Assembly (NCBI GenBank): GCA_016937015.1
Contig: JAFGWT010000495.1
Span: forward strand, 1 to 63,684
Origin: Deltaproteobacteria bacterium
Lineage (GTDB): Bacteria; Myxococcota_A; Polyangia; JAAYKL01
DNA: 63,684 bases
Direction: 5' to 3'
Positions 1-63,684 of the stretch are shown piece by piece (within the stretch, counting starts at the first letter, position 1; every line of letters starts with the position of its first letter). The notes below the pieces were generated by a model that was given only the letters and a program-made list of their open reading frames with translations, was not told where the DNA came from and did no database searches. Position numbers and translations under genes: made by a program.

Positions 1-2
1 GG

Positions 3-908
3 CGTCCGCATCCGGAGGCCATCAAGCGCTTCCTTGAGGACACTGCCCGGGTTGGCCAAAACACGCTGCAGCACGTACTGCTGTTGGGCACCGCCACCGT
101 TGACAGTAACGACATGATGGGCATTGGCGACGAGGATTACGTCCCCACGTTCTACTATCGCACCAATCTGAACGGCTATGAAGCCCCATCCGATGCCACT
201 TTCGTTTCCGGTCTGCCCAACGTAACGCTTGGGCGGTTGGCGGTGCGCAGCCCGTCCGAAGCTGGGGCCGTCATTGAAAAGCTCATTTCATGGTACGCCG
301 GCGAGGCGCCGCTGATAGGCGTCAGCGCGTACGTGGCCGACAGGGAAAGCGCCGGTGAACGCTCGTTCTTCGCTGACATGCAGGCCCAGATACTTGCCAG
401 CGGCGAATTTGCATCCCAGGCTGTCCCATTGCGACTGGATACCGTCGCATCCCCAACCCAGACACTTGAGGCGCGCCTCGATATGGGTGTGGATTTTCTC
501 AACTACCACGGCCATGCATACGTGAGCGGCTGGTCCAGCCCGGAAGTGGCCAACCTGGCATTCGCTGGCCGCCTTTCCAACGAACACCTGTTTTTTGTCA
601 TGTCCTTTGCGTGCTTTGATGGCATGTTCTCAGGCCCGTGGGATGAGTCGCTGGCATGGGAGTATGTGGCCAACCCAGCAGGTGGCGCATTTGGAGCGCT
701 GGCCGGTTCCAGTCTGGCAGCCCCGGAATACGTTGAGCTGTTCGCCGCCATGGTGACCGATGCCCTTGCCTCCGGCAGTGAGACCGTTGGGGAAGCCGTT
801 GCTGTCGCCCGCCGCCAGCTGTCCATGAATTTAAGTAAAGGCGCCGAGGACACCCTTTTCACTTATAATCTCCTGTCAGACCCCGCAGCGCCCAATCCCT
901 GGCGCTAG
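3..908 (+). CDS. Peptidase family C25 (gingipain-type) protein, 5'-truncated
   Basis: The reading frame is already open at the left edge and stops with TAG at 906-908, so about 301 C-terminal residues are visible and the true start lies outside. The catalytic region of family C25 is recognisable: an HVLLLGTATVD strand, a GRLAVRSPSEA segment, the His motif NYHGHA (about 501-518) and the Cys motif SFACFDG (about 603-623), followed by a Gly/Ala-rich segment (GGAFGALAGSS). The family is secreted cysteine endopeptidases. No signal peptide can be judged because the N-terminus is missing, and the protein ends soon after the catalytic domain without a visible sorting tail. The next gene is 258 bp away. 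Confident for the family, not for substrate. Confidence 0.8.
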   Translation, partial: RPHPEAIKRFLEDTARVGQNTLQHVLLLGTATVDSNDMMGIGDEDYVPTFYYRTNLNGYEAPSDATFVSGLPNVTLGRLAVRSPSEAGAVIEKLISWYAGEAPLIGVSAYVADRESAGERSFFADMQAQILASGEFASQAVPLRLDTVASPTQTLEARLDMGVDFLNYHGHAYVSGWSSPEVANLAFAGRLSNEHLFFVMSFACFDGMFSGPWDESLAWEYVANPAGGAFGALAGSSLAAPEYVELFAAMVTDALASGSETVGEAVAVARRQLSMNLSKGAEDTLFTYNLLSDPAAPNPWR

Positions 909-979
909 CTTCAGTTGACCTTGTTGCGCCTCATCGTCCTACCGAAACATCTGGCTTTCAATGCAGTCTGTTCGATTAA

Positions 980-1000
980 CTGAACATTGTTTCGGTTCAG
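980..1000. repeat. Inverted repeat upstream of the dprA promoter
   Basis: CTGAAC (980-985) and GTTCAG (995-1000) form perfect 6-bp arms around 9 bases. No T-run follows, so it is a poor terminator. It lies about 115-135 bp upstream of the sigma-54-like -24 element, a distance typical of enhancer-binding-protein sites, so an activator site is possible but unproven. Confidence 0.3.
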
Positions 1001-1112
1001 CGCCCGATTCACGCAGACGCTTGCCACCCTTCCCCCACACTATGATGGCCACATGGCCGGCTGATTTGAGGGAGTGGCCATGGGGCCGCGTTTCCTTTTA
1101 CAGCTTCCGCCG

Positions 1113-1129
1113 CTGGCACACGGGTTGCG
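1113..1129 (+). promoter_or_regulatory. Sigma-54-type -24/-12 promoter before dprA
   Basis: CTGGCAC-ACGGG-TTGCG matches the YTGGCAC-N5-TTGCW consensus except for the last base; the invariant GG and GC are 10 bases apart. Transcription would start near 1140, leaving a leader of about 27 bases with an AGGGAG ribosome site (1154-1159) before the ATG at 1167. Confidence 0.6.
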
Positions 1130-1166
1130 ACGCCGCTCGAAGTAGTCACAAACAGGGAGAATATCC

Positions 1167-2057
1167 ATGCACATTCGTACCATCGGCAAAAATAACGAAG
1201 AATATCCAGTGCGTCTGAACAAATTAAGTGATGCCCCATCCGAACTCCGCGTGAACGGCCGACTCAGCGATATCCCACTGGTGGCGCTGGTGGGCACCCG
1301 AAATGCGGATGCGCGAACCATGCGCTACACCGCAGAGCTGGCAGCGGATCTCGCATCCCGTGATATTGGCATCATATCAGGCGGTGCACTCGGCATTGAC
1401 ACCGCCGCTCACGAGGGGGCATTGTCGGTTGACGGCATCACCGTTGCGGTTCTGGGATCCGGTTTTGACTGCATTTTTCCCAAAAAAAATGAGGATCTGT
1501 TCCAGAAAATAGCGCAAACCGGTGCGGTCATATCCGAATTTCCCGATTACACGCCACCCTCCAGATGGACATTCCCCAAACGCAACCGGCTGGTGGCGGC
1601 CATGGCCATGGCAGTGGTGGTAATCCAGGCGCCGATGCGATCCGGCGCGATGATAACTGCTCGTATTGCAAGGGAAATTGGTGTGCCGGTGGGGGCAGTC
1701 CCCGGGGTGCCAACCGACCCTTTGGCGCAGGGATGCAACCAGCTGATAAAGGGGGGAGCGACCCTCATTTCAAACGCAGGGGACACCATAAAACTTATGG
1801 ATTGCGATTCATATTGTCAGCAACTTGACTTGCCTGGAACAGCGAAGCAGGTTATGGAGTCAACTGAAAAAACGCCGCCCCGGCTATCATCGTCAGAGCA
1901 GCGGATTTGGAACCAGTTGGGTCAGGAAGCGACCCATATAGATGATATCGCAGTGTCGGCGGATATGCCGATGCGGGTCGTCAATGCTATCATTCTGAAT
2001 CTGGAACTATCGGGTTTGATTGAGGATTTGGGTGGCAGGCGGTTTGTGCGCAAGTAA
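1167..2057 (+). CDS. dprA: DNA processing protein DprA (Smf)
   Basis: DprA binds incoming single-stranded DNA during natural transformation and loads RecA. The 296-residue protein has the Rossmann-like core: ALVGTRNADAR (about 40-50), SGGALGIDTAAH (71-82), a VLGSGFD strand, then the SEFPD, RNRLVAA and SGAMITAR segments. The last 65 residues form a winged-helix domain resembling the DML1-like domain of other DprA proteins; no SAM domain precedes the core. The ATG at 1167 follows AGGGAG by 7 bases. topA follows after 25 bp, probably in the same transcript, and a sigma-54-like promoter lies upstream. Whether the organism is naturally competent cannot be seen here. Confidence 0.95.
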   Translation: MHIRTIGKNNEEYPVRLNKLSDAPSELRVNGRLSDIPLVALVGTRNADARTMRYTAELAADLASRDIGIISGGALGIDTAAHEGALSVDGITVAVLGSGFDCIFPKKNEDLFQKIAQTGAVISEFPDYTPPSRWTFPKRNRLVAAMAMAVVVIQAPMRSGAMITARIAREIGVPVGAVPGVPTDPLAQGCNQLIKGGATLISNAGDTIKLMDCDSYCQQLDLPGTAKQVMESTEKTPPRLSSSEQRIWNQLGQEATHIDDIAVSADMPMRVVNAIILNLELSGLIEDLGGRRFVRK

Positions 2058-2082
2058 ATTTTGAGGAGAATCAGGTTAAGAT

Positions 2083-4353
2083 ATGTCGAAATCTCTAGTG
2101 ATTGTTGAGTCCCCGGCAAAGGCTCGAACCATCAGAAAGTACCTGGGCGCGTCCTACACGGTTAAGGCGTCCCTGGGTCATGTAAAAGATTTGCCCAAAT
2201 CGAAAATGGGCGTCTCCATCGACAAGGATTTTTTACCGGAGTACCGAATCATTCCCGGAAAGCGAAAGATCCTGAACGAGTTGGTCAAGTCTGCCCGCAC
2301 TTCTGACAACGTGTATCTCGCACTCGACCCTGATCGCGAGGGAGAAGCCATTGCGTGGCATATCTATGAAGAACTGGACGCGCCATCCGAGAAGGTGCAT
2401 CGCGTTCTGTTTAACGAAATTACCAAAAAAGGTATCACTGAAGGATTGCAAAATCCCCATCCCATCAACATAAAGCGGTTTGAGTCTCAGCAGGCCCGGC
2501 GTATTCTGGATCGACTGGTGGGCTACGAGATTTCTCCGATTCTGTGGAAAAAGGTTCGGCGAGGCCTCTCCGCCGGACGCGTGCAATCAGTGGCCCTGCG
2601 TCTGGTAGTGGACAGGGAAGCGGAGATTGACGCATTCGTTCCCCAGGAATACTGGAAAATTGGGGCCAACCTTGAGGCATCATTGCCCCCGGCGTTTCTG
2701 GCGCGATATTATGGCAAAGACGGCAGGAAGCTTGAAATCGAGGAGGGAGACACGGCGGGACAGATAAAATCCGAGCTGGAAAACGCTCAGTTCACGGTCA
2801 GCAAAATCGACCGCAAGGAACGGCGTCGGGCCGCACCACCGCCCTTCATCACCAGCCGGCTTCAGCAGGAAATGGCCAGACGCTTCCGGTTTACAGCCAA
2901 ACGCACCATGATGATTGCCCAGCAACTCTACGAAGGAGTTGATATTGGCGATGACGGCAGCGTCGGTTTAATTACGTATATGAGAACGGACTCTGTTCGT
3001 CTGAGCGATGACTCCGTGACCGAAGCCAGAGAGTACATCGAGAATACATTTGGCAAGTCCTATGTGCCATCCAAGCCCAATGTGTTCAAAACCCGAAAAT
3101 CGGCACAGGACGCGCACGAGGCGATTCGGCCCACGTCCACCAGTTACCACCCGGACACGGTCGGCAAATACCTGTCAAGGGATCAGAAAAAACTGTACAA
3201 AGTGGTGTGGGAACGGTTTATCGCCTGTCAGATGAAACCCGCCGTTTACGACCAGACCGTCGTGCATATTTCTGCGGGCGACCACGCATTGCGAGTATCC
3301 GGCTCGATTCTGAAATTCGCCGGATGGCTCGAAGCTGTGGAAGGCAAAGACGCGCCTCCCGCCACCAACGGTAAAAAGGAAGACGAAGACGACACCCCCA
3401 CCGAACTGCCCATGATGAACGAAGGGGATGTACTCAAACTGGTGGGTGATGGCGTGGTGGCCGAACAGAAGTTTACTCAACCACCACCCCGATTCACCGA
3501 AGGTACACTCATTCGCGAGCTCGAAGAGCGTGGGATTGGACGACCATCCACGTACGCGACCATTCTGTCCACCATTCAGGACCGACGATATGTCGAGAAG
3601 GATGAAGGACGGCTTAAGCCCTCTGAACTGGGGGTGATTGTGACCGATCGACTGGTCCAGCATTTCCCCAGAATTCTGGACGCGGACTTCACGGCGTCAA
3701 TGGAGGAATCCCTTGATAAAGTTGAGGACGGCACGCAGGACTGGGTGGCATTGCTCGCCGATTTTTACACGCCGTTTCAGGATGAGGTCAGAACCGCGCT
3801 TAAAAACATGAAGGATGTGAGGGAGCTGACCCGTGAAACCGACAAGATCTGCGAAAAATGCGGGGCAAAAATGGTGGAAAAATGGGGACGAAACGGTCGA
3901 TTCCTGGCGTGCAGCGCCTATCCCGAATGCCGCAATACCATGGAAGTGGAAGAGAAAGCTGAAACCGAACAGGTGGTGGTGGACGTCAAGTGCGAGCTGT
4001 GTGGCAAGGATATGGTGAAAAAGCGTGGGCGGTTTGGGGATTTTCTGGCCTGCAGTGCCTATCCCGAATGCAAGGCCACCCGCTCCATGCCCACGGGTAT
4101 CGATTGTCCAGTGAAGGACTGCAAAGGCGAATTGGTGGAGCGCAGAACCCGTCGTGGTCGATTGTTTTACGGCTGCAGCGAATTCAACAAAACCCAATGC
4201 AATTTTGTCGTCTGGGGAACGCCGGTTAAAGAAGAGTGCCCGGAATGTCATGCCCAGTTCCTTGTTGCAGCCAATCGCAAAAAGGGCGGACGCAACCTCA
4301 AATGCATCACTGAGGGCTGTTCATTCACCCGTATTGACAATACCGGCGCATAA
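2083..4353 (+). CDS. topA: DNA topoisomerase I (type IA)
   Basis: TopA relaxes negative supercoils by single-strand passage. The 756-residue protein starts with the Toprim domain (VIVESPAKARTI; acidic DPDREGEA motif near residue 83). The catalytic tyrosine is Tyr299 in GLITYMRTDSVRLS. After the core, Cys-rich segments from about residue 585 give three to four zinc ribbons (CEKCGAKM, CELCGKDM, CPVKDCKGE, CPECHAQF), as in topoisomerase I of many bacteria. An insertion rich in Asp, Glu and Lys sits near residues 425-445. A GAGGAG lies about 15 bases before the ATG. The gene lies between dprA and xerC, the same order as in many bacteria. Confidence 0.97.
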   Translation: MSKSLVIVESPAKARTIRKYLGASYTVKASLGHVKDLPKSKMGVSIDKDFLPEYRIIPGKRKILNELVKSARTSDNVYLALDPDREGEAIAWHIYEELDAPSEKVHRVLFNEITKKGITEGLQNPHPINIKRFESQQARRILDRLVGYEISPILWKKVRRGLSAGRVQSVALRLVVDREAEIDAFVPQEYWKIGANLEASLPPAFLARYYGKDGRKLEIEEGDTAGQIKSELENAQFTVSKIDRKERRRAAPPPFITSRLQQEMARRFRFTAKRTMMIAQQLYEGVDIGDDGSVGLITYMRTDSVRLSDDSVTEAREYIENTFGKSYVPSKPNVFKTRKSAQDAHEAIRPTSTSYHPDTVGKYLSRDQKKLYKVVWERFIACQMKPAVYDQTVVHISAGDHALRVSGSILKFAGWLEAVEGKDAPPATNGKKEDEDDTPTELPMMNEGDVLKLVGDGVVAEQKFTQPPPRFTEGTLIRELEERGIGRPSTYATILSTIQDRRYVEKDEGRLKPSELGVIVTDRLVQHFPRILDADFTASMEESLDKVEDGTQDWVALLADFYTPFQDEVRTALKNMKDVRELTRETDKICEKCGAKMVEKWGRNGRFLACSAYPECRNTMEVEEKAETEQVVVDVKCELCGKDMVKKRGRFGDFLACSAYPECKATRSMPTGIDCPVKDCKGELVERRTRRGRLFYGCSEFNKTQCNFVVWGTPVKEECPECHAQFLVAANRKKGGRNLKCITEGCSFTRIDNTGA

Positions 4354-4462
4354 CCGGTTCTGCCCCCCTCTGGACACATCGAACGTATCGAGTCTGGTTT
4401 GACGCCCCGGCGCTGAACAATTTATTTTTTACCCGTTTTTTCATTTCCGTCCCTCAATTCGT

Positions 4463-4468
4463 TACAAT
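4463..4468 (+). promoter_or_regulatory. -10 element immediately before xerC (possible leaderless start)
   Basis: TACAAT ends 6 bases before the xerC ATG at 4475, and no Shine-Dalgarno sequence is visible. Transcription would then start at or next to the A of the ATG. The -35 region (around 4440) is weak. Confidence 0.4.
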
Positions 4469-4474
4469 CCGTCA

Positions 4475-5392
4475 ATGACTGTTTCTTTAGATCAATCGGC
4501 TGATTTATATCTGGCATATATTGCCCAGCAAAAGCGACTCAGTCCCAACACGGTAAAAACCTACGGCTCAGTGCTGGCCGAGTTCATCTCATTTGTGCTG
4601 TCGCAAAAGCCCATGGATTCTCCAGACAGGGTTGACCCGGTCCTTGTACGTGCTTACCTTGGGCACCTGTACGAACGGAATGAAGCGGCTAGCATCGCAA
4701 AAAAACTGGCTGCACTGCGAAGTTTCTTTGCATTCCTGAAACGAAAGGGCCTGGTGACGCAAAATCCCGCACAGAATGTTAAGACCCCAAAGGTTAAGCG
4801 GAAGCTGCCCCATTTTGTATCTATGGATGAAGCGATGCGAATGACCGAAACGGATTGGGACGACAGCGTCATTGCGTTGCGCGACAAAGCCATTGTTGAG
4901 CTGCTCTACGGCAGCGGCCTTCGTGTCAGTGAACTGGTTTCGCTCAATATTGACACCATTGATTTCGCTTCGGCGCAACTGAAAGTTGTCGGCAAAGGGA
5001 ATAAGGAGCGCATTGTACCGGTTGGCAGGCAGGCAGCATCCGCAACCCGTGCATGGATTGAACACCGGGCCGAAATTTTACGCAAGGGTCGACAGGTGGA
5101 TACCGGCGCGCTCTTCATCAATCGGGATGGCGAGCGCCTGAACGTCAGGAGTGTGCAACGAATGGTAAAAAAAAGGGGGATTGTGACCGGTACCAGGGAA
5201 TCGATGCACCCGCACGCGTTGCGTCACTCCTTTGCCACGCATCTGCTGGACGGTGGTGCGGATTTGCGAGTCATTCAGGAACTGCTGGGCCACGCCAGTT
5301 TATCCACCACCCAGAAATACACCCATGTCAGCATTGACCAGTTGAGTCGCGTTTACGACGACGCGCATCCACTGGCCAGAAAAAAAAATTAA
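4475..5392 (+). CDS. xerC: Tyrosine recombinase XerC
   Basis: XerC acts with XerD to resolve chromosome dimers at dif during division. The 305-residue protein has an N-terminal SAM-like core-binding domain (LSPNTVKTYGSVL, about 20-32) and a complete catalytic domain: Arg150 (GLRVSE), Lys174 (VGKGNKER), His247 and Arg250 (HALRHSF), His273 (LGHAS) and nucleophile Tyr282 (KYTHVS). Its place between topA and hslVU matches codV in the Bacillus order and supports a housekeeping Xer rather than an integron or phage integrase. No ribosome-binding site precedes the ATG, and a -10-like hexamer lies 6 bases upstream. Confidence 0.93.
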   Translation: MTVSLDQSADLYLAYIAQQKRLSPNTVKTYGSVLAEFISFVLSQKPMDSPDRVDPVLVRAYLGHLYERNEAASIAKKLAALRSFFAFLKRKGLVTQNPAQNVKTPKVKRKLPHFVSMDEAMRMTETDWDDSVIALRDKAIVELLYGSGLRVSELVSLNIDTIDFASAQLKVVGKGNKERIVPVGRQAASATRAWIEHRAEILRKGRQVDTGALFINRDGERLNVRSVQRMVKKRGIVTGTRESMHPHALRHSFATHLLDGGADLRVIQELLGHASLSTTQKYTHVSIDQLSRVYDDAHPLARKKN

Positions 5393-5420
5393 ATTCTTAA
5401 ATGGAATTTGGAGAACATGA

Positions 5421-5978
5421 ATGAACGACGAGAACACAAAAATCAGAAGTACTACCATCATTACGGTCAGAAAAGGAAACGAGGTGGCGGTTGCCGGTGA
5501 CGGTCAGGTATCCATGGGACCAACAGTGATGAAAATGTCCGCCAAAAAGGTAAGACATCTTGCTGGCGGAAAAGTGATTGCCGGTTTTGCAGGCGCGACG
5601 GCCGACGCATTTACCCTGTTTGGACGACTGGAGCAGAAGCTTGAGGAATTCAACAACAGCCTGCTTCGCGCAGCAGTGGAGCTGGCAAAGGACTGGCGCA
5701 CCGACCGCATGCTGCGCAGGCTGGAAGCACTGCTGGTCGCTGTGGACAGCGAAACCTCTCTGCTTATCTCGGGAACAGGGGACGTCATTGAGCCCGAAGA
5801 CGGTATCCTGTCAATTGGCTCGGGAGGTAACTATGCCCTGTCTGCCGCCCGTGCACTCAGCCGCCACACGAATATGTCCGCTGCGGAAATCGCACGGGAA
5901 TCATTGGATATCGCCTCGTCCATCTGCATTTATACAGGTGGCGAGGTTACTCTGGAAACACTTGAATCAAAGATATAA
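5421..5978 (+). CDS. hslV: ATP-dependent protease subunit HslV (ClpQ)
   Basis: HslV is the threonine peptidase of the HslVU degradation complex in the cytoplasm. The 185-residue protein has the N-terminal-nucleophile fold: after a ten-residue leader (ending IRS) comes TTIITVRKG, so Thr11 would be the mature catalytic residue after processing. The typical [12 protein letters not shown] segment and the C-terminal region with IYTGG follow. The leader is longer than in proteins that start Met-Thr-Thr. A GGAG at 5410-5413 sits 7 bases before the ATG, supporting this start. hslU begins 12 bp after the stop, so the two subunits are co-transcribed. Confidence 0.96.
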
Positions 5979-5990
5979 GAGGCTTAACTC

Positions 5991-7376
5991 ATGGCACACG
6001 AAACACACACCCCCGCAGGGACAGCCTTCACACCCCAGGAAATCGTCTCTGAACTGGATAAATACATCGTTGGTCAGCACGACGCCAAGCGGGCTGTCGC
6101 CATTGCATTGCGCAACAGATGGCGCCGTCAGCAGGTCACATCGGATTTGCGGGAAGAAATCTCCCCAAAAAACATTATTATGATTGGCCCGACCGGCGTT
6201 GGTAAGACTGAAATCGCCAGACGTCTGGCCAGACTGGCACAGGCCCCTTTTGTCAAAGTGGAAGCATCCAAGTTTACCGAAGTGGGATACGTTGGGCGGG
6301 ATGTGGATTCCATCGTCCGCGACCTGGTTGAAGCCTCGGTCTCCATGGTAAAAAAAGAGGAAGAAGAGCGAGTTGCCACGCGGGCAGAAAAATCGGCAAG
6401 AGAGAAAGTATTTGAAAAAATCGTCCTTCAGGAAACCCCCGCCCCAAAACCGGCTGCACCGTACGAATTGCCCGAGCCAGCACCGGCAGCACCCAACCGC
6501 GACGCGCTGAAAAAGCGGTTTGACGACGGTGAATTCGATACGCGATACGTGGAAATGGATGTGCCCGACAACGCCATGCCCATGGTTGAAGTATTCAACA
6601 TGGCTGGGCTGGATGAAATAAATCTCAGAGACATGTTTCAGAATATGCCTGGCTTCAGAGGCCGGAAAAAAAGTCGCAAGCTCAAGGTAAGGGAAGCCAT
6701 CGAGATATATAAATCCATGGAGTCCGAAAAGCTGATTGATATGGATGCAGTGCAACATGAGGGCAGAACACGCGCTGAACAAAGCGGCATCGTTTTCATT
6801 GATGAAATAGACAAAGTGGTGGGCAAGAGCCGAGGTGGTTCAGGGCAAGGGCCTGATGTCTCAAGAGAAGGCGTGCAAAGGGATTTGCTGCCCCTGGTGG
6901 AGGGCTCCACAGTCAACACCAAATATGGCCCGGTAAAAACAGACCATATGCTGTTTATCGCAGCCGGCGCTTTTCACGTCAGCAAACCCTCTGACATGGT
7001 CCCCGAACTCCAGGGACGATTCCCTATTCGTGTCGAACTGACCTCGCTGGGGGCCGAGGATTTTGTGCGAATATTAACCGAGCCCAAAAACGCACTGCTC
7101 AAGCAATACACCGCCCTTATGAAAACGGAGTCTGTGGATTTGGTTTTCAAGGATGATGCGGTGCTGGCCATTGCCAAAATGGGGGCGTCCGCCAACAGTT
7201 CCCTCGAAAACATCGGCGCCAGAAGACTTCACACCATTATGGAGAAACTTCTTGACGAAATATCATTTTCCGCGTCGGAAATGAGTGGCCAGACCATCGA
7301 AATTGATGCTGCAATGGTAATCGATGCATTAAGCGATATTCTTAAAAACGAAGACCTGTCCCGCTTTGTTTTGTGA
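5991..7376 (+). CDS. hslU: HslU (ClpY), AAA+ unfoldase of the HslVU protease
   Basis: HslU unfolds substrates and feeds them to HslV. The 461-residue protein contains an N-terminal [15 protein letters not shown] segment, Walker A GPTGVGKT (66-73), the HslU motif [15 protein letters not shown], a variable intermediate domain rich in Ala, Pro and Glu (about 135-250), Walker [10 protein letters not shown], and the sensor/arginine region [14 protein letters not shown]. The C-terminus ends in the short hydrophobic tail (FVL) that docks into HslV in this family. It directly follows hslV. A GAGG overlapping the end of hslV serves as the ribosome site. Confidence 0.97.
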
Positions 7377-7509
7377 CCCCGGCCAGTCTTTCCGCACAGA
7401 ACCTTCTGATTTTCAACCTGACTGAAACGTCTCATCATTTTTTCGCATATCCTGCCAGAATCATTGAAGGTCTGTTCAGTATCTCTTAGAAATATCATTC
7501 TTTAATTAA

Positions 7510-7537
7510 TTGAATCATTCTGTGTTACTTGTATTAT
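7510..7537 (+). promoter_or_regulatory. Sigma-70-type promoter of the J-protein/Hsp70 cassette
   Basis: TTGAAT (7510-7515) and TATTAT (7532-7537) are separated by 16 bp in an AT-rich stretch after hslU. The start site would be near 7544, about 40 bases before the J-protein ATG. Confidence 0.45.
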
Positions 7538-7584
7538 GGTGTACGTCCAACATAGGCAGAAACAACTGGTAGAGAACAGACCCA

Positions 7585-9210
7585 ATGGATTTCACCGCTG
7601 ATTTACATATGATTCCCGTGTTGCGCGGCGGACGATTGCCGATCGAATCCCTGAACGCTGTCGAAAAGCACCTTCTCGGTCTGGTAAACGGAAGGCGAAC
7701 AGTCCAGGAGCTCGGGCGGGAATGTGGGTTTGACGCCGAACTGGCCGGACGAATGGTGGGGAAATTTCTGATGGCCGGCATCCTGGAAGTCACCGCAAAC
7801 GCTGCGGCGACCGCCGATTCGACGCCCCCCGGAAACGTGTCTGTCTCGCCGATTCAAAACAAGCCCAGAAATGACGAAACATCTTCGGCTGTTACAGAAG
7901 ACATCATCATCGATTTTTACAGCAGACTCGATAACTCCAATTATTATGAGCTGCTGGGCGTATCCCCCATTGCGGACCGGGCTGAAATCCGTGCCGCATA
8001 TTTTTCACTTTCCAAGAAATTTCACCCTGATACCCGCTTTCTGCATGGTTCAAACGAGCTTAAACAGAAACTGAATCGTATTTTTGACAGGCTCACCATC
8101 GCTTACGAGACGCTGTCCGGCAAATCCAGGCGCCATGCCTATGACGCCTCAATCGCCAGTGACATCGAGCTGTGGCAACTTGAAAATTCACTGAAACAGT
8201 CGGTGAATCCATCCGGACGGCCTCAGGCTGGCGCATCCGATTCCGAGAGGCCACCGGCGTCGGCAGCTTCCTCAGCCGCAACATCCGGTATTTCGAATAC
8301 TCAGGCCAACGGACCGAACAGTATCCAACCGCAGAAACCGTCAGCCACCAGCTACAGAAGAACGCCGGTTCAGGATGACGTTTCAATTGGCGCCAGGCCT
8401 CGCGTGTCACGGATTCCGGTCACCCGCTCCTCGTACACAACGGAATCACCATCATCCACTTCAACTCAGCCCGCGACACAGCGACCGTCAGGAAGCCGCA
8501 CCGCAGAGGCGGGTATGGAATATCAGAATGTGTCCGGGCCATCGTCGTTTCGCCCCTCGTATATCGAGACCGCTGCCGAATCACTTTCACCGGAAGAACG
8601 GGAAGCGCGACGTCAGCAATGGAAAAAGGAGCGGCTGAAAAAAGCCATTCGTACAGGCGGATTCGAAAGTAAACAGCACGTCGGCAATACATTAACTGAA
8701 ACCGAAGTCCAGCTCATTGAACATGCACGCATTGCGATTGAACAGCAGGAATTCGAGATGGCGATACAGTGCGTACAGGAAGTTCTGCGCAGAGACGGTG
8801 AGAATACCCTGGCAAGCGAATTGTTGCGACAGGCGCAATCTGGTAAAATCAAATCCGATATAAATGAAATCATTCGCAAAGGCCGGTTTGAGCAATCCAG
8901 CGGAAATTATGACACGGCACTGGAACTTTACGAAACAGCCTTTAAATTAGACACTAGGCATTTGGAGGCAAAATATCATGTAGCTGCAATTCTGCTCGAA
9001 ATGCGGCGGGAAACACGAAGAGCAATACAGCTGTGCAAGGAGATTATCAGCATGGGTGGCCGCAAACCTCAATATTACACGACCCTGGCAGACCTGTATG
9101 AGCTCTGCGGGGATCACGGCCGCGCCATGGAGTATCTGCACAAGGCTGTTGAACGCGCTCCAGAAGACCGGGAATTAAAAAAACGTCTTAGGTCTATGAC
9201 AAGGAAATAG
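7585..9210 (+). CDS. J-domain protein with N-terminal winged-helix-like and C-terminal TPR regions
   Basis: This 541-residue protein has three parts. Residues 1-72 form a small helical domain (VNGRRTVQELGREC, then a GKFLMAGILEV helix) resembling the winged-helix modules attached to myxobacterial regulators. Residues about 110-180 are a J domain with the HPD motif at 147-149 (NYYELLGVSP, FHPDTR), which stimulates Hsp70 ATPase. After a Ser/Pro/Thr-rich linker (about 195-350) the C-terminus has three or so TPR-like repeats. It lacks the Gly/Phe and zinc-finger regions of canonical DnaJ, so it is a specialised co-chaperone. The Hsp70 gene begins 25 bp downstream, so this is its likely partner. 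Confidence 0.8.
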   Translation: MDFTADLHMIPVLRGGRLPIESLNAVEKHLLGLVNGRRTVQELGRECGFDAELAGRMVGKFLMAGILEVTANAAATADSTPPGNVSVSPIQNKPRNDETSSAVTEDIIIDFYSRLDNSNYYELLGVSPIADRAEIRAAYFSLSKKFHPDTRFLHGSNELKQKLNRIFDRLTIAYETLSGKSRRHAYDASIASDIELWQLENSLKQSVNPSGRPQAGASDSERPPASAASSAATSGISNTQANGPNSIQPQKPSATSYRRTPVQDDVSIGARPRVSRIPVTRSSYTTESPSSTSTQPATQRPSGSRTAEAGMEYQNVSGPSSFRPSYIETAAESLSPEEREARRQQWKKERLKKAIRTGGFESKQHVGNTLTETEVQLIEHARIAIEQQEFEMAIQCVQEVLRRDGENTLASELLRQAQSGKIKSDINEIIRKGRFEQSSGNYDTALELYETAFKLDTRHLEAKYHVAAILLEMRRETRRAIQLCKEIISMGGRKPQYYTTLADLYELCGDHGRAMEYLHKAVERAPEDRELKKRLRSMTRK

Positions 9211-9235
9211 CGGGAACGTAGAAAAGGACTGGTTT

Positions 9236-11056
9236 ATGGGAAAAGTAATTGGGATCGATTTGGGAACAACAAATTCATGTGTCGCTGTGGTAGAGGGGGA
9301 TACGCCGACTGTGATACCCAATCGCGGTGGCTACAAAACCACACCTTCCATGGTTGCCATTACCGAAGCTGAAAAACGACTGGTGGGGCACATCGCGAAG
9401 CGACAGGCGATTACAAACGCGGAAAACACCGTCTTCGCCGCAAAACGGCTTATCGGCAGGAACTGGGACTCCGCGCCGGTCACCGCCGCCAAGGAAACGG
9501 CACCATACAATGTCGTTGAAGGTCCGCATGGGGATGTTCGAATCGATTTGCGCGGCAAGCTTTACTCCGTCCCAGAGATATCGGCAATGATACTTGTGGA
9601 AATGAAGGTCATTGCCGAAGATTATCTCGGCGAACCGGTTGAACAGGCAGTGGTCACGGTCCCGGCATATTTCAACGACAACCAGCGCCAGGCCACCCGC
9701 GATGCGGGAACGATTGCCGGTCTTGAGGTCATTCGCATCATTAACGAACCGACATCCGCTGCGCTGTCGTACGGTTTTGGAAAAAAAATGGACCGACTGG
9801 TCGCCGTCTACGATTTGGGTGGCGGTACATTTGACATTTCCATTCTTGAAATTGGCTCAGACGAAGTGTTCAAGGTCATTTCAACTGCAGGAGACACGTT
9901 CCTTGGTGGCGAAGACTTTGATACGCGTATCATGGACTGGCTGGTGCAGGGATTTCTCGACGAGCACAATGTGGATTTGCGCCAGGACCGGATGGCGCTG
10001 CAGCGTCTTAAGGATGCGGCTGAGAAAGCCAAAATTGAACTCTCAAGTCAGACAGAAGCCGAAATCAATCTCCCATTTATTATCTCGGTGGGACAAAACG
10101 AAGCCCTTCATCTTCAGCGAACTCTGCGACGTGAAATCCTCGAGGATTTGTGCGATGACCTGGTGAACCGAACCATCGACATCTGCCAGGCGACTATCGA
10201 CGAAGCGGATCTGGATTCCTCGGAAGTGGAGGAAGTCATCCTGGTCGGCGGCATGACAAGAATGCCGCTTGTTCAGCGCCGGGTTGCGGAGTTCTTTGAC
10301 CGGGAACCCTGCAAAGGGGTCCATCCCGACGAAGTGGTGGCGCTCGGCGCTGCCATTCAGGCGACTGCGCTGACAGATGAATCCAACGACATGTTGCTTT
10401 TGGATGTGACCCCGCACACGTTGGGCATTATGATTGCCGGCGGACATTTCGAGGGACTGATTCCTCAGAATTCGACAGTCCCCACTTCCAGATCCAAAAT
10501 TTTCACCACTGTTCGCGACGACCAGACCGCAGTGAAAATTCTGGTTTTCCAAGGTGAAAACGAACGCGCGGAACTCAACGAAGCACTTGGAGAATTTGTA
10601 CTGACCGGACTTAGAAAAGCCCCCCGGGGACAGGTGGAAATCGAAGTTATTTTCGACATCAACGCCGATGGCATCGTCAGCGTTTCTGCCAAGGACCTCG
10701 AAACTGGAATGAAACAGTCCATTACGGTCACCGCATCTTCCGGACTGACCGAAGACGAAATCCGCAAAATGGCCTCAGACAGTCAGGACTACATGGTGGA
10801 CAGGCGCGCAACTGAAGAGTTTGAAGCCGCCCGTCAGGAAGCGGAGCGGTTGATTCGGGAGCTCGACAGAATGTATGTCAAAGTCGAAAAAATGGTATCC
10901 GGGTCTGAATTTGGCAGTGAAGCGCTGCTAAAGGCCAGAGACTTGATTAATACCGCCAAATCCGCCATTGCGGAAAAGGATCTGGAAAAGGTAACCGATT
11001 CAATCGAAACCCTCAAACGAACGCAACGCATGTTCAAAGGCGTGCTTGCCAAATAG
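9236..11056 (+). CDS. dnaK: Hsp70-family chaperone (DnaK paralogue)
   Basis: Hsp70 binds and releases unfolded segments of client proteins in an ATP cycle. The 606 residues show the three signatures: IGIDLGTTNSCVAV, VYDLGGGTFDIS and VILVGGMTRMPLVQ. The substrate domain (LLLDVTPHTLGI, then the beta sandwich to about 500) and the helical lid are complete, but the protein stops at RMFKGVLAK and lacks the acidic EEVD-like tail of housekeeping DnaK (about 640 residues). There is no grpE or canonical dnaJ beside it. An AAGGA precedes the ATG. I infer a dedicated paralogue serving the flanking proteins; social-motility Hsp70s of myxobacteria (SglK type) are a possible comparison. Confidence 0.92.
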   Translation: MGKVIGIDLGTTNSCVAVVEGDTPTVIPNRGGYKTTPSMVAITEAEKRLVGHIAKRQAITNAENTVFAAKRLIGRNWDSAPVTAAKETAPYNVVEGPHGDVRIDLRGKLYSVPEISAMILVEMKVIAEDYLGEPVEQAVVTVPAYFNDNQRQATRDAGTIAGLEVIRIINEPTSAALSYGFGKKMDRLVAVYDLGGGTFDISILEIGSDEVFKVISTAGDTFLGGEDFDTRIMDWLVQGFLDEHNVDLRQDRMALQRLKDAAEKAKIELSSQTEAEINLPFIISVGQNEALHLQRTLRREILEDLCDDLVNRTIDICQATIDEADLDSSEVEEVILVGGMTRMPLVQRRVAEFFDREPCKGVHPDEVVALGAAIQATALTDESNDMLLLDVTPHTLGIMIAGGHFEGLIPQNSTVPTSRSKIFTTVRDDQTAVKILVFQGENERAELNEALGEFVLTGLRKAPRGQVEIEVIFDINADGIVSVSAKDLETGMKQSITVTASSGLTEDEIRKMASDSQDYMVDRRATEEFEAARQEAERLIRELDRMYVKVEKMVSGSEFGSEALLKARDLINTAKSAIAEKDLEKVTDSIETLKRTQRMFKGVLAK

Positions 11057-11075
11057 AAACCAGGTTACACACCGG

Positions 11076-12308
11076 ATGATTGGCGACGATAAAAAGGAGA
11101 ACAAGTGGGCTAAAGCGCTCGACGACGCAGGGCTCCTTGATGAAGTGGAGGATGCCTGGGAGTTGCCGGACGGTGACACGCTCACCAGTGGCGCGACCAT
11201 AAAGGTGCGCTCCACCGATACGAGCGGACGTCCGTCTGTACCCATCATTGAATCCGGAACTCCCGTAAAAGTGTCGCGGGATGACGAAACACAGAAAGTC
11301 ATCACTGTGATTAGCGCGGATTCGGGAAAAGCCGACGGTGAAGACACTGTACGCGTCGCATACACGGATAAAACCGCACAGGAAGACCACTGGAGCACTG
11401 ATAAATCGGCGTCCCGCAGCAGCAGTAAGCCTTTCAAGCCGGTCAGGCCGTCAGTGGATTCGCTGCGAGGCTCTGAGCAGGAGTTTGTCCCACGCACCGA
11501 AACCGATCCCGGTCATCTGGCACAGCACACCCGAATCAGTCTCATCGACGATCCGCAGCCGCAGTATGCCGCCACTTCAGATGACGGTCTGGGCTGGGAT
11601 ACGCTGCTGGATGATGACAGGCCGACAGTTGAAGTTCCCCGATACTCACAGCAGCAGCATCGTTCTGACATGAGGTCTCAAACGGCTCAGGACGAAGATG
11701 AACTCGAATTCGATCTCACCGACGACGATACCCCATCTGATGGGGTGGCACGCAACGCCATTGACGATTCATATTCTGCTGAACGACCGTACACTGGCAA
11801 AAGAGAGACCTACGACCGGGGAAAAGGCGCGCGCATCACCGTGCAGGGGTTACACGATAATCTGTACGAACAGGAGAGCAGTGGCATGATTATGGATGTG
11901 CCAATGGCATCCATCGTGCCTGAACCCATCGAACTGTCTCCCCCCAGTTTGCAGATTCAGATGACCGAAAAGTACGACATGAATGACTTTTCAGGCGCTC
12001 TGGATATCGCCGAACAAATCCTGGAAAAATCGCCCAATGACATCGACGCGTTTCAATATCGGAAAAGCTGCCGCGAACGGCTGTTGCAAATATACGAAGC
12101 ACGCATCGGCGACATGGACCGGGTGCCTGCATTGCAGGTGAATAATCACGAGCTGATGTGGCGCAATCTGGATGCCTCGGCCGGGTTTATTCTCTCCAGA
12201 ATCGACGGTGTCAGTACGTTTGCGGACATTCTCGATATTTCAGGCATGCCCCGATTTGAAACCTGCCGAATCCTGTTTAAGCTTATCGACGACGGACTCA
12301 TCGGTTGA
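11076..12308 (+). CDS. Acidic protein with C-terminal winged-helix-like domain, Hsp70 cassette partner
   Basis: No enzyme family is recognised. The ATG at 11076 gives 410 residues; a TTG at 11046 inside the end of dnaK, preceded by AAAGG, is an alternative start. The first 290 residues are acidic and of low complexity, rich in Asp, Ser and Thr, and probably disordered. Residues about 300-345 hold one TPR-like helix pair (NDFSGALDIAEQILEKSPND). The last 60 residues (SRIDGVSTFADILDISGMP, then LIDDGLIG) resemble the N-terminal module of the J-protein two genes upstream. It ends tail-to-tail, one base from the convergent permease gene. It is probably co-transcribed with dnaK. Confidence 0.6.
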   Translation: MIGDDKKENKWAKALDDAGLLDEVEDAWELPDGDTLTSGATIKVRSTDTSGRPSVPIIESGTPVKVSRDDETQKVITVISADSGKADGEDTVRVAYTDKTAQEDHWSTDKSASRSSSKPFKPVRPSVDSLRGSEQEFVPRTETDPGHLAQHTRISLIDDPQPQYAATSDDGLGWDTLLDDDRPTVEVPRYSQQQHRSDMRSQTAQDEDELEFDLTDDDTPSDGVARNAIDDSYSAERPYTGKRETYDRGKGARITVQGLHDNLYEQESSGMIMDVPMASIVPEPIELSPPSLQIQMTEKYDMNDFSGALDIAEQILEKSPNDIDAFQYRKSCRERLLQIYEARIGDMDRVPALQVNNHELMWRNLDASAGFILSRIDGVSTFADILDISGMPRFETCRILFKLIDDGLIG

Positions 12309-12320
12309 CTCAGTCAACCG
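12302..12320. repeat. Perfect palindrome holding both convergent stop codons
   Basis: CGGTTGAC-TCA-GTCAACCG has 8-bp arms and a 3-base loop. The TGA of the plus-strand gene (12306-12308) lies in one arm and the stop of the minus-strand gene (12310-12312) is the loop. There is no T-run on either side, so a complete intrinsic terminator is not shown. Confidence 0.6.
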
Positions 12321-14691
12321 GCGCCTGTTCTGAGGGGCAGGAGATTTTCAGCAACATCACGGGAATGAGGATACAGCTGATGTGAAAGAGCAGCAGAGTC
12401 CCTGCAATCAGCCCCACGCCCATCGGCCACAACATGGGATCGAGTAACACAGCGCCAATAAAGCCCAGTGCGCCCGCAAAGAGGGGCGCCATCGCCCAAA
12501 CCAGTCCCGCCGCCTGTCTGCTGTTTGTTCCTGATTCATCCTTATTTTTTTTATGTTTCAGCATCCCCACGCTGGTGAGCACCAATACCAGTCCCATCAT
12601 CGATAAAAAAGGAACGCCCATAAAACTGGTCATAAAGATGGTGGAACCAAAACAAAAGGCGCCAGCATACAGGTAAATGGGCAACAGCAATGACAACACA
12701 GGGACAAAGGAAGACCAAACGACCGACACGCCAATGTGAATCAGCACAACAACTAAAAAGGCGGATAGCACCGCGATTGACAGTCGTTTGAGGTTAGGCC
12801 TCGAGCTGCGGTCGTCACTGTCCCGCACCACATGCGCGTCCGGATTGGCCGCATTGGTCTGCTCAATGATTCGGTCCAGTTCGTCACTTTCCAATTCATT
12901 TAAAGGGTGTTCCAACGTCACCGCGATGCCGTCCCTTCCATTTTTTCGAGTGAGCGTTTGGGGTTCCCAAAAAAGTCTGGCTTCCGGAAATTTACTTGTC
13001 ACGCCGGACTCCAAATGATGCAACAGTGCCTGCCTGTCTGGTTCGGTGCCTTCAGAAATCCAAATCGATTCAAAACGATTGTGGCCAATGGGCCCATTCG
13101 GCGTCCAGCGTACGGTGCAGGCGGAATGGCGCGCTGCATTTTTAAGAATCTCTTCGACTTCCTGTCCATCTGCGTGGGGTATGAGGGAGATGGACGAGAC
13201 CGACAGTAATGGGTCGAATCGGCGGTTTGTGAAAAAAGGTGTCTGAGCACTCCCCTCTACGGTGGTCATTTCCTCCACGTCTGTGCGTTTTGTCAAAACG
13301 GTTTGCACCGCCTGCAATTGTTTTGTTGCAGCGGGCTGTTCGCGACAATCCCAAAGGACGTCGTAGCTTTTGGCGCTTTCATTGAAGAATCGAAAATGCC
13401 CGACGCCCGAGACCATAAAAAAGATCCCATACCAAAGAACAAGTTGAGGCAACAGCAACGCCAGTATTTTAAAAATGAAACGCCGGCGTAGACAAAGAAG
13501 CAATCGGTGGCAGATTTCCGTCGCTTTGGTATTCAAAGCGACATCGGGTGCCCCGGGCAAAACCCACAGCAACAGTGTGGAAATGCCAATGCCAACAGCG
13601 GGGCCGATAAAGAGATGAAACAGAAATTGTCCAATGACCCCCTCTACAGTGGCCAGTGGCAATAAACTGATCATGCCAGCCAGGGCACAGGGCAGCAGCA
13701 TCCAAACGCGGTTCGGGGTAAATGCCGGTGAGAAGCGTACGGCAGACGACGCAAGAATGAATCCCGCCGCCCATACCAATCCCAGGATGGACACACTGTT
13801 GATGCTAACCCCTAAAAGCCGAAGGGTACCCAGCGTCATTAAAAACGACAGCAACGCGGCGACGGTCATCTCCAGCGCTGCATGCATTTGTTGGGCAAAC
13901 CATCCCCACAGCAGACCGATGACAAGCAAGGCAAGGCATCCGCCTGCTGAAAAGAGGATGAGACGCCGGGTCAGCTTTGAAAGGATGGAGGCACGTACCT
14001 CTATTTTAACGCCCGGGATTTCAGAACGAAGGCCCTGCACTGCCTTCTCGACATCGCTCCTGCAGGCATACGCGTCCGTCATCGGGCGGCGGTAAATCTC
14101 CAGGGCAAGGGTGCGTTCGCCCTTAAAGATCGTGGTCACCCGGGCTTCGGCTGGTGCGCGTTCGTGGTTTATCGAAATCACCGCTGCGACAGTTGACAGC
14201 TCACTGAGTTTTTGTCGAATCCGGGAAACGGCACTGGGGGACAGGGAATCAGGTGAAACATATGCCGTCAGTCGCTCTGCCTGAACGCGACTGGTTGCCA
14301 AATCGTTTACTCGGGCGGGAATATGCCTGTCACTGAAGATTTTTTTGAGCTGTGAGGCGGCGATATGGGCGGCGTCAATATCGACGAATTCCACCATAAC
14401 ATTACCGTCATCCGGGTCGGTGGCAGAGGTAAAACTGGTCACATCTTTTCGATTTGACAAAATCGCTTCCACCGGATTGGTAAACAGCTCTTTGACCTGG
14501 CCTTCAGAGGGGCTGTTCGTCGAGTAAATCTGCAGGATGGGCACCTGCGCCTCGGGAAACATCTCCCGGTACGGAAAAATATACAGAATCCCCGCCAGCA
14601 AAAGACATGTCCCGATTAACACGAGCAGCCGTTCGAGGCGAGGATTGTTATCCGCTGTAGCCAGCGATACATTGACATTATTCACTGACAT
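12310..14691 (-). CDS. RND-type permease lacking the proton-relay residues
   Basis: The 793-residue protein has the two-fold layout of AcrB-type RND transporters: one TM, a periplasmic region (about 48-245, starting AQVPILQIYS), a TM bundle (about 250-425), a second periplasmic region (about 430-620) and a final TM bundle. It is about 230 residues shorter than usual, so parts of the porter and funnel domains are lost. The TM4 segment reads SILGLVWAAGFILASSAVRF where active members carry an Asp-Asp pair, and the TM10 segment (LVLTSVGMLKHKK) lacks the usual Lys-Asn. I infer an inactive or repurposed homologue. No adaptor or outer-membrane partner lies beside it. A 13-bp tandem repeat covers its start. 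Confidence 0.7.
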   Translation of the reverse strand: MSVNNVNVSLATADNNPRLERLLVLIGTCLLLAGILYIFPYREMFPEAQVPILQIYSTNSPSEGQVKELFTNPVEAILSNRKDVTSFTSATDPDDGNVMVEFVDIDAAHIAASQLKKIFSDRHIPARVNDLATSRVQAERLTAYVSPDSLSPSAVSRIRQKLSELSTVAAVISINHERAPAEARVTTIFKGERTLALEIYRRPMTDAYACRSDVEKAVQGLRSEIPGVKIEVRASILSKLTRRLILFSAGGCLALLVIGLLWGWFAQQMHAALEMTVAALLSFLMTLGTLRLLGVSINSVSILGLVWAAGFILASSAVRFSPAFTPNRVWMLLPCALAGMISLLPLATVEGVIGQFLFHLFIGPAVGIGISTLLLWVLPGAPDVALNTKATEICHRLLLCLRRRFIFKILALLLPQLVLWYGIFFMVSGVGHFRFFNESAKSYDVLWDCREQPAATKQLQAVQTVLTKRTDVEEMTTVEGSAQTPFFTNRRFDPLLSVSSISLIPHADGQEVEEILKNAARHSACTVRWTPNGPIGHNRFESIWISEGTEPDRQALLHHLESGVTSKFPEARLFWEPQTLTRKNGRDGIAVTLEHPLNELESDELDRIIEQTNAANPDAHVVRDSDDRSSRPNLKRLSIAVLSAFLVVVLIHIGVSVVWSSFVPVLSLLLPIYLYAGAFCFGSTIFMTSFMGVPFLSMMGLVLVLTSVGMLKHKKNKDESGTNSRQAAGLVWAMAPLFAGALGFIGAVLLDPMLWPMGVGLIAGTLLLFHISCILIPVMLLKISCPSEQAPVD

Positions 14692-14750
14692 TATTCACTA
14701 TGCACCGTCATTATGCACCGTCATTTTGCACCGTCATTTTGCACCGTTGA
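14688..14750 (-). repeat. 13-bp tandem repeats across the permease start codon
   Basis: Read on the minus strand there are three units of ACGGTGCA(A/T)AATG, a longer 20-base unit ending in the annotated start ATG, and then a variant unit inside the coding region (TCAGTGAATAATG). Each unit ends in ATG. As 13 is not a multiple of three, the upstream ATGs fall in different frames; the one at 14724 is in frame but meets TAG after eight codons. Confidence 0.75.
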
Positions 14751-14838
14751 GATCACCTTTAATATGTTCATACGCGCTCCGTCGTGCATGAAAACGGGGA
14801 TTGAATCTGAGTACACATTCCAAGCAACAGGATGTCGG

Positions 14839-15705
14839 TCATACGTAGCTGTTCACTATTGACGCAACACTCCCAAGATAGCCACTCCCAAACAGATTCA
14901 CGTGATTGATCATATGGTACAGATTATATAGGTCCATCCGCGTTTCCCAGCCGGGTTGCAGGGGCCAGGACTCGTTGTAGGCGTCGTAAAAACAGCCACC
15001 AAATCGCCCAAACAGCTGCGTCATTGCGATGTCCGCCTCCCGATGGCCATAGTAAGTGGCCGGATCAATGATGACCGGTTCGCCATTCGGTCCGGTCATG
15101 GCATTGCCAGTCCACAGGTCACCATGCAGTATGACCGCATCCCCATCCGGTGGCACGATGAACTGATCCAGTCTGTCCAACAGTGCATCCAGTTGTCGGC
15201 GCAATGCGCCAGTCAGATAGCGGGATGCCATACGAATCTGGGGAGTAAGACGCATGTCCCTGAAAAAGACCAGCCAATTGCTCCGGTATTCGTTGAGCTG
15301 AGGCGTGGCGCCGATAAAATTGTCAATCTCAAATCCGCAACGGGAATTGCGGACGGATTGATGAAGATGCGCCAGCTGATGACCGAACTGTTCCCAATAG
15401 TCGGGTCGGCGTTTGCCCGATGACAGATACTCAAGTATCAGATACTGATGACTTTCATCCCTGAAACACGCGATGGGCAACGGTACTCTGGGCCCACCAT
15501 CGCAGATAAGGTGCTTCAGCCCAATGGCCTCGGCTTCAAACAGCTGTGGATGCGTCAGCGTATTTTGCTTTAAAAACAATTGCTCGCCGTTGCTCAGCTG
15601 CAGCACGGCTGTATCGTTGATGCAGCCACCACCAACGCTGCGACGCGCCGCAATGGTAACGTCATTTCCGAAAATGCCGCTAATTGTATCTGCCAGCGCG
15701 TTCAT
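14839..15705 (-). CDS. Fructosamine/ribulosamine 3-kinase family protein
   Basis: Members phosphorylate the sugar part of glycated proteins or amines, which then falls off, repairing the protein; bacterial members usually prefer ribulosamines or erythrulosamines. The 288 residues show the aminoglycoside-phosphotransferase-like fold: GGGCINDT near residue 25, the Lys in LFLKQNT, the catalytic loop HGDLWTGN and the metal-binding IDPATYYGHREADIAM segment, all typical of the family. AGGAAA lies 8 bases before the ATG. The LMW phosphatase ends 15 bp upstream, so the two are probably one transcript, a pairing known from other bacteria. The C-terminus is slightly truncated in appearance but complete. 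Confidence 0.88.
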   Translation of the reverse strand: MNALADTISGIFGNDVTIAARRSVGGGCINDTAVLQLSNGEQLFLKQNTLTHPQLFEAEAIGLKHLICDGGPRVPLPIACFRDESHQYLILEYLSSGKRRPDYWEQFGHQLAHLHQSVRNSRCGFEIDNFIGATPQLNEYRSNWLVFFRDMRLTPQIRMASRYLTGALRRQLDALLDRLDQFIVPPDGDAVILHGDLWTGNAMTGPNGEPVIIDPATYYGHREADIAMTQLFGRFGGCFYDAYNESWPLQPGWETRMDLYNLYHMINHVNLFGSGYLGSVASIVNSYV

Positions 15706-15720
15706 GTCATTTTCCTGGTT

Positions 15721-16206
15721 TCAGTCGGTGCTCGATTTAAGGGATTCAAGTAGATTTGCGGCCGTGCGATGGACAATCTGAAACACGTTCTCAAACCCCT
15801 CCGCACCGCCGTAATACGGATCTGGGACATCTGCATTGGGAGACGCATCGGGATCAAAGTTGCGAAACAGCTGCACTTTCTTCAGCTGCTCACTGTTTGG
15901 GGCCAGCCGGCGTATATTGGACAGGTTATCCGCATCCATCGCGAAAATCATGTCATACGCATCCAAATCAGCCTTCCTGAACTGGCGGGCCCGATGCGTC
16001 ATGGATACACCGTGCCGACTGGCCGTTTCCCGCATGCGCGAATCAGGCAGCTCTCCCACATGATGGCTGATGGTGCCGGAGGATTCAATTTCAAACCGGT
16101 CGCTGAGTTGCGCCCTGGCAACCATGTCTTCGAATACCGCGTGGGCCAGGGGTGACCGACAGATATTCCCCATGCAGACAAACATAATTTTAGTTTTATC
16201 TTTCAT
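15721..16206 (-). CDS. Low-molecular-weight protein-tyrosine-phosphatase family protein
   Basis: The 161-residue protein has the P-loop CMGNICRS (nucleophile Cys11, Arg17) and the general-acid motif DPYYGG near the C-terminus. The family hydrolyses phosphotyrosine, but homologues linked to fructosamine kinases can act on sugar phosphates such as ribulosamine 5-phosphates (established for the family, not visible here). It lies between the SGNH hydrolase (15 bp) and the fructosamine-kinase gene (15 bp) on the same strand, suggesting one operon. No tyrosine kinase or capsule gene is nearby, which favours the deglycation role over exopolysaccharide control. Confidence 0.9.
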   Translation of the reverse strand: MKDKTKIMFVCMGNICRSPLAHAVFEDMVARAQLSDRFEIESSGTISHHVGELPDSRMRETASRHGVSMTHRARQFRKADLDAYDMIFAMDADNLSNIRRLAPNSEQLKKVQLFRNFDPDASPNADVPDPYYGGAEGFENVFQIVHRTAANLLESLKSSTD

Positions 16207-16221
16207 TCTGTTTTCCAGTGT

Positions 16222-16833
16222 TTACAAATGACAGATATCGTACAGCGCATCCGACATGGCCCGATATCCGGCGTCGTTGGGATGAACCCCATCGTCAAAA
16301 TAAAGAGCCACAAGGTCGGTGGAACGCTCCCGAATATACGATGCCACGTCCGCACACAGGCAATCATATGCCATTGCTGTTGCCTTGAGGGCATCATAAT
16401 ACGGTGCAATATCCCGCTGCTGTTCCGGATACAGCAGGGGACCAGATGTGATCAGCAGCGGAACGGCATTGGCGCGAATCACCCGTCGGCAGATGGCGCC
16501 CACAGACGCCCTGTAGCTGTCAACAGAGACTCCGGCATACAAATCGTTGATGCCAAACTGCACAATCACCGCATCCGGGGAAATCTCCAGCAGACGACCA
16601 ATCCGGCCGGCGCCGCCGCCTGCCGTATCGCCACAGATGCCCGCGTTATGCCCGGTGATGGCAGTGCCGCAATAATCGGCGCGAAGCCTGGAAACAAACA
16701 GATCAAAATAGCTTACTGACGCTTCCCAGCCATAGGTCAGCGAATCACCCAGCCCCACAATCTGTATGGCATCGCCTCGTCGCAGCTTCTCCAGGATAGT
16801 TTTGAAATGACGGCTTTCGTGCGAATCAGACAT
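16222..16833 (-). CDS. SGNH/GDSL-family hydrolase
   Basis: These enzymes are esterases or lipases that use a Ser-His-Asp site. The 203-residue protein shows block I GLGDSLTYGW (Ser31), a Gly in the GHNAGICGDT block, block III FGINDLY and block V DDGVHPNDAGY with the Asp and His. There is no signal peptide, so it is probably cytoplasmic. I chose the ATG at 16833 because AAGGGGG lies 7 bases upstream; an ATG seven codons earlier (16854) has no such site. It is 35 bp downstream of argF and 15 bp upstream of the phosphatase. Its substrate is unknown; removal of acyl groups from sugars or small esters is possible. Confidence 0.85.
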   Translation of the reverse strand: MSDSHESRHFKTILEKLRRGDAIQIVGLGDSLTYGWEASVSYFDLFVSRLRADYCGTAITGHNAGICGDTAGGGAGRIGRLLEISPDAVIVQFGINDLYAGVSVDSYRASVGAICRRVIRANAVPLLITSGPLLYPEQQRDIAPYYDALKATAMAYDCLCADVASYIRERSTDLVALYFDDGVHPNDAGYRAMSDALYDICHL

Positions 16834-16868
16834 CTGTTCCCCCTTACAGCACATCGTTCAGGACATTT

Positions 16869-17783
16869 TTAACCTTCGAGCAGTTTGACCAGCACTGCTT
16901 TTTGCGCGTGAAGACGGTTTTCAGCTTCATCAAACACAACCGTGTTGGGCATATCCATCACCTCTGCAGTGATTTCCCGTCCCCGTTCAGCGGGCAGGCA
17001 ATGCATCACCAGAACATCTTTTTTGGCGCCATTCACCACATCCGCATTTACCTGAAACTGACGCAACTGCTCAATTTTGGTATCGATCTGATCTTTTGCA
17101 CCCATGGATGCCCACACATCCGTGTAAATCACATCGGAATCCCTGACCGCGTCCATCACATCGTGATGAACACTGACCGTTGAGATGCCACATGACTGGG
17201 TTTCCTTAAGGATATCCGCATCGGGCAATGTATCCGGTGATGTGCCGATGCTCAGATGCATGGGAATCCGCTGGGCCATCCGCATCCAGGAATTGGTCAT
17301 ATTGTTCCCATCTCCCAGATAGGTGACTTTTAAATTGTCCAGATTGCCGCGCTTTTCGAGAATGGTCTGCATATCGGCCATCAGTTGGCAGGGGTGCAGC
17401 AAATCCGTCAGCATATTGACCACTGGCACCTCTGAGTGATACGCCAGCTCCTCAACATCGCGATGAGAATAGGTCCGAATGCAGATAACGGAAAAATATC
17501 TGCTCATCACCTTGGCCACATCGTGAATGGTTTCGCGCTTGCCCAGTTCGATTTCCTGATTGGTGATGTATACACTGCTGCCGCCCAGCTGTTGAAATCC
17601 AACCTCGAAGGAACAACGGGTTCTAAGCGACTGCTTATGAAAAATCAGCGCGCCCACGCCCCCTTTGAGGACATTGCGATATTCTCCCCGTTTGGCTTTT
17701 TCCTTCATCTCGATGGCGAGATGGAGCGTATCGAGAACCTCATCCGAAGTAAAATCAGTAATAGTCAGAAAGTCTTTTTTCAT
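16869..17783 (-). CDS. argF: Ornithine carbamoyltransferase
   Basis: The enzyme joins carbamoyl phosphate and ornithine to give citrulline in arginine synthesis. The 304 residues contain the carbamoyl-phosphate loop as SLRTR (52-56; Leu in place of the more usual Thr), RTYSHRDVE, HPCQ, the ornithine-side SMG loop in DVWASMG and the HCLPA motif. The SMG loop and HCLP argue against the N-acetyl- or N-succinylornithine enzymes. The ATG at 17783 follows GGAGGGG, a strong ribosome site, so the 26 codons that could be added upstream are not used. No other arginine gene is nearby; it sits between a HEAT protein and the SGNH hydrolase. Confidence 0.93.
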   Translation of the reverse strand: MKKDFLTITDFTSDEVLDTLHLAIEMKEKAKRGEYRNVLKGGVGALIFHKQSLRTRCSFEVGFQQLGGSSVYITNQEIELGKRETIHDVAKVMSRYFSVICIRTYSHRDVEELAYHSEVPVVNMLTDLLHPCQLMADMQTILEKRGNLDNLKVTYLGDGNNMTNSWMRMAQRIPMHLSIGTSPDTLPDADILKETQSCGISTVSVHHDVMDAVRDSDVIYTDVWASMGAKDQIDTKIEQLRQFQVNADVVNGAKKDVLVMHCLPAERGREITAEVMDMPNTVVFDEAENRLHAQKAVLVKLLEG

Positions 17784-17817
17784 GTTGCCCCTCCATCTGT
17801 CGGCCCAGGGAACCGAT

Positions 17818-18450
17818 TTACTCCTCAGATTCCTCGATAATATCAATGGCTTCCTGGGCAAGCATGCCGATGGTCACCGGGGAGTCATCTTCATCGTCGT
17901 CATCGACTTCCACTTCGCGTGGGTCATCAATCAACGCTTTAAGCGGAACGACGGAATCCGGATCTGCGACGGATGCACAGGCTTCAATAGCCGCGTACAC
18001 AATGTCGGTTTCTTCAAGTACCAGGAATTTATGGATGTACGACGACACGGCCGGATCATCAATCCATGCCAGAATAAAAGGCATTTCCAGTGCGGCGTTG
18101 CCTTTTTCGCTGAGGGCGATTTCAACCGCCGGGGCAATGGATTCCACGCCATCTTCAGAGCCCAAAGAAATCAGCGCCTCTCCGAACAGATGACGCACTT
18201 CCTCATTGCCGTGCCCCAGCCCTTTCATCAGCAGCGCCGGACCATCTTCCAGAGTACAAATCATTTCGGCCACTCGAATCATGGGCAGCGGCACATTGTC
18301 GTGCGTATCTGTTTTGGACAACAGCTCATCCGCCAACGTTACCAGCGCTGTCTTTTTGTCGGCCTCCGGCTGAAGGTCGAAATCGTCCTGCATCTTCATG
18401 ATTTTGACATCCAGCTCAAGGATCTCGGACAGAATTTTTGAAGCATTCAT
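17818..18450 (-). CDS. HEAT-repeat-like acidic protein of unknown function
   Basis: No enzyme motif is seen. The 210 residues are mostly helical and acidic, with repeat-like segments such as ALLMKGLGHGNEEVRHLFGEALISLG and DIVYAAIEACASVAD that resemble HEAT/Armadillo repeats, and a very acidic stretch (EVEVDDDDEDD) near residue 190. It is probably a cytoplasmic protein-binding scaffold. The ATG at 18450 has AAGGAG 9 bases upstream, better than a start 12 codons earlier. argF follows after 34 bp. The upstream region is shared with the divergent LptF-like gene. Confidence 0.65.
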   Translation of the reverse strand: MNASKILSEILELDVKIMKMQDDFDLQPEADKKTALVTLADELLSKTDTHDNVPLPMIRVAEMICTLEDGPALLMKGLGHGNEEVRHLFGEALISLGSEDGVESIAPAVEIALSEKGNAALEMPFILAWIDDPAVSSYIHKFLVLEETDIVYAAIEACASVADPDSVVPLKALIDDPREVEVDDDDEDDSPVTIGMLAQEAIDIIEESEE

Positions 18451-18558
18451 TGATTTGCTCTCCTTATTGATATTGACTACAACCATGTGGTTGATGTTTC
18501 AGGCTGGGACTCTAGCAGAGTCAGTCTGGATTGGCGAGAAGGAATTCCTGTTGAATTG

Positions 18559-19671
18559 ATGAATCCTGTCGACATCCATATGACCCGGGCAATCGTTCGC
18601 TGGTGCGCGATTGTGCAGGTGTGCATCTCGCTGATGTTCATCATCACTCAGTCCGCCAGGCTTGCGCCTGTGCTGGCTGCATCGCCGTCCGGTGCCCAGT
18701 TATTCCTCGTCATCCGACATGCCCTGATCCCCGTCTGGTCATGGACCCTGCTGCCATCGTTCATCCTCGCTGTCTTTATCGTTTCCGGGGCCATGGTCGC
18801 ACAGGGGGAGCAAACCGCATTGCACGGCGCGGGAATTTCTCCCTGGCGATTGTCGAGACAGCCGCTGATTATCGGTGGCGTGTTTGTTGCCATTTCAGCC
18901 TGGATGGCACTGTCTGCCGTGCCTGCCGCACAGCGAAAATTCAAGCAGGCGCTGCAGCAAATGGTCGCCGGCGGCATTGCTGACACCCTTGTGCCCGGCA
19001 CATTTGTTCAGCCGACAGACGACGTGCTTTTTTTTGCGGACGGCAAAGATGCAGAGGGGCGGTTTCAGGGCGTTTACATGGAATATCCGGAGGAACGCGC
19101 AGTTCGTATCCTGGTGGCGGAGTCTGCGGAGATCACCCTCGCGGCCCCCCGGCACCGATTAAATATCGCCGTCCGCAATGGCGAGCTGTTTTTTGCAGGG
19201 AATCAGCTGACCGTCTTTTCCTTTGAAAAACTGCACCTCTCCCTGTCACTGAAAAAGGCTGTCGCAACCAGAAGCGATTTTCTTCCCGAGACCGCACTGG
19301 CATCATCCCACCGCCTGTTGCGTAAAACGGCAGCGGGAAAAGCATCCCGGATGGAATCCTTCGAAATCCATCGCCGCATTGCTCAGCCTGTCGGATTTGC
19401 TCTCATCGCCATCCTGTCGGTTGTCCTCGCATTTCTAATACCATGGCAACACCGGTATGCTGCCATGGGCGCCGGCATTGCGCTTTTTGTACTTTCCCAG
19501 ACGCTAACGCGAGGCGCTCAGGCGTGGCTGCATGCCGGAATTCTCTCCCCGCTGAGCGCCGCCACGTGCCCCTTCCTGCTGCTGCTTTTAACAGCGGTGG
19601 TGGGTTACGCCGGTATGGCGTTGAAAAATCAACTCAATTCATTGTGTAAAAACAAGGTTTCGTGTAGATAA
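18559..19671 (+). CDS. LptF/LptG (YjgP/YjgQ)-family permease
   Basis: LptF and LptG are the membrane subunits of the ABC machine that moves lipopolysaccharide across the periplasm. From the ATG at 18559 there are 370 residues: TM helices in the first 130, including the conserved ARLAPVL and GISPWRLSRQPL segments, a periplasmic beta region (about 140-250) and three TM helices at the C-terminus. It is close to the usual length. The start is uncertain: a GTG at 18487 and an ATG at 18580 are in frame and none has a convincing ribosome site. No partner lptG or lptB is beside it. tatA follows after 67 bp. Confidence 0.72.
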   Translation: MNPVDIHMTRAIVRWCAIVQVCISLMFIITQSARLAPVLAASPSGAQLFLVIRHALIPVWSWTLLPSFILAVFIVSGAMVAQGEQTALHGAGISPWRLSRQPLIIGGVFVAISAWMALSAVPAAQRKFKQALQQMVAGGIADTLVPGTFVQPTDDVLFFADGKDAEGRFQGVYMEYPEERAVRILVAESAEITLAAPRHRLNIAVRNGELFFAGNQLTVFSFEKLHLSLSLKKAVATRSDFLPETALASSHRLLRKTAAGKASRMESFEIHRRIAQPVGFALIAILSVVLAFLIPWQHRYAAMGAGIALFVLSQTLTRGAQAWLHAGILSPLSAATCPFLLLLLTAVVGYAGMALKNQLNSLCKNKVSCR

Positions 19672-19672
19672 T
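19642..19672 (+). promoter_or_regulatory. Weak promoter candidate before tatA
   Basis: TTGTGT (19642-19647) and TAGATA/GATAAT (19665-19672) lie 17-19 bp apart at the end of the preceding gene. The tatA leader would be about 60 bases long. Read-through from upstream is equally possible. Confidence 0.3.
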
Positions 19673-19738
19673 CGACGTGTCCATCCAGGCGGCTGATAGC
19701 CGTTTTATGGGGACAGGAACAAAAGGAAGGATATTTTA

Positions 19739-19945
19739 ATGTCTGTATTTCCGCTGCTAGGTATGCCAGGCGCCACTGAACTGCTCATTATCGCTGGCGT
19801 GATTGTTTTAATATTTGGCGCCGCCAAATTGCCCAAACTGGGTAAAGGACTCGGCGAGGGGATTCGCAATTTTAAGGACGGCCTGAAAAGCAATGACAAA
19901 AGTGACGATGAGGCCGATTCGAAACCACCCAAGCTGGACGAATAG
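19739..19945 (+). CDS. tatA: Twin-arginine translocase subunit TatA
   Basis: TatA oligomers form the passage for folded proteins with twin-arginine signals. The 68-residue protein has a short N-terminus, one TM helix (ELLIIAGVIVLIFGAAKLP, about 14-32), the conserved FG-KLP turn, an amphipathic helix (GKGLGEGIRNFKDGLK) and a charged tail rich in Asp, Ser and Lys. A strong AAGGAAGGA site precedes the ATG. tatC is not nearby. The aminotransferase gene follows after about 100 bp. Confidence 0.93.
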   Translation: MSVFPLLGMPGATELLIIAGVIVLIFGAAKLPKLGKGLGEGIRNFKDGLKSNDKSDDEADSKPPKLDE

Positions 19946-20047
19946 GCCAACTCAAAAAAGGGCCCAACCCAGGGAATCGTGTCTCATCGCAATTGCCGAC
20001 CCTGCAGTTTCCCGAAAGTGATACCCCAAAGTGACAATGGTGAGTCA

Positions 20048-21232
20048 ATGAGCAAAATATCTTCGCGTTTGGCCGCGATTGAGCCGTCAGCAACCCTTTT
20101 GGTAACCCAGAAGGCCGGTGAACTGCGCGCCGCCGGCGTGGATGTCATCGGTTTCAGCGCCGGTGAACCTGATTTTTCAACCCCTGTCCATATTGCGGAG
20201 GCTGCCAAAACAGCCATCGATGCCGGGCACACCCGTTACACACCCGCTGCAGGCATGGTGGAACTGAAGCGTGCGGTGGCGGCGCAAAATCAACTCGTGC
20301 GCGGCGTCCCCACAGCTGAGGATGAAGTGATCGTCTGCACCGGCGCCAAACATGTTCTGTACAACTATTTCATGGCCATGCTCGACGAGGGCGATGAAGT
20401 CATCATACCGTCTCCGTGCTATGTATCGTACCCGGATCAGGTGCGTCTGGCGGGAGGGGTTCCGGTTCTTGCGCCAACCAGCGTTGAAAACAACTGGGTT
20501 CTCACCCCCGAAGCACTCGCCCAAGTCGTTACTTCCCGCTCTAAAGTTCTGCTGCTGAATTCACCGTGCAACCCCACTGGGGGTATCTACAACCTGGCGC
20601 AGATGAAAGCGGTTATAGATAAAGCGCACTCCATTGGACTGTATGTGGTTTCAGATGAAATCTATCGAAGTCTCGTGTACGATGCCCACGAATTTGTTTC
20701 GGCACTTTACAGCGACAGCGTTGACAGAGAACGCATTTTTATCGTCGATGGCGTTTCGAAAACCTATGCCATGACCGGATGGCGCATTGGCTTTGGCATC
20801 GGCGACCGCGAAATCGTCACCGCGATGACTAAAATTCAGGGGCAGGCAATCACCAATGCCACCACTGTGTCCCAGCAGGCGGCGCTGGCAGCGTTGCAGG
20901 GGCCACTGGATTTTCTACCCGCATGGGTATCTGAGTACGAGCAACGTCGCAACACCCTGGTGCACGGCCTAAATGGCATTGACGGCATCACCTGTCCCAT
21001 GCCATCGGGCGCCTTCTATGTATTTCCCGACGTTCGCGCGATACTGCCGCGCCTTGGGCCCAATGCCACGGACGTCGATTTTGCCGCCTGGCTCCTCGAC
21101 AATGCCAACGTCGCGGTGGTGCCTGGCACACCGTTTGGCGCTCCTGGATACATCCGTCTGGCATACGCAACCAGCATGACACTGATTAAAGAAGGCGTGA
21201 CGCGCATGGCGGAGGCCTGCCGTCGTCTGTAA
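20048..21232 (+). CDS. Class I aminotransferase, aspartate aminotransferase type
   Basis: A PLP enzyme that probably moves the amino group between aspartate and 2-oxoglutarate. The 394 residues contain SAGEPDFSTP, the SPCNPTGG substrate motif, the SDEIYRSLVYD segment that contacts PLP, and the Schiff-base lysine Lys238 in GVSKTYAMTGWRIGF; the C-terminal IRLAYATS carries the arginine that binds the alpha-carboxylate. The layout matches the thermophile/Bacillus-type branch rather than E. coli AspC. I chose the ATG at 20048 (GGTGAG upstream) over one 23 codons earlier, as conserved sequence begins with SKISSRLAAIEPSAT. Confidence 0.9.
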   Translation: MSKISSRLAAIEPSATLLVTQKAGELRAAGVDVIGFSAGEPDFSTPVHIAEAAKTAIDAGHTRYTPAAGMVELKRAVAAQNQLVRGVPTAEDEVIVCTGAKHVLYNYFMAMLDEGDEVIIPSPCYVSYPDQVRLAGGVPVLAPTSVENNWVLTPEALAQVVTSRSKVLLLNSPCNPTGGIYNLAQMKAVIDKAHSIGLYVVSDEIYRSLVYDAHEFVSALYSDSVDRERIFIVDGVSKTYAMTGWRIGFGIGDREIVTAMTKIQGQAITNATTVSQQAALAALQGPLDFLPAWVSEYEQRRNTLVHGLNGIDGITCPMPSGAFYVFPDVRAILPRLGPNATDVDFAAWLLDNANVAVVPGTPFGAPGYIRLAYATSMTLIKEGVTRMAEACRRL

Positions 21233-21283
21233 CGGGTCTGTCGATACCGTTCGGCAACGCAATTTCTCTAAATTTAAATGGAA

Positions 21284-22303
21284 TTATTCGACAACTTCGG
21301 CACTGAGCGCGCCTGCTTTTTTCAGGTCTCCAAACTTCATGCCTTCGTAAATCATGCTCACCATACCAATCAGATTGCCGCAGGCCATGTCAATTACCCA
21401 GCTGTAAAGGCCAAATGCCACCGCAATGGAATCCTCGACCCCAGCCATCCGTGATACCGCTATTCGCGCCGCGGCGTGATACACCCCAACATATCCGGGC
21501 GCAGACGGCAATGCGACTGCCGCCCCGAGGCATGTGAGCAGCACCAGTGAGTGATCAATGCCGGCAGGAAGGCCAAAAGACGACAGTTTGAAGGAGATAT
21601 GCGCCAGGTTAAATCCCCATAGCACCAGCTCAAGCAACAGCACAATGGCGATGCCCTTAAAATTTTCAAGCGCCTGAAACCCGGCGGAGAACTTCAACCA
21701 CAGTGACCAGATAAAACCGGCGATGCGACTGTTGCCAAGTATGTTTTTTTCCATTTTCGAACGGGCGATCACAATCAGGCCGATCAAACCGATTCCCAGT
21801 ACAAACCCCGACCAGATAATAAATGAACGGACATCGGAAGGTAACGGCGCCACCAGCAACGCCAGAAAGCCAATGATGGCCACCATGACCATATCCATCA
21901 GCCGTTCCAGCGCCGCACCGCCCACCACCGTGGAGAAGGGAATACTGGCAGCTCTGGCCAATGCGGCACTTCGCGCCAGGTCCCCCATCCGAAACGGGAG
22001 AACATTGTTTCCCAGAAAACCAATGCCAAGGCAGCGATACGCGCGAATCACTTTCAGGTCGCCCACGCGACGAAGCAAAAACTTGACCAGTATGGCGCGA
22101 GTGACCACCACGCCAATCCAGTATGCGAGGATTGAAAGCGTCAATGGGACAAACTGAATCCGACTGGTGGTCTCCCACAACTGCGACAGCTCAACGCCAT
22201 TGAAAGCGTACAGCAGACCGCCCACTGAAAAACCAACCCCAAGAACGGCAATTACCATTTTTTGGGGAGTCAATCGCATTTTGCCTGTAAGCGTTCGGGT
22301 CAC
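21284..22303 (-). CDS. Flippase-like membrane protein (LPG synthase TM / UPF0104 family)
   Basis: The 339-residue protein has about eight TM helices and the family motif NNVLPFRMGDLARSAALAR near residue 95, as in the membrane half of MprF and the AglD-like proteins that move lipid-linked sugars or aminoacyl lipids across the inner membrane. The soluble synthase domain of MprF is absent. The GTG at 22303 has AAAGGG 8 bases upstream; an ATG at 22279 is an alternative. It is divergent from gpsA with 75 bp between. The lipid substrate is not known. Confidence 0.8.
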   Translation of the reverse strand: MTRTLTGKMRLTPQKMVIAVLGVGFSVGGLLYAFNGVELSQLWETTSRIQFVPLTLSILAYWIGVVVTRAILVKFLLRRVGDLKVIRAYRCLGIGFLGNNVLPFRMGDLARSAALARAASIPFSTVVGGAALERLMDMVMVAIIGFLALLVAPLPSDVRSFIIWSGFVLGIGLIGLIVIARSKMEKNILGNSRIAGFIWSLWLKFSAGFQALENFKGIAIVLLLELVLWGFNLAHISFKLSSFGLPAGIDHSLVLLTCLGAAVALPSAPGYVGVYHAAARIAVSRMAGVEDSIAVAFGLYSWVIDMACGNLIGMVSMIYEGMKFGDLKKAGALSAEVVE

Positions 22304-22341
22304 TTTAAAAGCCCTTTATTGCCAGTTTCGCACAATCAATC

Positions 22342-22371
22342 TTGAAAAAAAACCGTGTAATGCCCTATCAT
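22342..22371 (+). promoter_or_regulatory. Promoter directly before gpsA (possible leaderless start)
   Basis: TTGAAA (22342-22347), an 18-bp spacer and TATCAT (22366-22371) end 7 bases before the gpsA ATG at 22379. No ribosome-binding site is visible, so transcription may begin at the start codon. Confidence 0.5.
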
Positions 22372-22378
22372 CCGCTGA

Positions 22379-23404
22379 ATGAATGAACAACATTTAAAAG
22401 CGAAAACAATCGCCATCCTCGGGGCCGGCACCATGGGAACAGCCCTTGCACAACTGCTGGCGTCCAATGGCCATTCCGTGCAACTGTGGGCATATGAAAC
22501 CGAACTGGTGGATGTGATCAATACGCAGCACGAAAACACACTGTTTCTGCCGGGAATGACGCTGTCAAAAAACATCGTTGCCACCAGCGCCTTTTCGGAC
22601 GCACTTTCAAACGCCGAATATGCCCTGTCCGTCACTCCGTCACAGGTAATTCGCACCTTGTGGGGCAAGGCCCAAAAATATCTGGGGCCTCATGTGCCCG
22701 TCATCTGTGCATCCAAAGGCATCGAAACCAACAGTGGCAAGCTGATTTCGCAGGTCCTCGAAGAAGTCATCGGGGAGAATGCCTCGGAGCGACTGGCATA
22801 TCTATCGGGGCCCAGTTTTGCAAAGGAAATCATGGATGGACAGCCAACCGCCGTGGTGGTCGCATCCACCAATGAGCAACTGGCAGCCGATATACAGCAA
22901 CTGGTTTCCACCCAGCTGTTTCGCGCATACACCACCAATGACGTGGTTGGTGTCGAGATTGGCGGCGCCATTAAAAACGTGATTGCCATCGCGGTGGGTA
23001 TCGCCGAAGGACTTCACCTGGGCATCAACTCCAAAAGCGCACTCATCACCCGCGGACTGGCCGAGATTACCCGACTGGCAGTCGCATGTGGCGCTGAGCG
23101 CGAGACCCTTGCAGGGTTGGCGGGGATGGGTGACCTTGTCCTCACCTGCACCGGACACCTCAGTCGAAATCTGCAGGTGGGCATCCGCCTTGGAAAAGGG
23201 GAAACATTACAGGAAATTCTGGGTAGCATGAAAATGGTGGCCGAAGGGGTGGCCACTGCGCACTCCACACTGGCGCTGGCAAAGCGCTTCGAAATTGAAA
23301 TGCCGGTCACTGAAATTGTGGTGGATATATTAAACGAACAGATCACGCCAACCGATGCGGTGATGGCCCTGATGGGCCGCAAACTGCGTCCCGAAAAAGA
23401 GTAA
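22379..23404 (+). CDS. gpsA: Glycerol-3-phosphate dehydrogenase [NAD(P)+]
   Basis: GpsA reduces dihydroxyacetone phosphate to sn-glycerol 3-phosphate, the backbone of phospholipids. The 341 residues show the nucleotide-binding GAGTMGTALAQLLASNGH, CASKGIE, LSGPSFAKEI, the catalytic lysine in GGAIKNVIAIAVG, and the GLAGMGDLVLTCTG and SRN segments typical of the family. It is full length. The ATG at 22379 is preceded by a promoter-like -10 rather than by a ribosome site. The histidine kinase starts 2 bp after its stop and is surely co-transcribed. Confidence 0.96.
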   Translation: MNEQHLKAKTIAILGAGTMGTALAQLLASNGHSVQLWAYETELVDVINTQHENTLFLPGMTLSKNIVATSAFSDALSNAEYALSVTPSQVIRTLWGKAQKYLGPHVPVICASKGIETNSGKLISQVLEEVIGENASERLAYLSGPSFAKEIMDGQPTAVVVASTNEQLAADIQQLVSTQLFRAYTTNDVVGVEIGGAIKNVIAIAVGIAEGLHLGINSKSALITRGLAEITRLAVACGAERETLAGLAGMGDLVLTCTGHLSRNLQVGIRLGKGETLQEILGSMKMVAEGVATAHSTLALAKRFEIEMPVTEIVVDILNEQITPTDAVMALMGRKLRPEKE

Positions 23405-23406
23405 CC

Positions 23407-24945
23407 GTGCTTCGTTCCCTCGCCCGCAACGCCATTCTCGTGCTGTTCCCTGTTATTCTGGCCGCTATTGTGATTCTTGGAAAACTGAATTTCGAAGCCG
23501 CCCGTAAATTTGGCCGATGGGGCGAACGGTCAATTGTTGAAAGCACTTTCCTTTTAGCCAAGGAAAAGGTGAACCGGGTCGAAAATGAAATCATAAAAAC
23601 CGACAACACCTTCATGCAGATAGTCAATCCAGCGCATCTGGGCAGCGCATGCGAAAAATGGACAGTTGGCATTCAGTCAAACCTCGTAAAAGCGGCCGTC
23701 ATATTCAACGAAGAAGATGAGGTGATTCAGTTTTTCCACGACCGCCTCGAAAACGATGATGCCATCAGCACCTACAAACTGATTGTCGACGAAATCATTC
23801 CCAGCACCAACTGGTTTGATTCCCTTGATCAGGACAAACACTATCACTGGACCATCAACAAAAGCGACTACCTCATTACAACGCTGAGTACGATATTCGA
23901 GGGCCATGTATACACGGCGCTGCTCCTGTATGATACCGAACAGATTCTTGGCACGCTTTTCCCCAACACCATCGAAGATGTGGGGCATGAGCGCAATATC
24001 AACGTTGTCAACGGTCAGGGAGAACGTCTGTTCGGTGAAGACCTCGAAGACACAGGCGATTTCAGTGTTGCACTCCGGTTCCCCAGCACTCTGTACAAAT
24101 GGAAGCTGCAGCTCGCACCGGTTTCTGCCGCGCTCTACACCGATAAAAATCCCAAGATGGAAATAGCGGAGTGGGCGCTGATTCCGGGGTCATTTGGCAT
24201 CATCGTCTTTGGTATTTTCATACTGGCCATGGTGTGGGTTCGCGAACGGCGCCTGAACAAGCTGAAAAGCGAATTTATCTCAAACACCTCCCACGAACTG
24301 AAAACACCACTGGCGCTGATTCGAATGTTTTCCGAACTGCTCGCCATGAAACAGGTAAAAGACCCGGAAAAAGTGGCGCACTATCACGACATCATCCTCA
24401 AGGAAACCGAGCGTCTAACCGCCCTCATCGACAATGTGCTGGATTTTTCCCGCATCGAACGGGGCAAAAACGAGTATCATTTTGAACGACTGAACCCCAA
24501 AGAAACCATCAGCACCGCCATTGATATTTACAGACATCGCGTTGAAGCAATGGGCGCCAGTCTGACATTTCACTGCAGTGACGACATTCCCTCCATTCGC
24601 GCAGATCAGGATGCGGTGACCCTGGTGCTGCTCAATCTCATCGACAATGCCATCAAGTACGCCAAAGGCACGGATGTCATTGGCGTGGAAATGTATACCC
24701 GCGGAAAATACCTGTTTCTCGATGTGTACGATCGCGGACAGGGGATTCCCGCCAGTCACCTGAAGCGCATCTTCGAACGATTTTACAGGTACCGGGGCGC
24801 GGATCACGAATCCAACCGCCAACGGGGATCAGGTATCGGGCTGAGTCTGGTCAAACACATTGCCCGGGCCCACGGCGGTTACGCCACCGTCTCATCCACC
24901 CCTGGTGTTGAAACCCGCTTCTCCGTCCGCTTCCCTCTGCGCTGA
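23407..24945 (+). CDS. Membrane sensor histidine kinase, no adjacent regulator
   Basis: The 512-residue kinase has a TM helix near the N-terminus (about 8-26), an extracytoplasmic sensor of about 230 residues of no recognised family, a second TM helix (about 259-281), a short linker instead of a clear HAMP domain, and the HisKA domain with phospho-acceptor His296 in NTSHELKTPLALI. The ATPase domain has the N box LLNLIDNAIKYAKG, G1 DRGQGIP, F box ERFYRYRG and G2 RGSGIGLSLVKHI. The GTG start is 2 bp after gpsA. No response-regulator gene is adjacent, so its partner is elsewhere. Confidence 0.88.
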   Translation: MLRSLARNAILVLFPVILAAIVILGKLNFEAARKFGRWGERSIVESTFLLAKEKVNRVENEIIKTDNTFMQIVNPAHLGSACEKWTVGIQSNLVKAAVIFNEEDEVIQFFHDRLENDDAISTYKLIVDEIIPSTNWFDSLDQDKHYHWTINKSDYLITTLSTIFEGHVYTALLLYDTEQILGTLFPNTIEDVGHERNINVVNGQGERLFGEDLEDTGDFSVALRFPSTLYKWKLQLAPVSAALYTDKNPKMEIAEWALIPGSFGIIVFGIFILAMVWVRERRLNKLKSEFISNTSHELKTPLALIRMFSELLAMKQVKDPEKVAHYHDIILKETERLTALIDNVLDFSRIERGKNEYHFERLNPKETISTAIDIYRHRVEAMGASLTFHCSDDIPSIRADQDAVTLVLLNLIDNAIKYAKGTDVIGVEMYTRGKYLFLDVYDRGQGIPASHLKRIFERFYRYRGADHESNRQRGSGIGLSLVKHIARAHGGYATVSSTPGVETRFSVRFPLR

Positions 24946-25316
24946 CATCCACTGCAGTCCATCGACCGTTCAAAAGCACAACGCAAAAGAAAAGCGAAAC
25001 CCTGAATCCGCGTCAGAGAGCGCCCATGACACCCCCCAATTCACCCCCCATTCACTCCAAAGATGCCACTCAACCGCCACAGCCAAATCACATCACAAAT
25101 TACAACACGATACAACCAGGGAAGAATTGGAACCCAAGTACCATTTTCAGTAAAACTGTAATCACGCCAATCCTGTGAGGAAAAAAGTGACCCCATTATA
25201 CCAGCCGATAACAATCAGCCAACATAATAATTCACAGACATCCGAAGCCGAGTGCAGACAAATGCAACACTGCGCACCTGTATTGAACCGCAACAGAACA
25301 TACGCCAGAACAAAGT
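24946..25316. other. Gene-free stretch between convergent genes
   Basis: About 370 bp between the kinase and a minus-strand lipoprotein gene. It is rich in C and A on the plus strand. I saw no gene, terminator hairpin with T-run or repeat of note. Confidence 0.6.
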
Positions 25317-26285
25317 TTAATCCGAATACAAAGACGCCCATCGCTCGCAGGCGGGTCTGGCAGAAGTGCATGGCAAACCGCATGCGCTGCAATATTTGCA
25401 TACAAACTCCCTTTGATATGCGTCCTCCAACACCTCAATCTCAGCCTCGTCCAGTTCATTGTCCGTCACAAAGGTGTTGAGAACACTGTCGTATACCGCG
25501 AGCCATTCCGACGAGCCCGGCATCAGCTCTTTTGTCAGCTGACCAAGCGCTTCCTCAAAGGCGCCACAGGTCACGCGCAAATGGCATTTGCCAACGATGA
25601 AAGCGCACTGCGCATCATAGGAACAGTTAACGCAGCGCACGCAGCTTGTTGGATATTGCTGGTCACAGATAACCGCTTCATCCATAAAAGGGCTATCTGC
25701 CTGACACAGGCAACCGCAATAGGGCGAATACTCCGATGAGCTCTCATCACATCTCAGGGCGGATGAATTATACTCCTCCCGATACTCGAGGCTCAGATAT
25801 GTTTCACCTTCGATTTCCCATACATATAATTGCCTGTCGCCATATCCCGCCGCATCACACACCGCCGGATAGAGGTCACCGCCAAATTCTCCGTAACTGT
25901 AAATCTGGCATTTACCCACACTTTCCCCATACAGGCACTCACCATTCTCAATACGCGTTGGCCTGTATTCTATCCAGTCACACGAAGAATACCTGTCAAC
26001 AAATGTGCCAGCCGCCTCCAGCTTACCCAGTTCATCATCAGCCATGTCGCACTCGGCTCTGGTTGTCGCCTCATTGCACATTTTCTTTACATCCTGCCAT
26101 GTCAGATCCCCGGACTCATCTCCCTCGTCCTCATCTCCCTCGTCCTCCGTCCCCCCAAAATCATCCGCGCCATCATCGCCACAGGCAACACACAGCAGCG
26201 CCAACAGAACATTGGTCACAAAAATGGATATTAGATGGCAGTATTTATCGCCGGAACCCGACATGCGTTTAAACTTCATAAGCAT
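25317..26285 (-). CDS. Cysteine-rich putative lipoprotein
   Basis: From the ATG at 26285 (AAAGGA 7 bases upstream) the product has 322 residues. A basic start and hydrophobic helix end in CVAC, an imperfect lipobox, followed by an acidic linker of Gly, Asp and Glu (DEGDEDEGDESG). The body carries about 28 cysteines, including CxxC pairs (CRYC-like CVRCVNC, CKYCSACGLPC), so it is probably exported and disulfide-rich. No family is recognised. An in-frame extension of 70 codons upstream lacks a ribosome site and was rejected. It is convergent with the kinase and follows the repeat-bearing region at 26392-26460. Confidence 0.6.
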   Translation of the reverse strand: MLMKFKRMSGSGDKYCHLISIFVTNVLLALLCVACGDDGADDFGGTEDEGDEDEGDESGDLTWQDVKKMCNEATTRAECDMADDELGKLEAAGTFVDRYSSCDWIEYRPTRIENGECLYGESVGKCQIYSYGEFGGDLYPAVCDAAGYGDRQLYVWEIEGETYLSLEYREEYNSSALRCDESSSEYSPYCGCLCQADSPFMDEAVICDQQYPTSCVRCVNCSYDAQCAFIVGKCHLRVTCGAFEEALGQLTKELMPGSSEWLAVYDSVLNTFVTDNELDEAEIEVLEDAYQREFVCKYCSACGLPCTSARPACERWASLYSD

Positions 26286-26391
26286 TGAAGATCCTTTCGT
26301 GTATTTTTTCATGTATTTTTTTATCCTCCCACCTGCTGTGTATTCTCGCAATAACTTTCTGTGCCCGACAGATAAACGGCACAACGTCAAC

Positions 26392-26460
26392 TCTATCGTC
26401 CTCCGTCCCCCATTCCCTATCGTCCCTCGTCCCCCACAAAACGCGTCCGCCGTCCCCCAC
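26392..26460. repeat. Three imperfect 20-21-bp pyrimidine-rich repeats
   Basis: The units start at 26392, 26417 and 26441 and share the core CGTCC(T/C/G)(C)CGTCCCCCA. They lie in the leader region of the Cys-rich lipoprotein gene, where they read as purine-rich G-runs on its coding strand. Confidence 0.6.
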
Positions 26461-26544
26461 CGAATCTTGGCGAACGGAAATGCAGGTCGGGGCAAACTCT
26501 CTGAGATGTTTACGTGACAACAGCAATAGCAGTCTTAAAAATGT

Positions 26545-27393
26545 TCAGAAATTGGTGACGATGACTTCGCCTACGGGGCCTCGGGCGCTGGCTTTGGAAT
26601 TCACACAGCGTGCCGCGCGAATGCGTCGAATGCGAAATCCCGCATAACGCCGCTTCATCCATGGCACATCGGAGTTCGAAAGCATCACATAACAGCCGCG
26701 TCTGTCCAGTTTTTCAAACACCTCGGCCAGTGCTTCCTGATTATCCATCCCGAACCCGTGCTTCTGATACGCAACAAAATTTGACGTTTGCGACAGGGGA
26801 ATGTACGGCGGATCCATGTAAATCAAGTCACCCTTGCGGGCAAATTCGAGCACATGTTCAAAAGAAGCGATACGCAGCGCCACGCCGGCAAGCGATGCCG
26901 CCACCAGCCGTAAATTATCATCATTGCAAATACAGGGGTTGCTGTGGCGACCGAAAGGAACATTAAACTGTCCCTTGCTGTTGACCCGATACAGACCGTT
27001 AAACCCGGTGCGATTCAGGTATATCATTCGGGCTGCCCGCCCTTCAGGCGACAGCCGCGCCGGATTGCGGTCTCGCATCTGATAATAGTAGTCCTCGGTA
27101 TACCGATGCCGCTTCAGATGTCTGATGACCCCACCCACGTTATCGCGAATCGCCGCATATGTGCCGATCAGTTCATCATTGGTGTCTGAAAGGAATGCCC
27201 TCACCGGCTGAAGCTCAAAAAACAACGCGCCCCCCCCCAGAAAAGGTTCGAAGTAGCGGTTGAAATTTCCGGGCAACGCCGCTATCAGATGCGGCATCAC
27301 CTGACGTTTTCCGCCCACCCATTTCAAAAACGGTTTCGGCGTTCCAATGATTGCTGGATAAAGCGATATTACTTTTTGCTGCGCGCCGGACAT
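26545..27393 (-). CDS. dam: DNA adenine methyltransferase, Dam family
   Basis: The protein transfers a methyl group from S-adenosylmethionine to N6 of adenine. The 282 residues have motifs in the order of alpha-class enzymes: motif X PFLKWVGGKRQ, motif I EPFLGGGALFFEL, the NRTGFNGLYRVNSKGQFNVPFG target region, and catalytic motif IV YMDPPY. The family usually recognises GATC, but specificity cannot be read here. AAAGG lies just upstream of the ATG at 27393; a 39-codon extension was not used. No restriction gene lies nearby, so it is a solitary methylase. It sits between two genes for secreted proteins, suggesting an accessory insertion. Confidence 0.85.
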   Translation of the reverse strand: MSGAQQKVISLYPAIIGTPKPFLKWVGGKRQVMPHLIAALPGNFNRYFEPFLGGGALFFELQPVRAFLSDTNDELIGTYAAIRDNVGGVIRHLKRHRYTEDYYYQMRDRNPARLSPEGRAARMIYLNRTGFNGLYRVNSKGQFNVPFGRHSNPCICNDDNLRLVAASLAGVALRIASFEHVLEFARKGDLIYMDPPYIPLSQTSNFVAYQKHGFGMDNQEALAEVFEKLDRRGCYVMLSNSDVPWMKRRYAGFRIRRIRAARCVNSKASARGPVGEVIVTNF

Positions 27394-27740
27394 AATGCCT
27401 TTCCTGATACAAACAGACATCCGTGTATTCACGAATACCGTTGTGTAACAGAACGATACTTCAATACCTAAAGTCAAATATTCAATCAAAAATATCTTAA
27501 TTTTTTTCAACAGATCCGGGCACTTGTTCGATCACCGATCTATCATCCGAACAATCTGTCGTGCAAAAATGGAAATAGCCTTCAACGTGAAAAAATTATT
27601 AAATTTAATTAATAAATTAAATCCCAAATGGCCTGAATTGTGAGAGAACAATCGTAATTGGCGAGTTCAATTTCGGCTGGATTTGGCCTGGCGGGCGCAC
27701 GACGCCGGCATTCGGATACGATCCCAGGGAGGAACGAAAC
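27394..27740. other. AT-rich divergent intergenic region
   Basis: About 350 bp between the divergent methylase and lipoprotein genes. Positions 27480-27635 are very AT-rich (runs of AAATTTAATTAATAAATT type) and probably hold both promoters, but no single promoter stands out. A GGGAGGA ribosome site precedes the lipoprotein ATG. Confidence 0.5.
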
Positions 27741-29759
27741 ATGAAACCTGTATTGCTTATCTTTTTTTCTCTGACCATCTTCGGATGCAATTCACTGACA
27801 GGTGCAAATGACATTGGCGCCGGCCCCAAAGACTCTAACGATACCGTGGACACCGGTCCGGACTCGTCCACGGGTTCGTCTGAAGTAACAGCGACAGATA
27901 CGGGCTCGTCGACGAGCGAAACGACTGATACCGACAGTTCTGTTCACACAGACACGGATTCTGATTCAGACACATATTCTGATGCAGACACATATTCTGA
28001 TGCAGATACCGCCACGGATTCTGAGGCGGACACAGATTCGGATTCAGACAACAACACGAATTCTGATTCAGACACAAAGTCGGATTCAGACAACAACACG
28101 GATTCTGATACAGATTCGGACACGGATTTTAATACAGATTCAGACACGGATTTTGTTAAAGATTCAGACACTGCCTTGAAATCCCCTGGGGACGCCTGTT
28201 CATCGGCAGACGAATGCGCCTCACACAATTGCGTGGCAATCGCTTCGGGAACACGCGTCTGCTGTGAAAACGCCTGCGACGGCATCTGTGAAGCCTGCGG
28301 CGCCAATGGTGCCTGCGATCAGGCTCCCGAAACCGACTCCCGCTGCACCCCGGTTACCTGCCCCCCTGCAACGGATTGCATCGGCTACCCCACTGAGCCA
28401 TCCGGCATGGCATGTCAGGCGCCGGGACAATGCATTACCGAGGACAGTTACTGTGCACCGGATTATTTTTCCAGTGACGAACTGTGTGGCGAGGTGAAAA
28501 CATGCAACAGCGCCGGCGATTGCGAATGCGGCGCCGATGCGCCCTGTCATCCGGAATGCCCATGCGGTATTGGGGAGGGCACGTGCACTTCGGATGATCA
28601 GTGTGCCGACGGACTCGTTTGCACCGCAGATGCCATTTTAAAACTCGGCACCGCTGGCGCAAGCTGCATGCCTGCCCATTGCACAAATGATGAAACAGAC
28701 ACTGCAGATAACGAAACAAGCCAGGACTGTGGTGGGGAATGCGGCTGCCGTGCCACATTCGAAAATATCAGCATGTCCGTATCCGGCAGTGTCTACCTGG
28801 GTGATATGAGCGGCGACGCCAGCACCCTTGTGGGTTACCGAATCGTCGATGGCATTCAGTACGCACTCGTTATTTCCGCCACCACCGGTGAAGTGTCCAC
28901 ACTCGAAAGTTTTGATACCGACGGCAGTGCAACCGCCACATTCACAAACAATGATGGTACCGTGATCACAGGCATTGTGTACTGTGCAAGCCCAGGTATA
29001 GGCGAATGCGCCAGCGGCGATCCGATCGTACCCACGCTCTGGCTTGGCGCCGACAGCTCTCCGCAAACACTGCCGTTTGTGGGTGAAGTCAGAGGCATGT
29101 CAGCCACTGGCAACGTATTACTGGCCGTCGCAGACTACGGCAACGGTGATCCCATCGAAACGCTTCAGTATCGCCGCGCCACCCAAACCACACGGTATAC
29201 AACCGCTTTGGGGGGCACGTTCGCCAATTGGAAGATTTCAGGCGATGGCAGTGTCATTAGCGGGCGCCTCCTGAGCATGGCTTCTAAAAACATAGACGTT
29301 CTGTGGTACCCCGAGGACAACACGTTCGAAACCCCCCAGTACCCGGCGGACTGGACCACTGTATCCATCACCGCTATCAATGAGGATGGCACCGTGTTTG
29401 CCGGGTCGTTTTTCGGCTCAAATGGCGTATACGAAGCCTTTGTATCCATAAACGGCACGATTCAGGTGGTCGCCCCACCAGCGGTGGATATGGTTGAGAT
29501 TTTTCCAATTGAAATGACACCGGATGGCAGTCGTTTCATTGGCAGTGCCAATACCAACGGCGTATATGACGCGATACTCTGGGATGAAACAAACGGCGTA
29601 AAAACCGTTTATGATGAACTGGTCTCACGGGGAATTGAATTTCCATCAGACGTCACAGAACTGCCAGGCAGCACATCATATATCAGTGCCGACGGCCGTA
29701 CGCTGGTCGGACAGACGTATTCCGCACCGGTATTCTGGCGCGCGCATCTGATTGATTAA
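27741..29759 (+). CDS. Surface lipoprotein with Asp/Ser/Thr repeat stalk and HAF-like repeats
   Basis: The 672-residue product starts with a lipoprotein signal (IFGC, acylated Cys16). Residues about 35-140 are an Asp-Ser/Asp-Thr stalk encoded by near-identical short repeats (27950-28170). A Cys-rich domain follows (about 145-335; [22 protein letters not shown]), of the type common in myxobacterial surface proteins. The last 330 residues carry at least six motifs of the form xxDGxxxxG ([40 protein letters not shown]) like HAF extracellular repeats, suggesting a beta-propeller. GGGAGGA precedes the ATG. The stalk could bind calcium or be phosphorylated. Confidence 0.75.
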
Positions 29760-29844
29760 AATTATTCTGCCTGTTGTGAATACCCATGATTGCCCTCGTT
29801 ATCATAAAGGCCCGCTATGCGGAAAACGGTTCCCAAAGAAAGGG

Positions 29845-29874
29845 TTGATAATGGATGGGCCTACTGCATATAAC
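29845..29874 (+). promoter_or_regulatory. Sigma-70-type promoter before the PEGA/TPR gene
   Basis: TTGATA (29845-29850), an 18-bp spacer and TATAAC (29869-29874). Transcription would start near 29881. Confidence 0.5.
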
Positions 29875-29903
29875 ACGTCGACTGAAAACGAATGGAGTCA
29901 GCA

Positions 29904-30893
29904 GTGAAAACTTTCAGAATCCACATTATAACTTTATGGATCGCGGCAATCGGCAGCATTTCCAGTTACGCCATGGGAAACGAAGCGGAAAAGGCCAGTC
30001 AGCTGTTTTCCGAAGGCGTAACCGCATTTGACGCGGAACACTACACGGAAGCAGCTGACCGGTTTAGAGACGCCAACAGAATTCGTCATAACTGGAAGGT
30101 GCTGTACAACATTGGTCAGGCCGAGGCTGCGGCAAAACGGTATGGTCTTGCCCTGGAAGCATTCGAAAGCTACATCGCCGAAGGGGGCGATAAAATTCCG
30201 GAAAATCGGCTGGATGAAGTTCACCACGAAGTCCGTCGCCTGCGAGACATGACCGGGACCATCGACATTAAGGCGCCGGACGGCGCAATCATAAAAGTGG
30301 ATGATGTGGAAAGGGGGGTCGCGCCGCTGCCCGGTTCCCTGCTTGTCGCGGCGGGGACAACACACGTATTGCGGGTTGTTCAGGATGGTCAGGAAATATA
30401 CACCACGACCATCAAACTGAACGGTGGACAAACCCGTGAATTATCTGTCACAAACGAATCAGAAACGACATCTGACGAAGGCGCAAACAGTAAAGCGAAT
30501 AACCTCAACAACACCAATACCGTTGAACAAAACACCGATTTCCATCGCAGTGGTGATGGTCTGAAACTGACCGGGTGGATCCTTTTAGGGACTGGTGTAG
30601 CCGTTTTGGCCGCCGGCGCTGTCACCGGTGGCGTCGCACTGAGCCGAAAAAGCAGTTTCGACAGCGAATGCGGTTCGAATGCCACAGTCGTGTGCTCAGC
30701 CACTGCGCAACAGAATCTGGATCAATCCAAAACCGCCGGAAATATCTCCACTGCCATGTTTATATCCGGCGGCGTGCTGACTGCCACCGCAATAGTGCTT
30801 CTGATTGCCGCCAAAAAAAAGGAATTCACACAAACTGCACGGCCCATCCTTGGCAGAGGCGTTGCCGGAATTCAACTGACACACCAATTCTAA
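29904..30893 (+). CDS. Exported TPR/PEGA-type membrane protein
   Basis: The GTG at 29904 is preferred because GGAG sits 8 bases upstream and the product (329 residues) then begins with a signal peptide (KTFRIHIITLWIAA to SYAMG); the ATG at 29892 overlaps that ribosome site. Residues about 30-110 contain two TPR-like helices (ADRFRDANRIRHNWKVLYNIGQAEAA). A PEGA-like beta domain follows (GTIDIKAPDGAIIKVDDVERG, about 115-185), then an Asn/Thr-rich linker, and two TM helices (about 220-245 and 270-295). This layout is common in Myxococcota and of unknown function. It is flanked by the surface lipoprotein. Confidence 0.7.
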   Translation: MKTFRIHIITLWIAAIGSISSYAMGNEAEKASQLFSEGVTAFDAEHYTEAADRFRDANRIRHNWKVLYNIGQAEAAAKRYGLALEAFESYIAEGGDKIPENRLDEVHHEVRRLRDMTGTIDIKAPDGAIIKVDDVERGVAPLPGSLLVAAGTTHVLRVVQDGQEIYTTTIKLNGGQTRELSVTNESETTSDEGANSKANNLNNTNTVEQNTDFHRSGDGLKLTGWILLGTGVAVLAAGAVTGGVALSRKSSFDSECGSNATVVCSATAQQNLDQSKTAGNISTAMFISGGVLTATAIVLLIAAKKKEFTQTARPILGRGVAGIQLTHQF

Positions 30894-31032
30894 CAACCAA
30901 CACACAAAATCGCTTTGGCGGCTTTAGACCTAAACGTACATCAGATAATCGAATCTGTGTTCATTGTCCTGCCTACACATCCGGCTTTCCGGGCTGCCGG
31001 ATTCCGTCAACACTAAATAAATTGTTTCGGCC

Positions 31033-31587
31033 TTACCCTTCAACCGGACCAAACCGGGCGGCCCATGCATCAAACGTGGCAAGGCAGCGTTCCCCAAACG
31101 AAGCCATCTTTGCTCTCACCATATCGTGGTGATTTGGCATTTCCGGTACCGGCGTGCTCTTGGAAAAAAAATTGTCCACATAGGCGATAATCTGCTCTTC
31201 GATGGTTTCGGGCACAATATCCTTTGGTGGCAGCGGCAGGTTTTGTGCGAGAATATCCTCCCGGGTCAGACCAACGCCAATATGACATTCACACACTCTG
31301 GCATGCCGGGGGAACCCGAGACGCAAAAGCAGCTCGGCCCCCAGCAGTCCATGTTTCATGTACGGTTCACTGCCAGTGCACCCAATGGTCGGCGCATGGG
31401 TCCAGACCACACCGATATCGTGCAGCAGTGCGGCTTCCTCAATAAATTCAAGATCCGGTGTCAGCGCCGGTACCCACTGGGCCACCTGTAAGGAAAATCT
31501 GGCCACGGCCTCGCTGTGGGTGATCAGCAAACGACGACCCCTGTCATCTTCCGGTGCATACTTTTTCAACAGTTCCCGTGGATTCAC
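31033..31587 (-). CDS. HD-domain phosphohydrolase
   Basis: The 184-residue cytoplasmic protein has the metal-binding HD pattern: His24 (ITHSEAVARF), His56-Asp57 (LLHDIG), further histidines (MKHGLLGAE, CECHIGVG) and a late Asp in YVDNFFS. It resembles the small HDIG proteins of the TIGR00295 type, whose substrate is unclear. The GTG start has AAAGG 8 bases upstream. It begins 3 bp after the stop of the radical SAM gene, so the two are translated from one message. Confidence 0.85.
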   Translation of the reverse strand: MNPRELLKKYAPEDDRGRRLLITHSEAVARFSLQVAQWVPALTPDLEFIEEAALLHDIGVVWTHAPTIGCTGSEPYMKHGLLGAELLLRLGFPRHARVCECHIGVGLTREDILAQNLPLPPKDIVPETIEEQIIAYVDNFFSKSTPVPEMPNHHDMVRAKMASFGERCLATFDAWAARFGPVEG

Positions 31588-31590
31588 TTT

Positions 31591-34191
31591 TTATGCCTTT
31601 AACCACCTGGTTCGGACCACCCAGATGTCTGCCAACGCCTCGGCCATCTGTGGCAGAATCGCGGCTAGGATTTCCTGGGGACGCGTCCCCCCCGAGCCGC
31701 GCAGCGCCAGGGTCATGACCATTGCAGACCGGTCACCCCAGTGGGGTACGGGTAATTCCATCTCAACATCCTTTACAACCAGCGCATTCGTCACATATTG
31801 ACGGATTTCCACCACCCGAGTCTGTCCTTTTCGCTCCCGTTCCACCTCAAGGATATCCATTGCCATCAGCTTTTTCAACGCCTCATCGAGAACTGCCTCA
31901 GGTACCTTAACCAGAACAACGTACTCAACCGCCGTGTAAGCGGCGGACAATTTAGGCGTCCCCGCATCCAAACGGGAAATGCGACGAACCTCAAGGTCCG
32001 CCGGCAACGCATGATTTAATCTGGCCAGCATCTCTCCCTCGTCGTCCGGCGGATTGACCAGCCACACATCGAATGGTTCGGCAAGCGCCGCTGTTCCCAA
32101 AGGCAACGGCGGCGGCGCTTCTATTTTGGGTTTGGGATGAAACCCCTGGGTGTACCACAAATGCAATCCCGCCCGTGTCAGGCCCCGCATCAGATGCCGC
32201 ATCCTGTCCAGATGACCAATGTATACCTGGCGACCATGGAATGCCGTTTCCAGCCTAAAGCGGACGGCGTCAGTGCCCGCCTGGATGACGGGCGCCGGTT
32301 TGGGCATGCCTTTTTGTCGTTCAATGGGCTGGGGCGTCAAAGATGGAGACGTCGTGTTCTTTTGCGGTCGCGTTGGCAGGTCCGACCTTTTGCAGCCCAG
32401 TCCGCAATGATGGCACACAAAGCGGGTGCCTTCGTCCTGGGCATACACCCCGCAGGGCGCAGTGGGGGTTGTCGCATAGGCTCTGTCCCGCTCGGCGCGC
32501 CGAAACGCCACGCTCACACCGGTGTCGATATGGGACCATGGGACCCTTGCCGAATCTGGAATCCGGCGAAGCAGTGCGGCCGAATCAATCTGAGCCAAAA
32601 GCCCATCCCAAATGTCTGCCGAAAACTTCTCGTCCCAGCCACAGAACATGGCGCCCTGATCCACTGCCTGTTCCACCAAATCCGACAGCTGAACATCCCC
32701 CCTGGCGAAAATGCCTTCGAGCACGCTCATCCCCACGTGATGGGTTTTCAGTTTGATTCTTTCATTTCTGGCCAGCTCTCGCAAAAAAAGCTGCCGTCTC
32801 CTGATTTCCTCGGCGTCCAGCATCTCTTCCAGCTCAAAGGGCGTCAGCGGTTTGGGCACAAACGTTGACACAGACACCACCACCTCCGCGCGCCGCCCCA
32901 CCCGAAGTCTTCCCAATTGTCGGATACGCACGGCGAGGTCTATTATCGCAGCCAGATCCGCATCAGTTTCAGTAGGCAGGCCCAGCATGAAGTAAAGTTT
33001 GATGCGACTGAACCCCCGGTCATAAAATCGCCCGGCAGCCGCAAGGACGTCGTCCTCAGACACGTTTTTGTTAATCAAATCCCGAAGTCTCTGACTGCCC
33101 GCCTCGGGGGCCAGCGTCACTCCGGAGGCCCGCAGTTTGGACAGCACCTCAATCACACCATCCGATAATCCGTATGCCCGAAGCGACGGCACAGAAAACG
33201 ATACCCGTTTGCTAAGATAGTCATTGCCGAGTCCGGTGATAATATTTTCAATTTCGCTGTGATCCGCTGAGGACAACGCTGACAGCGACACTTCGTCAAA
33301 ACCCAGCGCGCAAGTGGCCTTTTCGAGAATCCTGGCCACGGCCTGTTCGCTGCGTTCCCGGACTGGCCGATACAGATACCCGGCCTGGCAGAATCGACAC
33401 CCCTCTGTGCATCCCCTCGCAATTTCAACGCTGTAACGGTCAAAAACCGCCTGAACCGTGCTAATCGGCCCATTCCCGGACGGAAAGGCTTCCAGATTGG
33501 CCACTGCCGCGGGACGAACAGCAGTCATTTCGTCTGACAACACCATTCTTCCCGACGTTGAATCGAAAGTTCGGCTGTGCAGATTGGGGGCATATGCAAA
33601 CGGCAGACTGTCCAGACGTCGCAGTGTCTCCAGCCGGGATCTGTTTTCCCGTTTACACGCCGCCACCTCGGTCATCAGCGTCGGCAGGGATTCCTCGCCA
33701 TCGCCCAGCAATACCACATCCACAAACGGTGCAATCGGTTCCGCCTCAACGGCCACCGGCCCACCAACAATCACCAGCGTATCCCCTTCGGTGCGTCGTT
33801 CGGCCCGTCTGGGAATCCGGCCCATATCGAGCATGTGCACCATGTTGGTAAACGTCAGTTCGTACTGGAGCGAAAAACCCACCACATCAAACGAATTCAG
33901 TACCGCACCCGTTTCGAGGCTCACCAGCGGCAGGTTGTTTTCCTTCAGCACCGCGATCATATCAGGCCACGGCATAAACACCCGCTCAGCCGCCATTCCG
34001 TCGATATGATTGACGACCTCATACAGAATCGACAGTCCGATATGGCTCATTCCGATTTCATACGCATCGGGAAAAGCCAGCGCTATCCTTACCTCGGGAT
34101 TTTGAGGAACCATGCTCCCAAACTCACCCCCCACGTAGCGCCCTGGTTTTTCGACATTCAACAGATATTTTGCATAGGGACTATTCCACAT
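31591..34191 (-). CDS. B12-type radical SAM protein fused to a DUF2344 domain
   Basis: The 866-residue protein joins two families usually named TIGR03960 and TIGR03936. Residues 1-200 resemble a cobalamin-binding-like domain without the His-loop of true B12 binders. The radical SAM core holds the 4Fe-4S motif CTEGCRFC (Cys261, Cys265, Cys268). A small Cys cluster (CHHCGLGC) near residue 610 may be a second metal site. The DUF2344 domain (about 655-866) begins RFRLETAFHGRQVYIGHLDRM and includes YTQGFHPKPK. Function is unknown. I chose the ATG at 34191 (WNSPYAKYLLNVEKPGRYVGGE is the conserved start); an upstream TTG is unlikely. Confidence 0.88.
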   Translation of the reverse strand: MWNSPYAKYLLNVEKPGRYVGGEFGSMVPQNPEVRIALAFPDAYEIGMSHIGLSILYEVVNHIDGMAAERVFMPWPDMIAVLKENNLPLVSLETGAVLNSFDVVGFSLQYELTFTNMVHMLDMGRIPRRAERRTEGDTLVIVGGPVAVEAEPIAPFVDVVLLGDGEESLPTLMTEVAACKRENRSRLETLRRLDSLPFAYAPNLHSRTFDSTSGRMVLSDEMTAVRPAAVANLEAFPSGNGPISTVQAVFDRYSVEIARGCTEGCRFCQAGYLYRPVRERSEQAVARILEKATCALGFDEVSLSALSSADHSEIENIITGLGNDYLSKRVSFSVPSLRAYGLSDGVIEVLSKLRASGVTLAPEAGSQRLRDLINKNVSEDDVLAAAGRFYDRGFSRIKLYFMLGLPTETDADLAAIIDLAVRIRQLGRLRVGRRAEVVVSVSTFVPKPLTPFELEEMLDAEEIRRRQLFLRELARNERIKLKTHHVGMSVLEGIFARGDVQLSDLVEQAVDQGAMFCGWDEKFSADIWDGLLAQIDSAALLRRIPDSARVPWSHIDTGVSVAFRRAERDRAYATTPTAPCGVYAQDEGTRFVCHHCGLGCKRSDLPTRPQKNTTSPSLTPQPIERQKGMPKPAPVIQAGTDAVRFRLETAFHGRQVYIGHLDRMRHLMRGLTRAGLHLWYTQGFHPKPKIEAPPPLPLGTAALAEPFDVWLVNPPDDEGEMLARLNHALPADLEVRRISRLDAGTPKLSAAYTAVEYVVLVKVPEAVLDEALKKLMAMDILEVERERKGQTRVVEIRQYVTNALVVKDVEMELPVPHWGDRSAMVMTLALRGSGGTRPQEILAAILPQMAEALADIWVVRTRWLKA

Positions 34192-34302
34192 ATTCAACTC
34201 GCTCGAAGGTTGCCGGATACAATTGCCAACCCGCACCAAACCGGCTTTTTGGCATGTGGACTCCTGTTTATGGAATAATCAGACGGTTTGCAAACAAAAG
34301 AA

Positions 34303-36318
34303 TCAGCGTTCCCGGTGTTTGCCGGTCTTTTCCTGAATCGCGCTCTTCAGTCGGTCAACGCGAATAAAGTACTGTCCCCCAGGATGCTCCTCCTGATATT
34401 CGCGGAACATTTTCATCGCCCCCGGATAATCACGCAGATTGTATCTGCCCAGCGCAATTCGGTATCGGGCTTCCTCGCAGCGGGGATGCCTGGGTTTGGC
34501 AGAAATAAAGGTAAGCAGATCCCGCTCTGCAAGGCGCCACTGCTGGTCGACTTCCTGATGCAAAACCCCACGCCACAGATGGGCATAGGCACTGCGGTGG
34601 CCGTCGGGGAACATCCTTAAAAAATCATTAAAACACTGCAGTGCATTGTTGCGAACCCCTTCGCGGCCGTAGAGTTCACATAAAGAGAAATAGGCATCCT
34701 CCTGCAACTGTCCCACAACCGGAGAGGCCACATACGATGTAAATGCCGCTCTGGCCCGGTCGTAATCACCAATGTAATCCATGGCCAGCCGACCTATCTC
34801 ATATTTCGAATTCTGGGCGATAGGCGTTCCTGGCGCTGAGGCTGCAACTCGCTCAAACGTATCGGCCGCCTTTTGATAATCGCCCATCGCCCCGTAGCAT
34901 TCCGCCAGCAGTGACAGCGCGGTCGTCAACTGCGATCCGTCCACGCGGCGGACCGTCTCTTCAAGCAAACGGGCCGCATACGGCATATCCCCGGCGCTCA
35001 TGGCTGCCTTTGCGCGAACCACAAAGCTCTTGCTCTCCTCGTCCTTCACTTCCTCGGTGTTCAAGGTAGCCTGACGCTTTTTCCACTTCCGCTTCTGCCC
35101 CATATTGGCCACTCTGGGCACGTAATTTTCGCTCGGATTCAGCGTAAACTTAACCTGCTCACTCACTTGCTCATTGGTCAGTTGCGCCTCAACGGTCTGC
35201 ATCCCCGGCTTGGTGAGTCGATAGGAGACCGGCCCGGCGGGCAAGCGCACCGTCAGGGGCGTAAATCCAACCACACGATTATCTATTTCGACCTGTACAT
35301 GTTCCTGACCGCCATCAAATCGAACCAGCCGTCCCGAAATGGTCCCTGGATTGTTTGATATGGACTCCACTTCCTGGGCGAGGATGCGCTGATGATCTCC
35401 CAGCGGAACCAACCGACCATCCCCGGGCACCTGCAGCAGATTACCGGCCGCAACGTCTACGCGCGGATGGGCGCCAACCCTGGAAACCACTTCGACTTCA
35501 CCGCGGGTCACCGACACCTGCGTAACGCCATCACCAAACACTTCAACCGTAAATACGGTTCCTTTTACCCGAACCACCGATTCAGGTGTATGAATTTCCA
35601 TGCGACGTCCCAGGCTGCCATCGTAATCGACTGCCAGTTTGCCCCGCTCCAGTGACATGGAAATCAGTTCCGAAGAAATCTCATTCACCGTCCAGCTGGT
35701 TTCATCGACCAGAGAAATCTTTACAAAGCGGCCCATGCGAAAATTCATAATGGCATCTTTGGCAACCGCCACTGTGCTGCCGGGGGACATCGTCAATGTG
35801 TCATCCATTCCGCTAAATGGCTGACCATTCAAATAGACGGTTCCCTGCATCTTATTGATACGTCCCTCGGATAAATCACTGCCAGGCTGCGGCAGGGAAA
35901 TTCCCCGGTCGTCCACTGGTGCTGGCGGCGCTACGGATATGCCCGCGATGGTTCGATCTGGCGGTTGCCTGTAAAATGAAAGTAACACAGCCACCGCGAT
36001 ACCGGCAGCCACCGCCAGAGACAGGGCGCCTGCATACACCATCCGAATATTTCGGTTTTTCGGTTTGCCCGCGTAATCCCGCGCGATTTCGTGAATGGAC
36101 GGTACGAGACGATCGTACACCGACGCCTTCTGCGCCTGAGACATCGAAGGGGTCTCCACCCGAAATGCCTCCATGTCGGCAAGTCCCTGCCATGCAGTCA
36201 TGCAGGCATCGCACCGACGCAGATGCATATCGACGCCAGACCGCGTTACAGCGCTCAGCTCTTTATATTTTGCCAGGTGCGCAAGAGTCGACCGGCATGT
36301 TTTGCTAACGGGTTTCAT
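34303..36318 (-). CDS. Anti-sigma-factor / FecR / PEGA / TPR membrane protein
   Basis: The 671-residue protein begins with a zinc-finger anti-sigma domain (His32-x3-Cys36-x2-Cys39), then one TM helix (about 91-116), a FecR-like beta domain (about 150-320; VVRVKGTVFTVEVFGDG), a PEGA-like segment (about 345-410) and C-terminal TPR repeats (about 450-660). The cytoplasmic end should bind the ECF sigma factor, whose gene ends 6 bp upstream, and the periplasmic part should sense an envelope signal. Fusing FecR and TPR repeats to the anti-sigma domain removes the need for a separate transducer. No TonB receptor is nearby. Confidence 0.85.
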   Translation of the reverse strand: MKPVSKTCRSTLAHLAKYKELSAVTRSGVDMHLRRCDACMTAWQGLADMEAFRVETPSMSQAQKASVYDRLVPSIHEIARDYAGKPKNRNIRMVYAGALSLAVAAGIAVAVLLSFYRQPPDRTIAGISVAPPAPVDDRGISLPQPGSDLSEGRINKMQGTVYLNGQPFSGMDDTLTMSPGSTVAVAKDAIMNFRMGRFVKISLVDETSWTVNEISSELISMSLERGKLAVDYDGSLGRRMEIHTPESVVRVKGTVFTVEVFGDGVTQVSVTRGEVEVVSRVGAHPRVDVAAGNLLQVPGDGRLVPLGDHQRILAQEVESISNNPGTISGRLVRFDGGQEHVQVEIDNRVVGFTPLTVRLPAGPVSYRLTKPGMQTVEAQLTNEQVSEQVKFTLNPSENYVPRVANMGQKRKWKKRQATLNTEEVKDEESKSFVVRAKAAMSAGDMPYAARLLEETVRRVDGSQLTTALSLLAECYGAMGDYQKAADTFERVAASAPGTPIAQNSKYEIGRLAMDYIGDYDRARAAFTSYVASPVVGQLQEDAYFSLCELYGREGVRNNALQCFNDFLRMFPDGHRSAYAHLWRGVLHQEVDQQWRLAERDLLTFISAKPRHPRCEEARYRIALGRYNLRDYPGAMKMFREYQEEHPGGQYFIRVDRLKSAIQEKTGKHRER

Positions 36319-36324
36319 ATTTTC

Positions 36325-36966
36325 TTACTTATACAGCTGAGAAAGGACTTCCTTCCTCGCTGCCTGCAATCTGGATCCAATGGTCGAAACCGTTGAATCG
36401 AGCAATTCCGCTATTTCCTGAAGTGAATACCCCTCATATGTATACAGGATAAACGTTTCCCGCTTTTTGTCAGACAAACGCTCAAGCACATCGTAAACTT
36501 CCTGAATATTGGAGAGCCTGCTCTCCGGCGTCCGGCGAACCGATGTGCCACGCACTTCATTTACATCCTTTACGGCCGCATTCAACCGTCGGTGCCTTGT
36601 CCGCACGCGAATTTCCTGTCGGGCCACATTTATTGTAATACGAAACAACCAGGTGGAAAACGCAGAGGCGCCGCGAAATTTGCGGACAGACTGGAACACA
36701 TTCAGGAACACCATCTGAACCAGATCATCCACGTCTTCCTGGGGCCCCAGCAGCAGGCTTAAATGTCGATGCACGCCACTCACGTGCCGTTGAAACAGCT
36801 CCTGGAAGGCCATTGTATCGCCATCCTGGCATCTTCTGACCAGGCTACTGATGGATTCCGGCTTTGATTTCGCGGCAAGTCCCAGCTTTCCAAGTACCCC
36901 TGCTGTCATGTTTTTCATACCCACCTTTGGTTCGTTTCCATCATTTCTCTTATTGTTAGAAGACAT
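36325..36966 (-). CDS. ECF-family RNA polymerase sigma factor
   Basis: The 213-residue protein has a 40-residue N-terminal extension, region 2 (QDGDTMAFQELFQRHVSGVHRH, DVDDLVQMVFLNVFQSV, FSTWLFRITINVARQEIR) and region 4 (RLSDKKRETFILYTYEGYSLQEIAELLDSTVSTIGSRL) with the helix-turn-helix. It lacks region 3, as in ECF factors. It is released to drive its regulon when the FecR-type anti-sigma protein, encoded 6 bp downstream, receives a signal. A TATAAT-like hexamer on the minus strand (37024-37029) could be its promoter's -10; no clear -35 was seen. Confidence 0.93.
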   Translation of the reverse strand: MSSNNKRNDGNEPKVGMKNMTAGVLGKLGLAAKSKPESISSLVRRCQDGDTMAFQELFQRHVSGVHRHLSLLLGPQEDVDDLVQMVFLNVFQSVRKFRGASAFSTWLFRITINVARQEIRVRTRHRRLNAAVKDVNEVRGTSVRRTPESRLSNIQEVYDVLERLSDKKRETFILYTYEGYSLQEIAELLDSTVSTIGSRLQAARKEVLSQLYK

Positions 36967-37051
36967 GTAACCCCGGTTTTATGAAATGGCTCTAAGTTTT
37001 TAATAAAAATTAATAATTATTGAATTATACGTTTTTTACTCGCATACCCGA

Positions 37052-38203
37052 TTAAAACGCCAGTTGAAAGCCCAGATTAATCACGGGCATCACCCATACC
37101 TGAGTGTAAATCTCTACGTTATTATTTACAAGCACATCGCGGACGAAAGGCACACTGCATCCCCCCTGCAGGAAAAATCCCAAAGGCGACACAATTCGCA
37201 CCGTGGCTTCCAGCAAAAAGTTGCCACCAGGCTGGAAGGTCAAATCCTTCCGGCCCGGCGCATCCACATGGTCAGATTTATACACGGCAAACCCAAGGGA
37301 AAATCCCACCCATCCCACCAGTTTGAACACCTGCTGGTGAAAAAATATATTTCCAACATACAGTTCAATTGGAATTTGACTAAGGGATCCGGTAATCGAA
37401 TATCTGCCGTAACTGGCACTGCCCAGCCATCCCATTGAAAACAGCGCCACGGTGCGCCTTGAGAACATACCCTTCAGAAAAAACCGAGGCCCGGAAATAA
37501 TTTCGCTGATGTTCCAGATTGCCGCCAGTGACAGTCCCGCGCCCACCGCATAAAATCTGGGATAGGACGGACGATCGATGGCGTTTCGCTTTTTCGTACC
37601 CGCCACCTCCTGGGGTTCCAGAATCGCAAGGCCCGCTCCCAGTGCCGGCAACTCTCCCTGATTTTCAAGGTACGGGGTAACGGTCTCTTCCACAACCAGC
37701 GCCATGGTCCAGGCGAGCTGTTCAATTTCTGGCTGCCAGGATACGGTACGTACCTCTGAGAGGCTCAACCGTTCATCCGCTGAATCAATGGTCACGATTA
37801 AATGTCGCTCTGAGATGCGACGCAAAGTGACCAGCCAAACCGTGTTCCCCACGGGGGACTTATCGGTCATTGCCCGCTCATATACTTCCACCCCGTACTT
37901 TCCCAGCCGTATCGTCAGCACCTCTGCAAGCGCGTGGCTCGCCGCCTGCAAATCCGGCTCATACTCGATGAGCATCAGCACAAAGGCGGCATGCTTCATG
38001 CCTTCCGCCCCACCAGCTGATTTGGATTCAGGGTCGATTGACGCTTCGGACAGTGCGTCTGTTGCGGCATCGTCAGATGCGGCGGGGTCTGACGCGTCCT
38101 TTTCCGATACCGGCTGCGTCTGAGCACCGACACTCCCCCCTGCGACCAGGACGACGCTGGCTGCAAAAATAAAAAGAATAAGTATTGTCCCTTGTTTTGG
38201 CAT
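37052..38203 (-). CDS. Exported protein, possibly outer-membrane, of unknown function
   Basis: From the ATG at 38203 the product has 383 residues. A signal peptide (PKQGTILILFIFAASVVLVAGGSVGAQ) is followed by an Ala/Asp/Ser linker, a globular region (about 65-180) and a C-terminal region with alternating hydrophobic strands ending in NLGFQLAF; a terminal Phe and this pattern hint at a beta-barrel. No family is recognised. It lies 85 bp upstream of the ECF sigma gene on the same strand, so it might belong to that regulon. It is divergent from the SDR gene. Confidence 0.6.
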   Translation of the reverse strand: MPKQGTILILFIFAASVVLVAGGSVGAQTQPVSEKDASDPAASDDAATDALSEASIDPESKSAGGAEGMKHAAFVLMLIEYEPDLQAASHALAEVLTIRLGKYGVEVYERAMTDKSPVGNTVWLVTLRRISERHLIVTIDSADERLSLSEVRTVSWQPEIEQLAWTMALVVEETVTPYLENQGELPALGAGLAILEPQEVAGTKKRNAIDRPSYPRFYAVGAGLSLAAIWNISEIISGPRFFLKGMFSRRTVALFSMGWLGSASYGRYSITGSLSQIPIELYVGNIFFHQQVFKLVGWVGFSLGFAVYKSDHVDAPGRKDLTFQPGGNFLLEATVRIVSPLGFFLQGGCSVPFVRDVLVNNNVEIYTQVWVMPVINLGFQLAF

Positions 38204-38289
38204 GCCCACGAATTTTACAATCTGGTTTTTACGATAAATTGTTATATTTAAAGAATAACAAAATCGTCCAAATTTACGAAGGAATTGTT

Positions 38290-39039
38290 TTGAATTTCAA
38301 TCACCCAACCCCGGACGCCAAACCGGTTGCCCTCATTACCGGGGGGGCACAACGACTGGGCAGGTATATCACAAACGCGCTTAGACACACACACCGCGTC
38401 ATTGTCCACTACTGGGAATCCGTCGACAATGCGTCGGCATTGAAGTCCAGCAGTGCGGATATCATCACTATACAGGGGGATCTCACCATGCCTGGGGCGC
38501 CCGCCAGACTGATTGAACAGGCCATCGCCGAGGCGGGACAGCTCGATTTACTGGTAAACAATGCGGCCCTTTTTTTCAGCGACACCGCGACGCTGGTGAA
38601 CCTCGCCAAAATGAAATCCCTAAATCTCGATGCCCCCATCAAACTGATTGAGACCGCAAGGCCGCATCTCGCCAATCAAAACGGACATATCATCAATATT
38701 GCCGATATCGCGGCCATTCACAACTTTGGCAAGTACAAGGCCTACTCCAGATCCAAAGCGGCGCTGCTCCAGCATGCGGCCAATCACGCGCTGGATTTTG
38801 CCCGGGAACAGATTCGCATTAATACGGTCTGCCCTGGACTGGTGCTGCCATCCGCGTCGGACCAAACCACCGATTCTCTTGATGTGCTTCAGCAGCAGAT
38901 TCCACTCAAGCGAATCGGAAAACCCGAAGATGTGGCTGACTTGGTTGCCTTTCTCGCCAATTCAACATTCATTACGGGCCAGGTGATTGCCGTGGATGGG
39001 GGGCGCCTGCTCAATTACACCGCATCAGCACCCCGATAA
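38290..39039 (+). CDS. SDR-family oxidoreductase, pteridine-reductase (PTR1/FolM) type
   Basis: The 249-residue protein has the SDR fold, but the nucleotide motif is TGGAQRLG with Arg in place of the usual central Gly (TGxxxRxG), and the catalytic Ser strand reads NIADIAAI with Asp; both are marks of pteridine and dihydromonapterin reductases. The YSRSK (Tyr-x3-Lys) pair and VNNAALFF are present. It probably reduces a pterin with NADPH. The start is likely the TTG at 38290, 6 bases after GAAGGA; there is no ATG near the conserved N-terminus. mpl follows. Confidence 0.75.
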   Translation: MNFNHPTPDAKPVALITGGAQRLGRYITNALRHTHRVIVHYWESVDNASALKSSSADIITIQGDLTMPGAPARLIEQAIAEAGQLDLLVNNAALFFSDTATLVNLAKMKSLNLDAPIKLIETARPHLANQNGHIINIADIAAIHNFGKYKAYSRSKAALLQHAANHALDFAREQIRINTVCPGLVLPSASDQTTDSLDVLQQQIPLKRIGKPEDVADLVAFLANSTFITGQVIAVDGGRLLNYTASAPR

Positions 39040-39121
39040 TCCCCATACCGATAGTGGGGTAAAAATCCCCATAAAACGTCCAAAACTGGCGCTACACTTT
39101 AAAAATCGGTATTTTTTTCGA

Positions 39122-40573
39122 ATGTTCAATGACATTTCACACATTAAACCACCTTCAACCATCCATTTAACAGGCATCTGCGGTACTGGCATGGGCGCGC
39201 TGGCGGGGTTGCTGAAACAGGCGGGGTATACCGTTACCGGTTCTGATGCCGGCGCGTATCCCCCCATGAGCGACGAACTGAAGCGGTTAAAAATCCCGTT
39301 GTTTGAAGGGTACACCGCCGACAATCTGAGCCACAACCCAGATCTCGTGGTCATTGGCAATGTCTGTCGCGCCGACCACGTTGAGGCGGTTGCCGCCCGT
39401 GAAAAAGGTCTGACCTGCGCGTCATTTCCGCAAACCCTGAGTCAGCTGTTTCTCAATTCGCGGGCGCCGTATGTGGTGGCCGGAACCCACGGAAAAACCA
39501 CCACCACCTCACTGCTGGCATTTCTGCTCGATAAATGCGGCGCTGCCCCCAGTGTGCTTGTCGGTGGCATCACCCAGGATTTTGGTGCCGGATACAAACT
39601 GGGAGACGGCGTACCATTTGTTGTGGAGGGCGATGAATACGACAGTGCCTATTTTGAAAAGCGGGCGAAATTTCTGTCTTATGCCCCTCACTGCGCCATT
39701 CTGACTTCTGTTGAACATGATCATATAGACATATACCCGGATCGCGACAGCTACTTTGATGCGTTTCGGTCCTTTGCCGAACTGGTGCACCCTGGCCCGC
39801 TGGCCGTGTATTCCGGTGACGCGGGCTGTCGAGAGATTCTCGAAACGGCCCATGTGACGGCCAATGTCATCACTTACGGCGTTGTGAACGATCCATTTCT
39901 GTTCGAACCCGCCTGGCTGGCAAAACCCGGCGGTCCCAACCAGTTTTCGCTTCAAATTGAGGGCATTCACCACGGCACATGGACAACCCCCCTTGCCGGT
40001 GCCCACAACCTGCGGAATACATTGGCGGCACTTATCCTTGCACACCGTGGTGCGGGAATTCCAATAAAGGATCTGAAAAATGCGCTGCCTTTATTTGGTG
40101 GGATTGCCAGACGACAGCAAATTGTCGGCACCCCCAACAACATTACCATTTACGATGATTTTGCCCACCACCCCACTGCGGTCAAAGTCACCCTCGAAGC
40201 GCTGCGCGACAAACATCCAAAAAGCCGCATCATCGCCGCGTTTGAACCCCGAAGTGCCACTGCGTGCAGAAAACTGCACCAGGAACAGTACAGCCACTCG
40301 TTTGGGGAGGCCAATCTGGCACTGATTGCCCCAGTGGGACGGTCCTTGCCAGCCAATGAAGCCCTCGACACGGCAATGCTGGCCGATGCCCTCAATCGAA
40401 ACGGCGTTCGCGCAATTGCCCCCACTTCTCTCGAGCATCTTCAGGCGCTGGTGGAAAAAGAAGTCGTCCCCGGTGATGTGGTTGTGCTGTTTTCCAATGG
40501 AGCTTTTGGTGGACTTCACCAAAAACTGGTCTCTGCCCTTGCTTCAGACAAATATGTCGAAGATTCCCATTGA
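39122..40573 (+). CDS. mpl: UDP-N-acetylmuramate:L-alanyl-gamma-D-glutamyl-meso-diaminopimelate ligase
   Basis: Mpl reattaches the tripeptide recovered from old peptidoglycan to UDP-MurNAc. The 483 residues have the Mur-ligase layout: N-terminal HLTGICGTGMGALAGLLKQAGY, the P-loop GTHGKTTTT (121-129), VEGDEYDSAYFEKRAKFL, the AHNLRNTLAAL segment and the C-terminal DDFAHHPTAV motif. GDEYD and length point to Mpl rather than MurC. The ATG at 39122 lacks a ribosome site; a TATTTT lies 6 bases upstream. It implies peptidoglycan recycling with meso-diaminopimelate. Confidence 0.93.
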   Translation: MFNDISHIKPPSTIHLTGICGTGMGALAGLLKQAGYTVTGSDAGAYPPMSDELKRLKIPLFEGYTADNLSHNPDLVVIGNVCRADHVEAVAAREKGLTCASFPQTLSQLFLNSRAPYVVAGTHGKTTTTSLLAFLLDKCGAAPSVLVGGITQDFGAGYKLGDGVPFVVEGDEYDSAYFEKRAKFLSYAPHCAILTSVEHDHIDIYPDRDSYFDAFRSFAELVHPGPLAVYSGDAGCREILETAHVTANVITYGVVNDPFLFEPAWLAKPGGPNQFSLQIEGIHHGTWTTPLAGAHNLRNTLAALILAHRGAGIPIKDLKNALPLFGGIARRQQIVGTPNNITIYDDFAHHPTAVKVTLEALRDKHPKSRIIAAFEPRSATACRKLHQEQYSHSFGEANLALIAPVGRSLPANEALDTAMLADALNRNGVRAIAPTSLEHLQALVEKEVVPGDVVVLFSNGAFGGLHQKLVSALASDKYVEDSH

Positions 40574-40890
40574 GTGTCGCTGATAATTTCCATTTTTGAT
40601 CACAACCCGTCAGATAATTTAGGTTTAAAATTCGATCCCCACATTTTCAACTTACTGAATTTATTTAATTTTTTTCAAAACACCCAAATTCCGGCAATTT
40701 GTGCGGATCTGGCAAATGCATAAAACCTCGCAAATTTTTCATAGCCAAATTCATACCGCGACATAGATATCCGTGTTTGCGCGACAAATTGTCCCCGATG
40801 CCTGGCGGATCCGTGCAATCCACCCTCAGAAAAACAAAAATATCCAATGATTTCAAACACAAATAATCAAAAAGATATTGGTGTAATTTT
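40574..40890. other. AT-rich region between mpl and the candidate small RNA
   Basis: About 317 bp with no convincing gene. It contains short TTTG...CAAA inverted repeats (around 40698-40718 and 40780-40793) that could be activator sites for the promoter at 40891, but these are weak. Confidence 0.4.
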
Positions 40891-40907
40891 TTGGCACCAT
40901 GCTTGCA
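40891..40907 (+). promoter_or_regulatory. Sigma-54-type promoter of an intergenic transcript
   Basis: TTGGCAC-CATGC-TTGCA is a full match to YTGGCAC-N5-TTGCW, with GG and GC 10 bases apart. The start site would be about 40917. A sigma-70 reading of the same place (TTGGCA, 17 bp, TATAGG) is also possible. Confidence 0.65.
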
Positions 40908-40916
40908 AACAGGTAT

Positions 40917-41077
40917 AGGCATAACGCGGACACTTAAAATGCTTATTCCGCGATTAAAATAAACTTATTTCTTATTTTCTTAACGTTCTTATTTACTTAT
41001 CTTACTTGGCTTTGTGCGATTATGCTCCTTCTCTTGTAAGCCCGTTACTGACCGCCCTCGGTAACGGGCATTTTTTT
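40917..41077 (+). ncRNA. Candidate small RNA of about 160 nt
   Basis: The interval starts at a predicted sigma-54 start site and ends at a strong intrinsic terminator. Near the 5' end, CGCGGA (40925-40930) and TCCGCG (40947-40952) form a hairpin. The middle is AU-rich and unstructured in appearance, and CUCCUU (41025-41030), complementary to a Shine-Dalgarno sequence, sits unpaired just before the terminator hairpin. That layout fits a base-pairing regulator. No open reading frame with a ribosome site was found in it. I do not recognise a known RNA family. The alternative is a long 3' end of the mpl message. Confidence 0.5.
41040..41077 (+). terminator. Strong rho-independent terminator
   Basis: GCCCGTTAC (41040-41048) pairs perfectly with GTAACGGGC (41061-41069) around a 12-base loop and is followed by ATTTTTTT. 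The T-run is on the plus strand only, so it stops rightward transcription. Confidence 0.88.
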
Positions 41078-41201
41078 GCTCATATATATCGTGTATTGAT
41101 TTTATATTAGTCAGTTACATACACAGTTCTGCAAAATGGATCACATATGCATTAAAAACGACTGTTATGTGGATGGGGGGGTTTAGAGGTGGAAGATCCT
41201 G

Positions 41202-44200
41202 CTATTTCGGCACAGCTTCAATTCCGGCAATAGTTGTCGTGATCAGGAAATTGGAGTGTGTGGTATGGCGCTCAGCGTTGAAAATATCCATTCGATAGCT
41301 ATTCCCCGCCGTGAGCCCAAGATCATCCAAAGCAACTGTCGCATTTTCTTCACCATGAACGCCTCCCAAATCCATTACTCGATTTCCGTTGATGAACACC
41401 CACAAATCATCATCACCCGAAAATGCGAATGTCTGCCCTGCCTCATATCTGAACATGAAATGCATTTCGGTGGTGAAAAAGAAATTATGAGGATCACCGA
41501 CGCCGGGGGTACAGGACTCCCAAGGTTGGTCAGGATAATTGGGCGTCTCGGAATCGGCAAACAACTTCCCATCAATGGGGAAATACTGAAGCTGGGTGCA
41601 CCCGTAATCAAAGAACATATTGGGATCGTCATCAGCACCTGCAGTATAGACGCCACCGGTCTTAGGCTTCAGCGGAATACAGACTTCAGTTTCCTTATTC
41701 ACGGGCGTACCACTCGTATCTGTGTTGTACCATTGATTGAACGTTGTCGCGCTGGTGATGACCCGGTATCCCCCAGTACTGCACAATCCGTTTGTGGTGG
41801 CGTTGTACACGGGTTTGTAAGTTGTGGCATCGACAGTTGTATTCACAAGATTTGTGCAAACATTGAATGTATTGAGATTCATCTCAAAATCATCGTGACC
41901 TCCAGTAGTGCCTCTCTTCTTGAAGTCCCTGATGGTTGCAGTCAGTTCCACTTCATCCGTGGTGCCGTCGCAGTCGTTGTCCACGCCGTCCTCACTGTAG
42001 ATTTCGCATTGGCCGGGATGCGCGTCTGCATCGAAATCGTCGCAGTCGCCTGTATCCAATCCCACAGGAATCGAATCGGTATCGGCATAACCGCTTGCCA
42101 GATAGCCGTCGCCATCCATATCGATGCACCCGGCCTGACCCATACCCAGCGCGTTGTCGCTGCACCCATTTTGGCAAGCAACATCCGTTTTGCCGTAATC
42201 GCATACCCCGGCAAAGCAGGTGGAGCTGCCATCGTAGCGGCGAATGAAATTGCCCACGCATTCATCATCCGGAATTGCCAAATCGCAGTTGACCGCATCA
42301 CACAGATCTTCGGGGTCTGCCCCACGGCAGCAGCGGAAGCCCAGATTATCCATCCGGAACGCATCGGTATCGGTATCACCACCTTTGGCGCCCCACAGGT
42401 CAAACTTGCAGGTCAATCCATCGGACTGATCATTGTATGAACCGCCCCGAATCTGGTAAAGCCCGGAACCCATGACTGTGGATGTCCATTCCTCCACGTT
42501 GCCGGACATGTCGCGCACGTCTGTGGTGCCCCATTCCGCAATACAGCCAGCCAGAACCCCGGATGGCAATATCCCATTGTTGGGCGTGTAGTCAATGCCA
42601 TTACACGTCTGGCCATTATAAGTATCACTGTAAGGATAAAGTGTATCCGCCGCTCCCCCGAGTGAACACGCGGCCTGCCACTGTCCCGCCGAACACAGAT
42701 GCCATTGATCCGATGCGGAATCCGTGTCGGTGTATTCCAGTTGCTGACACGCGGTCTCCGCTTCCGCGCGGGTGACGCCCGTCCATGGCAGCTTATGATT
42801 TCTGGAACACGCCACACCATTTGCCTCCCCCGCATCGGTATCGATGGCGTCGTAACGACTCGCCTCATACGCGAAAATGTCAAAGTCCGCACTCGAGTCA
42901 GAATCGTAATCAATGGACACAATCACATCAGCGCAATCCATCGCTTCGTCGATGATGCCATCACAATCGTTATCGAGACCGTCCAGTATTTCGTTCGTCA
43001 CATACGTGGAAGGCGCACCCAGCTCATTTTCGCTGACATCGCAAACTCCGTCCGAATCATCGTCCTCACAGCACACAAACGGATCGGCCGGATTGGGTGT
43101 TGCCCTGCACGCCCAGGTGCCAGAGCGCACGCACTCGCCCTGCGCCTCGGCGGAGTTGTCGTCGTTGTCGCAGGCCTTCCTGGAAAAATCGCCATTTACA
43201 ACCCCTGGGCCCTCATCAATGCTCCCATCGCAGTCATTATCAATGCCGTCACACCGGGTTTCCTGAGCGATGGGTTCCCCATCCGTACCCAATTCAACAT
43301 ATGCGGTATCGTACGCGCATTCCCAACCATCGGTCCCACCGCAGGTCACTTTCGGTGCCGTACCGCCGGCCGCCGCGCAGGCACTGTTGCAGATATATGA
43401 AGGCGCATCATCGGTATCCAAATCGGCGTCAGCAACATCAATTGCGCCGTCGCAATCGTTGTCAATACCGTCGCACAGTTCCATCGCGCCGGCATCTTCA
43501 TCAACCACGCCATCGCAATCATCATCCACGCCCTGGGCTGAACCGCTCCAGCATTTATCACAATCCGGGTCCGTATCGCAGATGGCCGCCTGATATTCGC
43601 ACTCGCAGCCGTCTGAATCTGCAGAGTTGGCGTTGCGGTAGTTGCCATCACATCCGGTAATCACACAGACCCCCTGAGAGCAGGCTGTGGTGCTGACGTT
43701 GGGATACTTATCGGTATCCGCAAACATCGCATCACACGAATTGCCGCAGCCGTTACAGTTGTCCGCATCGGTAAGGAAATTAAAATCATCATCGGCCTCG
43801 CCGTCACAGTCGTTGTCGTATCCATCGCATCCCCAGACCCCGTCTTCCTCCCTGGCGTGAGTAAAGCATTCCGCATCCAGACAGTCCACCTCGCCACTGC
43901 TGTCCATGTCGTATCGGCACTGCCAGCCATTGCTACCGTCGCAGACAACCTGCGTTCGGCCCGGACAGGGATCGCATCCAAACGCGGTGGGATCCGAATC
44001 CGTATCGGTCAGAGGGAAATCCTCGTCAATGCTGCCATCACCATCGTTGTCGAGACCGTCACAGACTTCGACGTAGTCAACGGTTTCATCGCAATACATG
44101 GTGCCCGTGGAAGAATTGCATCGCATGATGCCATCAGCCACATTATCGCTGTCATCAGCCCGGTCGCACACCGTTTCAAAATCCGGCTCGGCTGAGCCAT

Positions 44201-47200
44201 CCGGCGTTGATGCGTTGCAGTCGTTATCGATGCCATCGCATGGGTCATCGGCAGCCGGCGCGGTGGCGCCCACACATTTTAAAACACGGTTGGGACTGTC
44301 GCATTCCCAGTTGCCGTCTCCGCACTGACCGCAGCGCAACTGCAACGCGGTAAAACCAGCCAGGGCATCTTCATCCGTGACCCCATCGCAGTCATTGTCG
44401 AGTCCATCACAGCGATCGCAGTGGTCGGAATCCGCACACCCGGGCGGTACATCACCAGCGCACTGGTCCACTTCATCACACGAATAGCGCCCCACTTCAC
44501 AAATGCCTTCACTGTAGGGATCGCAATTCCCCCCCGGCGCATTGCACACCACACCACTCGATCCGCCACACTGCACCGTGGCCACTTCATCCACACTGCC
44601 ATCGCAGTCATCGTCAATACCGTTGCAGGCGATTTCAACGTCCGGCGCGACAAAGTCCTCACAGGTGATTGTCCCGCCAATGCACTGGGTCACATACGAG
44701 GCACATGCCCCCAAACCACAGGCCACCCCAAGCCTGGTCCCGTCATTCACTTCAATATTGTTCCCGTTACCGTCTGCGGCGGCCAACTCATCGGTCAGAC
44801 CATCGCAGTCGTTATCGAGCCCATCACATCGTTCGGCGGCCGGACTCACATCACCCACGCAGCCGTCGTCGTCTGTGTCATAAACCGCCGGTCCAGGCAG
44901 GCCGTCAGCAGTCGCCACGGCCGCACACAGTGCCAAACCGGTCTGACAGACCCCCAGATCCGGGTCATCGCCTGGGGCGCCGCCACAGGAGATGCGTAAC
45001 GCTTCATCGACCTGTCCGTTGCAGTTGTTGTCCAGACCGTCACATACTTCGGTTTCCGGCAACTGGTAACCCGTGCACTCCAGGTTCCCTCCCACACAAC
45101 TCATCACGCCAGCTGCACAGATTCCACTACAGGTATATGTCCCAACGTCATTTTTTGCACATCCAGCCGACGTTTCGGGATAACAGGCCACCCCTCCCCC
45201 CGGATTGCCTTCGTCTTTTTGACCATCACAGTCATTATCGAGATTGTCACAGATCTCCGCTGCCGCAGAGTCGCCGTCGCAATAGTATTCACAGCCGTCT
45301 GAATCGCTGCCATTCAGATTCCACCAGCGCTCGTCACAGGCGCCAAGGACGCATTGTCCGTCACTGCAAGATGATGAGCCGTGATTGAACAGACACAGAT
45401 GACCGCAGTAACCACAGTTTTTCTCATCGTTTAAGAAGTCAACATCTTCATCAAACGAAAAATCGCAGTCATTATCCACCGGTGTATAGTTGTCATTGGC
45501 CGGGTCCACCGACGTGGCAAGGCCGTCACACTTGTCGCCGTTGTCCTCCGGGTCCACAGTGGGCTGACAGAAATGCTCGCACCCGTCGCTTAAATCGCCG
45601 TTCTGGTCGTAATAATAATTCTGACAGGCGGCCAACACACATTTCCCTGCGTCGCAACCGGCCGTTGCATTAACCACGGCGCAGGCTGCCCCGCAGCCAC
45701 CGCAGTTCCGCGGGCTGGTTTGCACGTTGACACAATACTGATACCCCACATCGTTTTGACAGCAGGTCTCATCCGAATCACAGGTGGCACAATCCACGCC
45801 GGTATCATCAGGGTCCGTTCCATCGCTGTCGGTTCCGGATGCCCCCGAAGATGAACTGTCCGAGCCATTCAGATTATCCGTGTTGGTATCACTGTCAGAC
45901 GCCCCAGTAGAAGAGGAATCATTGTCCGACCCGGTATTTGTCGAGTCACTGCCGCCGGCTGATGGTTTGGTTGTATCATTCTCGTTGGCCAGACTGTAGG
46001 GTTCCACCTGACATCCAACCAGGATGAAGAGCAGCCCCAGCAACAGGCTTCCCCGGATTACCGCCAGCAAACGCCTCGAAGACAATCTGAAGCGACTGAG
46101 ACGCAGGAAAACCAGCAACGCCGCGATGGCCACCAGCCACCAGCTCATGCCGCTGTTTGTCTTAGCCCCAGGCGCCGTGGCGCACAGACAACCGCCCATA
46201 CCGGTTGCAAGCACGTTGTCCAATCCGCCATATTCTTTTTTCTCACTGACACTGTCGGTATCGTCACCGTTGTTCTGTGGCAATGCTGAAGTATCCGCAA
46301 CCTCTGTAGCCGTCTCTGAATCGCTGTCCTCAATGGTCACATCGGTGTCTCCTGTTTGCGTGCCACCATTTTGCGCATTGGGATCGTAACACGACCCCTT
46401 GATGCAGACTGTGCCGTTGGGACATTCCAGATTCATGCATTCATCGGGAATGCACACGCCGCTTTCGCAACGCTCGTGGAATTCACACACAACGCCCTTG
46501 CACGGGTTTGTCAGCGTCTGGTCACACAGTCCGGTCTCCGCATTGCAGAGCACACCTGATTTGCAGACAACACCGGCACACGGATCATTGACGCACACAC
46601 CGTCCTCACAGCCCTGACCTTCCGGACAAACCACATTGGCGCAGGTGCCAACACAGGTACCGGAGGCCCCGCAGTATTCATCTTCGCCACATGTCACCCC
46701 TGCACAGGGATCGGTCACACATTCGTAACATGTGGTCTGAGTCGCCGGATCGCACATCGCAATCGCCTGACAGCTTTGCCCCGCCTCACATCCCGTCACC
46801 ATGCAACCTTCACTGTCCGCATGACAGCGCCCACCATCCGCCACAACGCAAGTCTGTCCCTCGGCGCAAACCTTACCGTAGCAGACGTCCACACACATCT
46901 GCGCCACGGGATCGCACGAGCAGGGTGGTTCGAATCCCTGGTCGGGCGTGCAATAATAATCGTTGTATATGCAGGGCAACGCATCATCGCTGTTTTTATC
47001 ACACACCGTGGCCATGCAGATTCGATAACCGTCGAATGTAACGCACGACTTGGAAGGCGGGCACACAAACTCACCTTCATTGCAGGGTTCCGCACACTCG
47101 CCCTCTATACAGATGGACCCCTCCAGCGGACATTCAACTTCCTCATCCTCATCCACCAAACCATCGCAATCGTTGTCTTTACCGTCACACACCTCATCAG

Positions 47201-50200
47201 TGGGCCCAGGGGCGGTGCATTCCCAGCCACAGTCCCTGCACTCGTACTGCCCCAGTGCACACTCGCCAATGCCATCGGGATACGCTGCCTGCAGCGCGGC
47301 ATCACTCATCCAGTTGGGCGCCTTGCTGCACACATCCCCTGGCGGAATTTCCTCATCCACCTGTCCATCGCAGTCGTCATCGACGCAATTGCAGGACTCT
47401 TCGGTGCCAAAAGTGCCGCCAATGCAAACCAGTCCCCACTCCTGCGTCGTCGAATTCAGCACGCACTGCATCAGTCCCGGTTCACAGATACCCAACGACT
47501 GACCACAGGTTTCTCCGGCGCCAGCCAAATCCTCATCCGCACTGCCATCGCAATCGTTATCACGGCCATCGCAGACCTCCAGCTGGGACACTTCGGGGGA
47601 TACGCAATCCCCAGTGGCACGCCATACTTCAGCATCGCAACAATGCAGCGCGGTCTCAATTAACTCCGAATCCACTTCGTCCACACACTGCTGAATACCC
47701 TCAGGACATTCACCCACCGCCACCTGACAAATCACGTCTTCCATATCATTGAAATCTTCATCAATGAGACCATCACAGTCATTGTCTTTTCCGTCACACA
47801 CTTCAGCCACAGGTCCCACAGACCCGTAACACTGGGGCGTCATCTCGCCATCGAGACAATATCTCAGTCCCATTTCGCATTCCCCCGCTGCCGGATTACC
47901 CGACGCACATGGTGATTCATCATCAACAGGTGTCACGCAGCCACCGCACGGCACCGGATCAATTCCATCGTCTGCGACACCGTTACAGTTTTCATCGAGA
48001 CCGTTGCAGATTTCCACTTCAGGCGCACGGCCCACACAAACCAGTTCATACGACCCGATTTTTCCCAGCTGGATACTGTCGTTTCGCACACATTCATACA
48101 CCCCATCGCAACTGCCACAGCTGGCGCCCACCAGTGAATTTTCTGCGTTCTCTTCCAGATCAGCTGCCTCATCGCCGTCATTCAGTCCATCACAGTCATC
48201 ATCGAGACCATTACATAGCTCCGCCGTGGGCCCCTGAAATCCAACGCAATCTCCCCAGGATGCAGCATCCTCCCCCGAAGTGGCTTCGCTGCAATACTGA
48301 ATACCCGTTTTGCAAATACCCAGGGTAATCGACGCATCCGGCCATTGCGCCGCGTCAATCGATCCGCAAACATTTGAGATGCCTTCATCTACCAGTCCAT
48401 TGCAGTTATCGTCTTCATTGTTGCAGACGCTCCCCTCGGCAACCGGCGCGGTATATCCCGAACAGGACACCACACCATCAAGGGAACAGGCGTAGTCGCC
48501 CAATTCACAATTTCCAACGCAGATGCCATCGGCGCATCCCGACAGACCTTCCGGATAGCATTTGCCCAGGTTGAGATCTTCATCCGTCTGGCCGTCACAA
48601 TCATCGTCAAGACCGTTGCATTCCTCGGGCTGCGGCCCCACATCACCCACGCACTCCGAGCTGTATCCGGGGATTCCGGTATTGGGGTCGGTCACACAGG
48701 CGCGAACTCCCGTCTGACAAAGACCAGCGTTTGGATTTGACTGAACGCAGGTGGAAAACTCGGTATCCACGCCGTACTCACACCCGCCACAACTCATGGT
48801 CAATCCCTCGTCCACACTGCCATCGCAGTCGTCGTCCAGTCCGTTACATGTTTCAACGTCGGGATCAACAATGAGTGGTTCACTCCCGTCCGGAACACAG
48901 ACAAATGTGCCGGCATCACCGGGCATACTGCACTGACTGATGTCGTCCGCGCAGCACTGTTTTGTCCCTGCCACGCAAATGGATTTTGCATTATCAAACT
49001 TTGTTACCCATCCGCTGGCCCCGGCAGGACACACTGTGGTGCCGGTGGGAACATCATCATCAATCGCGTTGTCGCAGTCATCGTCGAGACCATTGCAGGT
49101 ATTATCCGTCTTTGGTGTTACCATGCCCGCACAACCGAGCACACCGCCAACGCAGGTTCGTTGCCCTGCTTCACATTCGCCAATACATCCGCTGCCATTG
49201 GCGTTGCAGCCGTTGGTCGAAATGGCATCTGAATCGATGTAACAGGCATCGCCTTTCTCGGGATATGTTTCATCTTCAAGGCCATCACAGTCATTGTCCA
49301 GCCCATCGCACTCTTCCGCGCTGCCTTCCGTATCATTACACACCCATTCCCCATTGGTGCATACTGAAGTGCCGGGCGAACACACCCCCACACTGGAGCC
49401 ACAGGGCGACGTATCCCTCAGCGCCTGCCCATCCGTATCTTCATCAATCTGGCCGTCACAATCGTCATCAACACTGTTGCAGACTTCGTCATCCGGGCCA
49501 ATGGCGCCAACGCAAACCGGTCCGGTTCCCGGCACACACTGGGTCGTCCCTGGTTCGCAAATACCTTCAGTATCTCCGCATGAAATGCCAAGATCTGAGT
49601 CAATCGCATTGGTCCAGCCCCCCGTCGGCGTTTCGTCAATTCGGCCATCGCAGTTGTTGTCCACCCCGTCGCAGTCCATTTCCTCCACATACTCACATGA
49701 ATCTTTGTTCTGAGCGCCCTGACCATCCCAGTACGTGCAGTATTTGGTGAAACCTTCGTCGATAACATCATCGCAATCATTATCCACGCCATCGCAAACC
49801 TCTGTGACGATCGCTGAAGAAATGATTTCAGCCAAAACAGACGACAGTGTCTCCTTACTGTCCGCAAAATAGGCATGGCCACCGTCTGTTGCCAAAGTGC
49901 CACAATAGCCGGCAGATGATGAATGCGGTACTCTATTAAACGACTGACTTGAATCGTAGTGACATCCCCCCACGTCAGCCATGGCATCCAATACCGGTGA
50001 CTGTGCCGCAAGGCCAATAACCCAGGTCTCAACGTCTAAATCGGCGTACAAATCGTATACGCCGTTTTTGGTCTTGGCCATGGCGACTTCATCATATCCC
50101 AGCACCGGATTGATTTTGCCATCAAAGTCCCCGTCCGCGAGAATCAGCAAATAATAAGGACGGCAATCTGACTTCGAATCCAGTGACTTAACGGTTGACA

Positions 50201-50963
50201 GATATGTATATGCCGCATCAACCGCCTCTCCAAGGGGTGTGCCGCCATCCGCACGCAGTTCCTGCTCGGTGGTATCTCCGGCGAAGGGGCTCTCAAAACT
50301 GTTGGGGCTGGTCATGGCGGTGCGGTCAGAATTGTACTCCATGTGGTTCATCCACGATTTGATCTCAAGAATGGAGGTGCCAAATTCCTCAATCAAATAC
50401 TCTCTGGTATCCAAAAAATGGTCGTCATAATTATACAGCGTTACCGGGTCGATAAACACGGGCGCACCATCCAGTTCAATAACATACTCGCCGACCTCAT
50501 CTGACGCCTGCCCTCCGAGTCCGCTGTATCTGAGCACATCCTTCTGACCCGCTTCCTGATTGTACGAATACCATTTGGCGGTGGTACCACCGGATTGAAG
50601 CTGAGAATAGAGCTGCGGAAATTTCATCAACGCGAAATCAATATCACCTGTGGAATTCAACATTTGCGTCATTGCTTCTTTGGCAATGTGCATTCGGGAA
50701 TCGCCGCTGCCTGGACAGCAGTAACGGTCGCCGGCATCCACGGCGGATGTCCACTCATCGTTGCTGCCATCGCCACGGGTTTTATTGCCATCCACGTCAA
50801 ATGTCATACTGCCGGACGTGTCAAAAAGAATCAGAATACGCGGCTTGACCGCGGTTTGACTGAGCGCATCCCGGCTGGTCATGGTCATCATTCCCGCAAT
50901 CACCGTTGCGAGCACGACCTGCATTGTTGCAAAATTTCTTACATTTGACATGATTCGTGACAT
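41202..50963 (-). CDS. Giant VWA/MopE-repeat surface protein, apparently two proteins fused in frame
   Basis: The 3253-residue frame starts at the ATG 50963 (AAGGGG 7 bases upstream). Residues 1-36 are a signal peptide and 42-330 a von Willebrand A domain with the metal site DTSGSM (48-53). Fourteen MopE-type repeats (CDGxDNDCDGxxDE, probable calcium loops) and an EGF-like Cys-rich region follow. Residues 1592-1631 look like a MYXO-CTERM tail (CLC, WW, hydrophobic helix, Arg cluster). The frame then runs into a lipoprotein signal (LVGC, Cys1651), a Ser/Asp/Thr linker, about fourteen more repeats, an FGE-sulfatase-like domain (about 2680-2885) without the catalytic cysteine pair, and a C-terminal fibro-slime domain (about 3010-3253; GDDDLWVFINGNRVMDLGGV). 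Confidence 0.8.
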   Translation of the reverse strand: MSRIMSNVRNFATMQVVLATVIAGMMTMTSRDALSQTAVKPRILILFDTSGSMTFDVDGNKTRGDGSNDEWTSAVDAGDRYCCPGSGDSRMHIAKEAMTQMLNSTGDIDFALMKFPQLYSQLQSGGTTAKWYSYNQEAGQKDVLRYSGLGGQASDEVGEYVIELDGAPVFIDPVTLYNYDDHFLDTREYLIEEFGTSILEIKSWMNHMEYNSDRTAMTSPNSFESPFAGDTTEQELRADGGTPLGEAVDAAYTYLSTVKSLDSKSDCRPYYLLILADGDFDGKINPVLGYDEVAMAKTKNGVYDLYADLDVETWVIGLAAQSPVLDAMADVGGCHYDSSQSFNRVPHSSSAGYCGTLATDGGHAYFADSKETLSSVLAEIISSAIVTEVCDGVDNDCDDVIDEGFTKYCTYWDGQGAQNKDSCEYVEEMDCDGVDNNCDGRIDETPTGGWTNAIDSDLGISCGDTEGICEPGTTQCVPGTGPVCVGAIGPDDEVCNSVDDDCDGQIDEDTDGQALRDTSPCGSSVGVCSPGTSVCTNGEWVCNDTEGSAEECDGLDNDCDGLEDETYPEKGDACYIDSDAISTNGCNANGSGCIGECEAGQRTCVGGVLGCAGMVTPKTDNTCNGLDDDCDNAIDDDVPTGTTVCPAGASGWVTKFDNAKSICVAGTKQCCADDISQCSMPGDAGTFVCVPDGSEPLIVDPDVETCNGLDDDCDGSVDEGLTMSCGGCEYGVDTEFSTCVQSNPNAGLCQTGVRACVTDPNTGIPGYSSECVGDVGPQPEECNGLDDDCDGQTDEDLNLGKCYPEGLSGCADGICVGNCELGDYACSLDGVVSCSGYTAPVAEGSVCNNEDDNCNGLVDEGISNVCGSIDAAQWPDASITLGICKTGIQYCSEATSGEDAASWGDCVGFQGPTAELCNGLDDDCDGLNDGDEAADLEENAENSLVGASCGSCDGVYECVRNDSIQLGKIGSYELVCVGRAPEVEICNGLDENCNGVADDGIDPVPCGGCVTPVDDESPCASGNPAAGECEMGLRYCLDGEMTPQCYGSVGPVAEVCDGKDNDCDGLIDEDFNDMEDVICQVAVGECPEGIQQCVDEVDSELIETALHCCDAEVWRATGDCVSPEVSQLEVCDGRDNDCDGSADEDLAGAGETCGQSLGICEPGLMQCVLNSTTQEWGLVCIGGTFGTEESCNCVDDDCDGQVDEEIPPGDVCSKAPNWMSDAALQAAYPDGIGECALGQYECRDCGWECTAPGPTDEVCDGKDNDCDGLVDEDEEVECPLEGSICIEGECAEPCNEGEFVCPPSKSCVTFDGYRICMATVCDKNSDDALPCIYNDYYCTPDQGFEPPCSCDPVAQMCVDVCYGKVCAEGQTCVVADGGRCHADSEGCMVTGCEAGQSCQAIAMCDPATQTTCYECVTDPCAGVTCGEDEYCGASGTCVGTCANVVCPEGQGCEDGVCVNDPCAGVVCKSGVLCNAETGLCDQTLTNPCKGVVCEFHERCESGVCIPDECMNLECPNGTVCIKGSCYDPNAQNGGTQTGDTDVTIEDSDSETATEVADTSALPQNNGDDTDSVSEKKEYGGLDNVLATGMGGCLCATAPGAKTNSGMSWWLVAIAALLVFLRLSRFRLSSRRLLAVIRGSLLLGLLFILVGCQVEPYSLANENDTTKPSAGGSDSTNTGSDNDSSSTGASDSDTNTDNLNGSDSSSSGASGTDSDGTDPDDTGVDCATCDSDETCCQNDVGYQYCVNVQTSPRNCGGCGAACAVVNATAGCDAGKCVLAACQNYYYDQNGDLSDGCEHFCQPTVDPEDNGDKCDGLATSVDPANDNYTPVDNDCDFSFDEDVDFLNDEKNCGYCGHLCLFNHGSSSCSDGQCVLGACDERWWNLNGSDSDGCEYYCDGDSAAAEICDNLDNDCDGQKDEGNPGGGVACYPETSAGCAKNDVGTYTCSGICAAGVMSCVGGNLECTGYQLPETEVCDGLDNNCNGQVDEALRISCGGAPGDDPDLGVCQTGLALCAAVATADGLPGPAVYDTDDDGCVGDVSPAAERCDGLDNDCDGLTDELAAADGNGNNIEVNDGTRLGVACGLGACASYVTQCIGGTITCEDFVAPDVEIACNGIDDDCDGSVDEVATVQCGGSSGVVCNAPGGNCDPYSEGICEVGRYSCDEVDQCAGDVPPGCADSDHCDRCDGLDNDCDGVTDEDALAGFTALQLRCGQCGDGNWECDSPNRVLKCVGATAPAADDPCDGIDNDCNASTPDGSAEPDFETVCDRADDSDNVADGIMRCNSSTGTMYCDETVDYVEVCDGLDNDGDGSIDEDFPLTDTDSDPTAFGCDPCPGRTQVVCDGSNGWQCRYDMDSSGEVDCLDAECFTHAREEDGVWGCDGYDNDCDGEADDDFNFLTDADNCNGCGNSCDAMFADTDKYPNVSTTACSQGVCVITGCDGNYRNANSADSDGCECEYQAAICDTDPDCDKCWSGSAQGVDDDCDGVVDEDAGAMELCDGIDNDCDGAIDVADADLDTDDAPSYICNSACAAAGGTAPKVTCGGTDGWECAYDTAYVELGTDGEPIAQETRCDGIDNDCDGSIDEGPGVVNGDFSRKACDNDDNSAEAQGECVRSGTWACRATPNPADPFVCCEDDDSDGVCDVSENELGAPSTYVTNEILDGLDNDCDGIIDEAMDCADVIVSIDYDSDSSADFDIFAYEASRYDAIDTDAGEANGVACSRNHKLPWTGVTRAEAETACQQLEYTDTDSASDQWHLCSAGQWQAACSLGGAADTLYPYSDTYNGQTCNGIDYTPNNGILPSGVLAGCIAEWGTTDVRDMSGNVEEWTSTVMGSGLYQIRGGSYNDQSDGLTCKFDLWGAKGGDTDTDAFRMDNLGFRCCRGADPEDLCDAVNCDLAIPDDECVGNFIRRYDGSSTCFAGVCDYGKTDVACQNGCSDNALGMGQAGCIDMDGDGYLASGYADTDSIPVGLDTGDCDDFDADAHPGQCEIYSEDGVDNDCDGTTDEVELTATIRDFKKRGTTGGHDDFEMNLNTFNVCTNLVNTTVDATTYKPVYNATTNGLCSTGGYRVITSATTFNQWYNTDTSGTPVNKETEVCIPLKPKTGGVYTAGADDDPNMFFDYGCTQLQYFPIDGKLFADSETPNYPDQPWESCTPGVGDPHNFFFTTEMHFMFRYEAGQTFAFSGDDDLWVFINGNRVMDLGGVHGEENATVALDDLGLTAGNSYRMDIFNAERHTTHSNFLITTTIAGIEAVPK
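41950..45490 (-). repeat. MopE-type metal-binding repeats, second half
   Basis: About fourteen copies of CDGxDNDCDGxxDE, spaced 60-150 residues apart with cysteine-containing spacers. The DxDxDG-like acid pattern suggests calcium binding. Some copies are degenerate, such as CDGIDNDCNASTPD. Confidence 0.75.
46011..46196 (-). other. Junction: MYXO-CTERM-like tail running into a lipoprotein signal peptide
   Basis: In one unbroken frame: GGCLCATAPG (Cys at 46190 and 46184), WW plus a hydrophobic helix, then LRLSRFRLSSRR, then a second hydrophobic helix ending LVGC (Cys codon 46013-46011). A TTG at 46085 would begin a canonical lipoprotein signal with the n-region SSRR. No stop codon separates the two signals; the +1 frame has a TAA just after the Arg cluster. 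Confidence 0.75.
47140..49805 (-). repeat. MopE-type metal-binding repeats, first half
   Basis: About fourteen copies of C(D/N)GxD(N/D)DCDGxxDE, from near residue 387 to residue 1274. Spacers carry one to three cysteine pairs. Confidence 0.75.
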
Positions 50964-51343
50964 GATTTGCCCCTTGTATTTTTCATTGCCATCCCAAATC
51001 GACAGCAATTGATAAAACGCGATAAAAAGTGTCTACCCATGGCATTACAATTAGATAGCAAAAATGCAGTATTTTTGCGATTTAAAAATATTTAAATATA
51101 TCGAACCGGAAATGGAATCGAATCGCAGGGCTAAAAATCAGCAAGATCAGCAAGCCTGTAAATATTAATTGAAAATAAAAAATAAATAAACACTTCGTTC
51201 TGTTATTAGAAGTGTATTTTCAAACGGTTACCGTTGAATTGGCTGCGGTTTACAGCTTCAGTAAAATCGGCTGTCGATTTCATTCACCCAACATTTTCCA
51301 TGATTTACTGTAACGCTTAAGGAATGCCACTGGAAAACGTGAT
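50964..51343. other. AT-rich intergenic region upstream of the giant gene
   Basis: About 380 bp between the stop of the DUF4956 gene and the start of the giant gene, both on the minus strand. It holds a terminator-like hairpin (51191-51214) and an inverted repeat AACGG-TTA-CCGTT (51223-51235), then an AT-rich stretch probably carrying the giant gene's promoter, which I could not pinpoint. Confidence 0.5.
51165..51214 (-). terminator. Probable terminator of the porin-CotH-VTC-DUF4956 operon
   Basis: CACTTC (51191-51196) and GAAGTG (51209-51214) form a 6-bp stem. On the minus strand the stem is followed by a T-rich tail (TTTATTTATTTTTTATTTT). The stem is short, so efficiency is uncertain. Confidence 0.45.
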
Positions 51344-52039
51344 TTACAGGTCTATTTCCTGCTGACCGAGGATGAGGGCCACTTTTTGATTGTCGTTGTA
51401 TTTGCGAATGCTTTCCAGCAGGTCTTTGGGTTCCTGGCCTTTTTTCAGCGTCACTGAGTAAATGACCTCCAGTAGCACCCCGGCGCGCACGGTTTCGACG
51501 GATATGAGCCGGTAATCCTCAAGGTATTTGCGGAACGGTTCCTCAAGCACCTGTTCGTACGGACGGTCAACCGGCATCTGCACCCGCAACACGCGCTCGT
51601 TAATGACTTTGGCGAAGAGGTTGAATTTGAACATGACAAACACAAATACGCTCATCAGCAGTGTGGCAAACACCGCCAGCATGTAAAACCGGGTGCCCAC
51701 GGCCATGCCCACAGCCATGGCCATGAAAATAAAACCGATGTCCCGGGTTTCCTTCATGGCGTTTCTGAACCGCACGATAGATAAGGCGCCCACCAGTGCG
51801 AACGCTCTGGCGATGTTCGAGCCCACTATCAGCATAATGAGGGCGATGGTGGTGCCCATGATCACCAGGGTATGCACGTACGTTTGCGAATACGAAATGC
51901 CCCGATGCGTTATCTTGTACATGTATCCCACCACCATGGCGAGCACGAAACTGAGTCCCATCACCAGAAACATATCGCCAAGGGTGAATGTCCCCGTTAA
52001 ATCACCAAATCGTTCCACATCTTTTAGAAGTTCATCCAT
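51344..52039 (-). CDS. DUF4956 family membrane protein
   Basis: The 231-residue protein has about four TM helices in the first 140 residues (for example MFLVMGLSFVLAMVVGYMY and IALIMLIVGSNIARAFALVGAL), the conserved ALSIVRFRNAMKETRDIGFIF segment, and a cytoplasmic C-terminal domain (about 150-231). Genes of this family often lie beside VTC-domain and CotH genes, as here, but their function is unknown; a role in moving or anchoring the polymer made by the VTC protein is an inference. GGAAGGA precedes the ATG. It is the last gene of the operon before a terminator-like hairpin. Confidence 0.85.
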   Translation of the reverse strand: MDELLKDVERFGDLTGTFTLGDMFLVMGLSFVLAMVVGYMYKITHRGISYSQTYVHTLVIMGTTIALIMLIVGSNIARAFALVGALSIVRFRNAMKETRDIGFIFMAMAVGMAVGTRFYMLAVFATLLMSVFVFVMFKFNLFAKVINERVLRVQMPVDRPYEQVLEEPFRKYLEDYRLISVETVRAGVLLEVIYSVTLKKGQEPKDLLESIRKYNDNQKVALILGQQEIDL

Positions 52040-52127
52040 TGCTTTTTCCTTCCAATTCAGCCCTCAATCCAGACTGTTTGTTCATTCATTTTTATTCGCG
52101 CCTGCAAACTTTGCTACCGACAGCGCG

Positions 52128-52898
52128 TTAGCTGTTTTTCAGTTCGGGAATCGGTGACATGGCCAGGTGAAGCATGTCCTTCATCCTGTCCGTCGCGATT
52201 CCGGCGCAGTACTTACTCACTCTGCGCAATTCACAATTATGTCTGCCCAACATGGTGGTGACCCACTCGGGTATGCGGTCGTTGGCCTTCACTTCGAGGA
52301 TGGTCCACTCTCCTGGGAGAATCAGATAGTTATTGGTGTTGGCGTTGACAAGCAGCTCGTGACAGCGATAGCTGACATTGGTATCGAACGTGATGCGCAG
52401 CCCTGGCTCATACTGGGATCCCATGAACGCCTGACGATGATAAGCGGTAATGCACGCAGGCTGCAATTGCAACCGGTGCACCATAAACTGCACCTCATTG
52501 ACCACCTGCTCATCCAGGTCATCCAACTCGAAATCCGGCGCCATAACCCCGGTGGTACACAGGGTGTGCGCCATATCGAGGGGCATTTTAACCCGCTTTT
52601 TCTGCACCGTACGATTGATGCGCTGCTTAATTTCGACCATTCCGCTGGTGGTATTCTCAATGGGCGTGGCTGGATAAATCCGAAGTCGCAGCTTGCGGCG
52701 AAACTTAATGCCTTCAATCTTATTCCAGTAACACTCCAAATCCGGACTGTCGTAGTACAGGCTGACCAGGGGATAGCCCGCCATACCGCTGTACGGGTCC
52801 GGTTGCGCGTTTTTCAAAAGATCCTCAATCAGCCGGTCTCTGATCTCTATTGGAATAATGTACTTCAGCTCGTACCTGTTAAATCGTCGAATTACCAT
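52128..52898 (-). CDS. VTC-domain (polyphosphate polymerase) protein
   Basis: The VTC domain, a triphosphate-tunnel fold, makes polyphosphate from ATP in yeast. The 256-residue protein has the basic and acidic tunnel residues: RYELKYII (8-15), FRRKLRLRIYP, MVEIKQRINRTVQKKRV, ILEVKANDRIP, and a late SKY. It has no membrane segment or SPX domain, so it is cytoplasmic. Its ATG overlaps the stop of the upstream gene by one base (TAATG), showing translational coupling. With DUF4956 and CotH it forms a known but unexplained bacterial grouping; the upstream phosphate-selective-type porin strengthens a phosphate link. Confidence 0.88.
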   Translation of the reverse strand: MVIRRFNRYELKYIIPIEIRDRLIEDLLKNAQPDPYSGMAGYPLVSLYYDSPDLECYWNKIEGIKFRRKLRLRIYPATPIENTTSGMVEIKQRINRTVQKKRVKMPLDMAHTLCTTGVMAPDFELDDLDEQVVNEVQFMVHRLQLQPACITAYHRQAFMGSQYEPGLRITFDTNVSYRCHELLVNANTNNYLILPGEWTILEVKANDRIPEWVTTMLGRHNCELRRVSKYCAGIATDRMKDMLHLAMSPIPELKNS

Positions 52899-53440
52899 TA
52901 CTCACAAAACCTGACTTTTACATCGACATTGCCAATGTCACCGTTGCTGTTTTTTCGAACCACTTCGATAAATTCGGGCATCAACACCCCTTTGGGCATC
53001 CACACTGTCTTGCGACCACTCTCCTTCAGCGTCACATCCTTTTGCCACGTCCGCCCCCTGACTGCGAACACAATGGGGAACTCCGATTCCTCACCGCTGA
53101 CGTCCAGAACAAAATTGCCGCACGTTCCGGATTTGTCCTTTCGAATTATCAGCAGCGCATCAGTGAGCGAGAGGCCATCGGTATTGGCGCTCATCAGGTC
53201 AATGCCCCGCTCGCCGCTCAATTCCTTCAGGTACCTGGGATAGTCTTCAAACACATTATAAAAGCGGCGTTTCTCTGAATCGGACAACTGAACCACGCGA
53301 CCGGTTTTGAGCCCTTCGTCCAATTCCCAGATTTCATCGAGCCTGGGGCTGGAAAATCCCCAGATGAAAAAAATCAGCACCACAAGCGTCGTTGCACACA
53401 GCAGCCAGAATCCGGGGGTTGGTTTGAACAGGCCTTTCAT
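52898..53440 (-). CDS. Membrane-anchored protein of unknown function in the CotH/VTC operon
   Basis: The 180-residue protein has one N-terminal TM helix (about 10-29, FWLLCATTLVVLIFFIWG) and a periplasmic domain of mixed strands. No family is recognised. It overlaps the CotH gene by four bases at its start and the VTC gene by one base at its stop, so it is tightly coupled to both and probably works with them, perhaps as a linker between the periplasmic CotH protein and the cytoplasmic VTC protein (inference). Confidence 0.7.
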   Translation of the reverse strand: MKGLFKPTPGFWLLCATTLVVLIFFIWGFSSPRLDEIWELDEGLKTGRVVQLSDSEKRRFYNVFEDYPRYLKELSGERGIDLMSANTDGLSLTDALLIIRKDKSGTCGNFVLDVSGEESEFPIVFAVRGRTWQKDVTLKESGRKTVWMPKGVLMPEFIEVVRKNSNGDIGNVDVKVRFCE

Positions 53441-56358
53441 TTGGCCACCTCCTGCGCCGAAAGCCAGGTATCAATTTCCTCAGGACCGGCAATATTGACA
53501 ACATCTGCAAAAAAGTGTCGAAGAGGCCGGTCGTCCACAAATCCGTAGCGAACAGTCCCATCATCCAGCCTGTTGCGTTTCCGATCCGACCTCTCCACAA
53601 GGGTATCGGCGCCAACAATGTAAAGTGTGTTGGCGGTAATTTCCACATCCCCTCCATACAGACCGGTGGCTTTCCCCACTCGAACGCCGGTGCGGTTTTT
53701 CATTAGCAACCCGGTGCCAATATCAATATGTGACGCATCCTTTCCAAAGACCCCGTTGGTGGCAAAGGCCACCAGAAAGTCCGTTGCCGCAAGATGGCTG
53801 CTTTCGCCGGCCGAGATACCATGCTGTTTGCACCCGAGAATCACGCTATCGCTCAGAGACACTTTTGAATCCATTAAATCAAGACCGTCATCTCCGGCGT
53901 TTAACACGTAGGCCCGGGTCAGATTCGCCGTTGAGAACTCGATGTCAATGGCATCCATTGTAACGTTCGTCACGGCAATATCCGCCACCTGCAGATTGGT
54001 GACATATGCCCCGTGAAAGGCGTCACCCAGTCCGTGATTGTTGCGAATCCGACACCCGCTGACGGTAATGTTGCTGGTATCGTGGATATTCAGCATGGAT
54101 GAGTACACAACCGGCTGCCCCGTGATATTGCTGCCGTGCTCAAGTTCGAAATGCGAGAGCACCGACCCGGCAGTGCCTTTGCCCTGCAGTGCCACGCCTC
54201 CCCAGGGTTTCTTCCCGCTCGGTTTAAAGACCACTGGATTGCCCGCGCGTCCCTCTATTATCACTTTCCCTTTAAATATCAGCGATGCGCCTGCCCCCAT
54301 TTTAAAGGTTGTTCCCGCCATTACAGTCACGTGTGTATATTCGTCGAACACCCTGATTTTGGCAATCTCAACAACCCCGGGTCCCAGCTGTACCGTCTCA
54401 ATCTGCGGCGGGATGACCGCACCGGGATGGGGAGTCAGTACGCCAATATCAAAGGTGGGTGCCGCTGTTTCCGGCGGATACGATTTGGGCATGCTGGCCA
54501 GCAGGTCCAGTCCGGCTTTTTGGGCGCGAATTCGATTTTGGGTAATTTCGTGAGTGGCAAACACTTCAATATTGCCCGGACGGCAACTGGACTCAAGCGT
54601 GAGTGCATACCGGGTGGGTACCGGAGCCACCATAATCCGGTTTAAATCCGCGTCGCCCTTGGTGCGTTCCGCCAGCTGAACCGCCGCATAGAGTGTTTCC
54701 CGGGATGTAAAAGTCGCTGACGTGGCATTCTCCGCATTGGCAATCATCCTGTCCCCCTGAACGACCCGCCACAGCGGCATCTGACAGTCTTTGTCGAAGG
54801 ACACCGAAATCTCTTCGAGCACCACGCCCGTTTCTCCAGCCACAATAACGTTGAGGGGGGTCAATACCGTCATACCGGTTCCCTCGCCTTCGGGCTCAGG
54901 CCCACTCACCGCCAGCCCCTCGGATGCAACCGCCTGTGCCGTCGCCACATCCGAAACAGTGTGATTGGGCGGCACAACGGTTATGGGGTCGCCCCATTGG
55001 ACATAAAACTCGCTTTTTTGCAGTTGATTGGTCAAAAACGCGATACGACGCTCGTACTGCTGCATCTCGGCTTCCAGCACCAGTTCAAGGCGGTCCATAT
55101 CCATGGGACGCAACATTTTAAACGCGAATTCGTTTACTTTTGGCAATTGCTTGTAAGCTGAAAAAAGTCTGTCATTGGCCAAATCGCTGGCAATGCGCTT
55201 GACTGCCTTCTGGGCTTTTTTGCGGATGGTATTGGCGCTGGCGTCCCCGTGAAGCAGATCCCACACCGCCCGATTTCTTCGCGCGCGATATTCCGGAATC
55301 ATTTTCAGCCGAATGGTAATGGGATTTTCCACGCGATTAATCACGCCATCGTGTTTGAAACCACGCAGGTCCCAGGCCACAGGTACCCAGCTGCCGACAT
55401 ATGGATCGAAATACAGTTTTTGATTTTCACGAAATCCGTGCTGCTCAATGCCAAAGACCACATCAATCGCCTCGAATGTGGCGAAGGCGTCAAAATTGAT
55501 GTGACTGTGAGCGTACCTTGCAAAATCCCGGTAACTGGATTGAGTAATATGATGCAGAAATTCCTTCAGTCGCTGAATGTCATGTTTGTTCGAATGCAGC
55601 CTCGATGTCACCTTCTTCCAGTGCGTCGTGTCATTCCAGAGCGCCATGGTCTCTGCCTTGCCATCGAGATTGCCCGAGAAAAAATCTGAATACATGGTTC
55701 GGTTTTTACGAAAAAGGGTGTCGTCGGGCTGGGCCTGGAAATGAAACACACCGAGATCTTCGCCATTGAGCACCACGCGGACAAATTCATACGGGGTGAC
55801 CATCACACCGTTTTCGGCAGCGGTGTCGGTGACCACTTTCTGGCCCACCACAAACGGAGTGACCTGATTAATCAGATTGAAGACCTGATGCCCTCGATAC
55901 GGTTTATCGTCAATGACTCTGATTTTCATCGTTTTCTTGCGGGAAAGGTAGTGCCAGTGTCGACTGCCGCGCAACCGGAGTTCCACTTTGTAGGTTTTGT
56001 TTTCTGATTTCGCAAACAGTTTGGCCGGGACGTACGGCCTGTCCTCGGACTTGCCGGCCCCGCCATAAAGATCAATCATACTGCCATGGCCCACTTCGAG
56101 AATCAGCGTCTCAATCTTTGACTTGTCCACATCCCCCTGTGACATAATCCATCGCAAATCCCGATGAAGAATGTCGTACAAATGAATGTGAAAAAACTCC
56201 AGATTCCCTGGCGCCTTTTCGTCCACTGCCATCTCGTAGCTATGCAGCTTAAGTATGGCGCTGCTGGAATACCAGATACACAAAAATATCCCTGGAAGGG
56301 CCAAAATCACGGCGGACATCAGCCGAATGCGAATTAGTCGTTTCCATATAAAGTGCAT
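53437..56358 (-). CDS. CotH-kinase-type protein with C-terminal beta-helix
   Basis: CotH proteins are secreted atypical kinases that phosphorylate serines of spore-coat or surface proteins. This 973-residue protein has an N-terminal anchor (about 10-32), the CotH domain (about 110-460; KVELRLRGSRHWHYLSRKK, VVLNGEDLGVFHF, DTLFRKN) and a C-terminal right-handed beta-helix (about 700-920) of short repeated strands, suited to carbohydrate or surface binding. The usual WDxD active-site motif reads WDLR (Trp329-Arg332), so activity is uncertain. GGAAGGA precedes the ATG. It lies 41 bp after the porin gene and overlaps the next gene by four bases. Confidence 0.82.
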   Translation of the reverse strand: MHFIWKRLIRIRLMSAVILALPGIFLCIWYSSSAILKLHSYEMAVDEKAPGNLEFFHIHLYDILHRDLRWIMSQGDVDKSKIETLILEVGHGSMIDLYGGAGKSEDRPYVPAKLFAKSENKTYKVELRLRGSRHWHYLSRKKTMKIRVIDDKPYRGHQVFNLINQVTPFVVGQKVVTDTAAENGVMVTPYEFVRVVLNGEDLGVFHFQAQPDDTLFRKNRTMYSDFFSGNLDGKAETMALWNDTTHWKKVTSRLHSNKHDIQRLKEFLHHITQSSYRDFARYAHSHINFDAFATFEAIDVVFGIEQHGFRENQKLYFDPYVGSWVPVAWDLRGFKHDGVINRVENPITIRLKMIPEYRARRNRAVWDLLHGDASANTIRKKAQKAVKRIASDLANDRLFSAYKQLPKVNEFAFKMLRPMDMDRLELVLEAEMQQYERRIAFLTNQLQKSEFYVQWGDPITVVPPNHTVSDVATAQAVASEGLAVSGPEPEGEGTGMTVLTPLNVIVAGETGVVLEEISVSFDKDCQMPLWRVVQGDRMIANAENATSATFTSRETLYAAVQLAERTKGDADLNRIMVAPVPTRYALTLESSCRPGNIEVFATHEITQNRIRAQKAGLDLLASMPKSYPPETAAPTFDIGVLTPHPGAVIPPQIETVQLGPGVVEIAKIRVFDEYTHVTVMAGTTFKMGAGASLIFKGKVIIEGRAGNPVVFKPSGKKPWGGVALQGKGTAGSVLSHFELEHGSNITGQPVVYSSMLNIHDTSNITVSGCRIRNNHGLGDAFHGAYVTNLQVADIAVTNVTMDAIDIEFSTANLTRAYVLNAGDDGLDLMDSKVSLSDSVILGCKQHGISAGESSHLAATDFLVAFATNGVFGKDASHIDIGTGLLMKNRTGVRVGKATGLYGGDVEITANTLYIVGADTLVERSDRKRNRLDDGTVRYGFVDDRPLRHFFADVVNIAGPEEIDTWLSAQEVAK

Positions 56359-56399
56359 ACAAACGTTCCTTCCCCCCCGCGAAGTCTCCCGCGATTATC

Positions 56400-58016
56400 T
56401 CAGTTCGCAAACGCCAGCTGTATAAACAGATTTTTGTAACCGGAAAAGCTGCCCGGCCATTCCCCGGGCCAGAATCCCGCAAGCGGGGCCTCGTCAATAT
56501 CCGCTTCCACCCCTGTTGTTCGTACCAGCTGCCCATGAATCATAAGTCGTACATTATCTCCAAAATGAACATTCACACCAGGTGTCAGTTGCATCATGCG
56601 CACACGCCAGGTCCAGTCCCTGTCTTCGATATATAACATCTCTGCAAACAGAGCGGGTTCAACGGCCATTGCGCCACCGAAAAAGGGAAATTTATAACTC
56701 AACAGCCCCGTCACACTCCACAGATACGGTGCATCCTTAAACCACCAGTTCTCACCCAGCATGGTTTCAAGGGATGCTTCAAAATCACCCAATTTCAGTC
56801 CAGTATCCATTTCGATCAGCCACTGTTTACCGGAAAGCCAGGGATATGCGTCGGCGAACCGCGCCATTGCGTACTCCCCGTAATTGGGAATCATGGTATT
56901 GTTCAACCAGACCGGAAAATCATCATCGGTCAAATTTTCGTAGGCGTAGGGATCAAAGAATTCGCTGTAGTCATCCTCGCGAACATTGTGGATGGATGCG
57001 GCCACACCCACGTCGAGCCATTTCACCGGTTTGCTCTCCACGCGGAATGCGTAGTCCAGGCTGTTTGACCCCAGGTCCACGTTGTCAGTCCCGGCGCCGT
57101 TAAAAATGCCGGCATAGTAATCGAGCTTGATTTTTTTAATCAGCCGCCCGCTTACCATGGCGCCAATATCGCGTCCCCCGTAATGGAGAAATTCGAGCGC
57201 ATACTCATTGGACTCGCCGCGGGTGATGGTGGGCAGCCGTTTGCGGGACATCAGCTCAAGCCGGCTGAACGGCTTTTTAAACTGCCCCAGCTGAATACCA
57301 AAGGCGCGGATGGGTTCCAGTCGCACATATGCGTCCCGAAGTCCATCCTTCACATCGTCCTCATCCACCAGATTTGAAAAGTCGTATTCCAGAACCGCTT
57401 CGAGGGTGCGGCCACTGCTGTAGCTAAAATTGATTCGGGCCACATCGAGTTTAAACTGATTGTGGTCCCCAGCCTGATCGGAGAATTTGTAATAGCCGAA
57501 CACCCGGGCCTTTACTGTCGATTTGGATTTTTTTGCCAGTTTCCGAAAAAAACCAGGTCGGGCGTCATCGGTTTCGTCTGATGCCGTATCCGCGCGACTG
57601 AGGCTTTTCCCACTTGCCTTATCTGCACCGGCGCCATCGACGGTGGCACTGGATTTACCAGTGACTTTCACGGTCACCGCTGCGGCGCCATCGCCTGCCT
57701 CTTCACCAGTGCCGAGAGGGGTGCCACTGGGGGAGGCTACTGAAGTGGCATCAGAATCCGCCTCTGTCGCCGCGCTTATCGCCATCGTATCAGTTGTTTC
57801 GCTGGCAGCGTCAGTGCCGTTTATTTCGGTACGCTGGCCTGCGGTGGCGGGCGACTCACCTGTATCGCTGACGGTGATCGTCGTATTTCCATCGGTCACT
57901 TCATCGACCATATCCGCTTTAAGTGAGGCGTCCTGCGCTGATATTACGGCACTGAACAGCAACATGAGGTTGAATGAGAAAATGAAAATACCGATTTGCG
58001 ACACGTCTGTTTTCAA
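56400..58016 (-). CDS. Phosphate-selective-type (OprP/OprO) porin with low-complexity N-terminus
   Basis: The 538-residue protein has a signal peptide (about 1-28), a 125-residue Ala/Thr/Ser/Asp-rich region, and from about residue 165 a 16-strand-type barrel: FGYYKFSDQAGDHNQFKLDVARINFSY, ALEFLHYGGRDIGAMVSGR, and a C-terminal strand ending FIQLAFAN. The barrel resembles the OprP/OprO group, which take up phosphate or polyphosphate. The start is a TTG with AGGGTGA just upstream; the nearby ATG leads to a stop. It is the first gene of the CotH/VTC operon. Confidence 0.78.
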   Translation of the reverse strand: MKTDVSQIGIFIFSFNLMLLFSAVISAQDASLKADMVDEVTDGNTTITVSDTGESPATAGQRTEINGTDAASETTDTMAISAATEADSDATSVASPSGTPLGTGEEAGDGAAAVTVKVTGKSSATVDGAGADKASGKSLSRADTASDETDDARPGFFRKLAKKSKSTVKARVFGYYKFSDQAGDHNQFKLDVARINFSYSSGRTLEAVLEYDFSNLVDEDDVKDGLRDAYVRLEPIRAFGIQLGQFKKPFSRLELMSRKRLPTITRGESNEYALEFLHYGGRDIGAMVSGRLIKKIKLDYYAGIFNGAGTDNVDLGSNSLDYAFRVESKPVKWLDVGVAASIHNVREDDYSEFFDPYAYENLTDDDFPVWLNNTMIPNYGEYAMARFADAYPWLSGKQWLIEMDTGLKLGDFEASLETMLGENWWFKDAPYLWSVTGLLSYKFPFFGGAMAVEPALFAEMLYIEDRDWTWRVRMMQLTPGVNVHFGDNVRLMIHGQLVRTTGVEADIDEAPLAGFWPGEWPGSFSGYKNLFIQLAFAN

Positions 58017-58324
58017 AGCATCACCCTGTCCCAGAAATAAATGCAGCCCGCGCTGGCTGCGAATTCAAATTCACAATCCAACGCACAATCCTGTGGTTTA
58101 TGTGAAATCAAATCAAGTGATTGCTCAATATCCGAATTGAGCGCCTGCATGCGTCTGCGATATAGTGGTCTCTCGTTGATAAAAAAGGGAATAAATTGTC
58201 ACACAAACGTTGCTTTATTTAAGAAAAATCTCAAATTGCGCCCAATTAGTAATGTGACTATCGGTTTTCGTGCACAGAAAGTGCCCATTCGGCTGTTTGG
58301 CAATAAATACAAGGTAGAAGACAT
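58017..58324. other. Intergenic region upstream of the porin gene
   Basis: About 308 bp between the porin start and the YfcH-type stop, both minus strand. It should hold the operon promoter, but I saw no clear -35/-10 pair and no convincing Pho box. Confidence 0.5.
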
Positions 58325-59221
58325 TCAGGCCGCATCTATCAGTGATGTCAGGGCGCTGTGCAGATCCGCATACTGGAAAACATAGCCACTCTCAAGCAAG
58401 CCCCGGGGCTGCGCCCGCTGACTGTCGAGCATAACCCTTGAGGCTTCACCAAAAATGATGTTAAGCACCATTTGCGGCACTGGAGCGAGGGTGGGGCGAT
58501 TGAGCACGTTTCCAAGGGTTTCGGTAAACTTCCGATTGGTTACCGGATTGGGCGCCACCAGATTGAAAATTCCGCGGATTTCTGACGATTCGGCCATTGT
58601 GACCAGCGCCCGAGTCACATCATCCATATGAATCCACGGCATCCACTGATGACCGCTGCCCAGTCGGCCCCCCATCCCCAGTCTGAATACCGGCAGCATT
58701 TTTTCCAGCGCACCGCCAGCCCCCAGCACCACACCAAGCCGGGCAATCACCACACGCGCCCCCTTTTCCTCGGCTTTTTGTGCATCGGCCTCCCAGGCTC
58801 GGCACAGATCAGAGAGAAATCCGTTACCGCATGGGGCAGACTCGTCAAGAACCGTAGCCCCGCAATCACCATAGTACCCCGTGGCTGAAATATTCACCAG
58901 GGTTTGCCCGGCACGCATATGTGTGAGCAGATTTCGCGTCGTATACACCCGGCTCTTCCACATTCGACTGCGTTTATAGTCACTCCATCGCTGCAAAATG
59001 GATTCACCGGCCAGATTCACTATCACATCGGCGGTCTCCACGTGCTGTTGCCAGTCCCCAGGCATCATTGTGTTTGCACGGACGTAGGTAACCCCGTCCA
59101 GTGCACCGAGCCGAAATTCCTTTTGCCTGCCAAGGGCGATAATATCGCGACGCACCGTTATAAGATGGCGGCAAAGGGCGGTGCCGACAAACCCCGTTGC
59201 GCCTGTTATCAGGTATCTCAT
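58325..59221 (-). CDS. TIGR01777/YfcH-type NAD-dependent epimerase-like protein
   Basis: The 298-residue protein has the extended SDR fold: RYLITGATGFVGTALCRHL at the N-terminus, VNLAGESI, and the family segments MRAGQTLVNISATGYYGDCG, LSDLCRAWEADAQKAEEKGARVVIARLG and PWIHMDDVTRAL. The usual Tyr-x3-Lys pair is not obvious (YYGDCG), as in the rest of this subgroup. Substrate unknown; related to SulA-type proteins. No ribosome site is seen, but a promoter-like sequence ends 7 bases before the ATG. Confidence 0.87.
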   Translation of the reverse strand: MRYLITGATGFVGTALCRHLITVRRDIIALGRQKEFRLGALDGVTYVRANTMMPGDWQQHVETADVIVNLAGESILQRWSDYKRSRMWKSRVYTTRNLLTHMRAGQTLVNISATGYYGDCGATVLDESAPCGNGFLSDLCRAWEADAQKAEEKGARVVIARLGVVLGAGGALEKMLPVFRLGMGGRLGSGHQWMPWIHMDDVTRALVTMAESSEIRGIFNLVAPNPVTNRKFTETLGNVLNRPTLAPVPQMVLNIIFGEASRVMLDSQRAQPRGLLESGYVFQYADLHSALTSLIDAA

Positions 59222-59228
59222 GTGTCAA

Positions 59229-59256
59229 AATGTAAGTCCCCTTTGAAACTTGTCGA
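59229..59256 (-). promoter_or_regulatory. Promoter directly before the YfcH-type gene (possible leaderless start)
   Basis: Minus strand: TCGACA (59256-59251), a 16-bp spacer and TACATT (59234-59229), ending 7 bases before the ATG at 59221. The nearest purine-rich run (AAAGGGG) is about 16 bases from the ATG, too far for a ribosome site. Confidence 0.5.
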
Positions 59257-59603
59257 GTAAAGCAAAAAAATAGCCATAAATACAGGCACTTACCCTTTCG
59301 CCCCGCCAGTTTACCCAAAACCCCTGTGTTGCATTCCCCCTTCGGGATTACGGGGGCAAATTTCTTTCATATCATTCCCGCGTCACTCCCCCGCGTCACT
59401 CCACTGAACTCCGGCAACCGCCATGAAGCACGTTAATGGCTGGCCTGCATGGAAGAAACCGGGGGAGTGGGGGGCGGGAACGGGTTGTTCGAGTTCAATT
59501 CGCGAACAGTGCGCCGCATCGACAAATTCCCCTTTTAACGCATGTTGGCTGGACCGTTATTCATATTTTCACGCTGGGGAAAAATGACCCTGCCATTTAC
59601 CGT
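59257..59603. other. Divergent intergenic region with a G-quadruplex motif
   Basis: About 350 bp between the divergent YfcH-type gene and the TPR/TM gene. Contains two copies of CCCGCGTCACTC near 59385-59405 and a G-run motif at 59461-59484. No supported gene. Confidence 0.5.
59461..59484 (+). other. Putative G-quadruplex motif
   Basis: Four G-runs on the plus strand (G5, G6, G3, G3) with loops of 3, 1 and 3 bases (AGT, C, AAC). It lies about 155 bp upstream of the TPR/TM gene. Confidence 0.55.
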
Positions 59604-59632
59604 TTGCCTGTTTCGATGCAATTGAATACACT
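59604..59632 (+). promoter_or_regulatory. Promoter directly before the small TPR/TM gene (possible leaderless start)
   Basis: TTGCCT (59604-59609), a 17-bp spacer and TACACT (59627-59632) end 6 bases before the ATG at 59639. No ribosome site is visible. Confidence 0.5.
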
Positions 59633-59638
59633 CGCCCA

Positions 59639-59896
59639 ATGAACCAGCTTGGCCCCACAATAAAAGAAGCAGATGCCGCCTACAATCGTGGGGACTTTCC
59701 CACAGCGCGCAAGCTTGCCCAGACCGTACTTAAAGACGAGTCATTGGACCCAACGGAGGACCCAACGGAGGACCCAACGGATGTGGCCGTCGCCAGGCAG
59801 ATACTGAAGGCCATCGACTTTGACCCGATTGCGGCGGTGGGATTCGGCGTGACCCTGTTTTTACTGGTGTTCATCAGTATCAAATTCCTTGTGTAA
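59639..59896 (+). CDS. Small TPR-like membrane protein
   Basis: The 85-residue product has one TPR-like helix pair (IKEADAAYNRGDFPTARKLAQTVL, about 8-31), an acidic Asp-Pro-Thr repeat (DPTE twice and DPTD), and a C-terminal TM helix (about 64-84). It resembles small TPR proteins of Myxococcota of unknown function. A perfect 12-bp repeat encodes the acidic tract. The start is an ATG directly behind a promoter-like -10. The helicase gene begins 8 bp downstream. Confidence 0.65.
   Translation: MNQLGPTIKEADAAYNRGDFPTARKLAQTVLKDESLDPTEDPTEDPTDVAVARQILKAIDFDPIAAVGFGVTLFLLVFISIKFLV
59747..59782 (+). repeat. 12-bp tandem repeat, three copies
   Basis: GACCCAACGGAG twice and GACCCAACGGAT once, in frame, encoding Asp-Pro-Thr-Glu/Asp repeats. 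Copy-number change keeps the frame. Confidence 0.85.
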
Positions 59897-59904
59897 GAAC
59901 CGCT

Positions 59905-61827
59905 TTGATTACCGTTAAAAACACATTCGCAAAGGATGGCCCGCTGGCAAAAAAACTGGGTCGCTACGAAAAACGCGACTCCCAGATTCGACTGGCCAAC
60001 GCGGTGGAGCGGGTTATGGAAATGGGGGGCGTGCTGCTCGGCGAGGCGGGCACCGGCACCGGTAAGACGCTGGCATACCTGGTACCGGCCATTCTCAACG
60101 GCAATCGGGTCGTGGTCTCCACGGGCACCCGCAATCTGCAGGAACAGATTTTTTTCAGGGATTTGGAATTTTTGATGGATGCTTTGGGGTTGACCATTCG
60201 AACGGCGTATTTAAAAGGCCAGGAAAACTACCTTTGCAAAACCAGGCTGAACACGTTTGTGCATTCCCCCAAAAGCCTGTCCTATGCCTCAAAAGACGTG
60301 GCGAAACTGACCCGCTGGGCCAATCTCTCCGACACCGGTGACCGAATGGAACTGGATGAGATGTCCGATGATGACCCTATCTGGCGGGAAGTCAACTCCA
60401 CCCGTGAGACGCGCATTGGCGCACGGTGCCCATTTTTCGATGAATGCTTTGTCACCCGCGCCAGACGTGAGGCGATGGTGGCAGACCTCGTGGTGGTGAA
60501 TCATCACCTCTATTTCGCGGATCTCGCCACCCGCATGCAGGGCGGTGCCATTCTACCCAGTCATGAAACGGTTATTTTTGACGAAGCGCATCTGATTGAA
60601 GATATTGCCACCGAATTTTTCAGCACCAAAGTTTCATCCCTTCGAACCGAGCGGGCCATCAGCGATGCGCTGGCCGCTGTTGGGGCTGCGGCGCTTCGCG
60701 ACGACCCTTACGCCAATGACCGAGCGCGCCTTGGCAAACAGGCCATTGATTTGGCTGCCACTCTCTTTGACCTGTTTCGAGGCCCCCTTGGCCGCGCCAA
60801 TCTGGAAAGCGACCGCATCGATGCCGCTCATCGCCAGTACTACCACAGACTGGACAGCGCCCTCGAAGCGTTTGAAATGACCCTCAAGACCCTGGAGGGC
60901 TGTGAGGAATCCGTAGATCACTGCGCCCATCGCATTGGCGCCATTCGCAATGACCTCGGGGAAATTCTGGAGCACAACGACCATCGCTTTGTGTACTGGG
61001 CCGATACCAGACGGCGCTCGGTCATTCTTGGCGCCTCGCCCATTGAAGTGGCCGATTATTTTCGAAACGAAGTGCTGTTTAAACGGGAGACCGTCATTTT
61101 CTGCAGCGCCACGTTGTCAACGGAGGGCGATTTCGAATTTTTCAAGTCCAGGCTGGGGATTGACGTCGAAACTGAAGAACTGCTGCTGGACGCACCGTTC
61201 AACTATCCCAAACAGGCCAGACTGTACATTCCCAATCACCGTATTGACCCCCGCGACGAACGATTCACAGCCAACGCGTGCCACGAAATTAAGCAGCTGA
61301 TTTCCCTGACCGATGGCGGCGCATTCATTCTGTGTACATCCTTTAAAAACATGAACGCCATTTACGCCGATATTTCGGAGTCGTGGCACGGTCCGGTTCT
61401 AAAACAGGGAGACGCCCCAAAATTTTCGCTGATAGAGCAGTTTATCAGTGACCCCAGTTCCGTGCTGGTCGCCACCACCAGTTTCTGGCAGGGAGTGGAC
61501 ATACCCGGGCACCATTTGCGACTGGTCATCATCGACAAATTACCGTTTTCCTCCCCATCTGACCCTGTGGTGTCGGCCCGTGTCGCCCATCTCACGGAAC
61601 AGAATCGCAACGCCTTTATGGAATACCAGGTGCCTCAGGCCGCCATCACACTTAAGCAGGGGTTTGGGCGTCTTATACGCACCGCTGCCGATCGCGGTAT
61701 TGTGGCCATTCTCGATAGTCGACTGCACACCAAACGCTATGCGCAGTCGTTCATCCGCTCCCTGCCCAATGCGCCGGTAATTGAGCAGTTTGCGCAACTG
61801 AAGCAGTGGTGGGTATCCAATGTTTGA
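59905..61827 (+). CDS. dinG: DinG/YoaA-family ATP-dependent helicase
   Basis: These XPD-like 5'-3' helicases act in replication repair and R-loop removal. The 640-residue protein has motif I EAGTGTGKT (about 48-56), motif II DEAH, WQGVDIPG and the C-terminal QGFGRLIRT motif VI. The Fe-S domain normally has four cysteines; here Cys111, Cys175 and Cys181 are present but the position expected just before Cys175 is Arg170. The start is a TTG at 59905 with only a weak upstream AAGAAC. The gene follows the small TPR/TM gene by 8 bp. Confidence 0.88.
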   Translation: MITVKNTFAKDGPLAKKLGRYEKRDSQIRLANAVERVMEMGGVLLGEAGTGTGKTLAYLVPAILNGNRVVVSTGTRNLQEQIFFRDLEFLMDALGLTIRTAYLKGQENYLCKTRLNTFVHSPKSLSYASKDVAKLTRWANLSDTGDRMELDEMSDDDPIWREVNSTRETRIGARCPFFDECFVTRARREAMVADLVVVNHHLYFADLATRMQGGAILPSHETVIFDEAHLIEDIATEFFSTKVSSLRTERAISDALAAVGAAALRDDPYANDRARLGKQAIDLAATLFDLFRGPLGRANLESDRIDAAHRQYYHRLDSALEAFEMTLKTLEGCEESVDHCAHRIGAIRNDLGEILEHNDHRFVYWADTRRRSVILGASPIEVADYFRNEVLFKRETVIFCSATLSTEGDFEFFKSRLGIDVETEELLLDAPFNYPKQARLYIPNHRIDPRDERFTANACHEIKQLISLTDGGAFILCTSFKNMNAIYADISESWHGPVLKQGDAPKFSLIEQFISDPSSVLVATTSFWQGVDIPGHHLRLVIIDKLPFSSPSDPVVSARVAHLTEQNRNAFMEYQVPQAAITLKQGFGRLIRTAADRGIVAILDSRLHTKRYAQSFIRSLPNAPVIEQFAQLKQWWVSNV

Positions 61828-61925
61828 ACCGCAATTGATGTCACACATACACATTTGTTTTCCAGGAATCCCAACGTGCCGCGCAACGCGACAGCGAGCG
61901 GCAACCCCCACAGCAATGGTGATAC

Positions 61926-63056
61926 ATGATTAGTCCGGCCGTTTTGGTTAAACAATATATGTCGTTTCGAAATCAGCGAAAAAACCTGATGCGGGTTCGG
62001 GGAAATCCCGAGGTGGTGCTTCATGTGGGACAACCTAAAACTGGCACATCCGTCATACAGAGATTCTGCGTAGGCAATCGCAGGTTTCTGGAGCGACACG
62101 GTTATTTTTATCCGCCTCATCCTATCGACAAAAACGGGGTATCCGCCGGTCATGGCGCCATTTATCGCGGCCTGCACAAGGGAGCCCCCGACCCCAGGGA
62201 AATTTTCCTGAATCATCTGAAGGAGGCCAAATCACACAACTGCAAGCTGCTGCTCTCCTCAGAGCTGTTTTGGAATACCCTTGACACACTGGTGCCTCTA
62301 CTCAGGGATTTTGATTTTGCCATTGTTGCCCTTTTCCGTCACCCGACCGACCGCACGGTGTCAAGTTACAATCAGGCGGTGAAACGCAGCTTCTACACAA
62401 AGAATTTTCAGTCTTTTTTAAGCTATCTGGAAACGCAGGGCCTGAATCAGCATATTCTGCTTGAAAACTGGATCAACACAGTTGGCGCCGAGCGCATTAT
62501 CGCCAACCCATATCAGAAGTCACTGCTTTTGCAGACGGGCATGGCAGCGGCATTTTTAAATATTCTGAATATCAGGCCGCCAGCCAGTCTGTTCAAACAC
62601 CGCAGCGACGTTTTAAACAGCAGTTATTTGCCGGAATATCTTGAATTAAAGCGTATGCTGAATCTGATTCTCGACAAAAACGACAAAGGCACAAACCTCA
62701 AAATCGACTGGATTCTGCAGAAGGCATCAGACCGTTACAACACCTGTCATGTCAAAAATCAGGAAAAACAGATTTTTAAAATCGATGCCGACAGTTACAG
62801 AAAGCTGGACGCCGAATCCACGGCCTTTGCCGCCCAGCTCTCCAGACTCATGACGCGGATGCCAGAGTCGGAAGTGGTCTTCGAACAGGGAGAACAGGTT
62901 CAGACGACCAATCTGGCGCAGCGGGTGCAGGCACTCGACTTCAGCGAAGTTACACCGCTTATCCGCCAACGCATTGCACTGGCACAAAACCGTTCGCATT
63001 TGCCACCGGACGAACGCGCACAACTAATCCTGCTTGATAAGCTGTTTCCAGAATAG
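61926..63056 (+). CDS. Sulfotransferase-domain protein
   Basis: Sulfotransferases move sulfate from PAPS onto sugars, lipids or proteins. The 376-residue protein has the 5'-phosphosulfate loop HVGQPKTGTS (Lys38, Thr39, Ser42) and the 3'-phosphate motif LFRHPTDRTVSSYNQA. The C-terminal 150 residues are helical and of no known family. There is no signal peptide, so it is cytoplasmic. GGTGAT lies just before the ATG. It is isolated between the helicase and an exported repeat protein; no sulfate-activation or glycan gene is nearby. Confidence 0.82.
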   Translation: MISPAVLVKQYMSFRNQRKNLMRVRGNPEVVLHVGQPKTGTSVIQRFCVGNRRFLERHGYFYPPHPIDKNGVSAGHGAIYRGLHKGAPDPREIFLNHLKEAKSHNCKLLLSSELFWNTLDTLVPLLRDFDFAIVALFRHPTDRTVSSYNQAVKRSFYTKNFQSFLSYLETQGLNQHILLENWINTVGAERIIANPYQKSLLLQTGMAAAFLNILNIRPPASLFKHRSDVLNSSYLPEYLELKRMLNLILDKNDKGTNLKIDWILQKASDRYNTCHVKNQEKQIFKIDADSYRKLDAESTAFAAQLSRLMTRMPESEVVFEQGEQVQTTNLAQRVQALDFSEVTPLIRQRIALAQNRSHLPPDERAQLILLDKLFPE

Positions 63057-63220
63057 TGGGTTACCCAGACGGCAGGCAGTCCCGATAGATTCAGCAAGTA
63101 TTTTTCGCGCCCGCCAATATTGTCGCTGCCGGTCGACCCGAATGTCGAATTGGGTCTGTCAATTCCACTGCATAGAATTTAACGCGCTGAAATTTCACGG
63201 TATTTAGTCAGAAATCCGCG

Positions 63221-63237
63221 TTGGCACGGCCAATGCT
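63221..63237 (+). promoter_or_regulatory. Sigma-54-type promoter of the Lys/Gln-rich repeat protein
   Basis: TTGGCAC-GGCCA-ATGCT matches the -24/-12 consensus with one mismatch (A for T at the start of TTGCW). The start site would be near 63247, giving a 40-base leader with GGGAGAG before the ATG. Confidence 0.6.
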
Positions 63238-63286
63238 CTATCCCCATGTGGATATGCAACGGGCACCATTGCCAGGGAGAGACATC

Positions 63287-63684
63287 ATGAAACGCATTTT
63301 TTTAACACGCATTGTGATGCTGCAGCTTTTTAACATCGGGCTACTGCTGCCTGGATTTTCGCTGGCGCAGGAGGTCACGGAAGACAAGTCGCCGCACGCC
63401 GCAACAGTCCAGACGCAGGAGCAGACGCAGACAAAGGCGCAGGAAAAAAATCAGGTCAAATCTCGGACCCAAACGCGACAGCAGGAAAAGGTCCGCAAGC
63501 AACCCGGAACCAAGGACCGAACGCAGAAAAAACAGCAGGACAAAACACAAAATAAAACGCAAAAAAAAGACATGACACGGGAACAGGTGCAAATCAGACA
63601 GCAGGACAAGGCACAAAACAAAACGCAAAAAAAAGACATGACACGGGAACAGGTGCAAACCAAACAGCAGGACAAGGCACAAAA
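63287..63684 (+). CDS. Exported Lys/Gln-rich repeat protein, 3'-truncated
   Basis: The frame opens at the ATG 63287 (GGGAGAG upstream) and is still open at the window edge, so about 132 residues are visible. A signal peptide (KRIFLTRIVMLQLF to LPGFSLAQ, about 1-29) is followed by a very polar chain rich in Gln, Lys, Thr and Asp. From 63533 a 22-residue unit (QQDK-TQNKTQKKDMTREQVQ type) repeats at least twice. The mature part is strongly basic and probably disordered, suited to binding nucleic acid or polyphosphate. A sigma-54-like promoter precedes it. No family is recognised. Confidence 0.75.
   Translation, partial: MKRIFLTRIVMLQLFNIGLLLPGFSLAQEVTEDKSPHAATVQTQEQTQTKAQEKNQVKSRTQTRQQEKVRKQPGTKDRTQKKQQDKTQNKTQKKDMTREQVQIRQQDKAQNKTQKKDMTREQVQTKQQDKAQ
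63533..63684 (+). repeat. 66-bp tandem repeat running off the window
   Basis: Units at 63533-63598 and 63599-63664 are nearly identical, and a third begins at 63665. They are in frame with the exported repeat protein, 22 residues per unit. Confidence 0.85.

Follow-up and report, generated by a model that had tools for sequence, protein, structure and literature searches.

An internal MYXO-CTERM tail joined head to tail with a lipoprotein signal in a predicted surface polyprotein of the class Polyangia

Internal sorting signals in described systems

Polyproteins are rare in bacteria. One of them is FbcH, the cytochrome b/c1 precursor of Bradyrhizobium, which is cut at an internal signal peptide that contains a type I site. 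Two further systems provide the sorting signals considered here. The bacterial lipoprotein pathway, which depends on Lgt and LspA, uses a lipobox of the form [L/V/A]x[G/A]C that follows a positive n-region and an h-region. The MYXO-CTERM/myxosortase system (TIGR03901; MrtX, MXAN_2755) uses a Cys motif, a TM helix and an Arg cluster, and MrtX cleaves MYXO-CTERM in a manner that depends on its cysteines, in E. coli as well (PMC11980579). Internal MYXO-CTERM has been described as rare, and the example from Myxococcus xanthus is MXAN_5598, in which MYXO-CTERM precedes an OM beta-barrel/OmpA protein, an arrangement thought to derive from a fusion and for which processing of the N-terminal part has been proposed (PMC11980579). 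In the traA-traB pair of M. xanthus, a MYXO-CTERM gene overlaps the gene for its envelope partner by four bases (PMC3325183).

We analyzed a window of 63,684 nucleotides, the whole of contig JAFGWT010000495.1 (assembly GCA_016937015.1), which contains an ORF related to each of these systems. Like known MYXO-CTERM proteins, the ORF has the Cys motif, TM helix and Arg cluster, passes the curated model and occurs in a genome with a myxosortase-core protease. In contrast to them, its signal sits midway along a 3253-aa chain, and another signal peptide follows directly. The lipobox with its n- and h-regions and the enzymes of the lipoprotein pathway are likewise present, but here the lipoprotein signal lies behind 1600 residues and a stop-transfer helix. 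As with FbcH, a second product would be freed at an internal export signal of one ORF; FbcH lacks a C-terminal sorting signal, whereas here the predicted cuts fall at two different sorting signals. The locus shares with MXAN_5598 a single ORF with internal MYXO-CTERM, but the partner is a lipobox lipoprotein rather than a barrel/OmpA protein, and it belongs to a class-wide family with split counterparts. Those split counterparts resemble traA-traB in their overlap, although the traA-traB partner, TraB, is OmpA-like, is not a MopE lipoprotein and is unfused. The literature that we searched, from which subscription papers were mostly absent, offered nothing relevant on internal lipoboxes or bacterial lipoprotein polyproteins. 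New here are a class-wide family in which MYXO-CTERM is paired head to tail with a lipoprotein signal, its homologous two-gene counterparts and the repeated interchange between fused and split forms.

The fused reading frame and its junction

The host assembly is a 6.43 Mb MAG of 564 contigs, and the fused ORF lies on contig C275. A single minus-strand frame runs without interruption from 51032 down to its stop at 41202; the longest reading starts at TTG 51008 and encodes 3268 aa. Starting from ATG 50963, the ORF (41202..50963) encodes 3253 aa composed of halves of 1626 and 1627 residues, exactly the sizes given by the initial annotation, which had placed the second start at TTG 46085. We rejected the near-equal sizes as evidence of duplication: the halves of homologues range from 818/907 to 1867/1507, and the match in size is, by this comparison, a coincidence. 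Adjoining the gene on the minus strand (51344-56358) is a cluster encoding DUF4956, VTC-domain, unknown and CotH-kinase/beta-helix proteins.

The first half begins with a predicted Sec signal peptide, MSRIMSNVRNFATMQVVLATVIAGMMTMTSRDALSQ (50856..50963, minus strand as for all features below; hydropathy peak 1.69). A VWA-like region follows (49803..50846), which is called by its MIDAS-type DTSGSM motif at 50822 alone, as a Pfam search gave VWA_2 only at E=0.15. Beyond it are 14 MopE-type CDGxDNDCD motifs (47163..49796; Cu-binding_MopE, 1.5e-40), and this half also has a Cys-rich stalk. The second half carries 10 such motifs by a strict count of the core (43227..45251; Cu-binding_MopE, 1.9e-35), an FGE-sulfatase-like domain (42324..42815; PF03781, 1.3e-7) and a fibro-slime/PA14 domain (41229..41489; TIGR02148, 2e-29; PF07691). 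An earlier estimate of about fourteen MopE repeats per half thus holds for the first half and overstates the second.

Between the halves, the frame reads GGCLCATAPGAKTNSG-MSWWLVAIAALLVFLRL-SRFRLSSRR-LLAVIRGSLLLGLLFILVG-C-QVEPY. The internal MYXO-CTERM (46092..46196) scores 21.9 bits against TIGR03901, for which the curated cut-off is 20, and comprises the motif GGCLC (46196-46182), a first helix identified by hydropathy (TM1, 46148-46098) and the start of the Arg cluster. Because about 1600 further residues follow in frame, it is an internal variant of a C-terminal signal. The Arg cluster RLSRFRLSSRR (46071..46103) serves at once as the cytoplasmic end of MYXO-CTERM and as the n-region of the lipoprotein signal. 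The second helix (TM2, LLAVIRGSLLLGLLFILVG, 46014..46070) is the h-region of that signal and is homologous to the N-terminal signal of separate second genes; the signal is internal in the fused ORF and N-terminal only in the split orthologues. It ends in the lipobox LVGC (46011..46022; Cys codon 46013-46011), after which QVEPY leads into the Ser/Thr/Asp-rich tether of the second half (45770..46010). The frame, these coordinates and the TIGR03901 match bear out the initial reading of a single frame with Cys-x-Cys, TM and Arg cluster and then an n-region, a hydrophobic core and LVGC.

A search with a 320-residue junction query recovered the same stop-free join in a paralogue on another contig and at seven further loci in four relatives. 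The set that we aligned comprises 13 loci in six genomes (G000, G002, G004, G007, G009 and G010); apart from the window and the own-genome paralogue, it holds 11 loci in five relatives, all without a stop at the junction. The stop-free junction thereby spans three loci in another species of the genus and four other genera of the family. Invariant across the 13 junctions are an L, a G, GG-C-x-C, the lipobox Cys and a Pro four residues past that Cys, and the lipobox Cys was retained in 13/13 in a MAFFT alignment built without our lipobox-placing script. The loop and TM2 changed fast and the stretch past the lipobox was mostly better kept in the four pairs compared, which are too few to rely on. 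Fast sequence change is a trait of signal peptides, and of neutral spacers too.

Fused and two-gene loci across the class

Using a profile of the 13 family junctions, we searched 318 genomes of the class and found 69 fused loci in 44 genomes of 15 families once unrelated fusions were removed. Five more among the remaining matches (L203, L205, L206, L208 and L224) bring the total to about 74 in at least 44 genomes. The carriers include G315, a complete genome on a single contig, and the fused frames reach 4218 residues. A search of the phylum gave few matches outside the class. The family counts exclude L129 and L131, two fused loci whose lipobox is not followed by the VxP(F/Y) tail, as well as L112, L133, L138 and L175, which are unrelated or miscalled; these six remain in the raw set of 73 fused and 24 split loci. 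L129 (G017:C398) and L131 (G316:C2), in which MYXO-CTERM and an internal lipobox share an ORF, are possibly independent fusions with other lipoproteins.

The full junctions that we examined take the form (V/L)LATGGGGCxC - TM - RRRR - TM - (G/A)C-x-V-D-P-(F/Y)-C, with variations. The lipobox Cys is present in 71/71 aligned fused junctions, a count drawn with a search profile and a lipobox-placing script that favor lipobox-bearing loci and under-sample fused loci without one. In the same alignment, Gly occupies the -1 position in 92% and Pro the fifth place of CxVDP in 93%, and the loops contain 415 Arg/Lys against 14 Asp/Glu. The -1 residue was G, A or S in 73/73 loci of the raw fused set, for which the site finder demanded G, A, S or N. 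At least one Cys of the upstream motif is kept in 69/69 fused loci checked. One CxC cysteine was lost in L100, L122, L084, L117, L107, L108, L128 and others, and both were lost in none of the 69; such loci may show which Cys matters to myxosortase. The junction is constant, but the first halves of fused and split loci differ in architecture: some carry a VWA-like motif at the N-terminus, others have one near residue 900, and others combine a YISQVDG-type N-terminus with DUF4114. The sole fused locus found without a lipobox, L220 (G312:C296:500-3800), has an internal MYXO-CTERM-like tail and an internal type I-like signal, LLLGAGALVAPSAADAQ, past which it reads by eye as an OM barrel and then OmpA-type sequence. 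On this reading, L220 has the arrangement of MXAN_5598, in a different family of the class.

The same two proteins are also encoded by separate genes. We found 22 split loci in 19 genomes and about 11 more (about 33 in all), in which the MYXO-CTERM gene stops after the Arg cluster and the second gene starts there. In 19 of the 22, stop and start overlap by 4 bases (ATGA or GTGA, with one called TTGA). The second gene opens with a lipoprotein signal, typically ending (G/S)C-x-V-D-P-Y-C, that is homologous to the internal segment of the fused ORFs. In L135 of G315, for example, the first product ends ...GGGGCLC...RRRVR before its stop codon and the second begins MSRFVSSAQRLALLVVLSSC-TVEPYCLVC. 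TIGR03901 was placed internally in the fused L097 and L118 and C-terminally in the split L140. Besides the window's ORF, where it lies in the second half, an FGE-like domain occurs in the stand-alone second genes of L140 (a weak match) and L149. A stop between the halves, for which the initial annotation had proposed comparing orthologous loci, is thus found in relatives as a pair of overlapping genes, which supports its suggestion that a lost stop between tandem genes yields a giant polyprotein with an internal processing site. At L133 (G213:C79), the MYXO-CTERM gene ends in TAG and the lipoprotein gene starts 9 bases on in the same frame, such that loss of a single stop would fuse both genes.

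We also examined how the two forms are distributed on a second-half tree of 88 rows; L105 and L114 are missing from this tree but from no other analysis. By parsimony, the fused/split label changed at least 12 times, a rough figure from a quick tree with many weak forks and some long rows, and 4 of the changes are forced by strongly supported branches. Fused L103 and split L147, from one genus, are sisters at full support, and fused and split loci occur together in each of six genomes (G315, G316, G158, G182, G188 and G202). The forms appear to have interchanged repeatedly, with at least 4 changes forced, which suggests that the two states are equivalent. Sequence distances upstream of the junction correlate with those downstream of it at 0.76, whereas the highest value in 1000 shuffles was 0.156, and the halves are therefore inherited together.

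Proposed processing and its alternatives

The genome encodes candidates for each processing step. The myxosortase-core protein L177 scores 123 bits against NF040914 (Mrt_core; cut-off 100), passing that domain cut-off only and falling under the equivalog cut-offs of MrtX, MrtC and MrtP. LspA is matched twice and Lgt four times, one of the Lgt matches being partial. Two LspA genes are adjacent with an Lgt gene near them (G000:C26:9367-10604 and 16356-17093) and three further Lgt matches lie elsewhere, which is above the usual number of lipoprotein enzymes. MYXO-CTERM tails also occur at true C-termini in this genome (L068 and L071). Type II secretion is the surface route proposed for MYXO-CTERM proteins, and the best GspE-like match in the genome reached 627.1 bits against a cut-off of 630.25.

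We consider it probable that the ORF is a genuine polyprotein whose hairpin is excised by myxosortase and LspA, which would leave equal amounts (1:1) of two surface proteins, each with a lipid anchor. The ribosome would make one chain, and the N-terminal signal peptide would initiate export of the VWA-like/MopE half. Transfer would then stop at the MYXO-CTERM helix, with the Arg cluster remaining in the cytoplasm, and restart at the second helix, such that the MopE/FGE/fibro-slime half is exported as well. The predicted topology is out, helix, positive loop, helix, out, with the lipobox at the outer face. A myxosortase of the CPBP family would cut after the upstream Cys motif, and Lgt and LspA would lipidate and cut at the internal lipobox; both are putative steps on a substrate with folded domains on either side. 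A hairpin of about 50-60 residues would be discarded, leaving the first protein anchored C-terminally and the second by its N-terminal lipid-Cys. The fused ORF would then be the fused version of a two-gene operon in which a MYXO-CTERM gene overlaps a lipoprotein gene. We infer both cleavages, the lipidation, the final location and any joint working of the products from sequence. The join is real and conserved in the class, and many relatives make the same two proteins from overlapping genes; it is therefore very probable that cleavage turns the single chain into two lipid-anchored proteins.

The main rival is that the chain stays uncut, as a single bipartite protein with a two-helix membrane hairpin and both large halves outside. 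A stable hairpin would agree with the hydropathy and the positive loop, and MYXO-CTERM proteins can remain partly uncleaved when MrtX is absent (PMC11980579). However, a plain hairpin needs neither a lipobox Cys with Gly at -1 nor an upstream Cys motif, and both are kept. The initial annotation had raised the prospect that homologues conserve the pair as an ordinary double TM; instead, they retain the cysteines of the sorting motif and of the lipobox, and in split orthologues, which make two separate proteins, the homologous helix is an N-terminal lipoprotein signal. The repeated interchange of fused and split forms, with the equivalence that it suggests, and the presence of Lgt, LspA and a myxosortase-type protease also argue against an uncut hairpin. 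We regard this alternative as unlikely, as it leaves the kept cysteines and the split orthologues unexplained.

Another possibility is that, beside a read-through product, ribosomes initiate internally and produce the second half as an ordinary lipoprotein. Split orthologues start at this place, and the window's loop contains TTG codons, of which only TTG 46070 has a 4-base Shine-Dalgarno match. We rejected TTG 46085 as a start, since it has no Shine-Dalgarno and few fused loops offer a start that has one. In the raw set, with its six excluded loci, a Shine-Dalgarno of at least 4 bases precedes the second start in 21/24 split loci, whereas an in-frame start preceded by such a site occurs in only 8/73 fused loops and 39/73 lack a start codon altogether. 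These counts suggest that the internal start and its ribosome site have largely disappeared from fused forms, and that the second half in fused loci is probably not translated separately. Furthermore, there is no stop, hence any ribosome that translates the first half goes on to make the second. Internal initiation is accordingly a clearly less probable account than an uncut hairpin.

We also considered whether the genes were fused recently and by accident, with no consequence for function. Split forms exist, so the fusion must have arisen by mutation, but fusion is universal among the 13 loci of the window's family, which group together in the tree with strong support, and both cysteine sites are kept while sequence identity across the family junction falls to about 30%, which makes an accident very improbable. 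A base missing from the assembly at the junction, which the initial annotation had offered as its other explanation and which would fit a MAG in so many contigs and the TAA that it had correctly seen in the +1 frame right behind the Arg cluster (46060-46058), is already refuted for the family by the stop-free junctions of the paralogue G000:C387, G002 (three loci), G004, G007, G009 and G010 and of about 60 further fused loci, G315 included.

Taken together, our results favor the excised-hairpin polyprotein for the ORF in the window. With somewhat less confidence, we think it likely that the class as a whole has a 1:1 route to two proteins from one ORF, with an excisable hairpin and two intramembrane proteases, that is freely interchangeable with an operon of 4-base overlap. 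For annotators, a sorting signal in mid-protein is not necessarily a frameshift. In these bacteria, a C-terminal sorting signal runs head to tail into a lipoprotein signal and the pair has natural two-gene counterparts, sometimes in the same genome, and the family lets one test whether Lgt and LspA use an internal lipobox, whether Lgt also lipidates the MYXO-CTERM Cys and whether the products function together.
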